DNA from: Bdellovibrionales bacterium
Lineage (GTDB): Bacteria > Bdellovibrionota > Bdellovibrionia > Bdellovibrionales > Bdellovibrionaceae
NCBI GenBank assembly: GCA_018266295.1
Contig: JAFEAQ010000010.1
Location: 62,001 to 126,000, forward strand
Direction: 5' to 3'
DNA length: 64,000 bases
A program made the position numbers and the translations under genes. The stretch's first letter is position 1; every line of letters begins with the position of its first letter. The notes beneath the pieces are model-generated. The model saw nothing but the letters and a program-made list of their open reading frames with translations. It searched no databases and was not told where the DNA came from. Below, one piece after another: positions 1 to 64,000 of the stretch.

Positions 1-1013
1 GAGAACGTGCAGAACTGACGAGTCACGTTCACGCCGCTGCAGTTGATAGTGGCACCGTTTGGCACACCAGAGAACGTCGGCGCTGCTACGAACAGCTCAT
101 CTTTTGGATCGAAGATCATGAATTGGAATTCCTTCTTCACACCCATTGGAACTTCCAAAGGAGCAAACCAAGTGCTTTGCAAATCAGCCAATGACGTCAC
201 AACGTTGACTGTCACGTCTGTCGGCGCACTTGCTTGCTGGAAGCGAGAAATTGCCTTCAAAGTGAAGCCATAACGGTCACGTGACTTCGTGAGCTCGGCA
301 CCGCTCAAATCGATTTGCAAGTTGATATTGAACTCGTTGTTACCGAGGGACAAAATCTGAGTGATCGTCACGTACTGAGAAATATTACCGTAACCCACGA
401 TCGGAAGGATCAAAAGGTTCGGGTATGAATTCACACCGCTGCCCGCATCTTTATCGCGAACTTTTACGGTGATGTTCATCATGTCGCCTTCGCGCATGCT
501 TGCAGAAGTCTTAGATACAGAGAAAACCTCCGGAGCATTCAGGACTTTGCCGATACGAAGGTCCACTTTGAAATCTGAAGTCAATACTTTGCCGTTTGGT
601 TTATTACCAACAACACGCACTTTCAATGCACGAGACTCTTCCAAACCATTGTCACCGCTCACAGTGCCCAAAGCCGGAGTCCAAGAGAACTTGCCAGTGC
701 TTGCATTGTAGCTAGCCCCAGGGAAGTCCGACATATTGTCGATGTAAATCACCGGAGAGTAGCCTGCTTCCAAGATACGTGCCGACATAGTGAACTCACC
801 AGCAACACCTTCACGGAATTTATAGAAATCCACAGTGTCCAAACGAACCGCATTGCTGTCCGTTGGCTTTGGCGATTCCGGCAAAGTTGGCTTTTGTTGA
901 GCATTTTTGAATGCTTCATCTTTGTCCGCCAAAGGATCCTGTTTCCAAGAGCCACATCCTGAAAGGGTGGCAACAACTAATAGTGCGCTTAAAATATATT
1001 GAGTGTTTTTCAT
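1..1013 (-). CDS. Lipoprotein of the motor operon (3' end cut by window edge)
   Basis: Reading the minus strand from the ATG at 1013 gives an open frame to the window edge, about 337 residues with no stop, so the C-terminus is missing. It begins with a short hydrophobic signal ending in a lipobox (LSGC, Cys20), followed by a charged, Pro/Lys-rich linker. The rest is beta-rich, Thr/Ser/Val-heavy sequence resembling Ig-like or cadherin-like repeats (for example a segment reading FSWTPALG, typical of putative Ig domains). It starts one base after the stop of the TonB-like gene, so it is the last visible gene of the 7123-to-1 operon. Role is inferred only: an outer-membrane or periplasmic partner of the motor complex. 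No specific family is recognised. Confidence 0.75.
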   Translation of the reverse strand, partial: MKNTQYILSALLVVATLSGCGSWKQDPLADKDEAFKNAQQKPTLPESPKPTDSNAVRLDTVDFYKFREGVAGEFTMSARILEAGYSPVIYIDNMSDFPGASYNASTGKFSWTPALGTVSGDNGLEESRALKVRVVGNKPNGKVLTSDFKVDLRIGKVLNAPEVFSVSKTSASMREGDMMNITVKVRDKDAGSGVNSYPNLLILPIVGYGNISQYVTITQILSLGNNEFNINLQIDLSGAELTKSRDRYGFTLKAISRFQQASAPTDVTVNVVTSLADLQSTWFAPLEVPMGVKKEFQFMIFDPKDELFVAAPTFSGVPNGATINCSGVNVTRQFCTF

Positions 1014-1014
1014 A

Positions 1015-2148
1015 TTAACCCTGACCTGCCCTTCTTAGAACAAACGGATACGTTACTTTTACATCCACGCCACCTTGAGGGAGCGGGAACTGCCAAGTTT
1101 TAAGTCTCATCACAATGCAATCTTCGATGGCTTTTGAGTTCATTGTCGTGCTGTCAACATTCGCCGCTTTCACCGCGCCGTTGCCGCCGATAGTGAATGC
1201 GACCGCCACACGACCATTCAAGTTTGGATCAGCTTGCAAACCCTGCTCGTAGCAGAAGCGCACTTGACCCAAGTTTCTATTGATAACTGCTGCGATCGCA
1301 TCACGATCAAGACCTGTTGCCACGGTGGCTTCTTGAGCCAAAGCCATAGAACTTGTGCCTGCAGAACCGATGAGGCTTAGCTTTCCGTAACCAGCCTGAC
1401 CGCCGCCTTTACCTTTCGTGCCGTAACCGCCGGCACCCTGGATATTGCCGCCAACACCCACTGGTGCTGCCACAACACCTTTACCGTAAAGAGACGTCTG
1501 AACACCGCCGCTGCCTTGAGTGCCGCCAAGACCTGGACCCGCACTTGTATTCACAGCACCCAAATCCACACCGCCTTTTTGCTTTCCTTTAGAAAGGCTC
1601 CCCAAAACTGCCAAAGCACCCATACGTTTCAACGTATTTGTTGTCTTCACAGTCTTAGTTGGCACCGTCTCCGTTGGACGAGCGTCTTGGATTTTTTGCA
1701 TCTCCACCTTTGGTTTCGGTGGATTCATTTTGATGATTTTAACAACCTCTTGCTTGAGGTTTTGTTCCATCTTCTCAGTCATTGTCGGCAAAGTGCGAAC
1801 AAAGGACATGAAAAGAACTGTCAAAAGCAACATGCTTGCAAGGATCATGTACCAGCGGCGTTCGCTCTCTTGCTCACGCTCTTGGTCTTTCAAAGTTGCG
1901 CCAACTTCTTCAACAAGCTTCAGATGTCCGAGCTTGCCAACCAAGAAAGGCTTGCTTTGAAGGTCCTGCATACTGACGTTCCCCAAAGACTCAAAAGGAA
2001 TCTTCTTCTTCGCCAAGTGCGCTGTTGTTGGAACTACTTCAAGGCGACGAGTGTCACCACGACGAATCACTTCGCCGGCTTCCCCGTTCCAGTTGAAGGC
2101 TCTAAGAACCGTTCCATTGTGGTCTTCCAATACCAGTCGTTTTTCCAT
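1015..2148 (-). CDS. AgmX/PglI-type TonB-like motor protein
   Basis: A 377-residue protein with an N-terminal cytoplasmic part (about 1-97, possibly a degenerate FHA-like fold), one membrane segment near residues 99-118, a Lys/Pro/Val linker, a long Gly-rich stretch (about 195-265) and a C-terminal domain (about 285-373). That domain contains VINRNLGQVRFCYEQGL and a conserved Gly-Val-Val-Tyr ending, the pattern of the AgmX/PglI C-terminal domain, related to TonB. Proteins of this type link an ExbB/ExbD-like proton channel to the outer membrane, as GltG and GltJ do in the Myxococcus gliding machine. AGGAAT precedes the ATG. It sits between a small exported protein and a lipoprotein in the same operon. 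The domain call is strong; a gliding role is inference. Confidence 0.85.
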   Translation of the reverse strand: MEKRLVLEDHNGTVLRAFNWNGEAGEVIRRGDTRRLEVVPTTAHLAKKKIPFESLGNVSMQDLQSKPFLVGKLGHLKLVEEVGATLKDQEREQESERRWYMILASMLLLTVLFMSFVRTLPTMTEKMEQNLKQEVVKIIKMNPPKPKVEMQKIQDARPTETVPTKTVKTTNTLKRMGALAVLGSLSKGKQKGGVDLGAVNTSAGPGLGGTQGSGGVQTSLYGKGVVAAPVGVGGNIQGAGGYGTKGKGGGQAGYGKLSLIGSAGTSSMALAQEATVATGLDRDAIAAVINRNLGQVRFCYEQGLQADPNLNGRVAVAFTIGGNGAVKAANVDSTTMNSKAIEDCIVMRLKTWQFPLPQGGVDVKVTYPFVLRRAGQG

Positions 2149-2156
2149 GGATTCCT

Positions 2157-2444
2157 CTAGTAACTTCCTGTTGAACTTTTCAAACGATCTTTAAAATCTG
2201 AACGCACGCCAATCAAAGAATCCAAAACTTTGTCTTCTTCAACTGTAGTTACCGCCTCATCCGAGAAGTGGTATTTACCTTGGACCAAAAGGTCTTCGAA
2301 ATTATGCGACGTCGCCTCAGAGCTCTTTTGTGCCGCCGGCAACGCAGAGTCTGGAGTCTTGTTCTTTGCGTCTTTCGCCGCAAAAGCCACGGTACAATTT
2401 AAGGCGCTGACTAAAGATAGAATGAAAACCAGTGACTTCATCAT
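2157..2444 (-). CDS. Small exported protein of motor operon
   Basis: A 95-residue protein with a clear signal peptide (MMKSLVFILSL...AFAA) and a short polar mature chain. The start overlaps the stop of the TPR gene upstream by four bases (ATGA), which argues for translational coupling and for a subunit needed at similar stoichiometry. The mature part has a conserved-looking segment around GKYHFSDEAVTTVEEDKVLDS (here split: GKYHFSDEA then VTTVEEDKVLDS) and an acidic/basic tail. I do not recognise a family. Its context suggests a periplasmic accessory of the motor. A second ATG directly follows the first, so the start could be three bases later. Confidence 0.75.
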   Translation of the reverse strand: MMKSLVFILSLVSALNCTVAFAAKDAKNKTPDSALPAAQKSSEATSHNFEDLLVQGKYHFSDEAVTTVEEDKVLDSLIGVRSDFKDRLKSSTGSY

Positions 2445-5401
2445 AGAACCCCCTTCTCAGAAGACTTCGCTAAATTTTCAATACGAGTTTGCAAGTACTG
2501 AGTCATCGCTGTGTTGTCAGACTTCTTCTCGAGGTCCAGCAACGCCTGCAATGCCTGTTTATCAAATGGATTTTGATGAACTTGGTTACGTGCCGCTTGG
2601 ATCTCTTTCAAGCTCGGGCGGTTTGTAGCCACAGTCGTGTCTTTCTTAACAACCGTCAAATCGGTCAAGAATGTTTGGTATTCCTGAGGAGCGATCTCAC
2701 GAAGTGCATTCACTTCAGTGACGATCACGCTTCTCAAGTCAGCATTTTCCCAAGATTTCTGCAAAGCTGTTTGCCAGCTTGGATTTTTCCAGAACTGTTC
2801 AACTTTTGCTTTAGCTTCAGTTGCTTTTGCTTGGTAAGGAGTCGCTTGAGCTGACAAGAGCTGCATGTACTGCTGTTGCTCTTCATCAGACAAACCGTTA
2901 GGCATCGGAGCTGAAATCAATTCTGTGTAAAAACGCTCCGTCTCTTTTGCGAGCAAATCGACACTTACGAGCTGAGAAGTCCAGTCCCCGGTTTCGATGG
3001 CTTGTTTAGCAAAGCCTTCAAGCTTTTCCAAAAGACCCGCACGCTGCTTAATAGAAGCTGCCAGTTTGCGGTCATTTTTCGTATCCAACTTGTGGTTTAC
3101 CAAACCTTTTTTGAAAGCATCGAAATCCTTCAAGAACGCCACACGGCCCAAAAGTTTACCAGAATCTGTCGTTTTCATTGCAGAGTCTTTAGTCACCTTT
3201 TTCAGGATCGCATCGCTGGAGTTCTTCGCAAAAGCTTCAGTGTAAAGCTGAGCCATCAACTGCGGAGATTTTCCAAGGATTGGTTTATAAAGTTCGATCT
3301 CTTTTTCTGGAGCTTTTGACTTACGAACAAGTTCCGCAGCAACGAGTTTTTTGTTCTCGTCATCTTTAGATGCTTGCAAGTACTGGCTGTAGTAGTTTGC
3401 GCTCTTCTGGCCGGAAAGTTCCGCAAACATCGCAAGCTTCAACATTTTTTCGTCTGGCTTCAGACCTTTTTGCATTTTCTCCGTTGCAATCAATGCTTGA
3501 GAGAAGTCTAAAGTCATTTCAGCCATGTAAGCTTTACGAGACCAAGCAAACTCTTTATCTTCTTCGTTCAAACCAGGCTGTTGCAACAAGCTGTCCGCCG
3601 CCATTTGCGCTTCAGAGAACTTGTTCAATTTTTCAGCCAGGATCAGCTTGTTCTTGTAGAACTTGATTTTATCTTCCGTCGTCGCTTTAGAAGGATCGAA
3701 CTGTGAAAGTTCCGCATAAGCCGCAGCAGTGTCTTTCGAAGCCACGTTTGCAGACTTCGTCAAAACTGCTTTTTGCACCATCTGAGAGTACTCACCGGCA
3801 CCTTCAGTGATCACTTTAGCGTACTCAGCCGCCCACGTGCTGATGTTCGACTCGTCCTTCATCAAAACTAAAGAATCCAAAGACAAGTCTGCTGCTTGCT
3901 TACGGATCTTTACATCGCCTTTTTTATCCAAAGCAAGGCTGCGAAGCGCCTGAGACGCTTCAGCATATTTACCTTGTTCATACAAACGGTGAGCTTTTTG
4001 GTACTGAACCTCGAAAGCTTTTGTTTTCTTAGGGCTTTGCTCTAAGTAAAGGTCATAGGCTTGAGTTTCATATTTGTCGTTTTTAGAATCTTCAGAAAGA
4101 TCCAACAATGCCACCAAAGTCGTTTCCAACTTGTCAGCTTGCTTTGGATCCTTCAATTGGATTTCGCGAGTTTTATTATAGTAAGTCCAAGCAGCATCCC
4201 AGCTCTTAGTCTCTTTCGCCACGTTTGCAGCATACATATTCATATCTGCATCGTCCGGGAAGTTCGCCAAGTAAACTTGGTAAGCTGCGAGCAATTCAGC
4301 TGTCGGAGCTTTCTTTTCAGTTTGATGCCATGAAACAACAAACTGACGAGAGCGACGGCGAAGTTCTTCACACTGATTGCTTTGGCAAGCCTTCAGTTCT
4401 TTCCACAAGTTCATTGCAGATTCGAAGCTCGCAGCGCCTTCTTTTTTATTTTGTAAATCAAAGTTGAGCTGAGCCATTGAAATTTTAGCCGCCAAGCGGT
4501 CTTCAGGCTTACTCATGTAACCGAAAACGAAATTCCATACTTTCAAGGAATCCGCTTTCTTACCGATACGCTCAAGTTCCAAAGCCAAGCTTTGAACGTT
4601 TTGAACGCGGATGTTTTCTGGGCTCAGGTTGTACAGACTTTCGATGTCTTTGGTATCAACATTCTTTTTCGCCAAGAAAGTAGCGTAATCACGGCTGACC
4701 TCTTCTTGGAATTGCGGATCTACTTGAGATTGCGCAGAACCATTACGAGTCAACAAAGCTGGAGTTTTAAGAATTTTCTCCATTTGCACCACAGAACCAT
4801 TGATATCGCCCAAGTTGAACGAGCACCAAGCGCTGCGGTAAGCAGCAAGACCGCGAGATCCTGCTGCCGCGTTTTTAAGAACCTCTTGATAGAAATTTTG
4901 CGCCTTCGCAAAATCACGGCGTTTAAAGTAAATCTCAGCCAATGAGAGCTGAGCTTCTGCTTTTAACTCCGAAGCTCCATTGTCTTGAAGGATTTTGCTG
5001 TAAAAGCTGATGGCTTTGTTTTCATCACCTGTCAGTTGATACAAGTGACCTACTTGAACCATCACTTTGCCCTGAACAGCTTCAGGAGCACGATCCAAAA
5101 CTTCAGTGTAAAGGCGCAAAGCTTTCTTACGATCTGCTTCGCCCGCTTTACAAACTGTACAGCCTTGGTCGAGTTCTTTCATAGACTCAGTACGTGCTCT
5201 TTCCGCGTACAAATCCGCGAGACGAAGAGTCACAGCTACTTTCGAAGAGTCCTTAGGAGCTAAGTGTTGGTACACGTTCTCGAGCTTGCTGATGAGCAAG
5301 CTGCGATTGTTATCGTCCATTTGAGCATTTGCCACAGAAAATATAGCAGTGACACTCAAAACAACGCCCATCATGATTGGCGCAAAAACCTTCTTCAACA
5401 T
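2441..5401 (-). CDS. Large periplasmic TPR-repeat protein (AglT/GltE-like by context)
   Basis: A 986-residue exported protein. The signal peptide covers about residues 1-26 (ending VANAQ). Most of the rest is helical TPR-type repeats, visible as recurring A-x-x-x-Y/F motifs with spacing near 34 residues (for example KAISFYSKIL and KAQNFYQEVL, then later alternating Lys/Ala-rich helices). TPR scaffolds are a standard part of Myxococcus-type gliding complexes (AglT/GltE, GltD), where they bridge inner and outer membrane parts. The start at 5401 has an upstream GGATTACTT. It lies 28 bases after an ExbD-like gene and overlaps the next gene by four bases. The repeat class is clear; equivalence to AglT is inference from order and context. 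Confidence 0.8.
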   Translation of the reverse strand: MLKKVFAPIMMGVVLSVTAIFSVANAQMDDNNRSLLISKLENVYQHLAPKDSSKVAVTLRLADLYAERARTESMKELDQGCTVCKAGEADRKKALRLYTEVLDRAPEAVQGKVMVQVGHLYQLTGDENKAISFYSKILQDNGASELKAEAQLSLAEIYFKRRDFAKAQNFYQEVLKNAAAGSRGLAAYRSAWCSFNLGDINGSVVQMEKILKTPALLTRNGSAQSQVDPQFQEEVSRDYATFLAKKNVDTKDIESLYNLSPENIRVQNVQSLALELERIGKKADSLKVWNFVFGYMSKPEDRLAAKISMAQLNFDLQNKKEGAASFESAMNLWKELKACQSNQCEELRRRSRQFVVSWHQTEKKAPTAELLAAYQVYLANFPDDADMNMYAANVAKETKSWDAAWTYYNKTREIQLKDPKQADKLETTLVALLDLSEDSKNDKYETQAYDLYLEQSPKKTKAFEVQYQKAHRLYEQGKYAEASQALRSLALDKKGDVKIRKQAADLSLDSLVLMKDESNISTWAAEYAKVITEGAGEYSQMVQKAVLTKSANVASKDTAAAYAELSQFDPSKATTEDKIKFYKNKLILAEKLNKFSEAQMAADSLLQQPGLNEEDKEFAWSRKAYMAEMTLDFSQALIATEKMQKGLKPDEKMLKLAMFAELSGQKSANYYSQYLQASKDDENKKLVAAELVRKSKAPEKEIELYKPILGKSPQLMAQLYTEAFAKNSSDAILKKVTKDSAMKTTDSGKLLGRVAFLKDFDAFKKGLVNHKLDTKNDRKLAASIKQRAGLLEKLEGFAKQAIETGDWTSQLVSVDLLAKETERFYTELISAPMPNGLSDEEQQQYMQLLSAQATPYQAKATEAKAKVEQFWKNPSWQTALQKSWENADLRSVIVTEVNALREIAPQEYQTFLTDLTVVKKDTTVATNRPSLKEIQAARNQVHQNPFDKQALQALLDLEKKSDNTAMTQYLQTRIENLAKSSEKGVL

Positions 5402-5429
5402 AAGTAATCCTTACTTAAGTTTTACGGTC

Positions 5430-5930
5430 CTATTTCATTAAGACCGCAAAACGGATATCACTAAATCCTGCATGTGATGCAGCAAGAACGATTGAATTCA
5501 ATTGCTCATACTTCAGACGACGGTCCCCTTGAATCGTAACGATCCCCGGATATTCTTCACCTGGATGGCTGTCTGTGAATTGCTTACGCATTTCCAACAA
5601 CGCCGCAACAAGTGTGTCCTGGGTGACCTCTTTAGATTCAACGAAGATCTTGCCCTCTTCCAATTTAACAACTGGGTTTCTTTCAAGCTGGTCTGCACGA
5701 GAAGCTTTTGGCAACTCTTGACCTTTACCGATCGACAAGAGGTCGCCGGCGCTCGAGAAACTCATCAAAAGGAAGATCACAAGAATCGAGAAGGCATCGA
5801 TCAAAGCCGTCAAAAGAAGATCCGCAACAATGTTACGCTTCCATTTGCCGTGCTTAGGATTGATCAATGACTGCGCACCGATCATTGAGTGTAGAGCCGT
5901 TTCGTGAAGTACACTTTGACTGGCTAACAT
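5430..5930 (-). CDS. ExbD/TolR-like protein (second copy)
   Basis: A 166-residue protein with a basic N-terminus, a single membrane segment at about residues 37-58 (LLLTALIDAFSILVIFLLM) and a periplasmic domain of about 100 residues. Asp45 within the membrane helix is at the position of the proton-translocating Asp of ExbD, TolR and MotB-like proteins. The C-terminal part ends in a strand-helix-strand arrangement (VTIQGDRRLKYEQLN...GFSDIRFAV) typical of the ExbD fold. It follows another ExbD-like gene by 13 bases. Two non-identical ExbD-type subunits next to one ExbB-type channel is the AglQ/AglS arrangement of gliding motors. Family call is firm. Confidence 0.88.
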   Translation of the reverse strand: MLASQSVLHETALHSMIGAQSLINPKHGKWKRNIVADLLLTALIDAFSILVIFLLMSFSSAGDLLSIGKGQELPKASRADQLERNPVVKLEEGKIFVESKEVTQDTLVAALLEMRKQFTDSHPGEEYPGIVTIQGDRRLKYEQLNSIVLAASHAGFSDIRFAVLMK

Positions 5931-5943
5931 TTAAATGTCCCCC

Positions 5944-6399
5944 CTAGAGTGGAGCTACGCCAAGATCCGAAAGCCCCTGCTTTTTAAATTCATCCATCAA
6001 ACCGATGATCTCTTCATAAGAGGATTGAGCTTGAGGTTGAATAAGAGCAGTTTTCAATTCGGGATCTTTTGCAGTTAATTGAGTCAAAACTTTGTTCATC
6101 TCTTCAATATTAGTATGACCATCAAGACCTGGGATTTTTACATTCGCCAGGGCTGCTGGTACCAATGAAGATTGCTGAACATTAAAAGTCAGTTGACCGT
6201 CTTGTCCCATGTAGATCCACAGAAGAGGCTTCTTCGGAGTTTCCGCTTGAGACTGACCGCCAACGGCTTGTTTGACGTTCATAGAACCCACATGCAACCA
6301 AACCGCTGTCAGCAACAAGAAACAGATACATACTGACAACAAGTCGATACAAGGGATCAGGTTGATTTCAAAATCTAAGTGTTTGCTGTGCTTACGCAT
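5944..6399 (-). CDS. ExbD/TolR-like protein (first copy)
   Basis: A 151-residue protein with short cytoplasmic head, one membrane segment (about 13-36) containing Asp19 in the motif INLIPCIDLLSV, which matches the ExbD/TolR signature (N-L-I/V-P-x-I/V-D). The periplasmic domain follows. The gene starts ten bases after the stop of the ExbB/TolQ-like gene, with AGGTGTTGT before the ATG. With its neighbour at 5430-5930 it would form the peptidoglycan-side stator pair of the channel. The presence of Cys residues in and next to the membrane helix is a small peculiarity. Family call is firm; the cargo or output of the motor is not visible from sequence. Confidence 0.9.
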   Translation of the reverse strand: MRKHSKHLDFEINLIPCIDLLSVCICFLLLTAVWLHVGSMNVKQAVGGQSQAETPKKPLLWIYMGQDGQLTFNVQQSSLVPAALANVKIPGLDGHTNIEEMNKVLTQLTAKDPELKTALIQPQAQSSYEEIIGLMDEFKKQGLSDLGVAPL

Positions 6400-6409
6400 A
6401 CAACACCTA

Positions 6410-7123
6410 TTAGCTGTTCAATTCAGCTGGAGCTTTTTCAGAGTGAACTGAAGCACCTTTGAATGATTTGAAACCGATTGGCTCGTAAGAGAACGACAAC
6501 CAGTTGAAAACTTTCAAAGCACTGTGATTCATGTCATCTGCCAAGCGATTTGCACGATTTTGCAAAATTGCATAAGCAACGAGCGCTGGGATCGCAGTGA
6601 TCAAACCGTAAGCAGTCGCATTCATCGCTTCAGAGATACCAGAAGCAAGCAAAGCTGCTTTTTCAGACGGATTTGCATAAGCAACCGCTGCGAAAGATTT
6701 GATCATACCAGTGATTGTCCCCAAGAGACCTGTCAGCGTCGCAACGTTACCGAGCATCGACAAGAAGCCAGTTCTTTGATCCAACATCGCGTTTTCATGA
6801 ATGAGAATTTCATCCATTTTACCTTGGATTTCTTCTTTGCCACCCAAGAATTTAGCTGCTTTCGCACCCGCTACCACTGCGCGCGCTACTGGAGCTGTTG
6901 CTTCAAGAGCTTGAGCTTTTTGAATCACAGTCTCAAGTTCGCCACGACGAACATTGTCTTCGAAGCCAGCAACTGTTGAGTGTGAGTTCAATTTATGTTT
7001 TACGAAAAGAGCGTATGTGCGCTCGATAACGATAGCGATAGATGCCACTTGAATAGCCAAAATTGGCCACATCCAGAAGCCGCCGTGTTCAAAAGCTAGT
7101 GCAATCTTAGAAAAAAAATCCAT
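6410..7123 (-). CDS. ExbB/TolQ/MotA-like proton channel protein
   Basis: The family-typical protein of 237 residues starts at the ATG at 7123, which has GAGGGG about ten bases upstream; an open frame continues upstream to 7243 but adds an implausible leader. Three membrane segments are visible: near the N-terminus (WMWPILAIQVASIAIVIERTY), in the middle (GFLSMLGNVATLTGLLGTITGMI) and late (ISEAMNATAYGLITAIPALVAYAIL). The G-x-L-G-T-x-x-G-M segment and the A-L-x-T-A-x-x-L/I-P pattern are hallmarks of the MotA/TolQ/ExbB family. This is the first gene of the operon that continues to the window's left edge. In Myxococcus the equivalent protein is AglR. Confidence 0.92.
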   Translation of the reverse strand: MDFFSKIALAFEHGGFWMWPILAIQVASIAIVIERTYALFVKHKLNSHSTVAGFEDNVRRGELETVIQKAQALEATAPVARAVVAGAKAAKFLGGKEEIQGKMDEILIHENAMLDQRTGFLSMLGNVATLTGLLGTITGMIKSFAAVAYANPSEKAALLASGISEAMNATAYGLITAIPALVAYAILQNRANRLADDMNHSALKVFNWLSFSYEPIGFKSFKGASVHSEKAPAELNS

Positions 7124-7303
7124 GTTGTTCCCCTCATTGTGAATATGGACTAGTTGGTTTACCCAGACCAAAGCAGAGCAAATCATAAAGATTGTGTCAT
7201 TATTTTTTTTAAGACTGATTAAGATTAAATACAAAATCGTCACAACATGTCAGAACTTTCTTAAGCGTTTACGGCACCACTTTCCGGGTCTAAAACCATT
7301 CGC

Positions 7304-8119
7304 ATGTATGAATTTATCCTTCTCGCTTCATCAATAGTTGCTGGATTTTTAGGCTCTTTACTCGGGCTCGGAGGAGGAATTATCATCGTTCCAACTCTGA
7401 CTCTCTTGTTTCACGTCAATATCAGATACGCGATTGCTGCAAGTCTGATTTCAATTGTTGCCACTTCTTCAGGCGCAGCGGCGAGTTACTTAAAAGACAA
7501 TCTGACAAACTTACGCGTAGCAGTTTTGCTCGAAATCGGAACAGTCACCGGCGCCATTACAGGTTTCTTGATTGCTAAGAAGATCCAAAGCTCTGCCCTG
7601 TTTTTGCTTTTTGGCTTTTTTCTTCTCTTCTCCGCTTTGATGATGCTGCGCAAACGGGGCGAGCATCTTTCCACAAACGATCACCCTTGGTCACAAAAAC
7701 TAGGGCTTGCCGGAAGCTTTCCCAATGAAAAAGGAAGCGTGAGCCACTACAAAGTCGAGAACGTTCCACTTGGACTTACTGCCATGTATTTTGCCGGGGT
7801 TCTTTCCGCGCTGTTGGGAATTGGCAGTGGCATCTTTAAGGTGCTCGCGATGGATGGAGCAATGAAGCTCCCGATGAAGGTATCGTCTGCAACATCAAAT
7901 TTTATGATCGGCGTCACAGCAACTGCGAGTGCCGGAGCCTATTTACTTCGTGGCGACATTCGACCTGAAATAGCCGCCCCTGTTTCTGTAGGCATCATTA
8001 TCGGCTCGTGGATCGGCGCTCACCTCATGGTGAAGATGCCAGCAAGCCTCATCCGTAAAATCTTTGTCGTTGTCTTAAGCATTGTTTCGATTCAAATGAT
8101 CATGAAAGGTCTGTCATGA
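7304..8119 (+). CDS. TSUP (TauE/SafE) family permease
   Basis: A 271-residue membrane protein with about eight hydrophobic segments in two halves. Each half starts with a Gly-rich motif: GSLLGLGGGIIIVPTL near residue 20 and SALLGIGSGIFKVLAM near residue 165. This duplicated signature marks the TauE/SafE (TSUP) family, which exports or imports sulfite, sulfoacetate, taurine-related or other small organic anions. It is divergent from the motor operon. The downstream DUF1634 gene overlaps it by four bases (ATGA), a pairing common for this family. Substrate cannot be told from sequence. Confidence 0.92.
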   Translation: MYEFILLASSIVAGFLGSLLGLGGGIIIVPTLTLLFHVNIRYAIAASLISIVATSSGAAASYLKDNLTNLRVAVLLEIGTVTGAITGFLIAKKIQSSALFLLFGFFLLFSALMMLRKRGEHLSTNDHPWSQKLGLAGSFPNEKGSVSHYKVENVPLGLTAMYFAGVLSALLGIGSGIFKVLAMDGAMKLPMKVSSATSNFMIGVTATASAGAYLLRGDIRPEIAAPVSVGIIIGSWIGAHLMVKMPASLIRKIFVVVLSIVSIQMIMKGLS

Positions 8120-8487
8120 GCGACGATAAACTTTTAAGCCTGGAACTTAAGATATCTATACTGTTGCGATGGGGTGTTATGCTCGCCGGAGCTTTCATGC
8201 TGATCGGTTGGGCGTCCATGCTCGATTTCACACAAAATCCACTTGCCGCCTTTCAAGACTATAAAGGCGAAAGCCTCCATGACAGCTTACAAAACGCGCT
8301 CACAAATCATCAGTGGGGACTTTTAATCGCCTACGTAGGCCTTGTTCTCCTTATTAGTCTTCCGCTTTTGCGGGTTCTAATGACGGCGGTTCTTTTTGTT
8401 AAGCAAAAAGAGAAGGTCCTTGCGACCATTGCGTTTATTGTTTTTGCGACTTTGATTCTTAGCTTCTCACTCGGAATCGAACTTTAA
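8116..8487 (+). CDS. DUF1634 membrane protein, partner of the permease
   Basis: A 123-residue protein with three hydrophobic segments (about 14-34, 69-92 and 102-121) and an N-terminal helix LELKISILLRWGVMLAGAF typical of DUF1634. It overlaps the TSUP permease by ATGA. DUF1634 proteins are repeatedly found next to TSUP permeases, so a role as small accessory membrane subunit is likely but unproven. The next gene follows after 12 bases with a strong AAGGAG, so the three probably share a transcript. Confidence 0.85.
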   Translation: MSDDKLLSLELKISILLRWGVMLAGAFMLIGWASMLDFTQNPLAAFQDYKGESLHDSLQNALTNHQWGLLIAYVGLVLLISLPLLRVLMTAVLFVKQKEKVLATIAFIVFATLILSFSLGIEL

Positions 8488-8499
8488 GGAGATCTTCTC

Positions 8500-9729
8500 A
8501 TGAAAAAAATTATGTTACTTTTTCCTTTGTTGCTTTTGGCGTGTGCCCACGAAACACCCCAAACAACAAAAAAGGAATACCATTGGACGTCCTTGTCTGA
8601 AAAAGGTGTGACTGCGAACACGGTCAGAGTCTTAAAAGAGGATCAGGTTTTCCAAAGCGACAAGGGATTTGAAGACCTCGTGGTTCAAAAAACATCACAG
8701 GCCAACATTAAACCCGATGAAATTAAAAAAATTGTCTTCATCGGCGATACGGGCTGCCGTTTGAAAGAATCCAAGTATGGCGACAGCTATCAGAACTGCA
8801 AAGACAGCAAAGAATGGTCTTACGCTGCTAATATGGAAAAAATCGCAGCCGAAAAACCTGATTTGATTATTCACGTCGGCGATTACCACTATCGTGAAAA
8901 CTGCAGTGAAGGAAAAGTTTGCCGCAATTACACAGACACGATCGGCTATGGCTGGAGAGCTTGGGAAGCAGATTTCTTTAAACCCTCCCAAGCTGGCTTT
9001 GCGGTCGCTCCATGGATTTTTGTTCGCGGCAACCACGAGGACTGCAAACGCGCATGGGAAGGCTATAAGCTTCTCACCGAGCAAACCTGGAAAGAAAACT
9101 GTATCCCTGCCGAAAAAACGGAATACATTCAAATCGGCGATTTACTCCTAGTGAACCTCGATACGGCCTCTATTAATGACCGCCCTGAAACTCCAGAGAA
9201 TGAAGCCTTCTGGGAACAACAATTCAAAGATATCGAAAAGGTCATCACAGAGAAAAAGGCCAAACAAGTATGGTTGATCACTCATAAGCCCGTCACGGGC
9301 CTTGTCGAAGACGGCAAAGGGGGGCTTGATTTGACTAATATTAATTTGCAAAAAGCTTTCGCAAAAACAGGACTTAAATCAAAAATCGCGTTCATGATCG
9401 CAGGCCACATTCACAACACTCAGCTTTTGCAGGCCGATGGCTTTCCACAGCAGATCGTGGTCGGCAATAGCGGTACATCTCTCGATAACAGCGAAGAACT
9501 CATGAATCGCGATAAAATTTTGAAAAACAAAATCGGCGGCCTTACGATTAAAGATTTCTTTAGCGATACGAAGTCGGGCCATAGCTTTGGCTATGCAACG
9601 ATGACAAAACTGCCTGACGGCAACAGCTGGGAGCTTTCATTTAAGGATCTTGACGGAAAAACCACATTCACTTCAGTCAAGACGGCAACGCCGGCACTCA
9701 AAATCGACAAAAAGAAAAAAAAGAAATAG
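8500..9729 (+). CDS. Metallophosphoesterase lipoprotein
   Basis: A 409-residue protein. The signal ends in a lipobox (LLLACAHET, Cys15). Calcineurin-type metallophosphoesterase motifs appear in order: IGDTGC near residue 81, GDYHYR near 126, GNHED near 177, a THKP His near 270 and GHIHN near 301. All five blocks that bind the di-metal centre are present, so the enzyme is probably active on the periplasmic side or at the cell surface. Substrate is unknown. AAGGAG precedes the ATG. The C-terminus ends in a run of lysines encoded by an A-rich tract at 9708-9726, which could be prone to slippage. It sits third in the 7304-10269 operon. Confidence 0.88.
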   Translation: MKKIMLLFPLLLLACAHETPQTTKKEYHWTSLSEKGVTANTVRVLKEDQVFQSDKGFEDLVVQKTSQANIKPDEIKKIVFIGDTGCRLKESKYGDSYQNCKDSKEWSYAANMEKIAAEKPDLIIHVGDYHYRENCSEGKVCRNYTDTIGYGWRAWEADFFKPSQAGFAVAPWIFVRGNHEDCKRAWEGYKLLTEQTWKENCIPAEKTEYIQIGDLLLVNLDTASINDRPETPENEAFWEQQFKDIEKVITEKKAKQVWLITHKPVTGLVEDGKGGLDLTNINLQKAFAKTGLKSKIAFMIAGHIHNTQLLQADGFPQQIVVGNSGTSLDNSEELMNRDKILKNKIGGLTIKDFFSDTKSGHSFGYATMTKLPDGNSWELSFKDLDGKTTFTSVKTATPALKIDKKKKKK

Positions 9730-9732
9730 TGT

Positions 9733-10269
9733 ATGGAAGAAATCGAAGTTCCGACAGAACATCTGCATGAAGAAATGGGCGAACATGCAGCCCACTCAAA
9801 AGATAAATGGATTTCTCAAGTGGCGCTGAGCTCGGCCCTCATTGCGGTCTTTGCCGCGATCTCGGCCCTGCTTGCCGGGCACCACTCCAACGAGGCCATG
9901 ATTGAGCAGATAAAAGCTTCTGATCAGTGGGCCTACTACCAGGCAAAAGGAGTTAAAAGCTCCCTGTTAAGTGCAAAAACTGAGATTCTCAGTGAGCTTG
10001 GTAAAACTCCTAAAGAAGCAGATCTTCACAAAGCCGAAGAATACAAAAAACAGCAAGAAGAGATCAGCAAAGACGCGAAAGAAAAACAAGAAGCCTCTGA
10101 GCATCACCTTCAGATTCACGAAGTGTATGCGAAGTCTGTGACGTTCTTTCAAGTGGCAATTGCGATTGCCGCGATTTCAGTTCTGATGAGACGCCGCCGC
10201 TTTTGGTATTTAAGTCTAGTGTTTGGTGCTTGCGGAATTGGTTTCTTTATCCGCGCACTTCTTCTGTAA
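9733..10269 (+). CDS. DUF4337 membrane protein
   Basis: A 178-residue protein with an acidic His-containing N-terminus, a membrane segment at about 29-48 (ALSSALIAVFAAISALLAG), a long charged coiled-coil-like middle (about 65-130, rich in Lys, Glu and Gln) and two closely spaced membrane segments at the C-terminus split by RRRRF. The layout and the HHSNEAM and QIKASDQWAYYQAKG motifs fit DUF4337. Function of the family is not known. It begins three bases after the phosphoesterase stop, so it is co-transcribed with that operon. Confidence 0.85.
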   Translation: MEEIEVPTEHLHEEMGEHAAHSKDKWISQVALSSALIAVFAAISALLAGHHSNEAMIEQIKASDQWAYYQAKGVKSSLLSAKTEILSELGKTPKEADLHKAEEYKKQQEEISKDAKEKQEASEHHLQIHEVYAKSVTFFQVAIAIAAISVLMRRRRFWYLSLVFGACGIGFFIRALLL

Positions 10270-10272
10270 AAC

Positions 10273-11184
10273 TCATAGCCTGCAGATGAGATTCTGCAGG
10301 CTTTCCACCATGTACTCATCGAGCCAGCGGTGATTGCCGAGACGGTTCTTTTTCGCTGACAAATATCCCAAATGCCCACCCCACGGATGGATCTTGAGCT
10401 CTACCGACGAAGACCACGGCGCCTCACGATAGTCCTGTACTGGAATAAACGGATCATCTTCCGCCGTCAGGACGCATGCCGGTTTTTGAATTTTATGAAC
10501 ATGGGGCTTGGACGAGCACGTTTGATAATACTCATGACGATCTTTAAATCCACTGCGCGGAGCCGTGTAAAGATCATCAATCTGAGTCAGCGTCGTCCAC
10601 GGAGAAATATTCAGCGCTTTCTGTTGCACGATTCTGCGCACAAAACGAAGATCATAAGCGCGGTTGAAGCCTCTTGCGAGTAAATCCGCGCACGAACTTA
10701 AATTGATCGGCGCATTCACGGTGATGGCCCCATCGGGAAGATGTTCTCCTCTTTGGCCTGAGAGCAAATAGAGAATGATATTGCCGCTCATTGAAAATCC
10801 CGCTGTGATCTGCTTCTTTGTCGGCTGAAGTTCACGCAAGTAGCGAACCACTTCAGAAACATCTTCTGCACGCCCTGAGTGGTAAGGATTTTGCGCAAGC
10901 CCCGCTCCCGCGCCAGCCCCACGGTGATTCACAAGAAATACACTGTGACCCATTGCCAGGTATTGAATCGCCGTTCTTTGCATGTAATCAGCTTCTATAT
11001 CACCGGAAAGACCATGATAAAGACTGACAAGAATATCGGAGGTGCCTTTATAAAGAAAGCCAACCAGGCGATCCCCGTCCGCAAGTTCTATGATGTGTTT
11101 TTCCCCGATGATCTCGAGTTTCGGCGAAGGGATCAAGTGTCCCAGGAGAGTTTGAAAGTGGCCGCTGATAATTTTTGTCGCCAT
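10273..11184 (-). CDS. YheT-family alpha/beta hydrolase
   Basis: A 303-residue alpha/beta hydrolase. Recognisable blocks are LVSLYHGLSGDIEADY with the oxyanion-type HG motif, FLVNHRGAGAG, the nucleophile elbow GFSMSGN (Ser131), an acid in DDPFIP and the catalytic His in HPWGGHLGYL. This order and the HGL-S-G block match the YheT/ABHD1-3 group, putative esterases or lipases. No signal peptide, so it acts in the cytoplasm. The nucleophile motif has Ser where most relatives have Gly (GxSxS instead of GxSxG). It converges on the DUF4337 gene with three bases between stops. GGGGTTC precedes the ATG. Confidence 0.85.
   Translation of the reverse strand: MATKIISGHFQTLLGHLIPSPKLEIIGEKHIIELADGDRLVGFLYKGTSDILVSLYHGLSGDIEADYMQRTAIQYLAMGHSVFLVNHRGAGAGAGLAQNPYHSGRAEDVSEVVRYLRELQPTKKQITAGFSMSGNIILYLLSGQRGEHLPDGAITVNAPINLSSCADLLARGFNRAYDLRFVRRIVQQKALNISPWTTLTQIDDLYTAPRSGFKDRHEYYQTCSSKPHVHKIQKPACVLTAEDDPFIPVQDYREAPWSSSVELKIHPWGGHLGYLSAKKNRLGNHRWLDEYMVESLQNLICRL
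10277..10304 (+). terminator. Hairpin terminator candidate inside the 3' end of the opposing gene
   Basis: A perfect 10-bp stem (AGCCTGCAGA / TCTGCAGGCT) with a 6-base loop starts eight bases after the DUF4337 stop codon. It is followed by only three T, so termination may be partial. On the other strand it encodes the last residues of the YheT-like hydrolase. Confidence 0.55.
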
Positions 11185-11271
11185 AGAACCCCACAGTAGT
11201 TTTAGAGGTCCAGGCGGTCAAGACGCGGCGGTTAGGGTCTCATTTTAATCCAGGACCTACGGTTAGCACTG

Positions 11272-11299
11272 TTAAGTTTCAATTAAAAAGAGTCGAAAA
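11272..11299 (+). promoter_or_regulatory. Candidate sigma-28 (FliA-type) promoter of the chemoreceptor
   Basis: TTAAGTTT at 11272-11279 and GTCGAAAA at 11292-11299, separated by 12 bases. The known FliA consensus is TAAAGTTT, 11 bases, GCCGATAA; here there are one and two mismatches. It ends 30 bases before the MCP start codon, the expected place. Confidence 0.5.
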
Positions 11300-11329
11300 G
11301 AAAACAAGTTCTTAGCTATGTGAGGAATC

Positions 11330-13030
11330 ATGAAAAAGATCAAAAGTTGGATCCACGGCCTTCGCGGCAAACTCTTAATGTCTGCAATCTTCCCGATCTT
11401 TGCTTTCATTGCCATCTCAGCATTGAATATTAATGGCCTATCAAAAATGGGTGCCATGCTCACGGAAGCCTATACCGATGTGATCCCTTCACTGGATGAT
11501 TTAGGGCATATGGCAGCAAGCAGCCAGGCTCTTTCAAATCATCTCTGGGCGACCCTTGCCAACCCTACTGACAAGGATTTCCGCAAAGATCATGTTGAAA
11601 AATTCAAAGCGGCGTTTGCGGAATACACAAAATACCAATCAGCCTACGAGGCAACGCCTTTTTCAGAAGAAGAGAGTAAGAACTACGCCAAGGTAAAAGA
11701 CAAAAAAGAAGCCTTTGCTAAAGCAACAGAAACAATCGCTGCGGAGCTCGGCAAACACAGTCCTGAAGGCGATGAGAAAGTCCGCGAAATTTTCCGTGAT
11801 GGCTGGCGCACCATGGCTAATGACATCAGCGAAGTCACTGAAATGAACACTGCTATTTACCAGAAAACTTCCAAGGAAAACACAATTGAGAAAGACGATC
11901 TCTATCGTCAGAACCTCAACATTACAATCTTTGCCTCCGCATTTGCGATTTTTGCTCTCATAGGGATCCTGATGTGGATGGCACAAAGAATTTCTCACAC
12001 GGTTGAGAATATTGCAAACGCCCTTCTGACTTCAGGCAAATACGTGACAGACTCTATCCAACAGCTTTCAGCCACTGGCCAAACACTTTCTCAAGCATCT
12101 ACTTCGGCGGCCGCATCCCTAGAAGAAACCGTGGCTTCTCTGGAGGAAATGTCTTCGATGGTGAAAATGAATTCGGACAACGCCAAGCAGGCTTCTGCAT
12201 TATCACAAACTTCGCGCGACTCTGCCGAACAAGGTGAAAAGGAAATTCACTCCTTGATTTCTTCGATGCATGAGATTTCTTCATCTTCTAAAAAGATCGA
12301 AGAGATTATTACCGTCATCGACGATATCGCCTTTCAAACCAACTTGCTGGCACTGAACGCCGCGGTTGAGGCGGCCCGGGCCGGAGAACAAGGTAAAGGC
12401 TTTGCGGTCGTTGCCGACGCAGTTCGCTCGCTGGCGCAGAAAAGCGCCGTCGCCGCAAAAGACATCAGCGATCTTATCAAAGATTCGGTTCAAAAAATCG
12501 ACCGCGGTACAAAGATCGCTGATCATAGCGGCACGGTTTTGAATAACATCGTTATATCAGTGAAAAAGGTCGCAGATCTCAATCACGAGATTTCAGCCGC
12601 CAGCAACGAACAGTCCACAGGCATTACTCAAGTGGGCAAAGCAATGAATCAACTTGATCAGTCGACTCAAATGAATGCGGCCTCTGCGGAAGAAATTGCA
12701 GCCTCCGCGGAAGAGCTTCTGCAGCAATCCCAAAACATGCAGGAAAAGGTTCAAGACCTTAACGCCGTGATCCTGGGATTCCGCGAAAATGAAATAAAAA
12801 CCACTCCGGTGGTCGCGCCAAAAGCTGAAAAAGCACCGGCGATTAAAACGTCTGAGACGCCGAAGGCTAAAAACAATGTGGTTGAATTCGAGATGAAAAA
12901 GAAACCTACTCCGAAGGTCACGGCAAAAAGTACCGCGGCGGCTGTCATTCCTTTTGATGAAGACGAAGATCCGCCGGAGTTTAACTCAAACGGCCCTCGT
13001 GGCAAAGTCGGCACAACTGACGGCTTCTAG
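11330..13030 (+). CDS. Methyl-accepting chemotaxis protein
   Basis: A 566-residue chemoreceptor. TM1 at about 14-33, a four-helix-bundle-like periplasmic sensor (about 34-196), TM2 at about 197-217, then a long cytoplasmic coiled coil. The signalling tip is fully conserved ([20 protein letters not shown] with following [13 protein letters not shown], residues about 330-362). No convincing HAMP domain follows TM2, so the sensor seems joined to the signalling helices directly. After the coiled coil there is a Pro/Lys-rich linker and an acidic tail ending GTTDGF; no CheR-type pentapeptide. TGAGGAAT precedes the ATG. Ligand unknown. The candidate FliA-type promoter upstream agrees with control by the flagellar regulon. 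Confidence 0.93.
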
Positions 13031-13477
13031 TTATTTACTGCCCGCTGCTCCAGATGAAGATTTACTTTCAGCCCCGCCCGCAGCGGGGCTTTTTACTGCC
13101 GAGGACTCAATAGCAAGAATGCGACGGCTCTTTGTATTAACCTTGAGTCCGATCGGAGAGCCCTTCTTTTCACTTTCCTGACAGGCCTTAAAAATAGAAC
13201 TGTATTGACCGCCACTTGGAATGAAATAGGAGTCTTTAAGCTCTTTAAAAAAGACCTCGGTCATTTCCAGTTTACGAATTACGCGAACAGTCCCTGAAAC
13301 CAGCTCTTCGTTTTCGCCAAGCTGTGGCTTTGCCGCCTCAGTGGAGGAGGACTTATCACCGCCTTCAGAAACGACTTCGTCTTCTGCACCGACCTCTTTG
13401 AAATCAGACCCTTTTTGCACAGCAAAGGCATTAAAACCAATAAATAGCACACCCAGTAAAAGTCCGAACTTGGTCAT
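13031..13477 (-). CDS. Exported hypothetical protein
   Basis: A 148-residue protein with a signal peptide (MTKFGLLLGVLFIGFNAFA) and two low-complexity ends: an acidic Ser/Glu stretch after the signal and an Ala/Ser/Gly/Lys-rich tail. The central 60 residues look folded (VSGTVRVIRKLEMTEVFF and then a hydrophobic beta-type part). No family is recognised. Its stop codon directly abuts the stop of the MCP gene on the other strand. GGAG lies 12 bases upstream of the ATG. Confidence 0.7.
   Translation of the reverse strand: MTKFGLLLGVLFIGFNAFAVQKGSDFKEVGAEDEVVSEGGDKSSSTEAAKPQLGENEELVSGTVRVIRKLEMTEVFFKELKDSYFIPSGGQYSSIFKACQESEKKGSPIGLKVNTKSRRILAIESSAVKSPAAGGAESKSSSGAAGSK
13070..13094 (+). terminator. 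Rho-independent terminator of the MCP gene
   Basis: An 8-bp GC-rich stem (AGCCCCGC / GCGGGGCT) with loop CCGCA, followed by TTTTT. It lies 40 bases after the MCP stop and within the coding sequence of the convergent gene, where it encodes part of the Ala/Gly-rich tail. Confidence 0.75.
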
Positions 13478-13579
13478 TGGCGAGTTCTCCTTAAACTCTA
13501 AGCATAAATCATTGGCTTGTTTTTAGAAGGATCTAGATGCTTTCCCGGCCAATTCTATGTTAAGGTACGGCTCAGATAT

Positions 13580-15421
13580 ATGCGCATTCTTCACTTGCTA
13601 TCACAGATGCAACCAACCGGGGCGGAAGCCTACGCCATCACCCTAGCCAATTGGCTAACGGATCATGGCCATGACGTGCACATTATCTCGGATCGCATTC
13701 ACGTAAAAACTCGCCAGCCCTATACGCCGATGGCGGTTCATAGCAATAAAACCCACACACGCCTCCGCAGCACATTTTTACTGCGTAAGTTTTTAAAAGA
13801 AAAACAGATCCAAGTAATCCACTGCCATTCGCGTGCGGCGGCACGCCTTGCCTACTGGGCGACACGAGGGACGAATGTCGCTGTCGTTTCGACAATTCAT
13901 GGCCGTCAACCAGTGTCTTTGTCGAAAAAACTTCTCGATATCTACGGTGAAAAGAGCATTTGCATCTGCGAAAACCTCACGACCAAACTTTCAACAAAGC
14001 TCGGTATGAGCGAAAGAAAAATGCGTTTGGTCCGTAACCCCGTGGACTCTCAAAAGCTTTCTTTTGTCGAGACGCTCGCAACCCGACCGCGCATGGCCTG
14101 GGTGGGACGTTTCACGGGCCCCAAAGGAGAACGCGCCCGAGAATTCATCAAGCACAGCCTGCCTGAAATTTTAAAGCACTTTCCGGATCTTCAGATTGAG
14201 GTCATCGGCGGCAATCCTCAGCTTTTAGGCGACGAAACAATGCAAAGAGTGTTCGCTCTTCAAGAGAAATATCCCAAGCGCCTGCATGTCCACACCCACC
14301 TCGACAATCTCGATGAGGAACTCGGCAAGTTCCAGCTTGTAATGGGCGCGGGCCGTGTTGCTATTAGTTCCCTGATGCGCGGGATTCCGACCTATGCCAT
14401 CGGCGAATACAATGCCGAGGGGCTTGTTACGAAGGAAAGCCTTGATCGCGCGATGGCAAGTAATTTTGGCGATATTGGTGCTGACGGCAAAGCGACGACG
14501 CCGATTGATTTTACAAAACTCACTGCCGAGGTGATTCAGTTTTTAAAAAGTCCCGAGAGTCTCACCTCTGCCGAACGCCATGGAATCCGCGAAGTAGTTG
14601 TTCGTAATTTTGATCAAGAAAGTGTTTGCCGTAAAATCTTGAACACCTACAAATCGGCATATTTCCTCAAAAACCATTCGCAACACATCCCAGTTCTTAT
14701 GTATCACAAAGTGCCGGATGAGACGTTACAAACTCAGCATCGTATTTTTGTGACGAAAGAAACTTTCAAGTCGCACTTGCAGTTCTTTAAAGAGCGGGGT
14801 TTTACAACACTCCATTTTAAAGACCTCGAAGACTTCCGCTCAGGCAAAAAAGACTTTAAGCAATTCCCTAAGAAACCGCTGATTCTGACCTTTGACGATG
14901 GTTATGTGGATAACCTCACCAATGCAGCACCTCTTTTAAAAGAGTTCGGCATGAAGGCCGTGATTTTCCTGTTGGCGGATCATACGCTCGAAGCCAACTC
15001 CTGGGACAATGACGGCAAAGAGCCAATGCAGCCTCTTATGAACCTCGAACAGAAAAAGCAGCTCTTAAACTACGGTTACGAGATTGGCTCCCATGGATTC
15101 CGCCACCGCAAGATCACTGAGATGACGGAGGCCGAAGCCAGAGCCGAGCTGCAAGAGTCTAAAAAGGCGTTAGAACAAGATTTCGGCAACATCGGCACCT
15201 ATGCTTTCACCTATGGTATTACAAGCCCGCGCGCCGCTGAACTTGCGGAAGAGGCCGGTTATAGCTTTGCCGTCAACACGGACACCGGCGGTCTTCATCA
15301 TGAAGAAAATCCGTTTGCAATTTTCCGAATCAATATCTTCCCAGAAGACGGCCCAGCCCAACTCCGCAAAAAGACCTCCGCCTGGTATCGAAAGTATTTC
15401 TTTTTAAAACGCGGCCGTTAA
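13580..15421 (+). CDS. Fused GT4-like glycosyltransferase and polysaccharide deacetylase
   Basis: From the ATG at 13580 the protein has 613 residues; an open frame continues upstream to a TTG at 13517, but the ATG start gives the normal N-terminus MRILHLLSQMQPTGAE. Residues about 1-355 look like a GT4-type glycosyltransferase (N-terminal Rossmann fold with G-A-E, HCHSRAAAR, then VRNPVD and a donor-binding half with WVGRF). Residues about 370-600 are a CE4 polysaccharide deacetylase: LMYHKVP, TFDDGY near 437-442 with the catalytic Asp pair, SHGFRH near 504-509 with the metal-binding His pair, and an FRIN C-terminal block. There is no signal peptide or membrane segment, so both domains should be cytoplasmic, which is unusual for CE4 enzymes. 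A role in making a deacetylated amino-sugar polymer or glycolipid is inference. Confidence 0.85.
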   Translation: MRILHLLSQMQPTGAEAYAITLANWLTDHGHDVHIISDRIHVKTRQPYTPMAVHSNKTHTRLRSTFLLRKFLKEKQIQVIHCHSRAAARLAYWATRGTNVAVVSTIHGRQPVSLSKKLLDIYGEKSICICENLTTKLSTKLGMSERKMRLVRNPVDSQKLSFVETLATRPRMAWVGRFTGPKGERAREFIKHSLPEILKHFPDLQIEVIGGNPQLLGDETMQRVFALQEKYPKRLHVHTHLDNLDEELGKFQLVMGAGRVAISSLMRGIPTYAIGEYNAEGLVTKESLDRAMASNFGDIGADGKATTPIDFTKLTAEVIQFLKSPESLTSAERHGIREVVVRNFDQESVCRKILNTYKSAYFLKNHSQHIPVLMYHKVPDETLQTQHRIFVTKETFKSHLQFFKERGFTTLHFKDLEDFRSGKKDFKQFPKKPLILTFDDGYVDNLTNAAPLLKEFGMKAVIFLLADHTLEANSWDNDGKEPMQPLMNLEQKKQLLNYGYEIGSHGFRHRKITEMTEAEARAELQESKKALEQDFGNIGTYAFTYGITSPRAAELAEEAGYSFAVNTDTGGLHHEENPFAIFRINIFPEDGPAQLRKKTSAWYRKYFFLKRGR

Positions 15422-15528
15422 GCACCACGAGTGCTCCCATTCAAGCCCTCACAATATTTGAAAGCGAAAATAGATTTACTAGGCACCTCTCGTATTGTGG
15501 CCCAAAATAGATAATAGTACCGTTAAGC

Positions 15529-16344
15529 GTGAGCAATACGACTTATTACTCCGACCATTTAAAATACCTGCAAGAGGCTTACGACAATCGCGTGGCGCGA
15601 AATCCGAGCTATTCCTTGCGCGCTTTTGCCCGTGATCTGGGGCTAGCAACATCGACACTCACTGAAATTATGAAGGGCAAATACGGCCTGTCTTTTGAGC
15701 GCGCCTTTCAAGTGGCAGAAAAAATGCATCTTAACGAAACGCAGTGCCAGCACTTCGCAGAACTTTTTATTATCCAGTTCTCACGCAGTGAAAAAGCCAA
15801 GAAAAGCGCGCGGGCCAATGTGCTTGCTCGAACGACTCAGGTTTATCAAGACTTGCAGGAGGACTCATTTAGAACAATTTCCGAATGGCATCACCTCGCT
15901 ATTCTAGAACTCCTTGAAATAGAACAGCACACTTACGAAACTTCAGCGCTCCTCGCGGAACGTTTGGAGCTTCCGCAGGACCTTTTACAGGAATCTCTGC
16001 AAAGACTCGAGCGACTCCATCTCATTGAGCTCAGAAAAGGCCGCCTGCTTCCAACCGGCGAATTCACCACGGTCGGCAATGGCCGGGCATCTGAGGCCAT
16101 TCGTCACTTTCACGCTCAAGTTCTAAGCCGCGCACAGATGGCGCTTGAAAATCAAACGGTGGATGAACGCGAGTTTTCTTCGACCGTCTTTTCGATATCA
16201 AAAGAAGACATCAGTGCCGCTAAAAAATTACTGCAAACTTTCCGCCGGGATTTCGCGATACGCTTTTCAAAAACAAAATCACCGGATGATGTGTTTTGCC
16301 TGAGCCTCCAATTCTTCAGCCTTCTTGGGAGAAAAAAACAATGA
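15529..16344 (+). CDS. TIGR02147-type transcriptional regulator
   Basis: A 271-residue protein starting at a GTG. The N-terminal 60 residues form a Cro/CI-like helix-turn-helix with SLRAFARDLGLATSTLTEIMKGKYGLS, and the remaining part (DUF4423-like) has the FRTISEWHHLAILELL block typical of TIGR02147 proteins. These are abundant in Bdellovibrio and Fibrobacter. The stop overlaps the start of the next gene (ATGA), so regulator and exported protein are translationally coupled. No good Shine-Dalgarno precedes the GTG. A paralogue lies at 26312-27073. Targets are unknown. Confidence 0.9.
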   Translation: MSNTTYYSDHLKYLQEAYDNRVARNPSYSLRAFARDLGLATSTLTEIMKGKYGLSFERAFQVAEKMHLNETQCQHFAELFIIQFSRSEKAKKSARANVLARTTQVYQDLQEDSFRTISEWHHLAILELLEIEQHTYETSALLAERLELPQDLLQESLQRLERLHLIELRKGRLLPTGEFTTVGNGRASEAIRHFHAQVLSRAQMALENQTVDEREFSSTVFSISKEDISAAKKLLQTFRRDFAIRFSKTKSPDDVFCLSLQFFSLLGRKKQ

Positions 16345-17369
16345 AGTTCTTTTTCTTTTTTATCCTCTGGTCTCTGAATAGCTTTGCCGGGATCCGTGAT
16401 GTCGGAAACGGTGGCGCCGGCGTTCTGCTTAACAACACCCCTTACCTCCTAGATCTCTATGAAGCCGGAATGACCACGCCGTCTTTTAATAAAAATCTCA
16501 AACCATCACCGCAGTACTCAGAGCGCGCACAAAAGATGGATTTTCTAACCGCGGATGAAAAACTTCTTCTGAGTTTAAAGCTGACGGAGCTTGAAAAAAT
16601 CTCGCCTCTTACAGCTAACAGCCTCGCTCTGGGACTGGAAATGTTTTTATGGAGGCTCACTGATCAGAGCCTTGTTGAAATTCCAGAGCGCAGTCCGATT
16701 GATTTAACTCCGCTCACCGTCGTGCAGCTGGCCAATCGCTTTGGCTCAACAATCCGCCTCAGCCAGAAATATTGGAACCAGATGGATTCCGGCAACCGGG
16801 TCGCCCTCGTCCTGCACGAACTCTTCTATGCGTATGCAGAACTTGTCGCCCTGGAAGATGGCACGTACGAGCAACAAAGCGCTCCGGTTCGCGCCGTGGT
16901 AGGCTATGTCTTTTCACCGGAGCTGACCTCCCGTGGTCCTGCGGGATTTGAAAGCTTCGCCTCAACTCCGCGACGGGCTTCTAAGATTGTGTCATCAACA
17001 GAAGTCGAATATCTGGGGCCGGTGTTTGAAGCCAGCAGCAAAGAATTTTATGGCTTCATTAATCTTTTTGAAATCGGCGGGACGGATCGATGGGTCTTTT
17101 GTGCAAACCTAGGTGCGGCCTTGACTTCTGCAAAAAAAGGCAAGACGGCGGGTGACGTGCGCTTTCCGACCCGAATCGCGACGGTTCAGTTCGCGGAATA
17201 CGTTTCACCCACGGGATTGCAGAAAAGACTGACCTTGGTTGAAAATCCGGACGACCATAGAGTGATCGCCGCGGGCCGATTTAGTTTCGATAAAACGAAT
17301 CAAAACACTTGCAAGCAGTGGATTGAAACAAAGGCCCGGGAGATCCGCGCCATCCCAGCACTCCCCTAG
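16341..17369 (+). CDS. Exported protein coupled to TIGR02147 regulator
   Basis: Start chosen at the ATG at 16341, which overlaps the regulator stop (ATGA), has GGGAG about ten bases upstream and gives a signal peptide (MKFFFFFILWSLNSFAG); an upstream in-frame start would add 15 unlikely residues. The mature protein of about 325 residues begins IRDVGNGGAGVLL, a Gly-rich N-terminus I associate with Bdellovibrio exported proteins. It has the segment RVALVLHELFYAYAE, resembling a zinc-protease helix but with Tyr in place of the second His, so catalysis is doubtful. Two Cys residues occur late (FVFCANLG region and NQNTCKQW). No named family recognised. It converges with the TraB-like gene with a four-base overlap of stops. 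Confidence 0.78.
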   Translation: MKFFFFFILWSLNSFAGIRDVGNGGAGVLLNNTPYLLDLYEAGMTTPSFNKNLKPSPQYSERAQKMDFLTADEKLLLSLKLTELEKISPLTANSLALGLEMFLWRLTDQSLVEIPERSPIDLTPLTVVQLANRFGSTIRLSQKYWNQMDSGNRVALVLHELFYAYAELVALEDGTYEQQSAPVRAVVGYVFSPELTSRGPAGFESFASTPRRASKIVSSTEVEYLGPVFEASSKEFYGFINLFEIGGTDRWVFCANLGAALTSAKKGKTAGDVRFPTRIATVQFAEYVSPTGLQKRLTLVENPDDHRVIAAGRFSFDKTNQNTCKQWIETKAREIRAIPALP

Positions 17370-18358
17370 CGCTCGATCCGTTGAACTGTGTAGCCCTCTT
17401 TTTTAAGAAGCTCGAGAATTCCATAGGGGCCAAACAAGTGAGCCGTGCCAAACGCGGCAAAGAGCGGAGGTTGCCCGCGCATCGCAGCTCCTTCAGAATC
17501 CGCAATTAAACGTGGAATCCATTTCCGATTGCGATCCTGCAACAGGCACTTTTCCAGTGCCGGATCGTCTTTAAAAGAAATCTTTGCAACTTCACTCTCA
17601 TCACCCGAGCGATAGACTTTTTCAAGCACTTCAAACTCTTTCACCAGATCCTGCGCGCTCTTGCTATCAAAGTACCCGACGATCTGAGCCGAAGAAACCA
17701 GATCACCGCAGGTGCCCGATAGGACTTCTGCATCATCTAGCTGATAGATCTGCTTTCCCTGCTCCCGGGCCCGGGATTGAAAATTCAGATCCATCGAAAA
17801 TTTTGGATCCATCCTTGCAACCCACGCAGGTGTCGCCTCGACAGTGACAACCTGAACATCGGAGATAAAGCTGACAATGGTCTCTGGAGAAACTTTCTCA
17901 AGAGTTTCAAGATCCATTTGCTTAAAGTAAGCCCGCGCATAACCCCAGGCCTTCGGCGTCAAACGCTGGCTGAGTTTTTTCTGCGGCACTGGCAGCGGTT
18001 TATTTGCTTGCAGGTAATTCTTCATTTCAACCCTGGCAGCAAGGCGGTCGGCGGCCTCGGGATTTGCTTTATGAAGGGAGTTTAGGATAGCGTAGTACTC
18101 TGCCACGGTTTTTTCGGCCTCTTTGTTGTAGGACTTTTCCGTGTCATAGTTTTTCGAATCCACTTCCATGTCAAAGCGCTCGCTTTGATCAAACTTATCC
18201 ATCACAACCGACGGGACATCTTGAATCGGTACGCCAATATGAATAGTGCCAAAAATATACATGGAATTCGAGGCGGTCTTAGCCTCATACAAAAACGGCT
18301 TGCTGAGAGTCGAGCAAGCCGTCAAAAATAGTAATAACAAACCGAAAAGGGCTTTCAT
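17366..18358 (-). CDS. TraB/GumN-family lipoprotein
   Basis: A 330-residue protein with a lipobox signal (LLFLTACST, Cys15). Two family motifs are plain: FGTIHIGVP near residue 36 and FAAFGTAHLFGPYGILELLKKEGY near the C-terminus (the latter is written here in parts: FAAFGTAHLFG, PYGILELLKKEGY). These GT-x-H blocks bind metal in the TraB/GumN (TIKI-related) family, which includes metalloproteases. An Ser/Asp-rich middle and a Q-I-Y-Q-L-D-D block also fit. It would sit in an envelope membrane facing the periplasm. Substrate is unknown. It lies 13 bases downstream of feoB on the same strand, so it may share the feoAB transcript. Confidence 0.85.
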   Translation of the reverse strand: MKALFGLLLLFLTACSTLSKPFLYEAKTASNSMYIFGTIHIGVPIQDVPSVVMDKFDQSERFDMEVDSKNYDTEKSYNKEAEKTVAEYYAILNSLHKANPEAADRLAARVEMKNYLQANKPLPVPQKKLSQRLTPKAWGYARAYFKQMDLETLEKVSPETIVSFISDVQVVTVEATPAWVARMDPKFSMDLNFQSRAREQGKQIYQLDDAEVLSGTCGDLVSSAQIVGYFDSKSAQDLVKEFEVLEKVYRSGDESEVAKISFKDDPALEKCLLQDRNRKWIPRLIADSEGAAMRGQPPLFAAFGTAHLFGPYGILELLKKEGYTVQRIER

Positions 18359-18371
18359 ACCCCATCAGAGT

Positions 18372-20294
18372 CTATCCAAGCCCCATCGCTTTCAAGCCTT
18401 GATAAGCTGCGACAGCAAGCACATAAGCACCAATATTAAATGCTACGAGCTGAGTCAGGGCAAACTTAATAGATCCCATCTCCCGCGCCGAAACAGCAAA
18501 GGTCGACATGCACTGAAGCGCAATCATGAAGAAAATCAAAAGCCCCACGACACTGGCAACAGTAAAGACCTTTTCACCTTGAGAATTCACCGCAGTCTGC
18601 ATCTGTGTCAGCAAGCTTTGTTGAGCAGAATCGGCATTGTCGTCAGTGATGTTAAAAGTCACAGCCAAAGAAGAAACGAACACTTCACGGGCCGCAAACG
18701 CTGAAATCAAACCAACGCCCACACGCCAATCAACCCCCATGGGGTGAACAATCGGCTCAATCAAGTGACCGACATGACCGGCATAGCTTTGCTCAAGCTT
18801 CTGCTGAGCATCTTCCATATTGTAGTGAGGGAACGTCGTTGCCGCCCACATAATCGCCGCAAAAATAAAGATCGGCGGTCCGGCGCGTTTGACGTAAGAC
18901 AATGTTCGAGTCAGCGCCTGACGAAGAAGAACTTTTACACGCGGACGACGGTACAATGGCAATTCCATCATAAAGAATGCGCTCTGTCCTTGTGGTAAGA
19001 ATTTATTAATCACGCCGGCCGCAATGGCGCCGACAAGGGCCGCGGCGAAATACAAAATCGCCATGGCGATTCCGGCCTTCCACGCCGGCTGGTCTTTGAA
19101 TAAGAACGCCAAGAAAAGCGCATAAACCGGAAGACGTGCTGAGCAAGTCATCAAAGGCACGATGAAGTTTGTAATCCAACGATCGCGAGTGGAAGAAATA
19201 TTTCTTGTTGCAATCATCGCAGGCACGGCACAGGCAAAGCCTGACAAGATTGGAACGAACGAACGTCCACTCATCCCCAACATTGAAAACGGACGGTCAA
19301 TCAAGGTCGCCGCCCGCGCTAAGTAGCCCGTGCTTTCTAAAACGCCAATACCAAGAAACAGAATGAAAATCTGCGGAACGAAAACCAAAACCGCACCGAA
19401 GCTCGCAATCACACCGTTGGCCAGGAAGTCCGTCCACAGGGCTTTGTCATCAAATGCATGGACATAGTTTCCAAGCGCACTAAAGGCTCCGTCCACCAGA
19501 TCCATCAAAGGAGCCGCCACCCAGAAAATACTGGTAAAGAGCGCGCCCATAATAACCACAAACAAAAGCAAACCCAACACCGGATGCAATAAAAACTGAT
19601 CCAAGCGGCGCGTGTTTTTAGCAAGTCCTTGGATTTTTTCTTTCGCGGCTTTGTCGTTCTCATGCAGAACACGGCTTGCGAGAGTTTCGCACTCGCGGAT
19701 TTTTTGCTCTTTATGCTCAAAGTCCCAAACCACAGGATCCTGAACTTTCGCCGAAGGCTTCAGGGCGCGGAGTGCCGTCACAAGCTCTTTCAAACCGCCA
19801 CCGAGAAGTCCTTCAAAAGGAACGACTTTGCAGCCGAATTCTTTTTCAAGAATTTCCAATGAAGGATGAATCCCCTGCTTACGCATAAGATCAGCCATGG
19901 TAAACGCCACGACAAACGGAAAACCTGTTTCCTTCACCTGTTGAACAAGCTGAAGGTGACGCGACAATTGAGTCCCGTCGACGACAACAACGATGTAGTC
20001 CACGCGGCCAAGCTCAGGATTTTTGTAAATTGCTTTCAGAGTCACTTCTTCATCAGCACTTTTCGGATGAAGACTGTAAGTGCCGGGCGTGTCCATCACA
20101 AGAAGCTTTTCATCTTCCACAACACGCAAGTGCGGAGCCAAACGGCCGAGAGAATACTCCACTGTTGCGCCCGGATAATTCACGGTTTTAAAATTCGAAC
20201 CGGTCAGCCAATTATAGAGCGTCGTCTTGCCGGAGTTCGGTGCCCCAACAAGAGCTACGGACAGAGCTTTTACTGAGCCTGAATCAAAGTACAT
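18372..20294 (-). CDS. feoB: Ferrous iron transporter FeoB
   Basis: A 640-residue protein: N-terminal GTPase (about 10-170) and a membrane domain with two Gate repeats. G1 is GAPNSGKT (17-24), G2 region VNYPGATVEYS, G3 DTPG (68-71). G4 reads TMAD (132-135) where most FeoB have N-x-x-D. The membrane part has the Gate motif blocks GFACAVPAMIATR and ISAFAAREVFVSSLAV with the conserved C-A-V-P and A-R-E-V elements. It takes up Fe(II) across the inner membrane. The start overlaps feoA by 25 bases. The length is on the short side for the family (E. coli about 770) because the cytoplasmic tail is missing. Confidence 0.95.
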   Translation of the reverse strand: MYFDSGSVKALSVALVGAPNSGKTTLYNWLTGSNFKTVNYPGATVEYSLGRLAPHLRVVEDEKLLVMDTPGTYSLHPKSADEEVTLKAIYKNPELGRVDYIVVVVDGTQLSRHLQLVQQVKETGFPFVVAFTMADLMRKQGIHPSLEILEKEFGCKVVPFEGLLGGGLKELVTALRALKPSAKVQDPVVWDFEHKEQKIRECETLASRVLHENDKAAKEKIQGLAKNTRRLDQFLLHPVLGLLLFVVIMGALFTSIFWVAAPLMDLVDGAFSALGNYVHAFDDKALWTDFLANGVIASFGAVLVFVPQIFILFLGIGVLESTGYLARAATLIDRPFSMLGMSGRSFVPILSGFACAVPAMIATRNISSTRDRWITNFIVPLMTCSARLPVYALFLAFLFKDQPAWKAGIAMAILYFAAALVGAIAAGVINKFLPQGQSAFFMMELPLYRRPRVKVLLRQALTRTLSYVKRAGPPIFIFAAIMWAATTFPHYNMEDAQQKLEQSYAGHVGHLIEPIVHPMGVDWRVGVGLISAFAAREVFVSSLAVTFNITDDNADSAQQSLLTQMQTAVNSQGEKVFTVASVVGLLIFFMIALQCMSTFAVSAREMGSIKFALTQLVAFNIGAYVLAVAAYQGLKAMGLG

Positions 20295-20509
20295 GCGGCC
20301 TCCTCTGCGCGTAGAGCGATGAAACTTGTGCCGAACTGAATAAGCAGCGGTCCCCGGAGCGGAGCGCGCCCCAGAAGTTTGATTTTAAGCCCTTTATGCA
20401 GCCCCATTTCCTGGAGACGTTCACAAATGGCATTTTCCCCCTGAATCCCAAGGATTTCGAGGTTTTCCGCAAGCGAGTGTTTTTCAGCGTAATTGAGAAG
20501 AGTCATCAT
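20270..20509 (-). CDS. feoA: FeoA SH3-like protein
   Basis: A 79-residue protein with the FeoA core: LQEMGLHKGLKIKLLGRAPLRGPLLIQFG, given here in parts as LQEMGLHKGLKIKLLG and APLRGPLLIQFG, then SFIALRAEEA. FeoA binds the FeoB GTPase and is needed for iron uptake. The gene overlaps feoB by 25 bases. Two ATG codons are adjacent at the start (20509 and 20506). I looked for a Fur box between 20510 and 20560 and did not see a convincing one. Confidence 0.92.
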   Translation of the reverse strand: MMTLLNYAEKHSLAENLEILGIQGENAICERLQEMGLHKGLKIKLLGRAPLRGPLLIQFGTSFIALRAEEAACTLIQAQ

Positions 20510-20684
20510 TTATCTGTGTTAGCCGCTTGCCCCCGACTTGATAAGGCATTTTGGGAACCGGACTCTACTTGAAAGCCTACTGAGAATGGCACGTCGCCGG
20601 ACTAAACATCGGGACCTTGAGCCAGTTCTTTTCTGGCACTCGGCTAAAGTTTCAGTTTACCGACCAAAAACCGATCTGAAAGGT

Positions 20685-21761
20685 ATGAAACCACTTCTTT
20701 GGTTCGGCCACTGCTTCCTTATAGGTGCCCTTTTCAGCTCCGTTGCGCACGCCGAGAACTACTATTCTCCACTTCTGTGCCCGGTAGAAAACACCTACCT
20801 ACAAGTAGAAAATACCACCTCGGAAGTTCAATCGTTTTGGTTTCAACACCTCGGCGAAACACCCTTTGACGAATCCTACGGCGAAATCAAAGCCCGCGGC
20901 AAACTAAGTCTGCCACTCTCCGACTACTATCATGCGGGAGAAACAGCCATTGCCATGAAGACCCAGGTTGCGGGTCTCAGCTTTTCGGCCCGCTGTAAGG
21001 ACAGCACGCTTAAGTGGAATCTCGAAAAACAAACTTCGCCTTGGAAGAGCCTGATTGTCGGCAAAGAAGATACGCTCTTAAACCTGAATCTCACGAATCT
21101 CTCACAACAGGACAACACTCTCGAGATCAGTTATGAAAGCCTCTGGGGCCTTCTGGGAACACAGCTGATCACTCTGCCGGCGGAATTTAAAAACCAGACA
21201 CGATTGCTGAATCTGCCTTACGGCACTCGCATCGTCACGATTCATGGGAAGGGCCGCTGGGCTGGAAAAGTCCTCAGCGATCTGTCTCAAGAAATCCCGC
21301 TGCAAGACGAGACTCTGCAGCTCAGTCAGATTCCGCAGAAAAGATATTTCCTCTTTGCCTCTCTCTATCCCGACACGACTGAAACTTTTGTGGTGCCGAT
21401 GGAGACGCCCCTCATGATTCAACAAACGCTGGAACAAATCCGCGATCCAAATTCGGCTCGGCTACTGGTGGCGAGGATTGAAAAAACGCAATCGGGTATC
21501 AATCGCGATCTATCTTCGTCTCATAAGACGCCATGGTCCTGGCAGGTGGCAGAGGCACAGAACTATGCCGACTTTGCCCATATCAGTTGTAATGGGACTC
21601 CGCAGATCGTTGAGGAAAGACTCAACGCTTGGATGCTTGAAACCGGCGGTACGATTTGCTTTTGGAATTACCGCGTCGTGCGCGAACTCAATCTTTGGGA
21701 GATCACGCAGTCACCTTCGTGGCTGCCCCCTGCCCCGTTGTCTCTTCCACGTAGACACTAA
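20685..21761 (+). CDS. Exported hypothetical protein
   Basis: The ATG at 20685 gives a signal peptide (MKPLLWFGHCFLIGALFSSVAHAEN); the open frame runs upstream to 20538 but that part has no signal and looks non-coding. The mature protein has about 335 residues, beta-rich with two blocks of alternating polar/hydrophobic strands, and four Cys. No family recognised. The last 59 bases overlap the end of the convergent pterin synthase gene. GAAAGG directly precedes the start at very short spacing, so translation start is moderately certain. Confidence 0.7.
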   Translation: MKPLLWFGHCFLIGALFSSVAHAENYYSPLLCPVENTYLQVENTTSEVQSFWFQHLGETPFDESYGEIKARGKLSLPLSDYYHAGETAIAMKTQVAGLSFSARCKDSTLKWNLEKQTSPWKSLIVGKEDTLLNLNLTNLSQQDNTLEISYESLWGLLGTQLITLPAEFKNQTRLLNLPYGTRIVTIHGKGRWAGKVLSDLSQEIPLQDETLQLSQIPQKRYFLFASLYPDTTETFVVPMETPLMIQQTLEQIRDPNSARLLVARIEKTQSGINRDLSSSHKTPWSWQVAEAQNYADFAHISCNGTPQIVEERLNAWMLETGGTICFWNYRVVRELNLWEITQSPSWLPPAPLSLPRRH

Positions 21762-22191
21762 CAAAGCTCACCTTGTAGGCTTTAAATTCGCGCATGAAAT
21801 CTTCGGCAAGCAATCGAGACAGCTGTTCTACACTCGTATTGGTAACAGGTAACAACACGACTTCATTCGCCGGGAACGTATAAAAACGATCACGGAATGT
21901 CACTTCGAGACTCGTTCCGCGACTGTTGAATTTCATGTCCTTATGGTCTTTTGGCAAAATCACCATTTCATCCCAGCGATCCAGAGCAGACTTAATGTAT
22001 TTCTTAAATACATTGAAATCGACGAAGAAGCCGGTGGCTTTCATCGCGTCTTGATCTGGGATGCCGATTTCAACACGGACCTGGTAATTATGACCGTGCA
22101 AACGCTCCGCGGAGTGATCATCAAAAATTAGAAAGTGGGCGCTTGAAAACTTAAAATTTTGCTTTGCCAATTGTAAGCTGGTTTCAGTCAT
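21703..22191 (-). CDS. PTPS/QueD-family protein, divergent active site
   Basis: A 162-residue member of the 6-pyruvoyl-tetrahydropterin synthase/QueD fold. The zinc ligands are present: His19 in SSAHF and His32/His34 in LHGHNY. The catalytic Cys position (four before the HGH) is Ala28, preceded by Ser and followed by Glu29, and the Asp-His dyad position reads LDRWDEM (Asp71-Arg72). It also has an insertion (about 80-112) not present in QueD. Glu149/150 in YVEETT fit the pterin-anchoring Glu. So it binds the substrate class but probably catalyses something other than the QueD reaction. It is divergent from a second QueD-like gene with only 17 bases between the start codons. Confidence 0.85.
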   Translation of the reverse strand: MTETSLQLAKQNFKFSSAHFLIFDDHSAERLHGHNYQVRVEIGIPDQDAMKATGFFVDFNVFKKYIKSALDRWDEMVILPKDHKDMKFNSRGTSLEVTFRDRFYTFPANEVVLLPVTNTSVEQLSRLLAEDFMREFKAYKVSFVSVYVEETTGQGAATKVTA

Positions 22192-22208
22192 AGTATGATC
22201 TCTATAGC

Positions 22209-22568
22209 ATGAAATTCGAACTCAAACAGCACTTTCAAATCGAATCCGCGCGCTTTTTACCAAAGCTTGAAAAATCTCACCCCTGCTCTCGTATGCATGG
22301 CCATAGTTTTAAGATCATCCTGACCCTGGTCGGGGGCCTTGATCCTGTGGTTGGCTGGGTGATTGATTATAACGAGATTGAGGCACGCATGAAGCCGATT
22401 TTGGATATGATCGACCACCGCGTGTTGAATGAGGTCCCGGGCCTTGAAAATCCAACCTCGGAGTATCTGGCGAAGTGGCTTTACGATAAAGCCCGCGCCG
22501 TGCTGCCGACTCTGACTCGGGTGACGGTGGCTGAAACTCCTGCAACGGAATGCTCTTACCCGGCATAA
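22209..22568 (+). CDS. queD: QueD-like 6-carboxytetrahydropterin synthase
   Basis: A 119-residue protein closely following the QueD pattern: HPCSRMHGHSF with the catalytic Cys26 and zinc ligands His30/His32, GWVIDYNEI, IDHRVLN (Asp69-His70 dyad), GLENPTSEYLAKWLYD and the VAET Glu109. QueD turns dihydroneopterin triphosphate into 6-carboxytetrahydropterin for queuosine synthesis. The position of the first zinc ligand (His16 in E. coli QueD, A-A-H-R-L) reads S-A-R-F-L here, so Arg15 replaces His. Whether this subgroup still binds zinc is unclear. The nucleotide kinase-like gene starts five bases downstream. Confidence 0.88.
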   Translation: MKFELKQHFQIESARFLPKLEKSHPCSRMHGHSFKIILTLVGGLDPVVGWVIDYNEIEARMKPILDMIDHRVLNEVPGLENPTSEYLAKWLYDKARAVLPTLTRVTVAETPATECSYPA

Positions 22569-22572
22569 TCCT

Positions 22573-23109
22573 ATGTCGCTTGTACAACTGAATTCTTTTT
22601 CTAAGATCGTGATTGTCGGCACCAGTGGTGCTGGCAAGACGACTTTAGCTCAAGCCATCGCCCATAAGTACGAGCTTTCGGATATTGAACTTGATGCCCT
22701 TTATTGGGAACCTCATTGGACTCCAGCTGAGCCCGCGGCCTTTCAGTCTCGCGTACGAAATGCGATGGACGACAAAGGCTGGGTCGTTCACGGTAATTAC
22801 TCCAAGGTGCGCGATATCATCTGGAATAAGGCTGATGTCATCATATGGCTCGATTATCCGCGCCATTTGGTATGGTGGCGAATCCTCCGCCGCACGATTC
22901 ACCGAGCCTTTACGCGCGCGAAAGTCTGCGGCGACAACACGGAAAGTTTCCGCCTCTCTTTCTTCAGCAAAGAGTCTATCATTTTGTGGTCGCTGCGCAC
23001 CTACAACCGCAACCGCAAGCTCTACAGCTCCCTCATGCAAGACCCGCAATTCGCCCCCAAATTCATCCGCGTACGAACCCCCGCCGAAGCCCGTCGTCTG
23101 CTCGATTAA
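22573..23109 (+). CDS. Adenylate-kinase-like P-loop protein
   Basis: A 178-residue protein with a P-loop near the N-terminus (VGTSGAGKTTLA), an ELDALYW segment, a GNYSKVRDIIWNKADVIIWLDYP Walker B-like region (here: GNYSKVRDIIW and ADVIIWLDYP), an Arg-rich lid and a C-terminal RVRTPAEARRLLD. This pattern is that of small adenylate-kinase-like or 'topology modulation' proteins, whose true substrates are unknown. It is five bases downstream of queD and likely co-transcribed. Truncated transposase-like sequence follows its stop. Confidence 0.82.
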   Translation: MSLVQLNSFSKIVIVGTSGAGKTTLAQAIAHKYELSDIELDALYWEPHWTPAEPAAFQSRVRNAMDDKGWVVHGNYSKVRDIIWNKADVIIWLDYPRHLVWWRILRRTIHRAFTRAKVCGDNTESFRLSFFSKESIILWSLRTYNRNRKLYSSLMQDPQFAPKFIRVRTPAEARRLLD

Positions 23110-23124
23110 GCCGTTGCCGGGTCA

Positions 23125-23323
23125 GCCTACAGACGAAAAGTTCTGGCAAGGCCTCGCGTTTACTCGCGTGATTAAGACACGCGTTGAGGAGTTCCAGCTC
23201 AGAGGCTACCTCAAAGCCAATCGCATTCAAGCGGCTCGAGGCGAGAAAGCTCGTGAAGAGTATCTCGCGAAATTCAATGAGTGGGTTCGACAGATGCGAA
23301 GTTCGGTGGTTTCTTCTGCGTGA
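23125..23323 (+). pseudogene. Truncated copy of the HUH-transposase-like gene
   Basis: This open stretch lacks any start codon of its own and encodes 56 residues (from about 23129) that match residues 157-212 of the protein encoded at 42690-43343: 43 of 56 positions are identical by eye, for example EKFWQGLAFTRVIKTR and KAREEYL. The N-terminal two thirds, including the HUH motif, are absent. The frame ends at a TGA at 23321. It follows the stop of the kinase-like gene by about 20 bases. It is a remnant of an old insertion, or a mobile 3' end left behind. Confidence 0.85.
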
Positions 23324-23407
23324 GCCTTGTAAGAATACCGAACGGCTTTTAGCATAATTGTCGTATAACACCTTTGCCTCATCAGCCGATTCAGGCACAA
23401 TATTTCC

Positions 23408-23599
23408 ATGGAAGAGTTAGAGAAGTTCTTTCGCTGCCCGTATTGTCATCAGAAAATTTCTATGCTGCTGGATTTGTCGTTAGACGATACGCAGTCTTAC
23501 ATCGAGGACTGCGAAGTGTGCTGCCGTCCCATTCAGATCACTTACTCGGTTCATCACGGAGAAGTGACCTCGTTCATCGCCGAAGGCGCCGGTGGCTAA
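23408..23599 (+). CDS. CPXCG-motif small cysteine-rich protein
   Basis: A 63-residue protein with two Cys pairs: C-P-Y-C near residue 10 and C-E-V-C-C near 37, followed by RPIQI and a short beta tail. This fits the CPXCG cysteine-rich family of small zinc-ribbon-like proteins. The function of the family is unknown; a zinc-binding role follows from the Cys pairs. It lies between the truncated transposase remnant and the convergent psd gene. Confidence 0.85.
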   Translation: MEELEKFFRCPYCHQKISMLLDLSLDDTQSYIEDCEVCCRPIQITYSVHHGEVTSFIAEGAGG

Positions 23600-23615
23600 A
23601 GTCAATTCCGAAAAG

Positions 23616-23650
23616 GCTCAATGAGAGCCCTTGGGCGAGGCTCGTTGAGC
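23616..23650 (-). terminator. Terminator between CPXCG gene and psd
   Basis: A long imperfect hairpin with outer arms GCTCAA and TTGAGC and an inner GCC/GGC stem. On the minus strand, after psd, it is followed by CCTTTT. It may serve both convergent genes, but the T run is only on the psd side. Confidence 0.55.
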
Positions 23651-23662
23651 TTCTGGTACCTT

Positions 23663-24496
23663 TTAGTCGCGGGTCAGGGGTTGACCGACTTTCACGAACT
23701 GATCGAGGTTCATTTTTCCTTCAAACTTGTTCGCGAAATCTTCGGTGTAAACCATGATGATCGTGCTTCCCATGCGGAACATGCCAAGCTCATCACCTTT
23801 TTCAATTGAGATCGGAGTCTTGTATTCCACCACACGGTTTTTGCTCATATTGAGCTGATTGCCACGGAAGCTCGGATCAAAGCTCAGTTCAATTTGCCCC
23901 ACATTCGTTGCGCCCACGAAAACGACGCTTGCAGGACCGTAGTCACTGGCGATTTCGACGATGATTCTCTCGTTCACGGACATCAAATCGTGAATATTTT
24001 CCACACTCCACTTATTGACCGGCCAGAGCTCGCCCGGCACATGGGTCACTTTCGTGATAAGCCCACTCACCGGAGAGTGCACACGGTGATAGTCCGTTGG
24101 GCAGAGGTAGTACGTGATAAAAAAGCCGTTTTGGTAAGTCTGCAGAGCTGCCTGATTCGCCAGCAAATCCTGAACGGAGTAGTCCTTGCCCTTGGCTTGT
24201 ACAAGTTTTCCACCGTGGATTCGACCATATTGGCTGATTTGACTATCCGCCGGGTGAATCGCCGCTGCCGACTTCGCCACAGGACGCACACCCGCTTTGA
24301 GCTTACGCACGAAGAACTCGCCCAGACTCGGATAACCACTCACCGGTTTTTCGGCCTCATCAAGGTTGATGTTGTAAATTTTAGCAAAAATACGGATCGT
24401 GACTGACGCCCAAATACGGGGGCCGCGCCAGTGAACGAGTTTACCGACCAGATAGCTTAAATGATTCCGAGGCAGAAATTTGGTAATGGCTGACAT
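23663..24496 (-). CDS. psd: Phosphatidylserine decarboxylase
   Basis: A 277-residue protein from the ATG at 24496 (further in-frame ATGs at 24505 and 24532 are possible but overlap the divergent gene). The conserved blocks are LGEFFVRKLK, SPVSGLITKV, YLCPTDYHRVHSP, the FVGATNVG motif and MGSTIIMVY near the C-terminus, whose Gly-Ser-Thr is the self-cleavage site that makes the pyruvoyl group. The enzyme turns phosphatidylserine into phosphatidylethanolamine at the inner membrane. Divergent from the FAD-dependent dehydrogenase with 29 bases between start codons. Confidence 0.9.
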   Translation of the reverse strand: MSAITKFLPRNHLSYLVGKLVHWRGPRIWASVTIRIFAKIYNINLDEAEKPVSGYPSLGEFFVRKLKAGVRPVAKSAAAIHPADSQISQYGRIHGGKLVQAKGKDYSVQDLLANQAALQTYQNGFFITYYLCPTDYHRVHSPVSGLITKVTHVPGELWPVNKWSVENIHDLMSVNERIIVEIASDYGPASVVFVGATNVGQIELSFDPSFRGNQLNMSKNRVVEYKTPISIEKGDELGMFRMGSTIIMVYTEDFANKFEGKMNLDQFVKVGQPLTRD

Positions 24497-24525
24497 GGGG
24501 CCCATTGTGGTGCTATAGCTTAAAT

Positions 24526-26061
24526 ATGTCACGAATTTTTCAGAACCTAGAGGTCCCGATTGACACGGATCTCGAGGAAAAGTTGCAGTATTTGATGCCG
24601 GATCACGGGCCCTATCGCATTTTACGCCAGAGCGTCGATGCCCGTCGCTCGCATAACGTGCACTTCGTTTACTCGGTCGAAGTCGCTGAGAAAAATGAAA
24701 CTCTGAAAATCGACAACTACCCGGTTGAAAAAATCAGCAAAGTCGTCACTGAAAAACCTCTCATCGTGGGCTCAGGTCCCGCGGGACTCTTTGCAGCTCT
24801 CCGCCTGGTTGAGCGTGGCATTCCGTGCATTCTTTTTGAACGTGGCTCTGAGAGTGCCGAACGAATCAAAGGGATCAATCGTTACTGGCGCTATGGCGAG
24901 CTCGATCGCAGAAACAATGTTTGCTATGGCGAAGGCGGCGCGGGTCTTTACTCCGACGGAAAACTCATCACGCGGATTAAATCTCCGCACATTCCGTATG
25001 TGCTCAATCGCCTTGTTCAGTTTGGCGCTCCTGCTGAAATTCAGTGGCTTGCCAATCCACACGTGGGCTCTGATAAAATTCGTCGTGTGATTCCAAAAAT
25101 GCGCGAATTCCTCCGCGCCAACGGCTGCGAGATTCATTTCAATTCGCAAGTGACCGAGATTTTGTTTGAAGGCCGACAAACCGTCGGCGTGAAAACCGAG
25201 CAAGGCACAGATTACCGCTCTCCGTATGTGGTGCTGGCGACAGGTCACTCGGCGGAAGACATGCTCATGCACCTGCGTGAAAAGGACGTCTTCATGGAAG
25301 GCAAGTCCTTCGCCATGGGTCTTCGCATTGAACATCCGCAAAAAGCCATTAACAAAATTCAATATCGTGATTTTTCAGAGCATCCAAAACTGGGCTCCGC
25401 AAATTACAAGCTCGCCGATCATGATCACAAGACCAACATCGGCGTTTATAGCTTCTGCATGTGCCCGGGCGGTTACGTGCTTTCAAGTGGCACCGAAGCT
25501 GACGGCATCGTTTGTAACGGAATGAGTAACTACAACCGGAACTCTCCTTACGCCAACGCTGCTATCGTCGTCAGTGTCGATCATAAAACGAACTTCGGAG
25601 ACGATGTCTTTGGTGGCTTGAAACTGCGCCGTGAGCTTGAAACTCAGGCCTTCCAGTCGGTTCAGAACGCCGGTGGCACCAAAGAAATTCCGGCTCAGAA
25701 TATGATGGATTTCGTGCGCGGCCGTATCGGCAAGGTGAACCCAGGCTCCGTTCCTTCAGGCACGAAGGCCGTTCGTTTGGACGAACTCCTCCCGAGCTTT
25801 ATCCGTAAACGCATCTTAGAAGGCTTTGATAAGTTTGAACGCTCTATGAAGGGCTTTGTGACTGAGGATGCTCAGCTCTATGGAGTTGAGTCTCGCACGA
25901 GCTGCCCGGTCCGGGTCACTCGTGGTGAGGACAGCTTGCAGAGCTTGAGCCACAAGGGCCTCTTCCCTGCCGGAGAGGGTGCCGGCTATGCCGGCGGAAT
26001 CACGTCCGCAGCCTGTGATGGCGTGCGGATCGCTGAAAAGATCTTTGAACTCTGCCGCTAA
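24526..26061 (+). CDS. COG2509-type FAD-dependent dehydrogenase
   Basis: A 511-residue protein from the ATG at 24526, preceded by TATAGC at -12 to -7 and lacking a Shine-Dalgarno. The FAD-binding motif is VGSGPAGLFAALRL near residue 85, preceded by an N-terminal domain of about 70 residues seen in this family. Later blocks are YGEGGAGLYSDGKL, ATGHSAEDML, the C-M-C-P-G-G pair, GRIGKVNPGSVPSG and the C-terminal GEGAGYAGGITSAACDG, which closes the FAD site. These are typical of uncharacterised COG2509 dehydrogenases. Substrate unknown; cytoplasmic. Confidence 0.9.
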   Translation: MSRIFQNLEVPIDTDLEEKLQYLMPDHGPYRILRQSVDARRSHNVHFVYSVEVAEKNETLKIDNYPVEKISKVVTEKPLIVGSGPAGLFAALRLVERGIPCILFERGSESAERIKGINRYWRYGELDRRNNVCYGEGGAGLYSDGKLITRIKSPHIPYVLNRLVQFGAPAEIQWLANPHVGSDKIRRVIPKMREFLRANGCEIHFNSQVTEILFEGRQTVGVKTEQGTDYRSPYVVLATGHSAEDMLMHLREKDVFMEGKSFAMGLRIEHPQKAINKIQYRDFSEHPKLGSANYKLADHDHKTNIGVYSFCMCPGGYVLSSGTEADGIVCNGMSNYNRNSPYANAAIVVSVDHKTNFGDDVFGGLKLRRELETQAFQSVQNAGGTKEIPAQNMMDFVRGRIGKVNPGSVPSGTKAVRLDELLPSFIRKRILEGFDKFERSMKGFVTEDAQLYGVESRTSCPVRVTRGEDSLQSLSHKGLFPAGEGAGYAGGITSAACDGVRIAEKIFELCR

Positions 26062-26304
26062 CTATTGCGGGCGAGAATCGTCGTCGATAGGATTTCCATC
26101 ACCCATGCAGTGCTGGTCGACTTCAGAGCCTCTGACACGAGGTTCTGGCATCGGACGTGGCGTGATGGGTTTGATTTTATCAGCGGCTTGCTTGCAAGGC
26201 GGAGGCGCATCTTCATTGCCGTTACCACGCTCACCCCAGCCGACATCGCCAGCGTAAGATACAAATGGTGTTAAGATCATCATCAACACAAGTAGATGTT
26301 TCAT
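26062..26304 (-). CDS. Small exported protein after TIGR02147 regulator
   Basis: An 80-residue protein with a signal peptide (MKHLLVLMMILTPFVSYAG) and a 61-residue mature chain rich in Pro, Asp, Gly and Arg with two Cys (PPPCKQ and DQHCMG) that could form a disulfide. No family recognised. It starts seven bases after the stop of the regulator at 26312-27073 and has GGGGAC as ribosome binding site, so the two are one operon. Its stop codon abuts the stop of the dehydrogenase on the other strand. Low complexity leaves some doubt, but signal peptide, spacing and binding site agree. Confidence 0.72.
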   Translation of the reverse strand: MKHLLVLMMILTPFVSYAGDVGWGERGNGNEDAPPPCKQAADKIKPITPRPMPEPRVRGSEVDQHCMGDGNPIDDDSRPQ

Positions 26305-26311
26305 AAGTCCC

Positions 26312-27073
26312 CTATTTCGTGATCGGAACGAGTTGAATATTTAAATTATAAACTTCGCGCGTTTTTCCTGAGCCCATGATCTTCGCCATTTTACGGCGGA
26401 AAAGACGGATCTCTTCTTTAGCCTGCGAAAGTTTATCAGGATCTGCGGGAATCGTGATGGAGGTAATATCTCTGAGATTTAAATCCACATTGTAGAGAGC
26501 CTCCATCGCGTGCTTCATGACATTAGCGTGAGACTCCTTCAGAACATCCGAAGGCGTATCATGGGTGCTCGTCACTCGGTGCTGAAGGCGCTCATAAACA
26601 CCATAGCGGCTACGGATCAAGTTCAAGCGCTCTAAACGCTCCAAGATGCTTTGCACTCTCAGCGCTGTCACATTCAAGCGGCGCGCAATCCATTCGATGT
26701 CGGATTTAAAACCCTCAGTCTCCATCAACATGAGAAGCCCGTAGCACTCCAGATCTGCCACCATCGCGTATTCATCGGCTAAGAGCTGGCGAGCTCCGCC
26801 GTTTTCTTTTTGCACAAGCTTCTGGCGATGCACGAGACGGAAAAGACCCTCGGTTTCCAAAGGAGATAACTTCAATGCATCGGCAATTCTTAAAATCAAA
26901 TCACGACCCGGCAGGCGACGGCCGTGAAGAAGTTCAGACACGCGTCCCGGAGAAATCCCTAGATCTCTCGCAAAGGCACGAAGCGAATACTTCGCATTCT
27001 TTTCTTGGCGTTTTGTCAAAACATCATAAAGGAAAACGGAGATATCCGAGTTCAATTTGATCATTTCTTCCAT
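26312..27073 (-). CDS. TIGR02147-type transcriptional regulator (second copy)
   Basis: A 253-residue paralogue of the regulator at 15529: N-terminal helix-turn-helix with YSLRAFARDLGISPGRVSEL, then the DUF4423-like C-terminal part with the DLECYGLLMLMETEGF block and LNLRDITSITIP. GAGGGGGA precedes the ATG. A 13-bp palindrome (AGTGAA T TTCACT) sits 26 bases upstream and may be its operator. It is directly followed by a gene for a small exported protein, the same arrangement as the first copy. Confidence 0.9.
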   Translation of the reverse strand: MEEMIKLNSDISVFLYDVLTKRQEKNAKYSLRAFARDLGISPGRVSELLHGRRLPGRDLILRIADALKLSPLETEGLFRLVHRQKLVQKENGGARQLLADEYAMVADLECYGLLMLMETEGFKSDIEWIARRLNVTALRVQSILERLERLNLIRSRYGVYERLQHRVTSTHDTPSDVLKESHANVMKHAMEALYNVDLNLRDITSITIPADPDKLSQAKEEIRLFRRKMAKIMGSGKTREVYNLNIQLVPITK

Positions 27074-27098
27074 GAGTCCCCCTCAGGCGATACGAACT

Positions 27099-27111
27099 AG
27101 TGAATTTCACT
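27099..27111. promoter_or_regulatory. Palindrome upstream of TIGR02147 regulator, possible operator
   Basis: AGTGAATTTCACT is a perfect 6-1-6 palindrome, flanked by TACGA (27091) and TCGTA (27111). It lies 26 bases before the start codon of the minus-strand regulator, a place fitting autoregulation. Binding is inference. Confidence 0.35.
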
Positions 27112-27320
27112 CGTATTTGCAATAATTTAGTCATCATACTGTTTTTATTTCTTGGGAATGGAAACGGTCCGCTGAACAAACTGTCCCCAGGCATAATGGG
27201 AACGCTTGACCCTTCAAACCCCTTCCAGAAGAGGCCCTGAAAAATATCCTTTGCACTCTCGGCCTAAGTACGTCAGCCTTATTAAACAAACAACTACGTT
27301 GAAAACAAGGAGAGGTTTCA

Positions 27321-27809
27321 ATGAAAAAGGTATTAGCGGCTTCCGTCGCAACAGCATTGTTAATGGCAGGTTCTTCATCAATGGCTGCGGACGCGGGATG
27401 CGGTCTTGGCAGTATTATTTTCACTAAAAACTCAAAGCTAATTCAGCTTTTTGCAGCAACAACAAACACGTCTACTTTGACTCAGCCTTTGGGTATCACC
27501 TTCGGTACATCTGGCTGTTCTGCAAGCGGCTTGGTTATGAACGACAAACAAATCCAGTACTTCGTTGAAATCAATCAAGAAGAACTTTCACGCGAAATGG
27601 CTCAAGGTCATGGCGAGAAGTTGGCGACTTTGGCTCTTTTGAAAGGCTGTTCAAGCCAAGACTCTCAAAAAGCTTTCGCGGGCTTCACCCAGTCTTCTTA
27701 CTCTCAAATCTTGCCAGCGGCGAACACAAGCGCTGTCGACATGGTTCACAACTTGAATGCTGAAATGGCAGGTCAAGCTGAACTCAACCAAATGTGCCAT
27801 GGTTCTTAA
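27321..27809 (+). CDS. DUF3015-family exported protein
   Basis: A 162-residue protein with a signal peptide (MKKVLAASVATALLMAGSSSMAAD, here noted as ending SSMAAD) and a mature N-terminus AGCGLGSIIFTKN. The opening C-G-L-G-S, the internal TFGTSGCSASG and the QYFVEINQEELSREMAQG block identify DUF3015, a family of periplasmic proteins of unknown function. AAGGAGAGG precedes the ATG. It overlaps the DUF4105 gene by 11 bases. This pairing of DUF3015 and DUF4105 suggests a shared envelope task. Confidence 0.88.
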   Translation: MKKVLAASVATALLMAGSSSMAADAGCGLGSIIFTKNSKLIQLFAATTNTSTLTQPLGITFGTSGCSASGLVMNDKQIQYFVEINQEELSREMAQGHGEKLATLALLKGCSSQDSQKAFAGFTQSSYSQILPAANTSAVDMVHNLNAEMAGQAELNQMCHGS

Positions 27810-29619
27810 TCGGTTCTTGGTATTTTTGTTTCTAACACTGATAGCCCCGCACTCTGTGTGGGGCTTTTCATTGGAGCAGACAGGCTCCTATAAAAAAATC
27901 GCTCTCGAAAAACACCTCGCCGAGAACCCGCAATGGCTGAAACTCGGGCACTATCACAAAACTTGGACTGGAAATTATCACTCAAAAATTCTCGGAAATT
28001 TCTTTCTTTCGCCTCTAGGCGCTGAGAATCCCGAAGCGGAACTCCTAACGACAATAGACCAGCTCTTTTCCGCCGACCAAAGCCAGCTTCAATGCCGTTA
28101 CCTCGGCCGCATGCACTGGCTTAAAACCGTCTTACCGCTTAAAAACGAAGACCTCGTTACGTGTACGGAGCGCGATGAATGGAAGAAGAAGCTCGGCGCT
28201 AAAGAAGCTTATATTATTTTTGCCGCCGGAGACCTCACAAGTCCGGGCTCAAGCTTCGGGCATACCTTTTTAAGACTGCATAATCCCGAAAACACCCAGC
28301 AAAAAGAACTGCTCGACTATGGCGTTAACTACGCCGCCCTGACCGGTCAAGATGCGGGCGCGCTCTATGCGCTCAAAGGACTTTTTGGTTTTTATCCCGG
28401 AAACTTTTCGATGCTTCCTTATCACGAAAAAATCCGCGAATACACAAACCTCGAGGGCCGGGATCTTTGGGAGTACAAATTAAAACTTTCTGAGAGCGAC
28501 GTCGAGTTCATGGTAGATCACTTGCTCGAACTCGACGGCAGTTATTCTTACTACTATTTTTCGGATGAAAACTGCTCGTATCAGATTCTGGAACTTATTA
28601 ATCTTGTTCGGCCCAAAATGAATCTCACTCAGGAGTTTAGTAATTTTGTGATTCCGCTCGATACCGTGCGACTGCTCAATGATGACGGCTTTCTTGAAAG
28701 TGAAAAGGTGAGACCTTCGTTACAGGCCGAATGGCGCACCCGTTATGCGGGACTTAGTTTGGGTGAGAAAAAAGAACTCCGCGATGCCGTGAAGACTCCG
28801 AAGGAGTTTAAATTCACCGAGAAGCTTTCAAACAAAGAAAAGGCCGAAGTGCTTGAGGCCTCGATGAGTTATATGGCCATCAAAGAATACCGCGAACAAA
28901 AAGAATTTAAAGACGAGAGGTATGCGCTGGCCGTTCAACGCGCGAAGCTTGGCCAGATTACTGGACCTATGATCATAGACCCGCCGGCATCGCCCTTACT
29001 CAGTCATCGGGCCATGGGCGCTTATTTTGGCTATGGCTCGTATGATGAAAAAAGCTATTTCAGTTTTAAGTACCGCCGCGCTTTTCATGATCTGCTTTCA
29101 GACGATACGGGACTTTCTCCATTTATTCACTTAGAAGTTCTCAGTCTTGAGTTCCGCTACTTCTTGACCAGCCAGAATCTAGATCTGACTCACTTTACAT
29201 TTTTAAATATCCTCTCCACTTCGCCGACAAATATTCTAGATCACCCCGTCAGTTGGACGGTGGATATCGGCACACGGCCAAAGCTTGCGCCTTATTTTGA
29301 TTTCGGCGCGGGCTCAAGCTTTGACGTGGCTCAGAAGTATCCCACGCGTTGGGTGTTTCTGGGGCGCATGGAAAATCGCACGGAAGACAGCAAATACGCT
29401 GGTTATGCCGGTGCCCAGGCGTTGCTTATGACAAAGTGGGATCCGCACTTCCGCTCGTTGTTCGGTGCAAAATATCTTTATTCACTTCAAGAGCATGAGT
29501 TTTTCTGGGACAATCAGTTTGGAATTTCGGTCTCTAGTGGCGCCCACGAAGTTCGTGTCGAATATCAAAATCGCCATGAAATTTCTGACATGAAGGGTTC
29601 TTATATTTACTTCTTTTAA
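27799..29619 (+). CDS. DUF4105-family exported protein
   Basis: Start set at the ATG at 27799, which yields a signal peptide (MVLNRFLVFLFLTLIAPHSV then WGFS); an upstream ATG at 27757 would add a non-signal leader. The 606-residue protein has the DUF4105 core: GDLTSPGSSFGHTFLRLHN near residue 155, the GVNYAALTG block, GLFGFYPGNFSMLPYHEK and the DENCSYQIL block. The family is predicted to be a periplasmic enzyme (related to Lnb-type proteins with a conserved His and Cys), acting on the envelope. The C-terminal third is beta-rich and ends in YIYFF, like an outer-membrane barrel, so it may be anchored there. Inference beyond the domain call is weak. Confidence 0.85.
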   Translation: MVLNRFLVFLFLTLIAPHSVWGFSLEQTGSYKKIALEKHLAENPQWLKLGHYHKTWTGNYHSKILGNFFLSPLGAENPEAELLTTIDQLFSADQSQLQCRYLGRMHWLKTVLPLKNEDLVTCTERDEWKKKLGAKEAYIIFAAGDLTSPGSSFGHTFLRLHNPENTQQKELLDYGVNYAALTGQDAGALYALKGLFGFYPGNFSMLPYHEKIREYTNLEGRDLWEYKLKLSESDVEFMVDHLLELDGSYSYYYFSDENCSYQILELINLVRPKMNLTQEFSNFVIPLDTVRLLNDDGFLESEKVRPSLQAEWRTRYAGLSLGEKKELRDAVKTPKEFKFTEKLSNKEKAEVLEASMSYMAIKEYREQKEFKDERYALAVQRAKLGQITGPMIIDPPASPLLSHRAMGAYFGYGSYDEKSYFSFKYRRAFHDLLSDDTGLSPFIHLEVLSLEFRYFLTSQNLDLTHFTFLNILSTSPTNILDHPVSWTVDIGTRPKLAPYFDFGAGSSFDVAQKYPTRWVFLGRMENRTEDSKYAGYAGAQALLMTKWDPHFRSLFGAKYLYSLQEHEFFWDNQFGISVSSGAHEVRVEYQNRHEISDMKGSYIYFF

Positions 29620-29631
29620 GGAGCTTGCTGA

Positions 29632-29976
29632 GTGAAATACATCTTAGGGCTTATTTTACTTCTTCCGCTACTCACTTTTGCTGACGACTGCGGCTGCAAA
29701 TATCCAGAGGCCTGCCGCGATCGCGGAGATGGCCGAACGGTTTGCATCAATAGCGAGCTCGGCAAAGGAAATGCCGGCGATTACTGCTCAGGCTCGCCCG
29801 GAGGTTTTTGCAAGTATCCACTGACCTGCCAAGATCGCGGTGATAAAGTCAATGCCTGCACTGGTGGAGATGCCTATCAGGGAAAATCTGCGGACCTCTG
29901 CTCCGGAAGCTCCTTCTTCTGCGATAAATCACTGACTTGCAAGAAAGACAAAGAAGGCATTTCAATCTGCCAGTAG
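29632..29976 (+). CDS. Exported protein with three cysteine repeats
   Basis: A 114-residue protein starting at GTG with AAGGAG 11 bases upstream. A signal peptide (MKYILGLILLLPLLTFA) is followed by three tandem units of four Cys each. The pattern is C, 1-7 residues, C, 5 residues, C, 9 residues, C; examples are CKYPEACRDRGDG and CKYPLTCQDRGDK. Twelve Cys suggest six disulfides, two per unit. It follows the DUF4105 gene by 12 bases. No family is recognised. The fold is likely a small knottin-like or EGF-like repeat. Confidence 0.8.
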   Translation: MKYILGLILLLPLLTFADDCGCKYPEACRDRGDGRTVCINSELGKGNAGDYCSGSPGGFCKYPLTCQDRGDKVNACTGGDAYQGKSADLCSGSSFFCDKSLTCKKDKEGISICQ

Positions 29977-30008
29977 ACTTTTGCAAACAATTTCACTAAA
30001 CTTCGTTT

Positions 30009-30455
30009 ATGGAAAATCAAGCTTCAAAGATTCCCGCAGAAATTCGCAAAGCCATTCTGATGATCATTGGTTCGATTGCCTTGGGAGTGGTTCGTTTCGC
30101 CCTCACCTATGAGCAGACGAAAGCGAAAGTCGAAGCCGCCAACATCCCGGGCATGGCACCCTGGATTTTCATCATATTCACGCTGATATTTTCTTTTGGT
30201 TTTAACTTAGTGCTGCTTTTCTTCTTAAGTCGCAGAAAAAACTGGGCCCGCATTGTATTTACGATTTTATTCGTGATCGGCGTGCCGATGTCTCTGCCTT
30301 ATCTAATGGAAGCATTTAACGTGGCTCCGGTTTCAGGTGTCGTCGGAGCTTTTCAACTGGCCTTGCAGTTGTATGGCGTGATCTTGCTCTATCAGACGCC
30401 TTCCAATGTTTGGTTTAAAAAACCGCAAGCTCCGACGGATCCGACAGCCACTTAG
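30009..30455 (+). CDS. Small integral membrane protein
   Basis: A 148-residue protein with four membrane segments (about 14-32, 49-71, 80-102 and 108-129) joined by short loops, including a basic SRRKNWAR loop. The layout is that of many small DUF membrane proteins; I do not recognise the family. No Shine-Dalgarno; TAAACT is at -12 to -7 from the ATG, so the message may be leaderless. It converges with the barrel-like gene, the stops overlapping by four bases. Confidence 0.75.
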   Translation: MENQASKIPAEIRKAILMIIGSIALGVVRFALTYEQTKAKVEAANIPGMAPWIFIIFTLIFSFGFNLVLLFFLSRRKNWARIVFTILFVIGVPMSLPYLMEAFNVAPVSGVVGAFQLALQLYGVILLYQTPSNVWFKKPQAPTDPTAT

Positions 30456-31033
30456 AAAAAGCTATAGCCCACACCGATCATGTGGTTCCAGACTTCGAAA
30501 CTTGTTTTCTGGTCATTGAAAGTCTGAACGACGTTGTACCACTGAGTCTTATAATGAACGGCCCACTTCGGCGCGATTTCATAGCGGAGCAACCCCGCCA
30601 TAATGAAGCTTCCGTAGTTGATCGTGTAGTCGGGACTCGTCTGATAAAGGCCGATATTGGTGAAGCCAATGCCGAGATATATGTTCCAAGAGTTGCGGCT
30701 ATAGACCTGCACATGCGGAATGAAAGACATCGTTGAGACTGAAACGGATTTGTTATTATTCAGCGCAAACTCACCGGTGTCGTGGTCCGCTTCAAAGCCC
30801 TGCCATTCAAACGAGAACAGTCCACCCGGCATCACGAAGTTCACTCCGAGGATGTAACTTCCCACCGAGTCTTTCGATGTCAGATAGCCCGTTTGCAGAG
30901 CCACGCCGCCGGAAGCAGTGACTTCTAGCCTTAACGGCGGAAATTCTTTGATTTCAATATATTCAGGAGTCGTGGCCCAGCAAGAACTGCTGAGCCCTAA
31001 AAGAACGGCTGCAAATGCCAGAAGAGATTTCAT
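30452..31033 (-). CDS. Outer-membrane beta-barrel-like protein
   Basis: A 193-residue protein with a signal peptide (MKSLLAFAAVLLGLSSSCWA) and strand-rich mature chain with alternating aromatic residues (ASGGVALQTGYL, YILGVNFVMPGG, WNIYLGIGFTNIGLY, WAVHYKTQWYNV), ending in SFF, the C-terminal Phe expected for BamA-dependent insertion. It is about the size for an 8-stranded barrel of the OmpA/OmpW type. It lies 32 bases downstream of the RND transporter on the same strand. Confidence 0.78.
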   Translation of the reverse strand: MKSLLAFAAVLLGLSSSCWATTPEYIEIKEFPPLRLEVTASGGVALQTGYLTSKDSVGSYILGVNFVMPGGLFSFEWQGFEADHDTGEFALNNNKSVSVSTMSFIPHVQVYSRNSWNIYLGIGFTNIGLYQTSPDYTINYGSFIMAGLLRYEIAPKWAVHYKTQWYNVVQTFNDQKTSFEVWNHMIGVGYSFF

Positions 31034-31065
31034 TAAAGGCCTCCATTAAAGAAAGCCTAACCTGA

Positions 31066-34000
31066 CTAAACTTGAGGTTCAAGGTCCGGAGTGATCGTCG
31101 TTTCCTCTTCTGCACTTTTAATTTGTGCAACAGCCGGAGCGTCCGCCGTCGGAGCGTGATGAGCAAAGTCCTCGTCTTTTGTCACAAGCTTGCCAAAGAA
31201 CTTATTCCCCCAGCGACGGCTGCGCTCGACGTAACCGTAAGCTGCTGGAATCACCACGAGCGTCAGCAATGTCGAGCTGATCAAACCCCCGATGATCGCA
31301 ACCCCCATGCTTGTTCTTTGCTTGGAGGCTTCATTCAGACCAATGGCAACTGGCAACATACCTGCGATCAACGCAAACGACGTCATCAAGATCGGACGAA
31401 GGCGGTTTTTACCGGCCTTCAAGATCGCATCATGCATGCTGAGTCCGCCCTGCATCGATTGATTGATGTAATCCACCAAGATGATGGAGTTCTTCGTGGC
31501 AATACCCAAGAGCATCACACACCCGATCATCGAGAACAAGTCCAGCGAGCTCTGAGTAATGAGCAACGCATAGAATGCGCCACAAGCCGCCAGCGGCAAA
31601 ACAAGCATGATCGTGAGCGGAGTCACGAAAGACTCATAGAGTGACGCCAAAACCATGTAGATGAACAAAACACCTAAGCCCATCGCAACCACGATGTTAA
31701 CAAGCAACTCTTGGAAGTTCTCAGCTTGACCCACGAATTTATAGCTCATGCCCGCTGGAAGTGGATGATCTTTTTCAAGCAGTTGTTTTACATCGTTGAT
31801 CGCAGCACCCATCCCAGGACCCTTTGGCGCGATATCTGCTGTGATCTGGATGTAACGGATACGATCCTGACGATTGATCGTTGTGGGACCTTGTGCTTCT
31901 TTCACATCCGCAAACAGACGTAAATAAGTCAGGCGTCCATTCATCGCAGGGATTCTCACGTGTTCCAAGTACTGCTTAATATCGCGTTGGTTTTCTTGTA
32001 AACGCACGCGAACATCGTATTCCTTACCACCCTCACGGAAAACCGCCGGAGTCACGCCTTCTACGAGCGCACGCAGTTCGTTACCGACTTGAGTGTTTAA
32101 CACGCCCACGGTCGCTGCACGCGCCGGATTGATGTCGATTTGGATTTCAGGCTTTCCTGGACGGAAGCTTGTATCCACGTCGAGCAACGCGGGATGATTT
32201 TTCAGTTTTTCAAGGATGAAGGTCGCTTCTTTTTCAAGCTGAGCTTGATTACTGCCCACGATATTTAAAGTAAACGGACGGGCACTTCCACCCGTCTTAT
32301 CCTGATCTTTTACAACCGGATTGGCATAAGCAAACGGTTTTAAGAGCTCACGGACCTTAGCTTTAAAGTCACTCGTGTTCACCTTACGCTCTTTGGATGG
32401 AACCATCTCAACGAAGGCGCTGGCTTTATTGGACTCCCCTTGAGCATTCCCTACGCTCAAAACGGTTTGTTTGACTTCTTTTTGCTGGCGCAAAATCGCA
32501 TCGACTTCCTTAGCAACCGTGTCCATACGCTCCAGGCTTGTGCCCGGCGGAAGATCCAAGGCCACCATGAACTCGCCGTTATCTTGCGGCGGCAAGAAGG
32601 TCTTAGGGATGAACTTCGCAAGCACAATCGACGCCACAAAGATGGCAACCGCTGAGAAAAGAATAATCTTTGGACGTCTCATCGTGACTTCAAGAACTTT
32701 CACATACACGTCTTCAAGCCATGTTTGGAAGCGGTCGAATTTCTTAAGTGTGATATCAATGACTGCCAAGAATTTATTCGAAGAGATTTTCTTATCTGCG
32801 ATGTTCTCGTGACCTTTACCAGCAAAGTACGCAGACATCATCGGTGCCATTGTAATCGCATCAGCGAGAGAGATCATCATCGCAAAACAGATCGTCAGAC
32901 CGAACTCTTTAAAGAACTGACCGACAACCCCACTGAGGAACCCGATCGGACCGAATACGGCAATAACCGTCATTGTCGTTGCAATAACCGCGAGCAAGAC
33001 CTCTTTCGTGCCGTCAAGGGACGCTTGCTTTGCCGTCTTACCCATCTCAATGTGACGGAAGATATTCTCACGTACAACGATGGCATCATCCACCAAGAGC
33101 CCCACGGCAAGTGACAACGCCAAAAGACTCATGATGTTGATTGAGAATCCTGCCACAGCCATCAAGATAAAGGCCCCAAGCAATGAGTTCGGAAGTGCCA
33201 AGCTTGTAATAAGGGTTGAACGCAACGACGATAGGAAGAAGAAGACGACGACGATCGTCAGAATAATACCGATGATGATGGTCTCGTTCACATCATACAC
33301 GTTTGCCCGGATCGGCTTTGCCCCGTCTTGCACAAGTTTCAATGTCCCTTGACCGGAGATTTCTTTGTTAATCTGGTCGATCTTCTTAACGATGTTATCA
33401 GCAACGGCGATCGTGTTCGCACCCGACTGGCGATAGATTTGTAGCAAAATGCCCGACTTGCCATTTACGTAAGTACGAGAAGTCTCGTCCTGCAAAGTGT
33501 CCGTGACTTGTGCGATCTCACCGATCTTTACCGGATGAAGAACGTTTTGGTAGTTCACTGGAATCTGCTTAATCTCATCGATCGTGCGGAATTCACCGAG
33601 TGTGCGAACAACGCTCGTCTTATCACCCTTATCGATTTTACCGGCAGGAGTATTCTTGCCCGTTGTCCCGAGGCTGCCACGAATAGAAGACGCCGAGATC
33701 TCGTGATCAGAGATTTTCTTAAGATCGAGCTCAACGCGGATCTCACGCTTACGGCCCCCGAGGATATCCACGAGACCGACTTGATCCACCTGCTCAAAGC
33801 GAGGCTTCACAACTTGGTCTGCCAAATCGTAGAGCTGTGCCGGTGGAAGTTCAGACTCAATCGCCACCATCATGATCGGCTGATCGGCTGGATCCACGCG
33901 GCGGATGATCGCTTCATCCGCGTCTTCAGGAAGTTTGTTTTTTACTTTAGCAACGCGGTCGCGGACCTGTTGCTCCGCGTACTTGATATCGACCGCCAAG

Positions 34001-34281
34001 TTGAATTCAACAATGACAGTGCTCACACCCTCTTGAGAGATGGAGCTCAAAGTCTTGATACCGGAAACAGAAGCAAGCTCGTCCTCGATGGGTTTTGTAA
34101 CGAGAGTCTCAATCTCAGAAGGACCGGCACCAGAATATGGTGTTTGCACCATCACAATCGGGAAAGTCACATCCGGGAAAAGATCCACAGAGAGCTTCTT
34201 CAGAGAAATCAATCCGGCGATGATAATCAGAACGAAAAGGCAGGTAATAAAAACGGGGCGTTTAATCGAAAGTTCAACCAT
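31066..34281 (-). CDS. RND-family (AcrB-like) efflux transporter
   Basis: A 1071-residue RND transporter, full family length. It begins MVELSIKRPVFITCLFVL (TM1), has the first porter domain with VQTPYSGAGPSEIETLV, TM4 with the proton-relay Asp pair (AVGLLVDDAIVVREN), a second half with GEFMVALDLPPGTSLERMD, and the late LLGIATKNSIILVDYIN block. These are hallmarks of the HAE-type (AcrB/MexB) group that expels drugs or lipophilic compounds using the proton gradient. No membrane fusion protein or TolC gene lies beside it in this window, which is unusual. The C-terminal tail is acidic. A palindrome upstream (34425-34440) may be an operator. Confidence 0.94.
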   Translation of the reverse strand: MVELSIKRPVFITCLFVLIIIAGLISLKKLSVDLFPDVTFPIVMVQTPYSGAGPSEIETLVTKPIEDELASVSGIKTLSSISQEGVSTVIVEFNLAVDIKYAEQQVRDRVAKVKNKLPEDADEAIIRRVDPADQPIMMVAIESELPPAQLYDLADQVVKPRFEQVDQVGLVDILGGRKREIRVELDLKKISDHEISASSIRGSLGTTGKNTPAGKIDKGDKTSVVRTLGEFRTIDEIKQIPVNYQNVLHPVKIGEIAQVTDTLQDETSRTYVNGKSGILLQIYRQSGANTIAVADNIVKKIDQINKEISGQGTLKLVQDGAKPIRANVYDVNETIIIGIILTIVVVFFFLSSLRSTLITSLALPNSLLGAFILMAVAGFSINIMSLLALSLAVGLLVDDAIVVRENIFRHIEMGKTAKQASLDGTKEVLLAVIATTMTVIAVFGPIGFLSGVVGQFFKEFGLTICFAMMISLADAITMAPMMSAYFAGKGHENIADKKISSNKFLAVIDITLKKFDRFQTWLEDVYVKVLEVTMRRPKIILFSAVAIFVASIVLAKFIPKTFLPPQDNGEFMVALDLPPGTSLERMDTVAKEVDAILRQQKEVKQTVLSVGNAQGESNKASAFVEMVPSKERKVNTSDFKAKVRELLKPFAYANPVVKDQDKTGGSARPFTLNIVGSNQAQLEKEATFILEKLKNHPALLDVDTSFRPGKPEIQIDINPARAATVGVLNTQVGNELRALVEGVTPAVFREGGKEYDVRVRLQENQRDIKQYLEHVRIPAMNGRLTYLRLFADVKEAQGPTTINRQDRIRYIQITADIAPKGPGMGAAINDVKQLLEKDHPLPAGMSYKFVGQAENFQELLVNIVVAMGLGVLFIYMVLASLYESFVTPLTIMLVLPLAACGAFYALLITQSSLDLFSMIGCVMLLGIATKNSIILVDYINQSMQGGLSMHDAILKAGKNRLRPILMTSFALIAGMLPVAIGLNEASKQRTSMGVAIIGGLISSTLLTLVVIPAAYGYVERSRRWGNKFFGKLVTKDEDFAHHAPTADAPAVAQIKSAEEETTITPDLEPQV

Positions 34282-34598
34282 GAGAAAGGCACCTTTTTAC
34301 GGTCTATCCGTACTATTTAAAAACTGTGGAAATATAGACAAGCTTGCTCCAAAAAGCAAAAGAGCGCTTAAAATCGAGCTTATTTGCAAACGCAAAAACC
34401 CTGAAACCAGGTAATTTTTGTCAAGCAAACACTTGTTTGCGGCCTTTTCACCTAACTTCGCGATCTCTCTCGAGAAACTCAAAAGATGTCTCAGACTGAC
34501 ATTAGAGAGATTTAATCGCGTTTACATCCGGCTTTAATGCGCCTTCGGTATGCTGAGTTCAGTGAGAAACATTTGAACAAAACCAAATAGGAGGTTTT
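34282..34598. other. 317-base intergenic region between divergent genes
   Basis: Contains a palindrome at 34425-34440 (GCAAAC, 4 bases, GTTTGC), immediately followed on the minus strand by TTGACA. It is A/T-richer than the genes around. No open frame, tRNA or terminator was seen. It should hold the promoters of the RND gene and the Lys-rich protein. Confidence 0.6.
34425..34440 (-). promoter_or_regulatory. Candidate operator and -35 of the RND gene
   Basis: GCAAACACTTGTTTGC has 6-bp inverted arms, the general form of TetR-type operators. TTGACA, a perfect -35, follows it on the minus strand, but no good -10 stands at the right spacing. No repressor gene is adjacent. Confidence 0.4.
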
Positions 34599-35003
34599 AT
34601 GAAAAAGACACTCATGATCGCAACAACACTTAGTACACTCTTAGCTTTTGCCCCAATTGCTCGCGCAGTGGATGGCGAAGTGAAAGCGGACTCGCAAAAA
34701 GTCGAAGCGGATAAAGCAAAAATCCAGTCCGACAAAAAAGAAATCACACAGGACAAACAACAAGTCCAAGCTGATCACAAAGAAGTGAAAAAGCTTAAAA
34801 AAGTGATCAAGGAAGAAAAGAAAAACGGCACAAGCCCTGACAAAATTGCTCAAGACCAAGAAGAACTGAAAAAGAAAAAAGAAGAGCAAAAGAAAGACGT
34901 CGAAAAATTAAAAACAGCTAAGCAAGAGCTGAAAAAAGACCGTCAGGAAAAACACAAAGACGTGAAAGAACAAAAACAGGATGAGAAGAAACAGAGTACT
35001 TAG
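34599..35003 (+). CDS. Exported Lys/Glu-rich coiled-coil protein
   Basis: A 134-residue protein with a signal peptide (MKKTLMIATTLSTLLAFAPI, cleavage after ARA). The mature chain is almost entirely Lys, Glu, Asp and Gln with heptad-like spacing and few hydrophobics (KKLKKVIKEEKK, EELKKKKEEQKK), predicting one long, highly charged helix. AGGAGG precedes the ATG, the strongest ribosome binding site in the area, so high expression is plausible. No family recognised; composition is unlike any neighbour. A periplasmic chaperone-like or spacer role is a guess only. Confidence 0.8.
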   Translation: MKKTLMIATTLSTLLAFAPIARAVDGEVKADSQKVEADKAKIQSDKKEITQDKQQVQADHKEVKKLKKVIKEEKKNGTSPDKIAQDQEELKKKKEEQKKDVEKLKTAKQELKKDRQEKHKDVKEQKQDEKKQST

Positions 35004-35016
35004 TTAGTAATGGCTC

Positions 35017-35092
35017 CGCAGGTCTTCCTGCGTCCTGCCAGTCGGGGCTCCGCCCCGAGCCCCGCTTCCTGACGGCCGTCCGGGCCGTCAGG
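35017..35092. repeat. Cluster of three GC-rich REP-like hairpins
   Basis: Three hairpins in 76 bases: CGCAGG/CCTGCG (35017-35032, loop TCTT), TCGGGGC/GCCCCGA (35042-35058, loop TCC) and a 10-bp stem CCTGACGGCC/GGCCGTCAGG (35068-35092, loop GTCCG). They lie between the convergent Lys-rich gene and icmF. The tight loops and high GC resemble REP/BIME repeats. No T run follows, so they are not a classical terminator. Confidence 0.6.
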
Positions 35093-35113
35093 TCGACGTT
35101 TCATGAGAGTTCT

Positions 35114-38100
35114 CTATAAGTTTCTGCGGTACTGACCGCCCACTTCGTAGAGGGCTTCCGTCATTTGGTACAGACTGCAATGTCTTGCCGCCTTCATCAG
35201 CGCGGCGAAAATATTATCGCCTTTTAGAACTGCGGCTTTCAGATTCTGAAGCTCTTTCTCGCCTTGAGTGGCTTCTGACTTCTGGAATGCTTTCACGTTC
35301 GTGAGCTGTTGGTTCTTCTCTTCGTATGAGGCACGCGCGAGTTCAATCTTCGGCGGGATGTAGTCTGCTTGCATCGTCTTAGGATCGATGAACGTGTTTA
35401 CGCCGATGATTGGCAAGCTGCCATCATGCTTCAGGCGCTCGTAGTACAAGCTCTCTTCTTGAATTTTAGAACGCTGGTACTGAGTTTCCATCGCACCGAG
35501 CACGCCGCCACGCTCGTTGATACGCTTAAACTCGTTGAGGACCGCTTCTTCAACTAAGTCTGTGAGTTCTTCTAGGAAGAAGCTTCCTTGATTTGGGTTT
35601 TCATTCTTAGAAACACCGAATTCGCGGTTAATGATGAGCTGAATCGCCATCGCACGGCGAACAGATTCCTCTGTTGGCGTCGTGATCGCCTCATCATACG
35701 CGTTCGTGTGCAAGCTATTGCAGTTATCATAAAGCGCAATAAGTGCCTGCAAGGTCGTACGGATATCGTTGAAATCAATTTCCTGAGCGTGCAGAGAACG
35801 CCCTGAAGTCTGAATATGGTATTTGAGCTTCTGAGAACGATCGTTCGCCTTATAAAGATCACGCATCGCTACAGACCAGATACGGCGAGCGACACGGCCC
35901 AAGACCGCATATTCTGGATCCAAGCCGTTACTGAAGAAGAAAGACAAGTTCGGAGCGAAATCATCGACATTGAGGCCACGAGCCAAATAGTACTCAACAA
36001 AAGTGAAACCATTTGAAAGTGTGAACGCGAGCTGACTGATCGGATTCGCGCCGGCTTCCGCAATATGATAGCCCGAGATGCTGACAGAGTAGAAATTCTT
36101 TACGTTCTTCTTAACGAAAAACTCCTGAATATCACCCATCATCTTGAGTGCAAAATTGATCGAGAAGATACACGTGTTCTGGCCTTGGTCTTCTTTTAAG
36201 ATATCCGCCTGAACCGTTCCGCGCACTTGTTGCACCGTCCAGTCAGCCGTTTCTTGCCACTCTTTTTCAGTAAGTTTACGGCCGAGCTCTTTTTCTTTTT
36301 TCTCAACCTGCTGGTCGATGGCCGTATTGAAGTAGAACGCAAGGATCATCGGCGCAGGACCGTTGATCGTCATACTCACGCTGGTATTTGGCGAACAAAG
36401 ATCATAACCCGCATAGAGTTTTTTCATATCGTTCAAAGTACAGATACTCACACCCGACTCACCGACTTTACCGAAGATATCCGGACGCGGATCTGGATCC
36501 TGACCGTACAAAGTCACAGAGTCAAACGCCGTCGACAAACGAGGCGCACCTTCACCTTTTGTCAGGTAATGGAAGCGGCGGTTAGTACGCTCTGGAGTGC
36601 CCTCCCCGGCGAACATGCGCTTAGGGTCTTCATCGGCACGCTTTAACGGAAACACACCGGCCGTGAATGGGAATTCACCCGGAACGTTTTCAAGTTTTAA
36701 GAATTTAAATCTATCGCCCCAGTCTTTAAACTTTGGCAAGACCACGCGGCGGATCTTAGTGCCGCTCAAGCTTTCCACTGTGAGCTGCTGGCGGATTTCT
36801 TTGCCACGGACTTTGAAAATCAATTCATCGCCAGCATAGCGCTCTTGCAACTCATTCCAGTTTTTCAAAGAATCAAGCTCTTCAGCTGTGAACTCAAGCT
36901 CAAGATTCTTCTGAACCTTCTCTACGTTCGCAGGCTCGGCCTTCAAAAGATTCGCAACATTATGTAACGCACCTAAGGTCGAAGCCTTTTCAGACAATTT
37001 CTCCGTGCGTTCTTTGTATTTGTGAATCGTTGAAACGATTTCAGCCAAGTAGTTCTGACGTTCGGGTGGAATGATCGAGTGCTCTTCTGCAGAGAGAACA
37101 TTTTTCTTAAACTCTTCATCCATTGCCCAGTTGTTCGTTGGATTCTTCTCAGTCAGAAGGTCGGCCATTTTAAAGAACAACTTATTCACACCGCCATCGT
37201 TGAATTGCGAGGCTTGCGTGAGGAACACAGGCACTTTAACTTTTTCATCAAAGATCTTGCGTGAACGCTTGTATTGCTTCGTTACATCACGAAGAGCATC
37301 CATGGCGCCACGACGATCGGCTTTATTCACGGCAATCAGGTCCGCGAAGTCGATCATGTCGATCTTTTCAAGCTGTGACTGTGCGCCGAAGTCCGATGTC
37401 ATCACGTACATGGACATATCACTGACTTCGGTGATCGCCATATTGCCCTGACCGATACCCGAAGTTTCTGCGATGATCAGATCAAAGTTAAAGTTTTTCA
37501 AATATTTCAAAATCGAAGGAAGGCTTGAAGCAATCTCTCGGCCGGAACCGCGTGAAGCTACGGAACGCATGTAAGCATGCCCACGGCTGAGAGAATTCAT
37601 GCGAATACGGTCACCCAAGAGCGAGCCGCCGGTTTTGCGCTTGGAAGGATCCACACACACCACCGCGATGTTTTTATCCGGATACGCGTTTAAGAAACGC
37701 TGAACGATTTCATCGATCAAGCTCGATTTACCGGCACCACCCGTTCCTGTAATCCCAAGAACCGGAGGTACGCCTTTAGCGGCTTTAAACTTATCAAGGC
37801 CGCTGCCTTTCATAAGCGTGTGAACTTTAGCTTCATCAACGCCATTCTCAATCATCGAAAGCGCGCGACCTAAATCGAAAGACGGAATCGTGTCTTTGGC
37901 GAATGGATTTTCAACTTTGTGCTCGATGACTTTAGCTTTTGCTTCCGCCATGTCGAAGTCACAGCCACGCACGATCATTTCAATCATGCCTTCAAGACCC
38001 AAACGACGACCGTCATCCGGGTGGAAGATCTGAGCAATGCCGTAAGCTTCCAGTTCACGCTTTTCATCGTGAACGATCACTCCGCCGCCACCGCCGTAGA

Positions 38101-38374
38101 TTTTCACGTAGCTCGCACCATTCATGTCGAGGAGGTCCTTCATGTATTTGAAGTACTCCATGTGACCGCCCTGGTAAGAACTGATGCACACGCCTTGAGC
38201 GCCTTCTTGCAAAACGGCTTTGACCACATCGCTCACCGAGCGGTTATGCCCCAAGTGAATGACCTCAGCCCCCATCTCTTGCAAAATTCTTCGCATGATA
38301 TTGATGCTGGCGTCGTGGCCGTCAAACAAAGCAGCCGCAGTGACAATACGAACAGGATTCTTCGGCGTGTACAT
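35114..38374 (-). CDS. icmF: Fused isobutyryl-CoA mutase IcmF
   Basis: A 1086-residue protein combining three parts: a B12-binding domain (about 1-140, with [12 protein letters not shown] at 18-29 for base-off cobalamin), a MeaB/ArgK-like G-protein chaperone (P-loop [12 protein letters not shown] near 206-217, later ETSGIGQGN and NKADRR), and the mutase catalytic barrel (about 520-1086, with [26 protein letters not shown] and [13 protein letters not shown]). This is the IcmF layout, which interconverts isobutyryl- and n-butyryl-CoA (some also isovaleryl/pivalyl-CoA), with built-in repair GTPase. It ends a three-gene operon with enoyl-CoA hydratase and hydroxyacyl-CoA dehydrogenase, fitting branched acyl-CoA use in beta-oxidation. 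Confidence 0.95.
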
Positions 38375-38379
38375 AAAAA

Positions 38380-39183
38380 CTAAATTCCTTTAAAAGCAGG
38401 TTTGCGTTTCTCTACGAAAGCGCGGGTTCCTTCGCGCACATCTTCAGTAGCAAAGAGTTCACCGAAATGATCGGCCTCGACTTTTTGTGCTTCTTCAATA
38501 TCAAGCTCATAAGACTGATTGATGGATTTCTTAGCTGCAGCAACGGCAATCGGCCCGCGAGAAAGAATCGTGCCCACGGTCTTCATCACAGTATTCATGA
38601 GTTCTGCTTGCGGCACAACCTTGTTTACAAGGCCCAACTGCAATGCTTCCACCGCCGTAATCATGTCGCCCGTGTAAGTCAGCTCACGGGCTTTACGGAT
38701 ACCCACGGCACGCGCAAGGCGAACGGTCCCGCCGAATCCTGGGATTAAACCAAGACTCACTTCCGGCAAACCGAATTTTGCATTTTCAGAGGCAAAGATG
38801 AAATCGCAACCCAGTGCGAGTTCCAAACCGCCACCCAACGCAAATCCGTTGACTGCTGCAATCACGGGGATTTTCAAAAGGTTCAATTCGTGGAAAATGG
38901 ACTGACCACGAAGAGCAAACAATTTTGCCTGCTCCACATTGAGATCGGACATTTCTTTGATATCAGCGCCTGCTACGAAAGCTTTTTCGCCGGAGCCTGT
39001 GATGATCAAAGCGCGAGAGCTTTCGTAAGGCATCTCGCCGATCTGGCGAAGAGCATCGGCCATATCATTCAATACTTGTTGATTGAGAGCGTTCAGAGCC
39101 TCTGGGCGCTGAATTGTCAGAACCCAAACACCATTGTCTTTGAGTTCAAGATTAATCGCTTTGTAAGAAAACTGAGAAGACAT
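38380..39183 (-). CDS. Enoyl-CoA hydratase
   Basis: A 267-residue crotonase-family protein. Blocks: [25 protein letters not shown] (oxyanion hole), [21 protein letters not shown] and [17 protein letters not shown] with the two catalytic Glu positions conserved (E in LELALGCD region and E in LPEVSLG). It hydrates trans-2-enoyl-CoA to 3-hydroxyacyl-CoA in beta-oxidation. It lies between the hydroxyacyl-CoA dehydrogenase (ten bases upstream) and icmF (five bases downstream), so all three are co-transcribed. Confidence 0.93.
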
Positions 39184-39193
39184 TTTTTAATCC

Positions 39194-40063
39194 TTATTTT
39201 TGTGAGTAATCGTAGAAGCCACGGCCCGTTTTACGGCCGAGCCATCCCGCTTCAACATATTTCACGAGAAGTGGGCACGGACGGTATTTAGAATCACCCA
39301 AACCGTCATGCAGAACATTCATAATCGCCAAGCAAGTATCAAGACCGATAAAGTCCGCCAACGTGAGCGGCCCCATCGGCTGATTTGTTCCGAGTTTCAT
39401 CGCGTTGTCGATGGCTTCCACATTCGCAATGCCTTCATGAAGAGTGTAAACCGCTTCGTTGATCATCGGCATGAGGATGCGGTTGACGATAAAGCCGGGC
39501 ATGTCTTTCACTGACTCAACGAAAACTTTATCCATTTTTTCAGAGAGAGCTTTCACAGTTTTGAAAGTCTCATCCGAAGTTTGCAAACCTTTGATACCTT
39601 CCACAAGCTTCATCAATGGAACCGGATTCATGAAGTGCATGCCCGCCACTTGCGTTGGGCGCTTTGTAACGGCGGCAATTTTTGTGATAGAGATTGAAGA
39701 CGTGTTAGACGCCAGGATTGCCGTTGGCTTTGCCACTTCATCAAGTTGTTTGAAGATCTTTAATTTAAGATCTACGTTTTCCGTCGCTGCTTCCACAATC
39801 ACGTCGCAGTCTTTGAGCGCTGACATGTCTTGAGAGGTTTTGATACGGCCGAGGAGTTCCGCTTTCTGAGCTTCTGTCATCGTCGCTTTTTTGATAAGGC
39901 GATCGCATGATCCAGAAATTGTCGCCATGCCTTTTTCAAGAGCCGCTGATGCCACGTCAACCATCACAACTTGATAACCGAATTGTGCTGCCACTTGCGC
40001 GATCCCATTTCCCATTTGACCAGCACCCACAACACCCATGGAACGAACGTCAGAAATATTCAT
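39194..40063 (-). CDS. 3-hydroxyacyl-CoA (hydroxybutyryl-CoA) dehydrogenase
   Basis: A 289-residue NAD-dependent dehydrogenase. The Rossmann motif [17 protein letters not shown] is at about 11-27, followed by ASNTSSISI with the catalytic Ser, [15 protein letters not shown] with the catalytic His-Glu pair, [16 protein letters not shown], and a C-terminal GLDTCLAIM and [11 protein letters not shown]. It oxidises short-chain 3-hydroxyacyl-CoA to 3-ketoacyl-CoA. First gene of the catabolic operon; GGAGAG precedes the ATG. Confidence 0.94.
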
Positions 40064-40182
40064 AAACTCTCCTTTTTATGCAAAGCGTAATAAGCCGTAA
40101 ATTGAACCCCACATTCCTACCGCGACCCAAGGGAGTGGTCAAACTTAGTCATACCACAAAGTGAGGGTGCTGCTTCAGCTTC

Positions 40183-40213
40183 GGGCCTCCGGCCCTGCGC
40201 TCTGCCCGCGGGC
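40183..40213. repeat. REP-like hairpins between operons
   Basis: GGGCC/GGCCC with loop TCC (40183-40195), then the self-complementary GCCCGCGGGC (40204-40213). The first has the same plan as 35042-35058 (GC stem, TCC loop). It lies in the 257-base gap between the divergent catabolic operon and the exported protein gene. Confidence 0.45.
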
Positions 40214-40320
40214 GCGGCTTTTGCCCTGATTTTGAGCAATCCCTCTCACTCTGGGAGCAGAAGACTTGCTACGGCATCGCTTTCGTGATGTGCTGTGGCT
40301 ACAACAGCATGAGGTGCCCC

Positions 40321-40845
40321 GTGAAAACTCTTTTGATGACCTTCGCTTTGTTTGCCGTTTCGAGCATTGCTTCTGCCACCAATTACACTTTCAAACAGTC
40401 CCAATTCAATCTCAAAGGCACGATTAAAAATGCCACCACGAACACCACGACTCCGATCTTTAACCTGAATGGAACTGCGATGTGGACGGAAGACGCCGAC
40501 GACACCTACGGCTCACCGAAAGCACAAATCACCATCCGCCGCACCACCTACGATTGCGACGATGTGAATTACTCTTACGACGATGACTACTCATGCGAGA
40601 TCCAAGGCGCCAAGTTCCAGCAAATCCTCGACGATTTAGTCACTCACGACGATGATTTCACGACCGCCCAAGGCATTATCAAACGCTACTTCGACGATGC
40701 CGCCTACTATGAGAGTGTTAAAATTCCTCTCGGTAAATTGGACCAAGTCGGCGAAACAACCGACAGCAAAGAACTCACCGATCCTGACAATCAGAACATG
40801 TCCGTGGATGTTGAAATGTCGACGACAGGCATGCACCCGCTCTAG
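40321..40845 (+). CDS. Exported hypothetical protein
   Basis: The GTG at 40321 has GAGG seven bases upstream and begins a signal peptide (VKTLLMTFALFAVSSIASA); an ATG at 40309 has no ribosome binding site. The mature protein has about 155 residues, rich in Asp, Thr and Asn, with TYDCDDVNYSYDDDYSCEI, where two Cys can form a disulfide and the Asp cluster may bind calcium. No family recognised. It is followed by another exported protein. Confidence 0.7.
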   Translation: MKTLLMTFALFAVSSIASATNYTFKQSQFNLKGTIKNATTNTTTPIFNLNGTAMWTEDADDTYGSPKAQITIRRTTYDCDDVNYSYDDDYSCEIQGAKFQQILDDLVTHDDDFTTAQGIIKRYFDDAAYYESVKIPLGKLDQVGETTDSKELTDPDNQNMSVDVEMSTTGMHPL

Positions 40846-40916
40846 AGCCCTCTCTTAGTCCGGCTACGACTTCCTGGTCTTGGAGGCCCTCCAAAGTCCT
40901 GCGACAATAATTAAGC

Positions 40917-42260
40917 ATGCGTCGTGGCTTTTTTCTTACTCTTACTTTCATTTCACAGATTGGTTTTGCGGCCGAGACTCCGGTCGTTTCATTTTACCGC
41001 AATCAGCAAAGCCTTTTCCCCTCCGGCCAAGCAAGCCGCGACGATCTTGAAGCCAAAATTCTCCGCCGCGATTTTGAACCTTGGCTGCGCGTGACCTGGA
41101 ATAAAAAATCCTACGAAGTTCCCGGCGAGACCGTGATTCGCGACGTGCAGGTGACGCAAAACCTTATCACCAAAGAAACTCTGAAGCTCATGAAGGAGCC
41201 TCAAGACGGCGCAAAAACCGCCGGTGTGGTGAGTGCAAAAACCTCACTTAAAGTCCTTCGCACGAATAGCTATTGGGCGGAAGTTCTCGACAGCAAACAG
41301 AAGATCCAAGGTTGGGCGCCGTTACATTTGCTCGAGTCCCCGGTTGAAGACGAAGGCGTTTTTATCACTCTCACCGACAGCTTTTTGAAGAAGACTCCGC
41401 AGAACTCTTCGGCGATCATTACAACTGTGCCGCGCATGCAACGCCTGACTTCGCTGGGTATTGAAAAAACTTTTTTAAAAGTCTCTTATCAAGGGCACGT
41501 GGGCTATCTGGACCTTGCAAATCTTGTGGGCCGTGCTGATTTTGCGATGTGGGCTTATAATAAAACCAAAGGTTGGCTTGGCATTTCACATCGTGAAAAC
41601 GGTTTTCTTTTCACCGTGGATAATCAAAAAATTCCTCTTGAGAAATTCATTGCGTTCAATCCTTACGTGAACCGCGGCGTTGCTTGTCAGAAACTGATGG
41701 ACGACGCGCCGTCGATTCGTTCACGGGTTGAGATTGGCGACAACAAAGCTCACCGCTGGGCGCTCAGCGCGCTGGAAGGCCACGGCACCGTTTGGTGGCG
41801 CATGGAAGAGCCCGAGAGCACGGCTAAGAATGAATCGATCAATCAAATCACCACCGAGCAGCTCATGAAACGCGAGGTTTCGGCATTTGCTCTGGTCGGA
41901 AAAACTTCGAAAGGCCTTGCATCCGCAAACGGCATTTTCCGCACCGAAGACGGCAAAACTTGGAAAGAGATTCCACTTTTTGAGGGCAAAAACTATCCCG
42001 TCGCGGTTCATCCGGACGGCATCTGGTACGTTGGCAACTACAGAAGCTTCGATGAAGGAAAAACCTTTGAGCCCTACATTAAGTGGGACAAACTTGCTGA
42101 ACGCATTCAAGTCGGCATCCACAAGGCTCCGCGCCACCTGCGCATCGCCCAGATCGAGCCCCTCCCCAACTCCCGCATCCGCATCCTCGTAGACACAGGT
42201 GTACAAAAAGTAAAGATGCAAGCCCATATCCTCAGCCAAGAATGGATGATGGTAAAGTAG
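40917..42260 (+). CDS. Exported protein with SH3-like repeats
   Basis: A 447-residue protein with a signal peptide (MRRGFFLTLTFISQIGFAAE). Two SH3b-like segments can be recognised, around residues 105-140 (LKVLRTNSYWAEVLD...GWAPLHLLE) and about 160-200 (LRSTVPRM-like stretch then FLKVSYQGHVGYLDLANL). The C-terminal part has a beta-propeller-like stretch (GIFRTEDGKTWKEIPLF, GIWYVGNYRSFDEGKTFEPY) as in BNR/photosystem-assembly-type repeats. This suggests a surface or periplasmic binding protein. No Shine-Dalgarno precedes the ATG. Confidence 0.75.
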   Translation: MRRGFFLTLTFISQIGFAAETPVVSFYRNQQSLFPSGQASRDDLEAKILRRDFEPWLRVTWNKKSYEVPGETVIRDVQVTQNLITKETLKLMKEPQDGAKTAGVVSAKTSLKVLRTNSYWAEVLDSKQKIQGWAPLHLLESPVEDEGVFITLTDSFLKKTPQNSSAIITTVPRMQRLTSLGIEKTFLKVSYQGHVGYLDLANLVGRADFAMWAYNKTKGWLGISHRENGFLFTVDNQKIPLEKFIAFNPYVNRGVACQKLMDDAPSIRSRVEIGDNKAHRWALSALEGHGTVWWRMEEPESTAKNESINQITTEQLMKREVSAFALVGKTSKGLASANGIFRTEDGKTWKEIPLFEGKNYPVAVHPDGIWYVGNYRSFDEGKTFEPYIKWDKLAERIQVGIHKAPRHLRIAQIEPLPNSRIRILVDTGVQKVKMQAHILSQEWMMVK

Positions 42261-42689
42261 CCCGCCCATAGCACTCACGTAATGGCCACCAAAAAGGCAC
42301 AGACACCTTTATATAAAAATCCCAGCGGCGCCCTCGAAAAAGTCCAATATAAAAACCGCAGCGCCTCCCCGCATACCTCACCTGGCCGACCACGATGGTC
42401 GGTCAGCCCCGTGAGCTGCGCTGCCCTTCGGGTCTCACGGACGGATGGCCCACGCAAAGTAAGCGACTGGGCGAGCACGCAAGTCTCATCGCACATCACG
42501 GAGAATCAAGATCCTTCACGTGATCTTAAAGAACGCATAAGCTGACATCATCTTTGATAAAACTAAAAAGAGATGAGAAAGAAAATAGAAAGAAGAGAGA
42601 GAAGTAGAAATCTTAAATCTTCTTATAAATCATTTACTTAGCACTAAATCCATTGACCTCATATCAACAAATAATTATATTGCCCGTGA
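42261..42689. other. 429-base region upstream of the HUH-transposase-like gene
   Basis: No convincing gene. It carries two hairpins: 42382-42406 (11-bp stem including one G-T pair, loop CGA) and 42409-42440 (CCGTGAG/CTCACGG with an inner CCC-TTC-GGG). The last 120 bases before the transposase-like gene are A-rich (AGAGATGAGAAAG type). A frame of 87 codons at 42282 crosses the hairpins but has no ribosome binding site and unlikely composition. A structured RNA or transposase target repeat is possible. Confidence 0.55.
42382..42440. repeat. Two adjacent hairpins upstream of the transposase-like gene
   Basis: First hairpin: CCGACCA/TGGTCGG with loop CGA, extended by CTGG/TCAG (one G-T pair). 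Second: CCGTGAG/CTCACGG with an inner small stem. Their place about 250 bases before a REP-associated-type gene makes them candidate recognition sites. Confidence 0.5.
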
Positions 42690-43343
42690 ATGAAAAACTC
42701 CTCCTCCCCACTTTTTGATTATCATGACTCTGGTGCTACAAAACGTAAGTACGGAAGAACCACTCATGGAGGAATTGATTCCAAAGGTAAGAGAAAAGAA
42801 TACCGTCCACTTTCAGAAAAGAAATGGATTCACCTCACCCTTAAGTCAGAAAAAGCAAAAGGCCCATGGAGCTTCCTCACTCCAAAGAACCAGCAAATCA
42901 TCCGCGAGATCCTTAAATCCAAATCAAAAAAATGGGGCGTACAGATTGCTGAAGTCGTCAACGTCGGGAATCACCTTCACATTAAGCTTAAATTTAAATA
43001 CCGCGAGGGCTTTCAGAACTTCCTAAGATCCGTAACAGCCCTCATCGCAAGAAAGATCACCAACGCTCGCCGTGGATATAAGATTACAGGTCAGCAAATC
43101 TCAGCTCAAACAAACTTAAAGCTATCAAAAGATACCAAAACGACAGATAGAAAACCTTCTGAAGAAAAATTCTGGCAAGGCCTCGCCTTCACTCGCGTGA
43201 TCAAAACCCGCATCGAAGAACTTCAGCTCCGTGGCTACTTCAAAGCAAACCGCCTTCAAGCCGCCAAAGGCCAGAAAGCCCGCGAGGAGTACTTACAGAA
43301 ATTCAATGAATGGATCACATACATACGGCAAGGGACTGCGTAA
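42690..43343 (+). CDS. HUH (Y1/REP-associated) transposase-like protein, altered Tyr site
   Basis: A 217-residue protein with the fold order of IS200/REP-associated Y1 transposases: strand WIHLTLKS (46-53), helix, strand with the HUH motif VGNHLHIKL (His95 and His97), helix FQNFLRSVTALIARKI, then KFWQGLAFTRVIKTRIEEL (160-178), which aligns with the W-Q-x-x-F-Y-D-x helix of the family. Where the catalytic Tyr is expected, Phe167 stands. The only nearby Tyr is Tyr183 (RGYFKAN). The basic Lys/Arg-rich N-terminus is typical for DNA binding. No Shine-Dalgarno; TATATT lies 8 bases before the ATG. A truncated relative with the same Phe is at 23125-23323. Confidence 0.75.
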   Translation: MKNSSSPLFDYHDSGATKRKYGRTTHGGIDSKGKRKEYRPLSEKKWIHLTLKSEKAKGPWSFLTPKNQQIIREILKSKSKKWGVQIAEVVNVGNHLHIKLKFKYREGFQNFLRSVTALIARKITNARRGYKITGQQISAQTNLKLSKDTKTTDRKPSEEKFWQGLAFTRVIKTRIEELQLRGYFKANRLQAAKGQKAREEYLQKFNEWITYIRQGTA

Positions 43344-43397
43344 GCGCAGAGGCCGCGCGGGAGCCCAGCCTTCAGTGCCTTCTTGCGAGGTTTTTTT
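43344..43397 (+). terminator. Possible terminator after the transposase-like gene
   Basis: A GC-rich imperfect hairpin (GCGCAGAGGC pairing with GCCTTCTTGCG) is followed after three bases by TTTTTTT at 43391. The stem has mismatches. It lies just before the stop of the convergent plsC-like gene. Confidence 0.4.
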
Positions 43398-43400
43398 CAA

Positions 43401-44141
43401 TTACGGGGATGAGTGCATGTTTGCTGGGAAGTACGGGAGCATTTCGTTGCGCACTTTTTCTTGCAGGACTGGGCGGTCTTTGATGTCGTAACCCTCGGTT
43501 GAGACGGGTTCTAAAACATCAATCGTGATTTCACGAGTCCACACATCGCTGTTCGGAACCCAATGCCCCTTTGGCAAAATCTTCGCAGCGCCGCGGATCA
43601 CAACCGGCACCAGCGGGGCGCGCGCATTGATCGCAAATACGAAAGGTCCTGCTTTAAAAGCACCCAGCTTTTCTTCTTCCTGACGAGTGCCCTCGGGAGC
43701 GAGCGCAAAGCGCTCTCCGCGCTGCAAACGTTCTTGGGCCGCCTCATAGACCCTGAACACTTCATCGCGCTTCTGGCGGGCGATAGGCAAAGCTCCGAGC
43801 CGGCGCATCGCAAGTCCAAACACCGGGATCTTAAAGAGCTCTATCTTTGCGCCAAAACGAAAGCCGTTCAAAGCCCCTTGCATCGCAAACACATCAAAGA
43901 AGCTGGTGTGATTAAACAAGAATACGCAGCCACCCGCTGGAATATGCTCAGCACCGATGACTTTGATTTTTACTCCGAACATCCAGCAAGAAACGCGGCC
44001 CCAAAGCTGAACGACGTAGTCGTCCCATTTCTTGTTATTGAAAAGCAGATTCACCGCCATCACTAAGACAGAGAAGAAAATCAGCACAAAGGGATATGCC
44101 ACGGTCATTACAATGCTACGAAGGCTTGCGATCAATCTCAT
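43401..44141 (-). CDS. 1-acyl-glycerol-3-phosphate acyltransferase (PlsC family)
   Basis: A 246-residue protein with one or two N-terminal membrane segments (about 9-33), then the acyltransferase motifs: FNHTSFFDVF (the H-x4-D catalytic pair), FRFGAKIELFKIPVFG, LAPEGTRQ (motif III) and LVPVVIRG (motif IV). It makes phosphatidic acid from lysophosphatidic acid at the inner membrane. It overlaps the upstream gene by four bases (ATGA), so it is coupled to a protein of unknown function. Other acyl acceptors cannot be excluded. Confidence 0.88.
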   Translation of the reverse strand: MRLIASLRSIVMTVAYPFVLIFFSVLVMAVNLLFNNKKWDDYVVQLWGRVSCWMFGVKIKVIGAEHIPAGGCVFLFNHTSFFDVFAMQGALNGFRFGAKIELFKIPVFGLAMRRLGALPIARQKRDEVFRVYEAAQERLQRGERFALAPEGTRQEEEKLGAFKAGPFVFAINARAPLVPVVIRGAAKILPKGHWVPNSDVWTREITIDVLEPVSTEGYDIKDRPVLQEKVRNEMLPYFPANMHSSP

Positions 44142-45241
44142 ACTCCACTTTCTGAAAACAGGCGCTTACGAGCAGCCAGTCGCTGGCGCTCTTTGTAAGC
44201 CTCATGTTCTGAAGGCCCCGACAGAATCGCCTGATGAGCGGACTGGTCCATGATTTGGACTTCAAACGGGTAAAAGAAACTAAAGGATTCTTTACCACCG
44301 ACCGGCTGAACATGAATCAGCTTACGCGTGATAAATTTAATAAAACGATAATCAGCACCCGAGAAGAAGTTCTCTTTACGGAATAGCTGAGCGTCGCCGC
44401 CCACATTTGCCAAACGTTCTTCAAAGATCTGCTTTAACTCCAGCTCCGTATAATCTTTGCCGGTCTTATAGAGCTCTTCGCAAACCTGCAAAAACACATC
44501 GACCGGATACAGGTTGTTCGACGACTGGTCCGGCATGATGTGCGGGAAGCTCATAATGTTTTCTTCGACCAAGAAACGAATCACCTGGAAAGAGTCAAAC
44601 AAAGACCGCGTCACAAAACGCACGCCCAGTTTATCAAAAATCTTCATCGCCAAAGCATCGGGCTTCGCAAGGAGCTTAATCACCGTGCTGGAAGAAGTCT
44701 TAAACGGTTTCACCTCAAAGCCCAAGAGTTCCACCGGCTGCTGCCCGTCTTCACGCTGACTTTTCAAATAAGCTTTGTGAGTGGTTCCGTCATGATAGAT
44801 CGCCTTTTGAAACGGCGTCAGAATCTGGCTTTGAATTTCTTCACTGAAGCTTGAGAAGAGATCATTTTCTGCATGAACATAAACGTGCATGCAACGAAGG
44901 ATCGCACACGACCAGCGCTGCAGGCGTTTTTCAGAATCTTCGTGGGAACTTGCCAGCAACAACAAACGACGGATATCGCCCAAAGTTTTGCGCTCACGCA
45001 AAAGCTCCGGCACTTCTTGCAGCTCAAAACCCAATTTATCGGTGATCAGAACTAAAGCACGGCGGTGATAATACCAAATGCGCTCCACATCCTGAGGATT
45101 GGAGAAATCAAAACCGTAACACTGAATGAAAGATGTCGCCTGTTCGAGAGATTTAATATTGAGCCTTGGCGTATCGATCGCTGAGCGCCCGCCCGCAACA
45201 GAATGCAACATGTCTGAATCAAACAAAAACTTCTTAGGCAT
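44138..45241 (-). CDS. Conserved hypothetical protein, TIGR04552-like
   Basis: A 367-residue cytoplasmic protein from the ATG at 45241 (a GTG lies three bases upstream). I recall TIGR04552/TIGR04562 proteins of this length from Myxococcus and Bdellovibrio, and the ending of this one (HVQPVGGKESFSFFYPFEVQIMD) resembles them; this is memory, not a search. The segment AMKIFDKLGVRFVTRSLFDS and the following VIRFLV is reminiscent of RelA/SpoT-type nucleotidyltransferases (D-x-x-G-x-R), but the other synthetase motifs are not obvious. Coupled to the plsC-like gene by an ATGA overlap. Function unknown. Confidence 0.7.
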   Translation of the reverse strand: MPKKFLFDSDMLHSVAGGRSAIDTPRLNIKSLEQATSFIQCYGFDFSNPQDVERIWYYHRRALVLITDKLGFELQEVPELLRERKTLGDIRRLLLLASSHEDSEKRLQRWSCAILRCMHVYVHAENDLFSSFSEEIQSQILTPFQKAIYHDGTTHKAYLKSQREDGQQPVELLGFEVKPFKTSSSTVIKLLAKPDALAMKIFDKLGVRFVTRSLFDSFQVIRFLVEENIMSFPHIMPDQSSNNLYPVDVFLQVCEELYKTGKDYTELELKQIFEERLANVGGDAQLFRKENFFSGADYRFIKFITRKLIHVQPVGGKESFSFFYPFEVQIMDQSAHQAILSGPSEHEAYKERQRLAARKRLFSESGV

Positions 45242-45325
45242 CACTGTGATTAATCACAAGCTGTGCGTCATGTGGCAAGTAAAAACGCAGAGCTTCTAGG
45301 ATTGCTCAAATTGAGAGCAGATTTA

Positions 45326-45545
45326 GAGCCTATCCTAAAATTAAACAAATCCTGAACGTTTTGAATTTGTCTTTGATCGCGAAGGAAGCGGCGAAGATGT
45401 AGCCGCAGCTACTTCGAAGCTGCTTCTGACAAAGAGCAAAGGCAAATTCAAAACGCCCCTTTGGGGTGTAAATAAAAAGGGTCCCCTGACTGCATTGGAC
45501 CCTTTTTATTTACATTCAGGGTTTGGTTAATTTTAGGATCGGCTC
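45326..45545. mobile_element. 220-bp MITE-like element with 34-bp inverted repeats
   Basis: Ends are inverted copies: 45326-45359 and 45512-45545 match at 30 of 34 positions (mismatches at 6, 20, 25 and 32), starting GAGCC. The element is flanked by TTA on both sides (45323-45325 and 45546-45548), a 3-bp target duplication of the TNA type known for some IS5-family groups. Inside are two strong hairpins: a 19-bp stem (45357-45375 with 45437-45455, one G-T pair) enclosing smaller hairpins, and a 17-bp perfect stem (45468-45513). It has no gene, so it is non-autonomous. The right TTA is the stop codon of the lipoprotein gene. Confidence 0.85.
45468..45513. terminator. Bidirectional terminator carried by the MITE-like element
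   Basis: A perfect 17-bp stem: GTAAATAAAAAGGGTCC (45468-45484) with GGACCCTTTTTATTTAC (45497-45513), 12-base loop. Each strand reads GGGTCC, loop, GGACCC, TTTTTATTT, a rho-independent terminator in both directions. For the minus-strand lipoprotein gene it begins 33 bases after the stop. Confidence 0.85.
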
Positions 45546-46202
45546 TTAGTAAACGAAAGAGCACGTAGAGATTTGGAAAGAGCCCAAAGTGCCTGAGCTT
45601 GGATAATTGCCCGCAACAGCTGTTTGGTAGTTGGCGTAGCTGACAGTGCCCGTTGCCATTGAGCTTGAGAAGCTGCCTGTGACAGTGATTTCACCGTAGT
45701 TGTCTTTAAACACGACTGAGAAGGTCTTTGCTGACAAGTTCACAGTGCCTGAGCTTGCAGATGAGAAATTGATTGGATAGGCCTGAACAACAGCTCCTGT
45801 GGAATCTGTTTGGCCAACGTAGGAGTCCGTCACTGTTAACTTGAGATTTGTTTGACTGATATTCAAATTGCCTGAGCTATCAAAGGCAATATGACCTTCC
45901 ATCGAAACACCCGTGCTGGTGCTTGAGCTACTGCCGCTGATGGTGCCGAAGTATGATGGATCTATGGAAGATGACAAAAGCCCCTTCACACGTTGTTCGA
46001 AAGTATAGCTAGAAGTACCGCCGCCATCGTAAATACGGCCGGTTGTTTGCGTGGTCGTACCGCAGCTCGAAGAACCACTGCCAGTCACCCCGGTTGCAAT
46101 GCCGGTTGCGCGCGCAGAACGAAGATCCGTGTTCTGAGAACACGCCACCATGGTTCCAAACACCACAACACTCAACATGATTTTCATCAACTGGGTGAAC
46201 AT
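45546..46202 (-). CDS. Lipoprotein, Ser/Gly/Thr-rich
   Basis: A 218-residue protein. The signal has a lipobox (GTMVACSQN, Cys21). A Gly/Ser/Thr-rich linker follows, then beta-rich sequence with many Ser and Thr (VNLSAKTFSVVFKDNYGEITVTG style alternation). Three Cys remain, one at the C-terminus (STCSFVY). No family recognised. GAGG precedes the ATG by seven bases. The stop codon TAA is the right TTA of the MITE target duplication, so the insertion just spared the frame. Confidence 0.75.
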   Translation of the reverse strand: MFTQLMKIMLSVVVFGTMVACSQNTDLRSARATGIATGVTGSGSSSCGTTTQTTGRIYDGGGTSSYTFEQRVKGLLSSSIDPSYFGTISGSSSSTSTGVSMEGHIAFDSSGNLNISQTNLKLTVTDSYVGQTDSTGAVVQAYPINFSSASSGTVNLSAKTFSVVFKDNYGEITVTGSFSSSMATGTVSYANYQTAVAGNYPSSGTLGSFQISTCSFVY

Positions 46203-46333
46203 ATATACCTCGCCTCTACCTAGAGCTATCGCAAGGGTTGTACCACCCCTTAAGCCCTCTAAGCCTGTATAAGCAAGGACGCCCGTCTCATTTTGAGATT
46301 ATCGGCCCCAGTGACAATTCCGGGGCTCAGATG

Positions 46334-47545
46334 TCAAGACTTTAGCTTTTTCTTCGCAAGCACTTTACCCAACTCAACTCCCGGCTGATCAAAGGCATTG
46401 ATCCCGAGAATCTCACCAAGGCCTGCCGTCACAAGCTCCCAGAGCATGAACTGATAGCCAAGGCTTTCGCCATCGAGCTTTTCATAATGCAACGTCATCG
46501 TCGAAACGCCGTTGTGACTAAGAGCCTCTTGGGTTGACTGTGCTTCGACCCCGAGCAGGGCCCCCATGGTGCGGTTCTGCAAATCCTGCGTCTCAGGGAA
46601 CTGCGCTTTTTTCACCTTCAAAGTGCCACCTTCAGAATCACCAAAACGCTGGAAGAAGACAAACTTGTCGCGGGCCCCTTCCATCACTTGCTGCAAGATC
46701 GAGTGCTGATCCGAGGCCCCCACCGCCGCCATCGGCGTGCTCACGCGAGGCGCCTGAAGGCCTTCGCGCGTCACCGCTTTTCCGAGGGACTCAGCCCACA
46801 GCTGCTGAAACCAAAGGCCAAAATTTTTCATTCGCGAGTTGTAAGACCACATAAGTGAAATCCACTCACCCCGCGCAAAGCTTTGTACAAACTGAGCCAT
46901 CAACTCCGTGACGGCGGCTTCATCTTTCAGAGCCCTCAGGGCGCCCGTACGAATTTCATTTAAGTTCGCGCCGATGAATGCCGCCGGCATCAGACCCACC
47001 GCTGACAACACCGAGAAACGGCCGCCGACATCCAGAGGAATTTCAAGTTCTGAAACTCCGTTGGCTCGGGCCCACTTTGTCAGTGAACTTTCTTTCGTTT
47101 CTGAAATCACCACCGAGTTTTTCGCAAGCTTTAAACCCTTGTCATTGTAAACTTGGTCAAGAATTTCCAGCGCACACAGAGACTCAATTGTCGTACCGCT
47201 TTTAGAAACAAACGCCCAGCAGACCTTCGCGAGATCTTGCAAATCACCGAGCAGATTTTCAAACTCAACGGCATCGACATTGTCGACAAAGAACACATTT
47301 TTCGCGTGATAGACTTCTTGAATCACCCGCGTTCCGAGAGAGCTTCCCCCCAGCCCCACAATGACCAACGATTCGAACTCTTCAGCTTTAGCCGAGCCCA
47401 GACGCTCGGACTTCAGCCACAGCTCACTGCGCTCTGGCAGTTTAGGGAATCCGATCTCGGATCTTTGCAGAAATTTTTTATAGGCCTCACGGCATTTGCC
47501 TAAGACCGCTTCTTGAGTTGGGTGGCTAACTTGGGTGATTTTCAT
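46334..47545 (-). CDS. pgi: Glucose-6-phosphate isomerase
   Basis: A 403-residue protein with PGI motifs: VIVGLGGSSLGTRVIQEV, VSKSGTTIESL (phosphate binding), the signature DVGGRFSVLSAVGLMPA, and GASDQHSILQQVMEG with the catalytic-site His/Gln. It interconverts glucose-6-phosphate and fructose-6-phosphate. At 403 residues it is a short form (E. coli has about 550). It is monocistronic here; the region upstream (47546-47727) holds the promoters of the divergent protease gene. Confidence 0.93.
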   Translation of the reverse strand: MKITQVSHPTQEAVLGKCREAYKKFLQRSEIGFPKLPERSELWLKSERLGSAKAEEFESLVIVGLGGSSLGTRVIQEVYHAKNVFFVDNVDAVEFENLLGDLQDLAKVCWAFVSKSGTTIESLCALEILDQVYNDKGLKLAKNSVVISETKESSLTKWARANGVSELEIPLDVGGRFSVLSAVGLMPAAFIGANLNEIRTGALRALKDEAAVTELMAQFVQSFARGEWISLMWSYNSRMKNFGLWFQQLWAESLGKAVTREGLQAPRVSTPMAAVGASDQHSILQQVMEGARDKFVFFQRFGDSEGGTLKVKKAQFPETQDLQNRTMGALLGVEAQSTQEALSHNGVSTMTLHYEKLDGESLGYQFMLWELVTAGLGEILGINAFDQPGVELGKVLAKKKLKS

Positions 47546-47587
47546 GGAAAAACCTTATCCAAAAATCCCCCGGCCTGTCACTCGGTT

Positions 47588-47604
47588 TTGGCACGTTCTC
47601 TGCT
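47588..47604 (+). promoter_or_regulatory. Candidate sigma-54 promoter of the serine protease gene
   Basis: TTGGCACGTTCTCTGCT has the invariant GG and GC at exact 10-base spacing and the full TGGCACG half; one mismatch in the TTGC half (CTGC). It lies on the plus strand 124 bases before the protease start codon. Confidence 0.6.
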
Positions 47605-47647
47605 TTTAAGTTTTAGCGGTGCCCACGGCGTACTTTAAATGCCTGCC

Positions 47648-47668
47648 ACTGTTCAATATTTGAACGGT
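47648..47668. promoter_or_regulatory. Palindrome in the leader of the protease gene
   Basis: GTTCAA TAT TTGAAC (47651-47665), extended by CAC/GTG with one T-G pair, downstream of the sigma-54-like promoter and 60 bases before the ATG. It may act as an operator or leader hairpin. Binding is not shown. Confidence 0.4.
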
Positions 47669-47727
47669 GCGCGCGTTTTTCGGCATTATAACAAAGTCGA
47701 CGGCAACCAGAACCACCTGAGGTACTT

Positions 47728-48603
47728 ATGCGCTACATCCTTGCTACGCTCCTAGTTATGCTAAATTTAATAGCTTGTTCTGAACAACAAACCCCTCTGC
47801 AAGGTGAAGTCAGTGATCATGATTTAAAAAAATCGACAAAGATCGTCGGCGGAGAAGATGTTGACCCCTCCGATGAACATGTGGAGTTTGTCGTCATGAT
47901 CATGGGGAAATATGAAAATGGCGAGCCCTATGTGTGCACTGGCACTTTGATTGATTACGATCTCGTTTTAACTGCTGCTCACTGCATTGGCGTGAAAGAC
48001 ACAATGCAAGTTACCTTTGGTGAAAACCCTATTCACGACGGCCCTGTGCAAATTAGCACTGTGAAAGAAGCACTCAAGCACGATCGCTTTAACAAAACCG
48101 AAGAGATCCGCAACGACATCGGTTTGATTCAACTCAACGAAGGAGCTCCCGACTATTTTGAGCCAGCGGTTCTTCCTTGGAAAACAAAGAAAAGCATTCG
48201 TCGCTCGAAGGACTTTAACGTCTATGGTTTTGGCGTGACTTCAGGAATCGTGAGCGAAGGCAAACTCAACACGAAGACAGTCGGCGTGATGCGCACAACT
48301 TCTCTGAAAGCTGATCGTGAGAGTGAAAAAAGTGACGTGTTCTACGCTAAGCAAACTGAAGGCAAAGGTATTTGCTCCGGTGATTCCGGCGGCCCGGCGT
48401 TTGTGCAAAAAAATATTCTTATCGGAATTATTTCACGTGGAATCACCGATGACCCGGCAAATCCGCAAGCTGCCGATAACGATATCTGTAATTACGAATC
48501 GGTTTTCACCAACGTTCGTTACTATCAAACTTGGATCAATGAAGGGATCGAAAAACTTCATAAGGTCACAGATGTACCCGACGCTTATCCGTTCTTAAAT
48601 TAA
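47728..48603 (+). CDS. Trypsin-like serine protease (lipoprotein)
   Basis: A 291-residue chymotrypsin-fold protease with a lipobox signal (LNLIACSEQ). After a short polar prosegment, KIVGGEDVDPSD gives the zymogen-type N-terminus IVGG. The catalytic triad is complete: His85 in LTAAHC, Asp130 in NDIGLIQL and Ser220 in GDSGGPAF. Cys pairs around the His and Ser fit the usual disulfides. Such proteases are thought to take part in prey digestion in Bdellovibrio (inference). A sigma-54-like promoter precedes it. Confidence 0.92.
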   Translation: MRYILATLLVMLNLIACSEQQTPLQGEVSDHDLKKSTKIVGGEDVDPSDEHVEFVVMIMGKYENGEPYVCTGTLIDYDLVLTAAHCIGVKDTMQVTFGENPIHDGPVQISTVKEALKHDRFNKTEEIRNDIGLIQLNEGAPDYFEPAVLPWKTKKSIRRSKDFNVYGFGVTSGIVSEGKLNTKTVGVMRTTSLKADRESEKSDVFYAKQTEGKGICSGDSGGPAFVQKNILIGIISRGITDDPANPQAADNDICNYESVFTNVRYYQTWINEGIEKLHKVTDVPDAYPFLN

Positions 48604-48645
48604 TTCATGATTTTGGCTTAAGCTGGTGATTTTTGGGCAAAAAAA

Positions 48646-48667
48646 AGGGAGATTTTTCAATCTCCCT
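48646..48667. terminator. Terminator between protease and fadJ-like genes
   Basis: AGGGAGAT/ATCTCCCT with loop TTTTCA, preceded by AAAAAA (T run on the minus strand) and followed by CTTCC on the plus strand. It therefore mainly serves the minus-strand beta-oxidation operon, perhaps both. Confidence 0.7.
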
Positions 48668-48704
48668 CTTCCGAAGTAAACAACAAGATTCATCCGGGCA
48701 CAAA

Positions 48705-50861
48705 TTAAGTATAAAACTTTTTATTTGCTTTCGCCAAGTCCTTTAATGGATTTGCAGGTCGGAGTCTAGCGGCATTTCTCTGCACCGCGTACTCAGCCAA
48801 TTGGGTCTCGATGTAAGTCAAACCGATGCTGTCGGCGTACTTCAGCAAGCCCCCGCGGAACGGCGGGAATCCGGTCCCCATGATCATTGCCAAATCCACC
48901 TCATGCGGGGTTTCAACAATTTTATCTTCGATCAGAGCACGCGAACACTCGTTCACCATGGCAAAGACGCCGCGCTCAATGCACTCTTTTGAACTGAGCG
49001 GGCTCGTTGGAGCTTTCAGACCCAATGCTTCATAGATTGTTTCGTCGACTTCCAAGCGTTTGCTGCCATCTTCCGAGTACTTATAGAAGCCTTTACCGTT
49101 CTTTTTACCCAATCGACCGCTCTTCTCAAGAGTCTCCATGCAAGGAGCCATCTCGACGCGATCACCGAAAGCCTTCTTAAAGATCTTCAAAACCTTAATA
49201 CAAACGTCTAGGCCGACTTCGTCCATGAGCGCAAACGGGCCCATCGGCATACCGAACTCTTTTACGTAAGCCGTATCAACTGTTTTGATTTCCATGCCTT
49301 CTTGCAAAAGAAACGCAGCTTCTGCCATATAAGGAAGCAACAAACGGTTGACCAAGAATCCAGGTCCGTCTTTAACTACCACTGGCATCTTGCCCATTTT
49401 CTTCGACAATTCGAAAATCGTCGCCACTGTTTCATCGCTGGATTTTTCACCACGAATCACTTCAATAAGTGGCATTTTATTTACCGGATTGAAGAAGTGC
49501 ATCCCGGCAAAATACTCAGGGCGCGGATGGCCTTTCGCCATTTCAGTCACGCTGAGCGAGCTTGTGTTTGTTGCAATGATCGCATCAGGGCGCATCTTTG
49601 TCGCGCACTCGCCGATGACTTTCTGCTTAATACCCATATCTTCAACAATCGCTTCAATAACTACGTCCAAAGTGCCGAAACCAGAATAATCTGTCGTCGC
49701 AGTGACGCGGTCCATTTTCTGGCGATATTGATACTTGTCGATGGATTTACGCTTTAACAACTTCATCCACAAATCACTCGCATGCTTCAAACCTTTACCG
49801 AGAGCTTCGGCATTAAGATCCTTCATACGAACATCGATACCTTTGTCAGCGGCCACATAAGCAATACCGCCCCCCATGGTTCCTGCGCCCAAAACACCGA
49901 TGGATTTGACGTCGCGTCCCTTCACATCTTTACCCGGAACACCGGAAGATTTTTTCACCATCTCTGTGAGATAGAAAACGTGGATCAAGTTTTTGCTAAT
50001 GTCAGTCACTGCCAATTCGCAGAAACCAGCACGCTCAACCGCCAACGCTTCAGAGCGGTTGCTCCAACCGTAAGTTTTTTGGATCACTTCCAAAGCTTTC
50101 AAAGGAGCTGGATACTGACCATTCGTTGCCTTCAAAACGCCTTCTTTAGCTTTTTTGAAAACGATGCCGCGGCCAAGGAAGCTTTCAAGAACTTTATTCA
50201 TCGCCCCTTTTGGGTGATATTTCTTGTCGGCTTTCCCTTTTCCTTTAGCAATAATGTCCTTCGCCCATTTCACCGCTTCTTCCATCAGGATCGCTTGGTG
50301 AACAACGCGGTCCACGAGACCGATTTTAGAGGCCTTCTTTGCATTCACAGATTTACCAGCAAGGATAATATCCAAAGATGCCTGCAGGCCCAAAAGTTTC
50401 GGCATGCGAACGCAACCGCCAAAGCCCGGCAAAATGCCCAATTGAATTTCTGGAAGACCGATCTTTGTGGATGGATCTTCAGAGGCAATTCTGTAATCAC
50501 AAGCAAGGATAAACTCACAACCGCCACCCATGCAGGCGCCGTTGACAGCGGCCATCGTCGGCATCGGCAGGTCTTCGACCATATTCATGATCTCTTGGCC
50601 TCCGTTCACTGCCGCCTCAAATTGCTCTTTCGTCGTCATGTTTTTAATTTCTTCGATGTCGGCACCGGCGATAAAAATCTTGTTCTTTTTAGAAACAAAG
50701 ATCACAGCCTTGTAAGAGGACTTACCGAGCTCTGCGATGACTTCTTTCATACGCATCATCACGGGAGTTGAGAATTTATTCACCTTCTCACCGACAAGAT
50801 CCAACTCTACAACTGCGATATCGCCCTGAGGAACAATTCTGATACTGTCTTGCATACTCAT
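48705..50861 (-). CDS. fadJ: Fatty-acid oxidation multifunctional enzyme (FadJ/FadB type)
   Basis: A 718-residue fusion. N-terminal enoyl-CoA hydratase (about 1-190: FIAGADIEEI, AVNGACMGGGCEFILACDYR, GLPEIQLGILPGFGG), then the NAD-dependent 3-hydroxyacyl-CoA dehydrogenase (about 320-600: GVLGAGTMGGGIAYVAA, ATNTSSLSVTEMA, MHFFNPVNKMPLIEV, GPGFLVNRLL), and a C-terminal helical domain. It carries out the middle two steps of fatty-acid beta-oxidation. Six bases downstream of the thiolase gene; length and partner size fit FadJ better than FadB. Confidence 0.92.
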   Translation of the reverse strand: MSMQDSIRIVPQGDIAVVELDLVGEKVNKFSTPVMMRMKEVIAELGKSSYKAVIFVSKKNKIFIAGADIEEIKNMTTKEQFEAAVNGGQEIMNMVEDLPMPTMAAVNGACMGGGCEFILACDYRIASEDPSTKIGLPEIQLGILPGFGGCVRMPKLLGLQASLDIILAGKSVNAKKASKIGLVDRVVHQAILMEEAVKWAKDIIAKGKGKADKKYHPKGAMNKVLESFLGRGIVFKKAKEGVLKATNGQYPAPLKALEVIQKTYGWSNRSEALAVERAGFCELAVTDISKNLIHVFYLTEMVKKSSGVPGKDVKGRDVKSIGVLGAGTMGGGIAYVAADKGIDVRMKDLNAEALGKGLKHASDLWMKLLKRKSIDKYQYRQKMDRVTATTDYSGFGTLDVVIEAIVEDMGIKQKVIGECATKMRPDAIIATNTSSLSVTEMAKGHPRPEYFAGMHFFNPVNKMPLIEVIRGEKSSDETVATIFELSKKMGKMPVVVKDGPGFLVNRLLLPYMAEAAFLLQEGMEIKTVDTAYVKEFGMPMGPFALMDEVGLDVCIKVLKIFKKAFGDRVEMAPCMETLEKSGRLGKKNGKGFYKYSEDGSKRLEVDETIYEALGLKAPTSPLSSKECIERGVFAMVNECSRALIEDKIVETPHEVDLAMIMGTGFPPFRGGLLKYADSIGLTYIETQLAEYAVQRNAARLRPANPLKDLAKANKKFYT

Positions 50862-50867
50862 GATGTC

Positions 50868-52214
50868 TTATCCTTCTCTCTCAAGAATCATTGATCCACC
50901 TTGACCGCCACCAATACACAAAGTAGCAAGGCCATACTGAACATCTCTGCGCTTCATTTCTTTCATCAGCGTGAGAACAATACGCGTGCCCGTTGCACCC
51001 ACAGGATGGCCCAGAGCAATCGCGCCGCCGTTCACATTCAAACGGTCCATGTTAATCTCGCCCACTTTTTGTGAAAGGCCGAGCTTTTCCTGAGCGAATT
51101 TGTCAGAATCCATAGCTTTCACGCAGGCCAAAACCTGCGCCGCAAAAGCTTCATTCAATTCAACAAGACCGATGTCCTTGAGTGAAAGCTTTGCACGTTT
51201 CAAAGCCAATGGCGTGGCATAAGCAGGGCCAAGACCCATGCGCTCAGGCTCAAGACCCGCAAAGCCGTAAGAGACGATCTTTGCCGCAGGCTTGTAACCA
51301 AGGCTCTCTGCTCTTTCACGAGACATCAAAAGCACCATCGCCGCACCATCTGTGATCGGGCACGAGTTCCCGGCAGTAATGGTTCCTGTTTGTTTGTCAA
51401 AGAACGGCTTTAGTTTCGCCAAGGCTTCCATCGTCTGGGTTTCACGTGGACCGATGTCTTCGCCAACGACTTCTTTGTACTCCGGAGACAAAAATACCGG
51501 AGAAATCTCTTCGGCCAATTTTGCTTTATTTCCAGAAGCAAGCTTGTGTGAACGCAAAGCAAATTCATCTTGAGTTTGACGAGAAAGACCCCACTCTTTT
51601 GCGAGGATCTCAGCCGTCTGCCCCATGTTGATGCCGACAAAAGGATCCGTCAGACCTTGCATCACAGAAATCACCGGGAAGTATTCATCACGCATATTGC
51701 CTTGAAGAAGAGCTTTGAGCTGCTTCACATCGGCCTTAAAGAGTTTCCACAAAAGTGGCAATGCTTGACCGGGACCTTTAGCGGCGAAAAGTTTATCGAA
51801 AAGACCTTGGATTTTCGGTGGCAACAACGTCGGCATTTGCGACATGTTCTCGACACCGCCGGCAACAACAACATCCATGGTGCCTGATTTAATTTTCTCG
51901 TAACCATTCGAGATGCTCTCGAGGGCTGATGCACAGTTTCTGTGAACCGTGTAAGCAGAAGTTTTGAGCGGCACGCCCGCATTCAAAGCAACCACGCGTG
52001 AAATATTCACGGCGTCGACTGGATTTCCAGTGTTACCGATAATCACTTCATCAATGGCATTCACATCCAGATTACTTCTCGCGATCAACTCTTTCAGAGC
52101 CACTTTGCCGAGCTCCGCAGGGTGAAGAGACTTGAATTTTGTTCCCGATTTGGCGAAAGGAGTTCTCACGCCCTCAACGATGACCACATCCCGTGGGTTC
52201 TTCTGTAGACTCAT
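50868..52214 (-). CDS. fadI: Acetyl-CoA acyltransferase (thiolase, FadI type)
   Basis: A 448-residue thiolase, from the ATG at 52214 that is preceded by GGAAGG; an upstream frame to 52238 is less likely. Motifs: VHRNCASALESI with the acyl-accepting Cys, LNEAFAAQVLA, NGGAIALGHPVGATGTR with the active His, and the C-terminal LCIGGGQGG with the second Cys. It cleaves 3-ketoacyl-CoA to acetyl-CoA. With fadJ it forms a two-gene operon. FadI-type length (about 440) rather than FadA (about 390). Confidence 0.92.
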   Translation of the reverse strand: MSLQKNPRDVVIVEGVRTPFAKSGTKFKSLHPAELGKVALKELIARSNLDVNAIDEVIIGNTGNPVDAVNISRVVALNAGVPLKTSAYTVHRNCASALESISNGYEKIKSGTMDVVVAGGVENMSQMPTLLPPKIQGLFDKLFAAKGPGQALPLLWKLFKADVKQLKALLQGNMRDEYFPVISVMQGLTDPFVGINMGQTAEILAKEWGLSRQTQDEFALRSHKLASGNKAKLAEEISPVFLSPEYKEVVGEDIGPRETQTMEALAKLKPFFDKQTGTITAGNSCPITDGAAMVLLMSRERAESLGYKPAAKIVSYGFAGLEPERMGLGPAYATPLALKRAKLSLKDIGLVELNEAFAAQVLACVKAMDSDKFAQEKLGLSQKVGEINMDRLNVNGGAIALGHPVGATGTRIVLTLMKEMKRRDVQYGLATLCIGGGQGGSMILEREG

Positions 52215-52491
52215 TCTTACACCTTCCTTGTGTGTCACGAGTGATAGATTTATTTAAGTAGCTAAAATCTTACAGATTTTTCACCTCCCCTCCAAGCTCT
52301 TTTAAACACCGAAAATATGAATTTTCCTCATTGCGGCATTGTGCCTGCTGGGCCGCCCATTCATTGACCCTCCGTACAGACCTTTGTACATTGTTGTATC
52401 GTTTTACATCGAGAGAGATGCTGGTTTTGTAAGCAATTTCGCCAAGCAAATCCACTGACCCCCTCTCGCAAAAGACTTTTGAGGAGTCACA

Positions 52492-54819
52492 ATGAGCGAA
52501 AAGCTTAACGGTCACACACTGACCACGTTGGAACAAGAAGCCCTCGACTATCACGCCAAGGGTAAACCTGGAAAAATTGAAATCACCTCAAGCAAGCCTT
52601 GCAACACTGAAAAAGCTCTCTCTCTCGCCTACTCACCGGGCGTGGCAGTGCCGTGCAAAGTGATCGCGAAAGATTCTGCGAAAGCCTACGACTACACGAG
52701 CAAAGGAAATCTCGTTGCCGTGGTCTCTAACGGAACGGCGGTTTTGGGTCTTGGCAATATCGGCCCGCTCGCCTCAAAGCCCGTGATGGAAGGAAAAGGC
52801 ATTCTCTTTAAACAATTCGCCGGTATTGACGTTTTCGATATCGAGTTGAAAGCCAATACGCCTGCGGAAGTGATCGCCGCGGTCAAGGCACTGGAACCCA
52901 CATTTGGTGGTATCAACCTCGAAGACATCAAGGCGCCTGAGTGCTTTGAAATTGAAGAAACTCTGAAGAAAGAAATGAACATTCCGGTTTTCCACGATGA
53001 TCAGCACGGAACCGCGATTGTTTCGGGAGCGGCACTCTTAAATGCTCTGCACATCACCAAACGCAAAATCGAAGATGTTCGTTTGGTCGTGAATGGCGCC
53101 GGCGCTTCGGCGATTGCCTGCTCGAATATTTTTATTTCTCTCGGTGTTCGCCGTGAAAACCTTATTATGTGCGATACTTCAGGCGTGATTTACAAAGGCC
53201 GCACAAACGGTATGAACAAGTACAAAGAAGCTTTTGCGGTTTCAACCGAAGCCCGCAACTTGCAAGAAGCACTTCGTGGCGCGGATGTGTTTGTCGGTCT
53301 ATCTGCAGCGGGTGCTTTGACTCCTGAAATGCTCAAAGACATGGCGAAGGACCCAATTATTTTTGCGATGGCCAATCCTGATCCAGAGATCGAACCAGGA
53401 AAAGCCCGCGCGATCCGTCCCGACGCGATCGTGGCAACAGGCCGCTCGGATTTCCCGAACCAGGTAAATAACGTTCTCGGCTTCCCGAGTATCTTCCGCG
53501 GCGCTTTGGATACCCGCTCAACGCAAATCACCGAAGAGATGAAACTCGCCGCAGTTCACGCTTTGGCGATGCTGGCGCGTGAAGATGTGCCTGAGCGCGT
53601 GTCGGATTCCTATGGCGGTCAGAACTTTAAGTTTGGCCGTGAGTATCTGATTCCAAAACCATTTGATCCGCGTGTTTTGTTAGTAGTAGCTCCCGCTGTT
53701 GCTAAAGCGGCGATGGAATCAGGGGTCGCGACAAAACAAATCACCGACTGGGACAAGTACCGCGATCGCCTTGAGGGCATTCAAGGTCCTTCAAAAGTTT
53801 TCATCCGCTCTGCGATTCATAAAGTTCGTCAGAACGTGTCTGCAAATGGCGGCGTTTTACCGAAAATTGTTTTCCCTGAGGGCCACAGCACTAAAATTTT
53901 GAAAGCTCTTCGCACCCTGGTGGAAGAGCGTATCTGCGAGCCGATCTTGCTGGGTTATCCTGAGCGCATTAAAGAAAAAATGCACAACATGGATCTCACA
54001 GATTCATTGAAACACATTCAAATCATTCATCCGGCAACTCACGCAAAATACAAAACATATGCGATGGAACTTTACAATCGCCGCAACCGCAAAGGTGTCA
54101 ATTACCGTGAAGCAGAGCGCTTGATGGCTGATCCTAACTACTTTGCATCGATGATGGTGCAAATGGGCGATGCCGACGGCATGGTCACAGGCGCAGCTCA
54201 GCACTATGCTGAGTCTGTTCGTCCGATCTTACAAACAATCGGTGTCTCCAAAGAATCTGTGCCTGCTGGTTTAAATATCGTCTTGCTCGAAGACCGCTTC
54301 TTGTTGCTTGCAGATACCACTGTGAACATCAACCCGACAGCTGAACAATGTGCCCTGATTGCACTTCAAGCCGCACGCATCTCTGAATACTTCGGAGTCG
54401 CTCCTCGTATTGCCATGCTTAGCTACTCGAACTTCTCAGGCGATGGCGGCACTCCGGCGAAAATGAAGAAAGCGGCGGAACTTGTTGCGGCTTACCGCCC
54501 GGATCTTCCAGTGGACGGCGATATGCAGGCAGATACTGCTGTGAACGCAGACATCATGCAGAGAATCTTCCCGTTCTCAAACTTGAAAGATGCCGGCGCG
54601 AATATTTTAATCTTCCCGAACCTCGAGTCCAGCAATATCTGCTACAAACTCTTGCAGCAAATCGGCAAGGTTGAGGTGATCGGTCCCTTCTTGATGGGCG
54701 TCAGAAGAAGCGCGAACGTTCTGCAAAGAACAACAACGGTTGACGGCATCATCAACTCGGTGGTTCTGACAACGCTTGAAGCTCAATTCATCAAAGACGC
54801 TTTGAAGAAGAAAAAGTAA
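52492..54819 (+). CDS. maeB: NADP-type malic enzyme with phosphotransacetylase-like domain
   Basis: A 775-residue protein. Residues about 10-430 are the malic enzyme ([38 protein letters not shown] with metal-binding Asp/Asp, [15 protein letters not shown] as NAD(P) fold). Residues about 445-775 are a phosphotransacetylase-like domain ([31 protein letters not shown]), probably regulatory, as in E. coli MaeB. It makes pyruvate and NADPH from malate. GAGGAG precedes the ATG. A clear terminator follows. Confidence 0.94.
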
Positions 54820-54837
54820 TTTTCCAAAGCGAGAAAT

Positions 54838-54873
54838 AAAAAAGGCGATCCCTCTCCGGATCGCCTTTTTTTT
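54838..54873 (+). terminator. Terminator of maeB
   Basis: GGCGATCC/GGATCGCC (54844-54851 and 54858-54865) with a 6-base loop, extended by A/T pairs and ending in TTTTTTTT. The A run on the other side makes it effective for the convergent small gene as well. Confidence 0.88.
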
Positions 54874-54886
54874 AAAGCAAAGAATA

Positions 54887-55102
54887 CTACTGACCGCTGC
54901 AGTAGCCGTAGCCTGTGTTGCAACCACGATCGGAATCATAGGTAAAACTGCAGGTATCAGCATTATAAACAGTGATATTTCTACCAGAGCAACCATCGAT
55001 ACAAGTAATGGTCTGACCTTCACAGCCGGCAAAAGCGGCTTTGCCACCAACAAAAGAAAGCACTACGAAAAAGAACGTTGCGAAGAACGTATTTAGTTTC
55101 AT
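54887..55102 (-). CDS. Small exported cysteine-rich peptide
   Basis: A 71-residue protein with a signal peptide (MKLNTFFATFFFVVLSFVGG, cleavage after AFA) and a 46-residue mature peptide with six Cys (CEGQTITC, DGCSG, DTC, RGCNTGYGYC), an even number that fits three disulfides. Tandem small polar/Gly/Tyr composition suggests a secreted knot-like peptide. No family recognised. Its terminator is shared with maeB. Confidence 0.75.
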   Translation of the reverse strand: MKLNTFFATFFFVVLSFVGGKAAFAGCEGQTITCIDGCSGRNITVYNADTCSFTYDSDRGCNTGYGYCSGQ

Positions 55103-55204
55103 TCTGACCCCTTTTTATAAAAATAATTTTTCAAATACTAAATAAATAATATCTAAAGCAATTAATATACCAAAAATCTCAGATTCAAAATGCTCCACAA
55201 AACC

Positions 55205-56281
55205 CTAAAGACCCAAGAACTCCGTCTTGAATATCGGCAGAAATGATTCTTGAAAATTGAGAGCGAGTCCTAAAATACTTTTATTTTGAAAGCTCGCCTC
55301 TTGCGATTCGGCGGCTCTAAAAAAGTGATCTATGTTTGCGACACTTACCAGGCGAATGGGATTTCCTCTGGTTTTATTCGCCTGCTGAATCATTTTCCTT
55401 AACTCAGGCTCTTGAGAGCCGATAAAGTCGGAGCTACCCGAGAAAATCACCACAGAGGCTTTACTACGATTCCAATCTACCGCAGGGTTTGCGACGCTTA
55501 ACTGCTGCATATAAGTCCAATGAGCCGGCATTTGTAAGTAACCCGCTAGTTGAGGTTTTTCTGCGACGATTTGCTCGGGAGTTTTTTTATTTAAATAGAA
55601 CTCGGTATCAAAAATCTTCAACTCAGAAACAGCCGCGTCCACATCTGCGGTGCTCATACCTGACAAGGTAAATTGTCTGCGAGAATTGCTCAGATCGTAG
55701 CTGTACCAGTCACTCGCTAAAGTTCCTAAGGTGGCAACGGCTTTCACCGGCACTTCCGCCGCCAAGAAAGGCGCAATCACGCCGCCAATACTGTGGCCAA
55801 AGATATAGACTTGATCTCGCTTCACGAACGGATATGATACCAAGGCTTTGAGCCCTGCCAAATTACCAGCAACCTCGCGTTTGAAATCCTGGTTTGCGCA
55901 AGGGGTTCCTACACTATCACCCATTCCAGTTTTCTCAACCCTCATCGTGACATAGCCAAGCTTGGTCACCTCATCGAGAATGCGCTGATAAGCTGCAGCC
56001 TTGGGACCAGTGCCTGAAAAATCCAAAGAATAACACCCCAGACCACCAACAAAGAAGAGTGCAGGCTTTGGTCCTTCTCCTGGAGGATTCGTCACAATCA
56101 CACGCTGAACTTCGCCCCCCACACGGACGGAACCATAAAGGATCTCGTAGGCCGAGCTCTGCTCTCGGGGAAGGCCACCGGCCCTTGGTGCTCCCAACTC
56201 ATTAGGAATCGTCACTGCTCCGACTTGAAAAGCAAAGCCTGTAACCAGGAATACCAAAAATACAATGAACTTAGACGGCAT
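55205..56281 (-). CDS. Exported alpha/beta hydrolase
   Basis: A 358-residue protein with signal peptide (MPSKFIVFLVFLVTGFAFQ, then VGAV). Hydrolase blocks: PALFFVGGLGCYSLDF, YVTMRVEKTGMGDSVG, IFGHSIGGVIAPFLAAEV with the nucleophile Ser, an acid candidate in VVIFSGSSDFIGS and the His in NIDHFFRAAES. This looks like a periplasmic or secreted esterase/peptidase. It is divergent from an AraC-type regulator with 147 bases between, a usual layout for regulator and target. Confidence 0.85.
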   Translation of the reverse strand: MPSKFIVFLVFLVTGFAFQVGAVTIPNELGAPRAGGLPREQSSAYEILYGSVRVGGEVQRVIVTNPPGEGPKPALFFVGGLGCYSLDFSGTGPKAAAYQRILDEVTKLGYVTMRVEKTGMGDSVGTPCANQDFKREVAGNLAGLKALVSYPFVKRDQVYIFGHSIGGVIAPFLAAEVPVKAVATLGTLASDWYSYDLSNSRRQFTLSGMSTADVDAAVSELKIFDTEFYLNKKTPEQIVAEKPQLAGYLQMPAHWTYMQQLSVANPAVDWNRSKASVVIFSGSSDFIGSQEPELRKMIQQANKTRGNPIRLVSVANIDHFFRAAESQEASFQNKSILGLALNFQESFLPIFKTEFLGL

Positions 56282-56428
56282 AGGTTCTCCCAGAAAGGTT
56301 TAACGCAGTCACAGGCTCTATTCACCAAAAGTGGAGCCCCTTTTCTGGGAAAAAATTGCTTATTTTCAGGGAGCAAAGGACAAACTCGGCCGCTAAGGAT
56401 ATGTTTACTTTAGAAGCAAGAGGGCCCG

Positions 56429-57271
56429 ATGGCAGAAGCACTCCATCTTAAAAAAACTTCAAAACACGGGATCATCGATCTGTGGGAAGTCCAGCTTAAA
56501 AACTACACCGGCGAGTTGCGCTGCTCACTCCCCGGTTTAGAGTTTTTGGTGCCTCCGTATTCTGTGAATCAAATCAGACAAAATAAAAAAAGCTATAAGG
56601 TGAATCCGAATTCTGTGGTCGTGTTTAACGGTCCGGAAGGGCATACAGAAGAATTTATCAATAGCAATGCCTCTTTAAAAGCTGTCGTCATTGGAGCGGA
56701 TTATATTTCTGACCTCTGCGAACCGTTAAATATTAAATCGGAAGAAATCGAATTTAATCCGTGCGAGGTTTCTTGCGAGCCTGGTCTTACGCATAAAATT
56801 AAACTTTTAGCGGATTTGTCTGAGCCCCCTGTAGAAGCAACCAAGTTTTCTTTAGATTGCTTCACTTCAGACCTTCTGATCACGACACTGACCCAGCAAA
56901 AACATTCAAAGAGTGAGCTCTTTACCAAAGAATCAAACGCGGGATATTTTCCGGCAGCTCTGCCGCGGATTAAAAAAGTTCTTCATAAAAACATCGAAAA
57001 CCCTGCTTTTGATTTAGATGAACTCGCTAAAGATTCAGGAATTTCTAAATTTCATTTGATTCGAGTTTTTAAAAAAGGTGCCGGCACGTCCCCAGCAAAG
57101 TATTTGAGCCAAATTAAAATCGATCTAGCAAAGCACTGGCTATTAAAAAGCGAAAAGTCGGTTCTTTCCATCGCCATGGACTTGGGTTTTAGCGATCTCT
57201 CCACATTTAATAAAGCCTTTAAAAAAGTTCTTGGCATTTCTCCAACAGCTTATAAAAGATCTCTCAGATAG
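56429..57271 (+). CDS. AraC-family transcriptional regulator
   Basis: A 280-residue regulator: N-terminal cupin-like ligand domain (about 10-165, with GLEFLVPPYSVNQIR), then the two-helix-turn-helix AraC domain (about 175-277: LDELAKDSGISKFHLIRVF and SVLSIAMDLGFSDLSTFNKA, ending LGISPTAYKRS). AAGAGGG precedes the ATG. It is likely to control the divergent hydrolase gene, itself, or both. Its last 22 bases overlap the end of the convergent protease-like gene. Confidence 0.92.
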   Translation: MAEALHLKKTSKHGIIDLWEVQLKNYTGELRCSLPGLEFLVPPYSVNQIRQNKKSYKVNPNSVVVFNGPEGHTEEFINSNASLKAVVIGADYISDLCEPLNIKSEEIEFNPCEVSCEPGLTHKIKLLADLSEPPVEATKFSLDCFTSDLLITTLTQQKHSKSELFTKESNAGYFPAALPRIKKVLHKNIENPAFDLDELAKDSGISKFHLIRVFKKGAGTSPAKYLSQIKIDLAKHWLLKSEKSVLSIAMDLGFSDLSTFNKAFKKVLGISPTAYKRSLR

Positions 57272-58416
57272 ACAGTGACCCTTTTCGTTTGGCCACCCTG
57301 CTGAATACTAAAAACCACCTGTCTTTGTTCAGGGTCCTTGAGTCGCACTCGTAATTGAAAAATATTGATTTTAGAAACTTCAACGCCATTGACTCGAAGG
57401 ATTCTATCGCCTGTGCGAATCCCCGCACTCCATGCCGGACCTTGCTCCAAAACATCCATCACTAGAAAACCCCCTTGAGCCGGGACTATCCACATTCCGC
57501 TGCGATCAAAAGAACGATCCTGCTGAAAGACCGAATTTCTAGAAAGAACCATTTCCTTCCGGGCATAATCAAAGACCAAATTAAACTGCCGCAAAATCCC
57601 CATCCCGAGAGTTCCCGCACTCGCGGGATCATTAAGCCCCTTAGACTTCATGTCCGGCAGTCTGATCAATATTTTGGAAAAATCAAGATCGCCGAGAGTT
57701 AGCTCGTCGGCAAAAACCATCGATGTCTTCATCGGGCCACCGAGGCCATAGCCCGTCATCATTGACAATTTTGGATTGTATTTCTGCCGCAAAAGATTCT
57801 TTTGAATGAACGGCAAAGAAAGCGTTGCCGAGGCCCGGTCGCCTGTATCCAGCCAAAAATTTCCGGCTACTCCATCAAGGACAGCCTCGACCACAGGCAT
57901 GGTTCCTTGAAAAGAAAGGGCGATCACTGACTCCCCCTTCACCGGCTGCGGGCGCGCTGAAAAACTTCGTAAAGTGATTTCCATCTTATCAAAATTTATC
58001 TCAGTCAAAAACTGACTGAAGACTTCATAGCCAATAAGCCCATCGAGACGTGGAAAGCCTATGGCTTTTTGCATGTCTGCTATGTCCATACAGATAAATC
58101 GAGAGCCTTCTAAAACGTGATCGGTGATTTCTAAACTTTGCACGTCACAATAAGAGGCAGAGAGCGCATTTTCACCTCCGCCACTGACAGAAAAGCGATC
58201 ATACTGGCGAAGCCTCAGGGCTTTAGCCAATTCATTAGAGAGGATGTTCGTCGCTCCTGTATCAAACATCATATGAAAAGGCCCCTGGCCGTTAATCATG
58301 ACTTGGATGATGATACGATTGTCTTGAAATTCAAAATTAGATGGCGCCGCCACAGCTCCATCAGAGATAAATAGAGTTGCAAAGATCCACCCTAGGGCGC
58401 CGGTGACATTTTTCAT
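57250..58416 (-). CDS. Exported aspartyl-protease-like protein with PDZ domain
   Basis: A 388-residue protein with a signal peptide (MKNVTGALGWIFATLFISDG then AVAA). A retropepsin-like pair of lobes carries MMFDTGATNIL (Asp52) and NFWLDTGDRASA (near 190), both D-T-G motifs, so a single-chain two-lobe aspartyl protease is predicted. The C-terminal 80 residues are a PDZ domain (DVLEQGPAWSAGIRTGDRIL and VNGVEVSKI). Such proteins act in the periplasm or outside the cell. The 3' end overlaps the AraC gene by 22 bases. Activity is not proven, as some PF13650-type proteins are inactive. Confidence 0.85.
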   Translation of the reverse strand: MKNVTGALGWIFATLFISDGAVAAPSNFEFQDNRIIIQVMINGQGPFHMMFDTGATNILSNELAKALRLRQYDRFSVSGGGENALSASYCDVQSLEITDHVLEGSRFICMDIADMQKAIGFPRLDGLIGYEVFSQFLTEINFDKMEITLRSFSARPQPVKGESVIALSFQGTMPVVEAVLDGVAGNFWLDTGDRASATLSLPFIQKNLLRQKYNPKLSMMTGYGLGGPMKTSMVFADELTLGDLDFSKILIRLPDMKSKGLNDPASAGTLGMGILRQFNLVFDYARKEMVLSRNSVFQQDRSFDRSGMWIVPAQGGFLVMDVLEQGPAWSAGIRTGDRILRVNGVEVSKINIFQLRVRLKDPEQRQVVFSIQQGGQTKRVTVYLRDLL

Positions 58417-58635
58417 AAGGCCTCGCTGTCCCTTCCTGGTTTAGCCGTAAAACCAGCTCCGAACTCGGAATAAATTGCTGTCTTTGTCAGCCGAGAAGTC
58501 CCCGTCATAGAAACGAAATAAAATCCTCCAACGAGCCTGTGTTTTATCACAAAGGAGCAGGCCAAATTGACCCTAATATATAGTGAAATACGATGCCCGC
58601 TAGGACGTCAGTATTGCGTTTGAGAGAGGGTCATT

Positions 58636-61600
58636 TTGAAGGAATATTTTAGTCACCATTTCCGTAAAGCAAAGTTTCTTAAAGAACAGTTCACTTACTT
58701 TGAAGATCCTGTTCGCGGCGAAATTTTTAGCACAAGCCGCCTCGAAGCTCAGGCGGAACACCTCGCGGAATCTCACAAACTTGTTAAAGACCCGAAACGC
58801 GGGCAAAACCTCGCACAGCGTATTTACGATAACAGCCTCGTTTTAGAGGAATCCTACGAACAAATCATGCAAGCCGTCGACGAACAGCAAGCCATCACTC
58901 CGGCCGCTGAATGGCTTATTGATAACTTTCACATCGTCCGGGCCCAGCTAAAAGACATTAGCGATCATCTTCCGCCGGAATACTATCGCGAATTGCCGAA
59001 ACTCGCTGAAGGCCTGCACAAAGGCTTACCGCGGGTTTACGCGATCATGTGGTATTACGTGAGCCACACCGATAGCCACTTTGAACCAGAGGCCCTTCGC
59101 CGCTTCTTGCTGGCTTACCAAAACACACATCCGCTGACGATTGGAGAGCTCTGGGCCGTGCCGATCACTTTACGTGTTGTGATGGTTGAAAATTTGCGCC
59201 GCCTGGCTGTACGAATCGTCGGCTCGCAAACCGCACGAAAAGAAGCCAATCGTATTGCCGATGAAGTTTTGGGACTCGGGGAAGCACCGGCTCGCTCTGA
59301 CGAAGACATCATGGCAAGCCTTGAACAAATCGATTTCTCGGTGTGGTTCTCAGTCCAGCTTTTGCAACGCTTGCGTTTTCAGGACTCAAAAGTCGATCCG
59401 ATTTTAAACTGGAACGATCGCAAACTCAGCGCAAGCCATCTCAACGCCGATCAGGCCGCGGCCCTTGAACATGGCGCCCAGGCCGCAGCCAATAGCACCG
59501 TCCGAAATATTATCACCAGCTGTCGTTTGATCTCAGCGTACAACTGGCAGGACTTCTTTGAAGAAGTCTCTCTCGTCGATCAGCTTTTACGTCAAAATCC
59601 CATTTACCCCGAGCTGGATTTCGCCACACGGGATCGCTATCGTCACGTTCTGGAACACCTGCAGCGACACTCACCTCTTAGCCAAATTGAAATTTCACAA
59701 AAACTACTTGAGCTCACTCAGGATTCCTCGAGTCAGGAGGATGCACGTAAAGCTGAGCTTGGCTTTTACCTGATTTCAAAAGGGCGTAAGGAGCTTGAAA
59801 AACGTATTGCCTTCCGGCCCACTTTCCGCGAAAGGCTGGCACGGGCCTATACGCTGAGCGCACTTGAGCTCTATCTTGGTGGCCTGACTGTCGCGACACT
59901 GTTGCTGTTGTTGATTCCGCTCTATGCGACCCGCGCAAGCGGCCTGAGTCAGTGGCAGATAGTCACGTTTATAATTTTAGGCGGCATTGTGGCCTCTGAG
60001 GTCGGCGTGAGCATCATCAATCGTCTGACGATCGCTCTTTTGGGACCTACCCATCTACCGCGACTTGATCTTGATGAGGGCATTCCCGCCGAAGGAAAAA
60101 CTTTTGTTGTCGTCCCCACCTTTCTGACCTCTCACCGCGGGATCGACGAACAACTAGAGCAGCTTGAAATCCACTATCTTGCGAATTCCGCGGGATACCT
60201 ACACTATGCAATTCTTTCGGACTGGGCCGATGCCGCAAGCGAAAATACACAAACAGACATGCCTCTTTTAGAGTACGCCACAAAGGGTCTTAAAAAACTC
60301 AATGAGAAATATGGGCCTGTTCCTGGAAGTGGCACACGATTTTTCATTTTTCACCGACGCCGGCTCTACAACGAAAGCGAAGACAAGTGGATTGCCTGGG
60401 AAAGAAAGCGCGGAAAGCTCTGCGAGTTCAATCGCATGCTGCTCGGAGAGACAGACACGACATTTATTCCACTACCGAACTATTCTCAACAAATTCCAAA
60501 AGACATTCGCTATGTGATTACGCTCGACGCGGATACGCGCCTCCCCAAAGGCTGTGTCGCTCAGCTGGTCGGAACAATGATGCATCCTTTAAACGAAGCC
60601 CGTTACGATAGCGAAAAACAACGGGTTACCGAAGGTTACGGCATTCTGCAACCTCGGATCACGCCGACACTCCCAGGATTGCACGAGGGGTCTCTCTTTC
60701 AAGTTTTCTCTTCCGGACCTTCCGGAGTCGATCCCTATGCGAGCGCGGTTTCTGATGTGTATCAGGATCTTTTCGACGAAGGTTCTTTTACCGGAAAAGG
60801 TATTTACAATTTACGAGCCTTTGAGCAATCCCTGAGGGGACGCATTCCTGAAAACTCACTTCTTAGCCATGACCTTTTTGAAGGATGCTATGCCCGCGCA
60901 GGCTTTCTCAGTGATGTAGAGTTTTTTGAAGAGTTCCCGACTCACACCATGGTATCTGCTCTTCGCAGTCATCGTTGGGTCCGGGGGGATTGGCAGCTTC
61001 TGCCTTGGATTCTCGGCCGTGGCAGCTCATCAATTTCAGCCCTTGGCCGCTGGAAAATGATCGACAATCTTCGCCGCTCACTCGTCGCACCGGCGATTTT
61101 CTTTTTGGTTGTTTTTGCACTCACAAGTTTCTTATCCGTTGCCTGGGTCTGGGCGAGTTTCGCGCTCGGATCGCTTCTCATCCCTTGTCTGATTACTTTT
61201 GTCGCGGACATCTGGAGCAAGAAACGAAGTGTTCATTTTAAAGAACATTTGCAGTTTAGCATCGAAGACCTCGGCAAAGGCGCGCAACGGGCGATACTGC
61301 AACTGTTGCTTTTGCCGTATCACGCGTGGATGAATTTGGATGCGATCTGCAGAACTTTGTATCGTCTGACGATCAGCCACAAGCATCTCTTAGAATGGAC
61401 GACCGCCGCCCAGGTAAAATCCAATGCAGACTTAAGCCTGCGTAGTTTTTTTATCGGTATGCGCGGCGGACTCATTCTGACTTTCGCCGCCGTTGTGGTC
61501 GTTGCTTCCACCAATCCACTCGAGATGGCCCTGGCGACTTTTCTTTTTTTCATTTGGCTGCTCTCGCCGTTTTATGCCCAAGCCGTCAGCCGGCCTTTTG

Positions 61601-64000
61601 TAAAAGAAGAACAAAATCCTATCAGCTCCGCAGCTCGTGAGCATCTTCATCTGGCAGCTCGTCAGATCTGGCATTTCTTTGCAACCTTCGTGCAGGCCGA
61701 AGATCACTATCTGCCTCCTGATAATTTTCAAGAAGAACCGCAGCCGGTGGTGGCGCACCGAAGCTCACCAACCAATTTCGGACTGTATCTACTCTCGGTT
61801 ATTTCGGCGAAGAAATTTGGCTGGATTGGCCTTTCCGATGCCGTCCATCGCCTTGACCGGACCCTCGAAAGTCTTGAGCGTCTCCCGAAGCATCATGGTC
61901 ATTTCTATAACTGGTATGAGACCACAAGCCTGCGTCCCCTTGATCCGAAATACATTTCTTCGGTCGATAACGGAAATCTTGCAGGGCATTTGATTGCCAC
62001 TGCTCGAGGACTTGAAGAGATGCTGACCCATCCGATGACGACCTCGTCCCTCACCCTGGGGCCTTTAGAAAGTATCCGGCTCTTCAAACAAGCTTTACGT
62101 AAAGAACTCCAAGCCAAAGATCTTAATCTCGCCGAAAAAAATCTGTTCGCTCGCGCTCAGAACCTCGAGCACAGCCTTCTTCAGGCCACCGAGAAAAATC
62201 TCAATGATTTTACTTGGCGGGATCTCAAGGCCCAGGCGTCACAGCTTCATCAAGAGGCATTGCAGCTGTATCCTACTCCCAACCACCAGGAAATCACCGG
62301 CTGGGCGCTCAACATTCATGGCGACATTATTAATCTTGCCGGCGATTATCACTCGCTTCTGGCTTGGACCGAGTTTTCGATTAAACCCGTCCCCGGATCT
62401 AATGAAATGCAAAAAAGCTGGAAAGAGATTCAAAAAGATCTTACGACGACCATGTCACTTGAAAAGATCGCAAGTCACGGCGGAAAAATTCTTGAAGATC
62501 TGGGACACTTTAAGATTCTGTACTCACCACTCCCATCAGAAACGGCGGAGGCTGTTGACCAGCTCACGGAGTGCTTGAAAAGTTCAATTCATGCAGCTCA
62601 AGGGCTTTCAGGAAAAATCAAGCACGCGCAGAAAATCTGTTACAGCCTATTTAAAAACATGAACTTCGGTATTCTGTACGATAAGAACCGCAAACTCTTT
62701 TCGATTGGCTTAAGGGTTTTTGAAAATGTTCTTGATGTCAGTTACTATGATCTTCTGGCCTCGGAATCCCGCCTGCTCAGTTTTATCGCGATTGCTAAGG
62801 GCGACGTTCCTGTGTCTCATTGGTTCTGTCTCGGAAGGAGTTTAGCGCAGGTCGAAAAAGGCTCCGCTCTCATTTCTTGGTCAGGATCCATGTTTGAATA
62901 CCTGATGCCATCGCTGGTGATGAATACTCCTGAGGGCAGTTTAATTAAAAACACCTGTGATCTTGTAATCCAGCGGCAAGTCTCCTATGGCCACGAAAAG
63001 GGTGTTCCCTGGGGAATTTCCGAATCCGCTTATAATAAGCGCGATCTGCACATGACTTACCAATACTCCAACTTCGGCATTCCGGATCTGGCGTTAAAGC
63101 GTGGCCTTGGCTCAAACCTCGTCGTGGCTCCTTACGCGACATTGCTGGCAGCGATGTATGATCCCGCACAAGCTGCGACGAATTTGCAGCGTCTCAAAAC
63201 CATCGGGGCAAACGGTCATTACGGCTTCTACGAAGCCATAGACTATACGAGTTCACGCTTGCCGGTGGGGCAACCCTATTCGGTGATTAAAGCCTATATG
63301 GCCCACCATCAAGGCATGTCGCTTGTCTCATTAACGAACTTCTTTTTTGATAATTACATGTGCCGGCTCTTCCATGCAGAACCGCTCGTACAGGCCACAG
63401 AGATTCTACTGCAAGAACGCACTCCGCGGGCTGTGGGAGTGATTCCCGCCGCTGGAGACCACAACCGCGTCATTGTTCGCGAAGAGGTCGCCGCGGTTTC
63501 AAGGCGCTATCATAGTGTCGATCGCCCGACTCCGCGGACACAGCTCTTATCAAACGGAAACTATTCCGTGATGCTCACGTCGGCGGGTTCTGGCTTTAGC
63601 CGCTTTCAAAACCTTGCCGTCACCCGTTGGCGCGAAGACGTCACCCAAGATCACTGGGGAAGTTATATCTTCATCAAAGACCGGGATAAAAACCTGACTT
63701 GGTCGGCAACTTATCAACCCCTCGGCAAAGCGGTGGAAAGTTACGAAGTCACTTTCGCCGAAGACCGTGTGTTATTTGAACGTGAAGACGAAGAGATCCG
63801 CTCTAAACTGGAGATTTTTATTTCTCCGGAGTCGAGCGCTGAAATTCGCCACCTCACACTGACAAACGAATCCGACGCCCCTCGAGAGCTTGAGATAACC
63901 TCTTATGCTGAAATCGTGATGAATACTCCCGCCGCGGATATTGCTCACCCTGCCTTTTCAAACCTTTTCATGGAAACCGAATTTATTCCTGAGCACCAGG
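58636..64000 (+). CDS. ndvB: Cyclic beta-glucan synthase NdvB-like (3' end cut by window edge)
   Basis: Open from a TTG at 58636 (GAGGG five bases before) to the window edge: 1788 residues with no stop. The N-terminal helical part (about 1-400) is followed by membrane pairs near 411-462, 819-860 and 945-982. Between the first and second groups lies a GT84 glycosyltransferase domain with ITLDADTRLPKG (Asp631/Asp633) and RSHRWVRGDWQLLPW. A glycoamylase-like domain follows (about 1340-1590: YDKNRKLFSIG, AYMAHHQGMSLVSL), then the start of a GH94-type phosphorylase domain (from about 1623). This is the cyclic beta-1,2-glucan synthase layout. It uses UDP-glucose in the cytoplasm to make periplasmic glucan. 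Confidence 0.9.
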   Translation, partial: MKEYFSHHFRKAKFLKEQFTYFEDPVRGEIFSTSRLEAQAEHLAESHKLVKDPKRGQNLAQRIYDNSLVLEESYEQIMQAVDEQQAITPAAEWLIDNFHIVRAQLKDISDHLPPEYYRELPKLAEGLHKGLPRVYAIMWYYVSHTDSHFEPEALRRFLLAYQNTHPLTIGELWAVPITLRVVMVENLRRLAVRIVGSQTARKEANRIADEVLGLGEAPARSDEDIMASLEQIDFSVWFSVQLLQRLRFQDSKVDPILNWNDRKLSASHLNADQAAALEHGAQAAANSTVRNIITSCRLISAYNWQDFFEEVSLVDQLLRQNPIYPELDFATRDRYRHVLEHLQRHSPLSQIEISQKLLELTQDSSSQEDARKAELGFYLISKGRKELEKRIAFRPTFRERLARAYTLSALELYLGGLTVATLLLLLIPLYATRASGLSQWQIVTFIILGGIVASEVGVSIINRLTIALLGPTHLPRLDLDEGIPAEGKTFVVVPTFLTSHRGIDEQLEQLEIHYLANSAGYLHYAILSDWADAASENTQTDMPLLEYATKGLKKLNEKYGPVPGSGTRFFIFHRRRLYNESEDKWIAWERKRGKLCEFNRMLLGETDTTFIPLPNYSQQIPKDIRYVITLDADTRLPKGCVAQLVGTMMHPLNEARYDSEKQRVTEGYGILQPRITPTLPGLHEGSLFQVFSSGPSGVDPYASAVSDVYQDLFDEGSFTGKGIYNLRAFEQSLRGRIPENSLLSHDLFEGCYARAGFLSDVEFFEEFPTHTMVSALRSHRWVRGDWQLLPWILGRGSSSISALGRWKMIDNLRRSLVAPAIFFLVVFALTSFLSVAWVWASFALGSLLIPCLITFVADIWSKKRSVHFKEHLQFSIEDLGKGAQRAILQLLLLPYHAWMNLDAICRTLYRLTISHKHLLEWTTAAQVKSNADLSLRSFFIGMRGGLILTFAAVVVVASTNPLEMALATFLFFIWLLSPFYAQAVSRPFVKEEQNPISSAAREHLHLAARQIWHFFATFVQAEDHYLPPDNFQEEPQPVVAHRSSPTNFGLYLLSVISAKKFGWIGLSDAVHRLDRTLESLERLPKHHGHFYNWYETTSLRPLDPKYISSVDNGNLAGHLIATARGLEEMLTHPMTTSSLTLGPLESIRLFKQALRKELQAKDLNLAEKNLFARAQNLEHSLLQATEKNLNDFTWRDLKAQASQLHQEALQLYPTPNHQEITGWALNIHGDIINLAGDYHSLLAWTEFSIKPVPGSNEMQKSWKEIQKDLTTTMSLEKIASHGGKILEDLGHFKILYSPLPSETAEAVDQLTECLKSSIHAAQGLSGKIKHAQKICYSLFKNMNFGILYDKNRKLFSIGLRVFENVLDVSYYDLLASESRLLSFIAIAKGDVPVSHWFCLGRSLAQVEKGSALISWSGSMFEYLMPSLVMNTPEGSLIKNTCDLVIQRQVSYGHEKGVPWGISESAYNKRDLHMTYQYSNFGIPDLALKRGLGSNLVVAPYATLLAAMYDPAQAATNLQRLKTIGANGHYGFYEAIDYTSSRLPVGQPYSVIKAYMAHHQGMSLVSLTNFFFDNYMCRLFHAEPLVQATEILLQERTPRAVGVIPAAGDHNRVIVREEVAAVSRRYHSVDRPTPRTQLLSNGNYSVMLTSAGSGFSRFQNLAVTRWREDVTQDHWGSYIFIKDRDKNLTWSATYQPLGKAVESYEVTFAEDRVLFEREDEEIRSKLEIFISPESSAEIRHLTLTNESDAPRELEITSYAEIVMNTPAADIAHPAFSNLFMETEFIPEHQ

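Follow-up and report, generated by a model that had tools for sequence, protein, structure and literature searches.

A 220-bp segment of a 64,000-nucleotide stretch of Bdellovibrionales DNA (positions 45326-45545; 'the window' below is that whole stretch) is very probably a MITE with IS5-type ends that was mobilised in trans and inserted into the stop codon of a lipoprotein gene, bringing a predicted terminator with it. The 220 bp would be a non-autonomous element with ends of the NF033580/DUF4096 class, which duplicates TNA, and an IS5-type transposase, since gone from the genome, would have moved it into the lipoprotein gene at its TAA stop codon, which would have stayed intact through duplication of the 3-bp target. 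A perfect stem in its core with T runs on both strands should then bring about intrinsic termination in both directions, so that lipoprotein transcripts would end in the element, uncoupled from the TIGR04552-family and acyltransferase genes.

The ends of the element are 34-bp terminal inverted repeats matching at 30 of 34 positions (left, GAGCCTATCCTAAAATTAAACAAATCCTGAACGT, 45326-45359 on the plus strand; right, 45512-45545 on the minus strand), with TTA at both flanks (45323-45325 and 45546-45548). This is the arrangement described in the initial annotation, and both the sequence and a repeat search agree with it; the arms returned by the search (45325-45359 and 45512-45546; 35 nt, 89% complementary) include one flanking base on each side. 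By chance, about 1e-7 such arm pairs would be expected within 300 nt in the 64-kb window, and a matching TTA at both flanks would occur once in 64 cases. The right TTA is, as had been noted, the stop codon of the minus-strand lipoprotein reading frame at 45546-46202, TAA when read on that strand.

Between the repeats lie an internal stem-loop with nested hairpins (45357-45455; 22-nt arms 45357-45378 and 45434-45455, 91%; z -8.4) and a perfect stem (45467-45514) with a T-rich tail on both strands, separated by a mini hairpin, CCCC-TTT-GGGG (45456-45466). The predicted fold pairs nearly all 220 bases. As RNA the element reaches -106 kcal/mol (z -12.2) and as DNA a z of -14.8, and none of 200 shuffled sequences was equally stable; such folding of the whole element is typical of MITEs (PMC10969869). 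The list of open reading frames in the window contains none of at least 80 aa that crosses the element, in keeping with the earlier view that it has no gene, and Rfam yielded no match to it. With a length below 500 bp, terminal inverted repeats and no transposase gene, the element has the general make-up of a MITE.

The tips, GAGCCTATCCTAAAA and GAGCCGATCCTAAAA, are of IS5 type by comparison with intact elements, which we sought around transposase genes by looking for inverted ends bordered by the same TNA. One of these (L088) is an intact 866-bp IS5-family element, TAA|GAGCCTATCCCAAAA ... TTTTGGGATAGGCTC|TAA, whose terminal repeats match at 16 of 16 positions and whose two overlapping reading frames match NF033580 (IS5 family), PF13340 (DUF4096) and PF01609 (DDE); none of 50 shuffles of this locus yielded a comparable call of inverted ends with TNA. 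Its tip is identical to the first 15 bp of the left repeat at 14 positions. The flank and tip read TAA|GAGGCTGTCC in a second element (L104; 877 bp) and TAA|GAACCTATCCCAAAA in ISPrst3 (869 bp), annotated as IS5-like on a Proteus plasmid. All the targets have the form TNA, being TTA at our element and TAA at L088, L104, ISPrst3 and a solo end elsewhere in the host genome. Judged by both tips and the 3-bp TNA target, the ends belong to the NF033580/DUF4096 class of the IS5 family, and these intact elements bear out the initial description as MITE-like with IS5-type ends and a TNA target. The likeness is confined to the first 15-20 bp, with no similarity beyond them to the IS5 elements examined, and as such establishes no descent from a particular IS5 parent; it resembles what is seen in a MITE that retained the tips alone.

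A contig assigned to the Nitrososphaeraceae (L021) carries in its first 288 bases a decayed IS5 transposase that ends in the tip of the element, after TAA. In this archaeal sequence TAA|GAGCCTATCCTAAAATTAAC adjoins the decayed C-terminus, and both here and in L088 the tip doubles as code for the transposase's C-terminal residues, ..LG-stop. Since the tip encodes the transposase C-terminus in these two cases, the tip TTTTAGGATAGGCTC of our element may be a relic of a transposase-encoding IS5 end.

In the phylum, DUF4096 occurs in 29 of 369 genomes, and L088 comes from one of these. The initial annotation had found no parent in the window, and the same holds for the whole host genome (G000; 4.22 Mb in 23 contigs, 99.99% complete): the full-length transposase gene that it envisaged is not there, as neither PF01609 (DDE_Tnp_1) nor PF13340 (DUF4096) has a match. 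With no IS5-type transposase in its host genome, the element is stranded.

Sequence search of the host genome located the complete copy once and, separately, a solo right end. MITEs usually occur in multiple copies, although this is not strictly a defining feature; with one complete copy and one solo end, we call the element MITE-like, with a low copy number. The solo end (G000:C11:313417-313461) corresponds to the outer 45 bp of the right end (45501-45545), with 87% identity and an E-value of 2e-8. It sits in a 64-nt gap bounded by the TAG that closes a 272-aa gene and the ATG that opens an Mpo1-like gene, in a neighbourhood for which we found no conservation in relatives. TAA stands directly outside its tip, and another TAA just before the similarity starts. 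The expectation of further copies was thus borne out by this end with its TAA flank and not by a second complete copy, and the spread of such elements that the initial annotation set out to explain is not supported by a genome with this content and no IS5-type transposase.

A single complete copy and a second copy that is likewise truncated are also what a dead full-length IS5 would leave if its transposase had been lost by internal deletion in place, so that the 220-bp unit was never mobile. We regard this as quite improbable: the core, made of complete nested palindromes, does not resemble IS5 transposase DNA, and the solo end contains one arm of the terminator stem besides the tip, so tip and terminator were already joined before.

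Outside the host, the tip, with up to 3 mismatches allowed in 24, was absent from the other genomes of the order (141 genomes), and no match comparable to the element's end was found among the 369 genomes of the phylum other than G000. A phylum search with an artificial double-ended tip gave, besides G000, weak matches only, mostly AT-rich or terminator-like. The pattern GAGCCKATCCTAAAATTAA had five matches across 85,000 genomes, about the number expected by chance; among these, the one beside the IS5 transposase remnant in L021 looks real. Viral, plasmid and phage collections gave short chance matches at most.

The insertion lies in a conserved cluster on the minus strand. The predicted lipoprotein gene (45546-46202), which has orthologues in the same position in most relatives of the family, is upstream of the element; 78 nt of native intergenic DNA (45245-45322) remain before the TIGR04552-family gene (44138-45244; first ATG at 45241), and an acyltransferase gene (PF01553; 43401-44141) comes third. 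The TIGR04552 gene is present in 63 of 66 family genomes, and we inspected its upstream DNA in 59 family relatives. In 56 of these the lipoprotein gene is kept, and none of the 56, in which both genes remain together, shows a trace of the element at the orthologous place. The spacing between the two genes is 1-122 nt in 54 of the 59 (38-55 nt in 25 of the 27 forming the set of closest relatives), against 301 nt here; without the element and one TTA it would be 78 nt, inside the relatives' range. Compared with related genomes, then, the sequence identifies the element as an insertion. These 54 empty sites supply the comparison foreseen in the initial annotation, except that all come from other genera, and for this reason we can only infer the duplication of TTA.

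A further approximately 27 nt, between the element and an intergenic motif common to the relatives, are also extra DNA in this genome. Among relatives with short spacing (L055-L079), 42-49 nt separate the lipoprotein stop from the TIGR04552 start. They contain an invariant GCGTCTTG and, after it, a hairpin that takes in part of the TIGR04552 gene's Shine-Dalgarno region; four of its eight consensus pairs are changed on both sides. This arrangement, which is altered in the present genome, may exert translational control. The two exceptions to the spacing among the 56 relatives carry other extra DNA. In G007 (L171) it amounts to 528 nt in the same intergenic place, a hairpin followed by coding-looking sequence. 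In G071 (L061) it amounts to 1053 nt, and an IS with inverted ends ACTGGAYCCTTTAA abuts the TAA of the orthologous lipoprotein gene. Its transposase is IS1-like (NF033558, E 4e-12, below the model's cut-off; no Pfam match), and a strong terminator-like hairpin, CCCGGGGCC..GGCCCCGGG-ATTTTTTT, lies just inside its end. Mobile DNA therefore landed independently at the same gene end.

The perfect stem, reported earlier as 17 bp, is indeed perfect (100%) and is 18 bp long (arms 45467-45484 and 45497-45514); on each strand it ends GGACCC-TTTTTATTTAC (z -6.4 and -6.6). Stable, containing G+C and followed on both strands by a GGACCCTTTTTATTTAC tail, the stem has the structure of an intrinsic terminator, and we predict that it acts bidirectionally. 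The stem and T runs of the bidirectional terminator first proposed are thus present, and the terminator itself is a structural prediction, on which a simple scan with a loop limit of 8 nt made no call, the loop being longer. In the relative G051 (L012) a terminator-like hairpin has near-identical arms (AAATAAAAAGGGTC..GACCCTTTTTATTT), so the style of the stem is that of the group's own terminators.

Given the short gap between the genes in most relatives, the lipoprotein, TIGR04552 and acyltransferase genes are likely to be co-transcribed there. Here, transcription of the lipoprotein gene probably stops within the element and does not reach the other two. At this junction a few relatives (L166) show a hairpin resembling a terminator, so a break in transcription there is evidently tolerated. 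These hairpins, together with the resemblance of the 18-bp stem to ordinary terminators of the phylum (L012, L050), are what one would expect if the 220 bp had evolved in place as an RNA structure native to the lipoprotein gene, a regulator or a terminator, and were transposon-like in looks alone. We consider that highly improbable in view of the 34-bp repeats with IS5-family tips and the TNA repeat, the recurrence of one end beside an unrelated gene and the 56 relatives that keep both genes together with no trace of the element at the orthologous place.

The host genome has a different set of transposases, with 18 Y1_Tnp (RAYT-like) matches (loci L024-L041; in the window, 42362-43363). Nine of the 18, including the one at 42690-43343, form a single family, 84-88% alike over about 1 kb. 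A REP, CCTGGCCGACCACGATGGTCGG, has 16 occurrences, and for 12 of these a Y1_Tnp gene lies no more than 700 nt away; the two thus seem to multiply jointly, as a cassette, as opposed to one RAYT serving many free REPs. One of the 18 matches lies 2 kb from our element, which is itself strongly structured as a single strand, and a palindromic element mobilised by Y1/RAYT transposases might look so. IS200-type transposition, though, generates neither long terminal inverted repeats nor a TNA repeat, both of which the element has, and the resident cassettes have their own REP within 700 nt, of which none of the 16 genomic occurrences is inside the element. Mobilisation by RAYT is exceedingly unlikely, and we rejected it on the absence of the REP motif and the presence of the long repeats and TNA flanks.

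For the MITE with IS5-type ends, the exact position at a stop codon calls for no special mechanism, because TAA is one of the TNA targets and, once duplicated, gives back the stop codon. The placement follows from the TNA target together with selection against insertions within genes, and by itself is no sign of benefit. Since TAA is among the TNA targets and duplication restores the stop codon, gene ends could offer TNA-targeting IS5-type elements a safe landing place, where those bearing bidirectional terminators might act as mobile insulators that uncouple the genes of an operon. We put this forward tentatively, as an idea that we think rather doubtful. Should it be correct, the IS1-like insertion in G071, with its terminator-like hairpin at the orthologous stop, would be a parallel case; and a real preference of TNA-targeting elements for stop codons would make gene ends a refuge for them in general. 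The present case is a miniature element of IS5 type, stranded in its genome, that has probably placed a terminator between genes which are neighbours in nearly all relatives.

Our literature search found nothing on MITEs in connection with Bdellovibrio and nothing on insertion into stop codons. A MITE with IS5-type ends is an already known kind of element, of which this is a well-supported example. With the NF033580/DUF4096 class (L088, L104 and ISPrst3) it shares the tips (GARCCTATCCYAAAA in L088 and ISPrst3) and a 3-bp TNA repeat, in our element a putative target duplication; those elements are 866-877 bp long and encode a transposase, whereas ours has neither a transposase nor internal similarity to them. 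MITE464 and BrickBuilt of Porphyromonas gingivalis are known MITEs with IS5-type ends, likewise non-autonomous and intergenic and with terminal repeats common to IS5-family elements, but they are multi-copy and match full-length IS5 elements in the same genomes (PMC4596501); our element occurs in full only once, contains a predicted terminator and has no parent in its genome. QMITE2 of Coxiella burnetii, as given in a figure legend, has terminal repeats of 23-29 bp around a core of 113-145 bp and a transcript that folds in its entirety (-113, in the units used there), similarities that stand beside a 7-9 bp duplication, another sequence and multiple copies (PMC10969869). SPRITE of Streptococcus pneumoniae is also a small interspersed repeat with a structure like a Rho-independent terminator (PMC10969869, PMC3049150), although its sequence and host are different. 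A 2024 review, in which SPRITE figures as a terminator-like repeat, considers it 'conceivable' that MITEs bring terminators (PMC10969869). The present element, which differs from the known cases in its low copy number, the lack of a resident parent and a perfect stem of its own that has T runs on either strand, offers a concrete and testable case of such a terminator.
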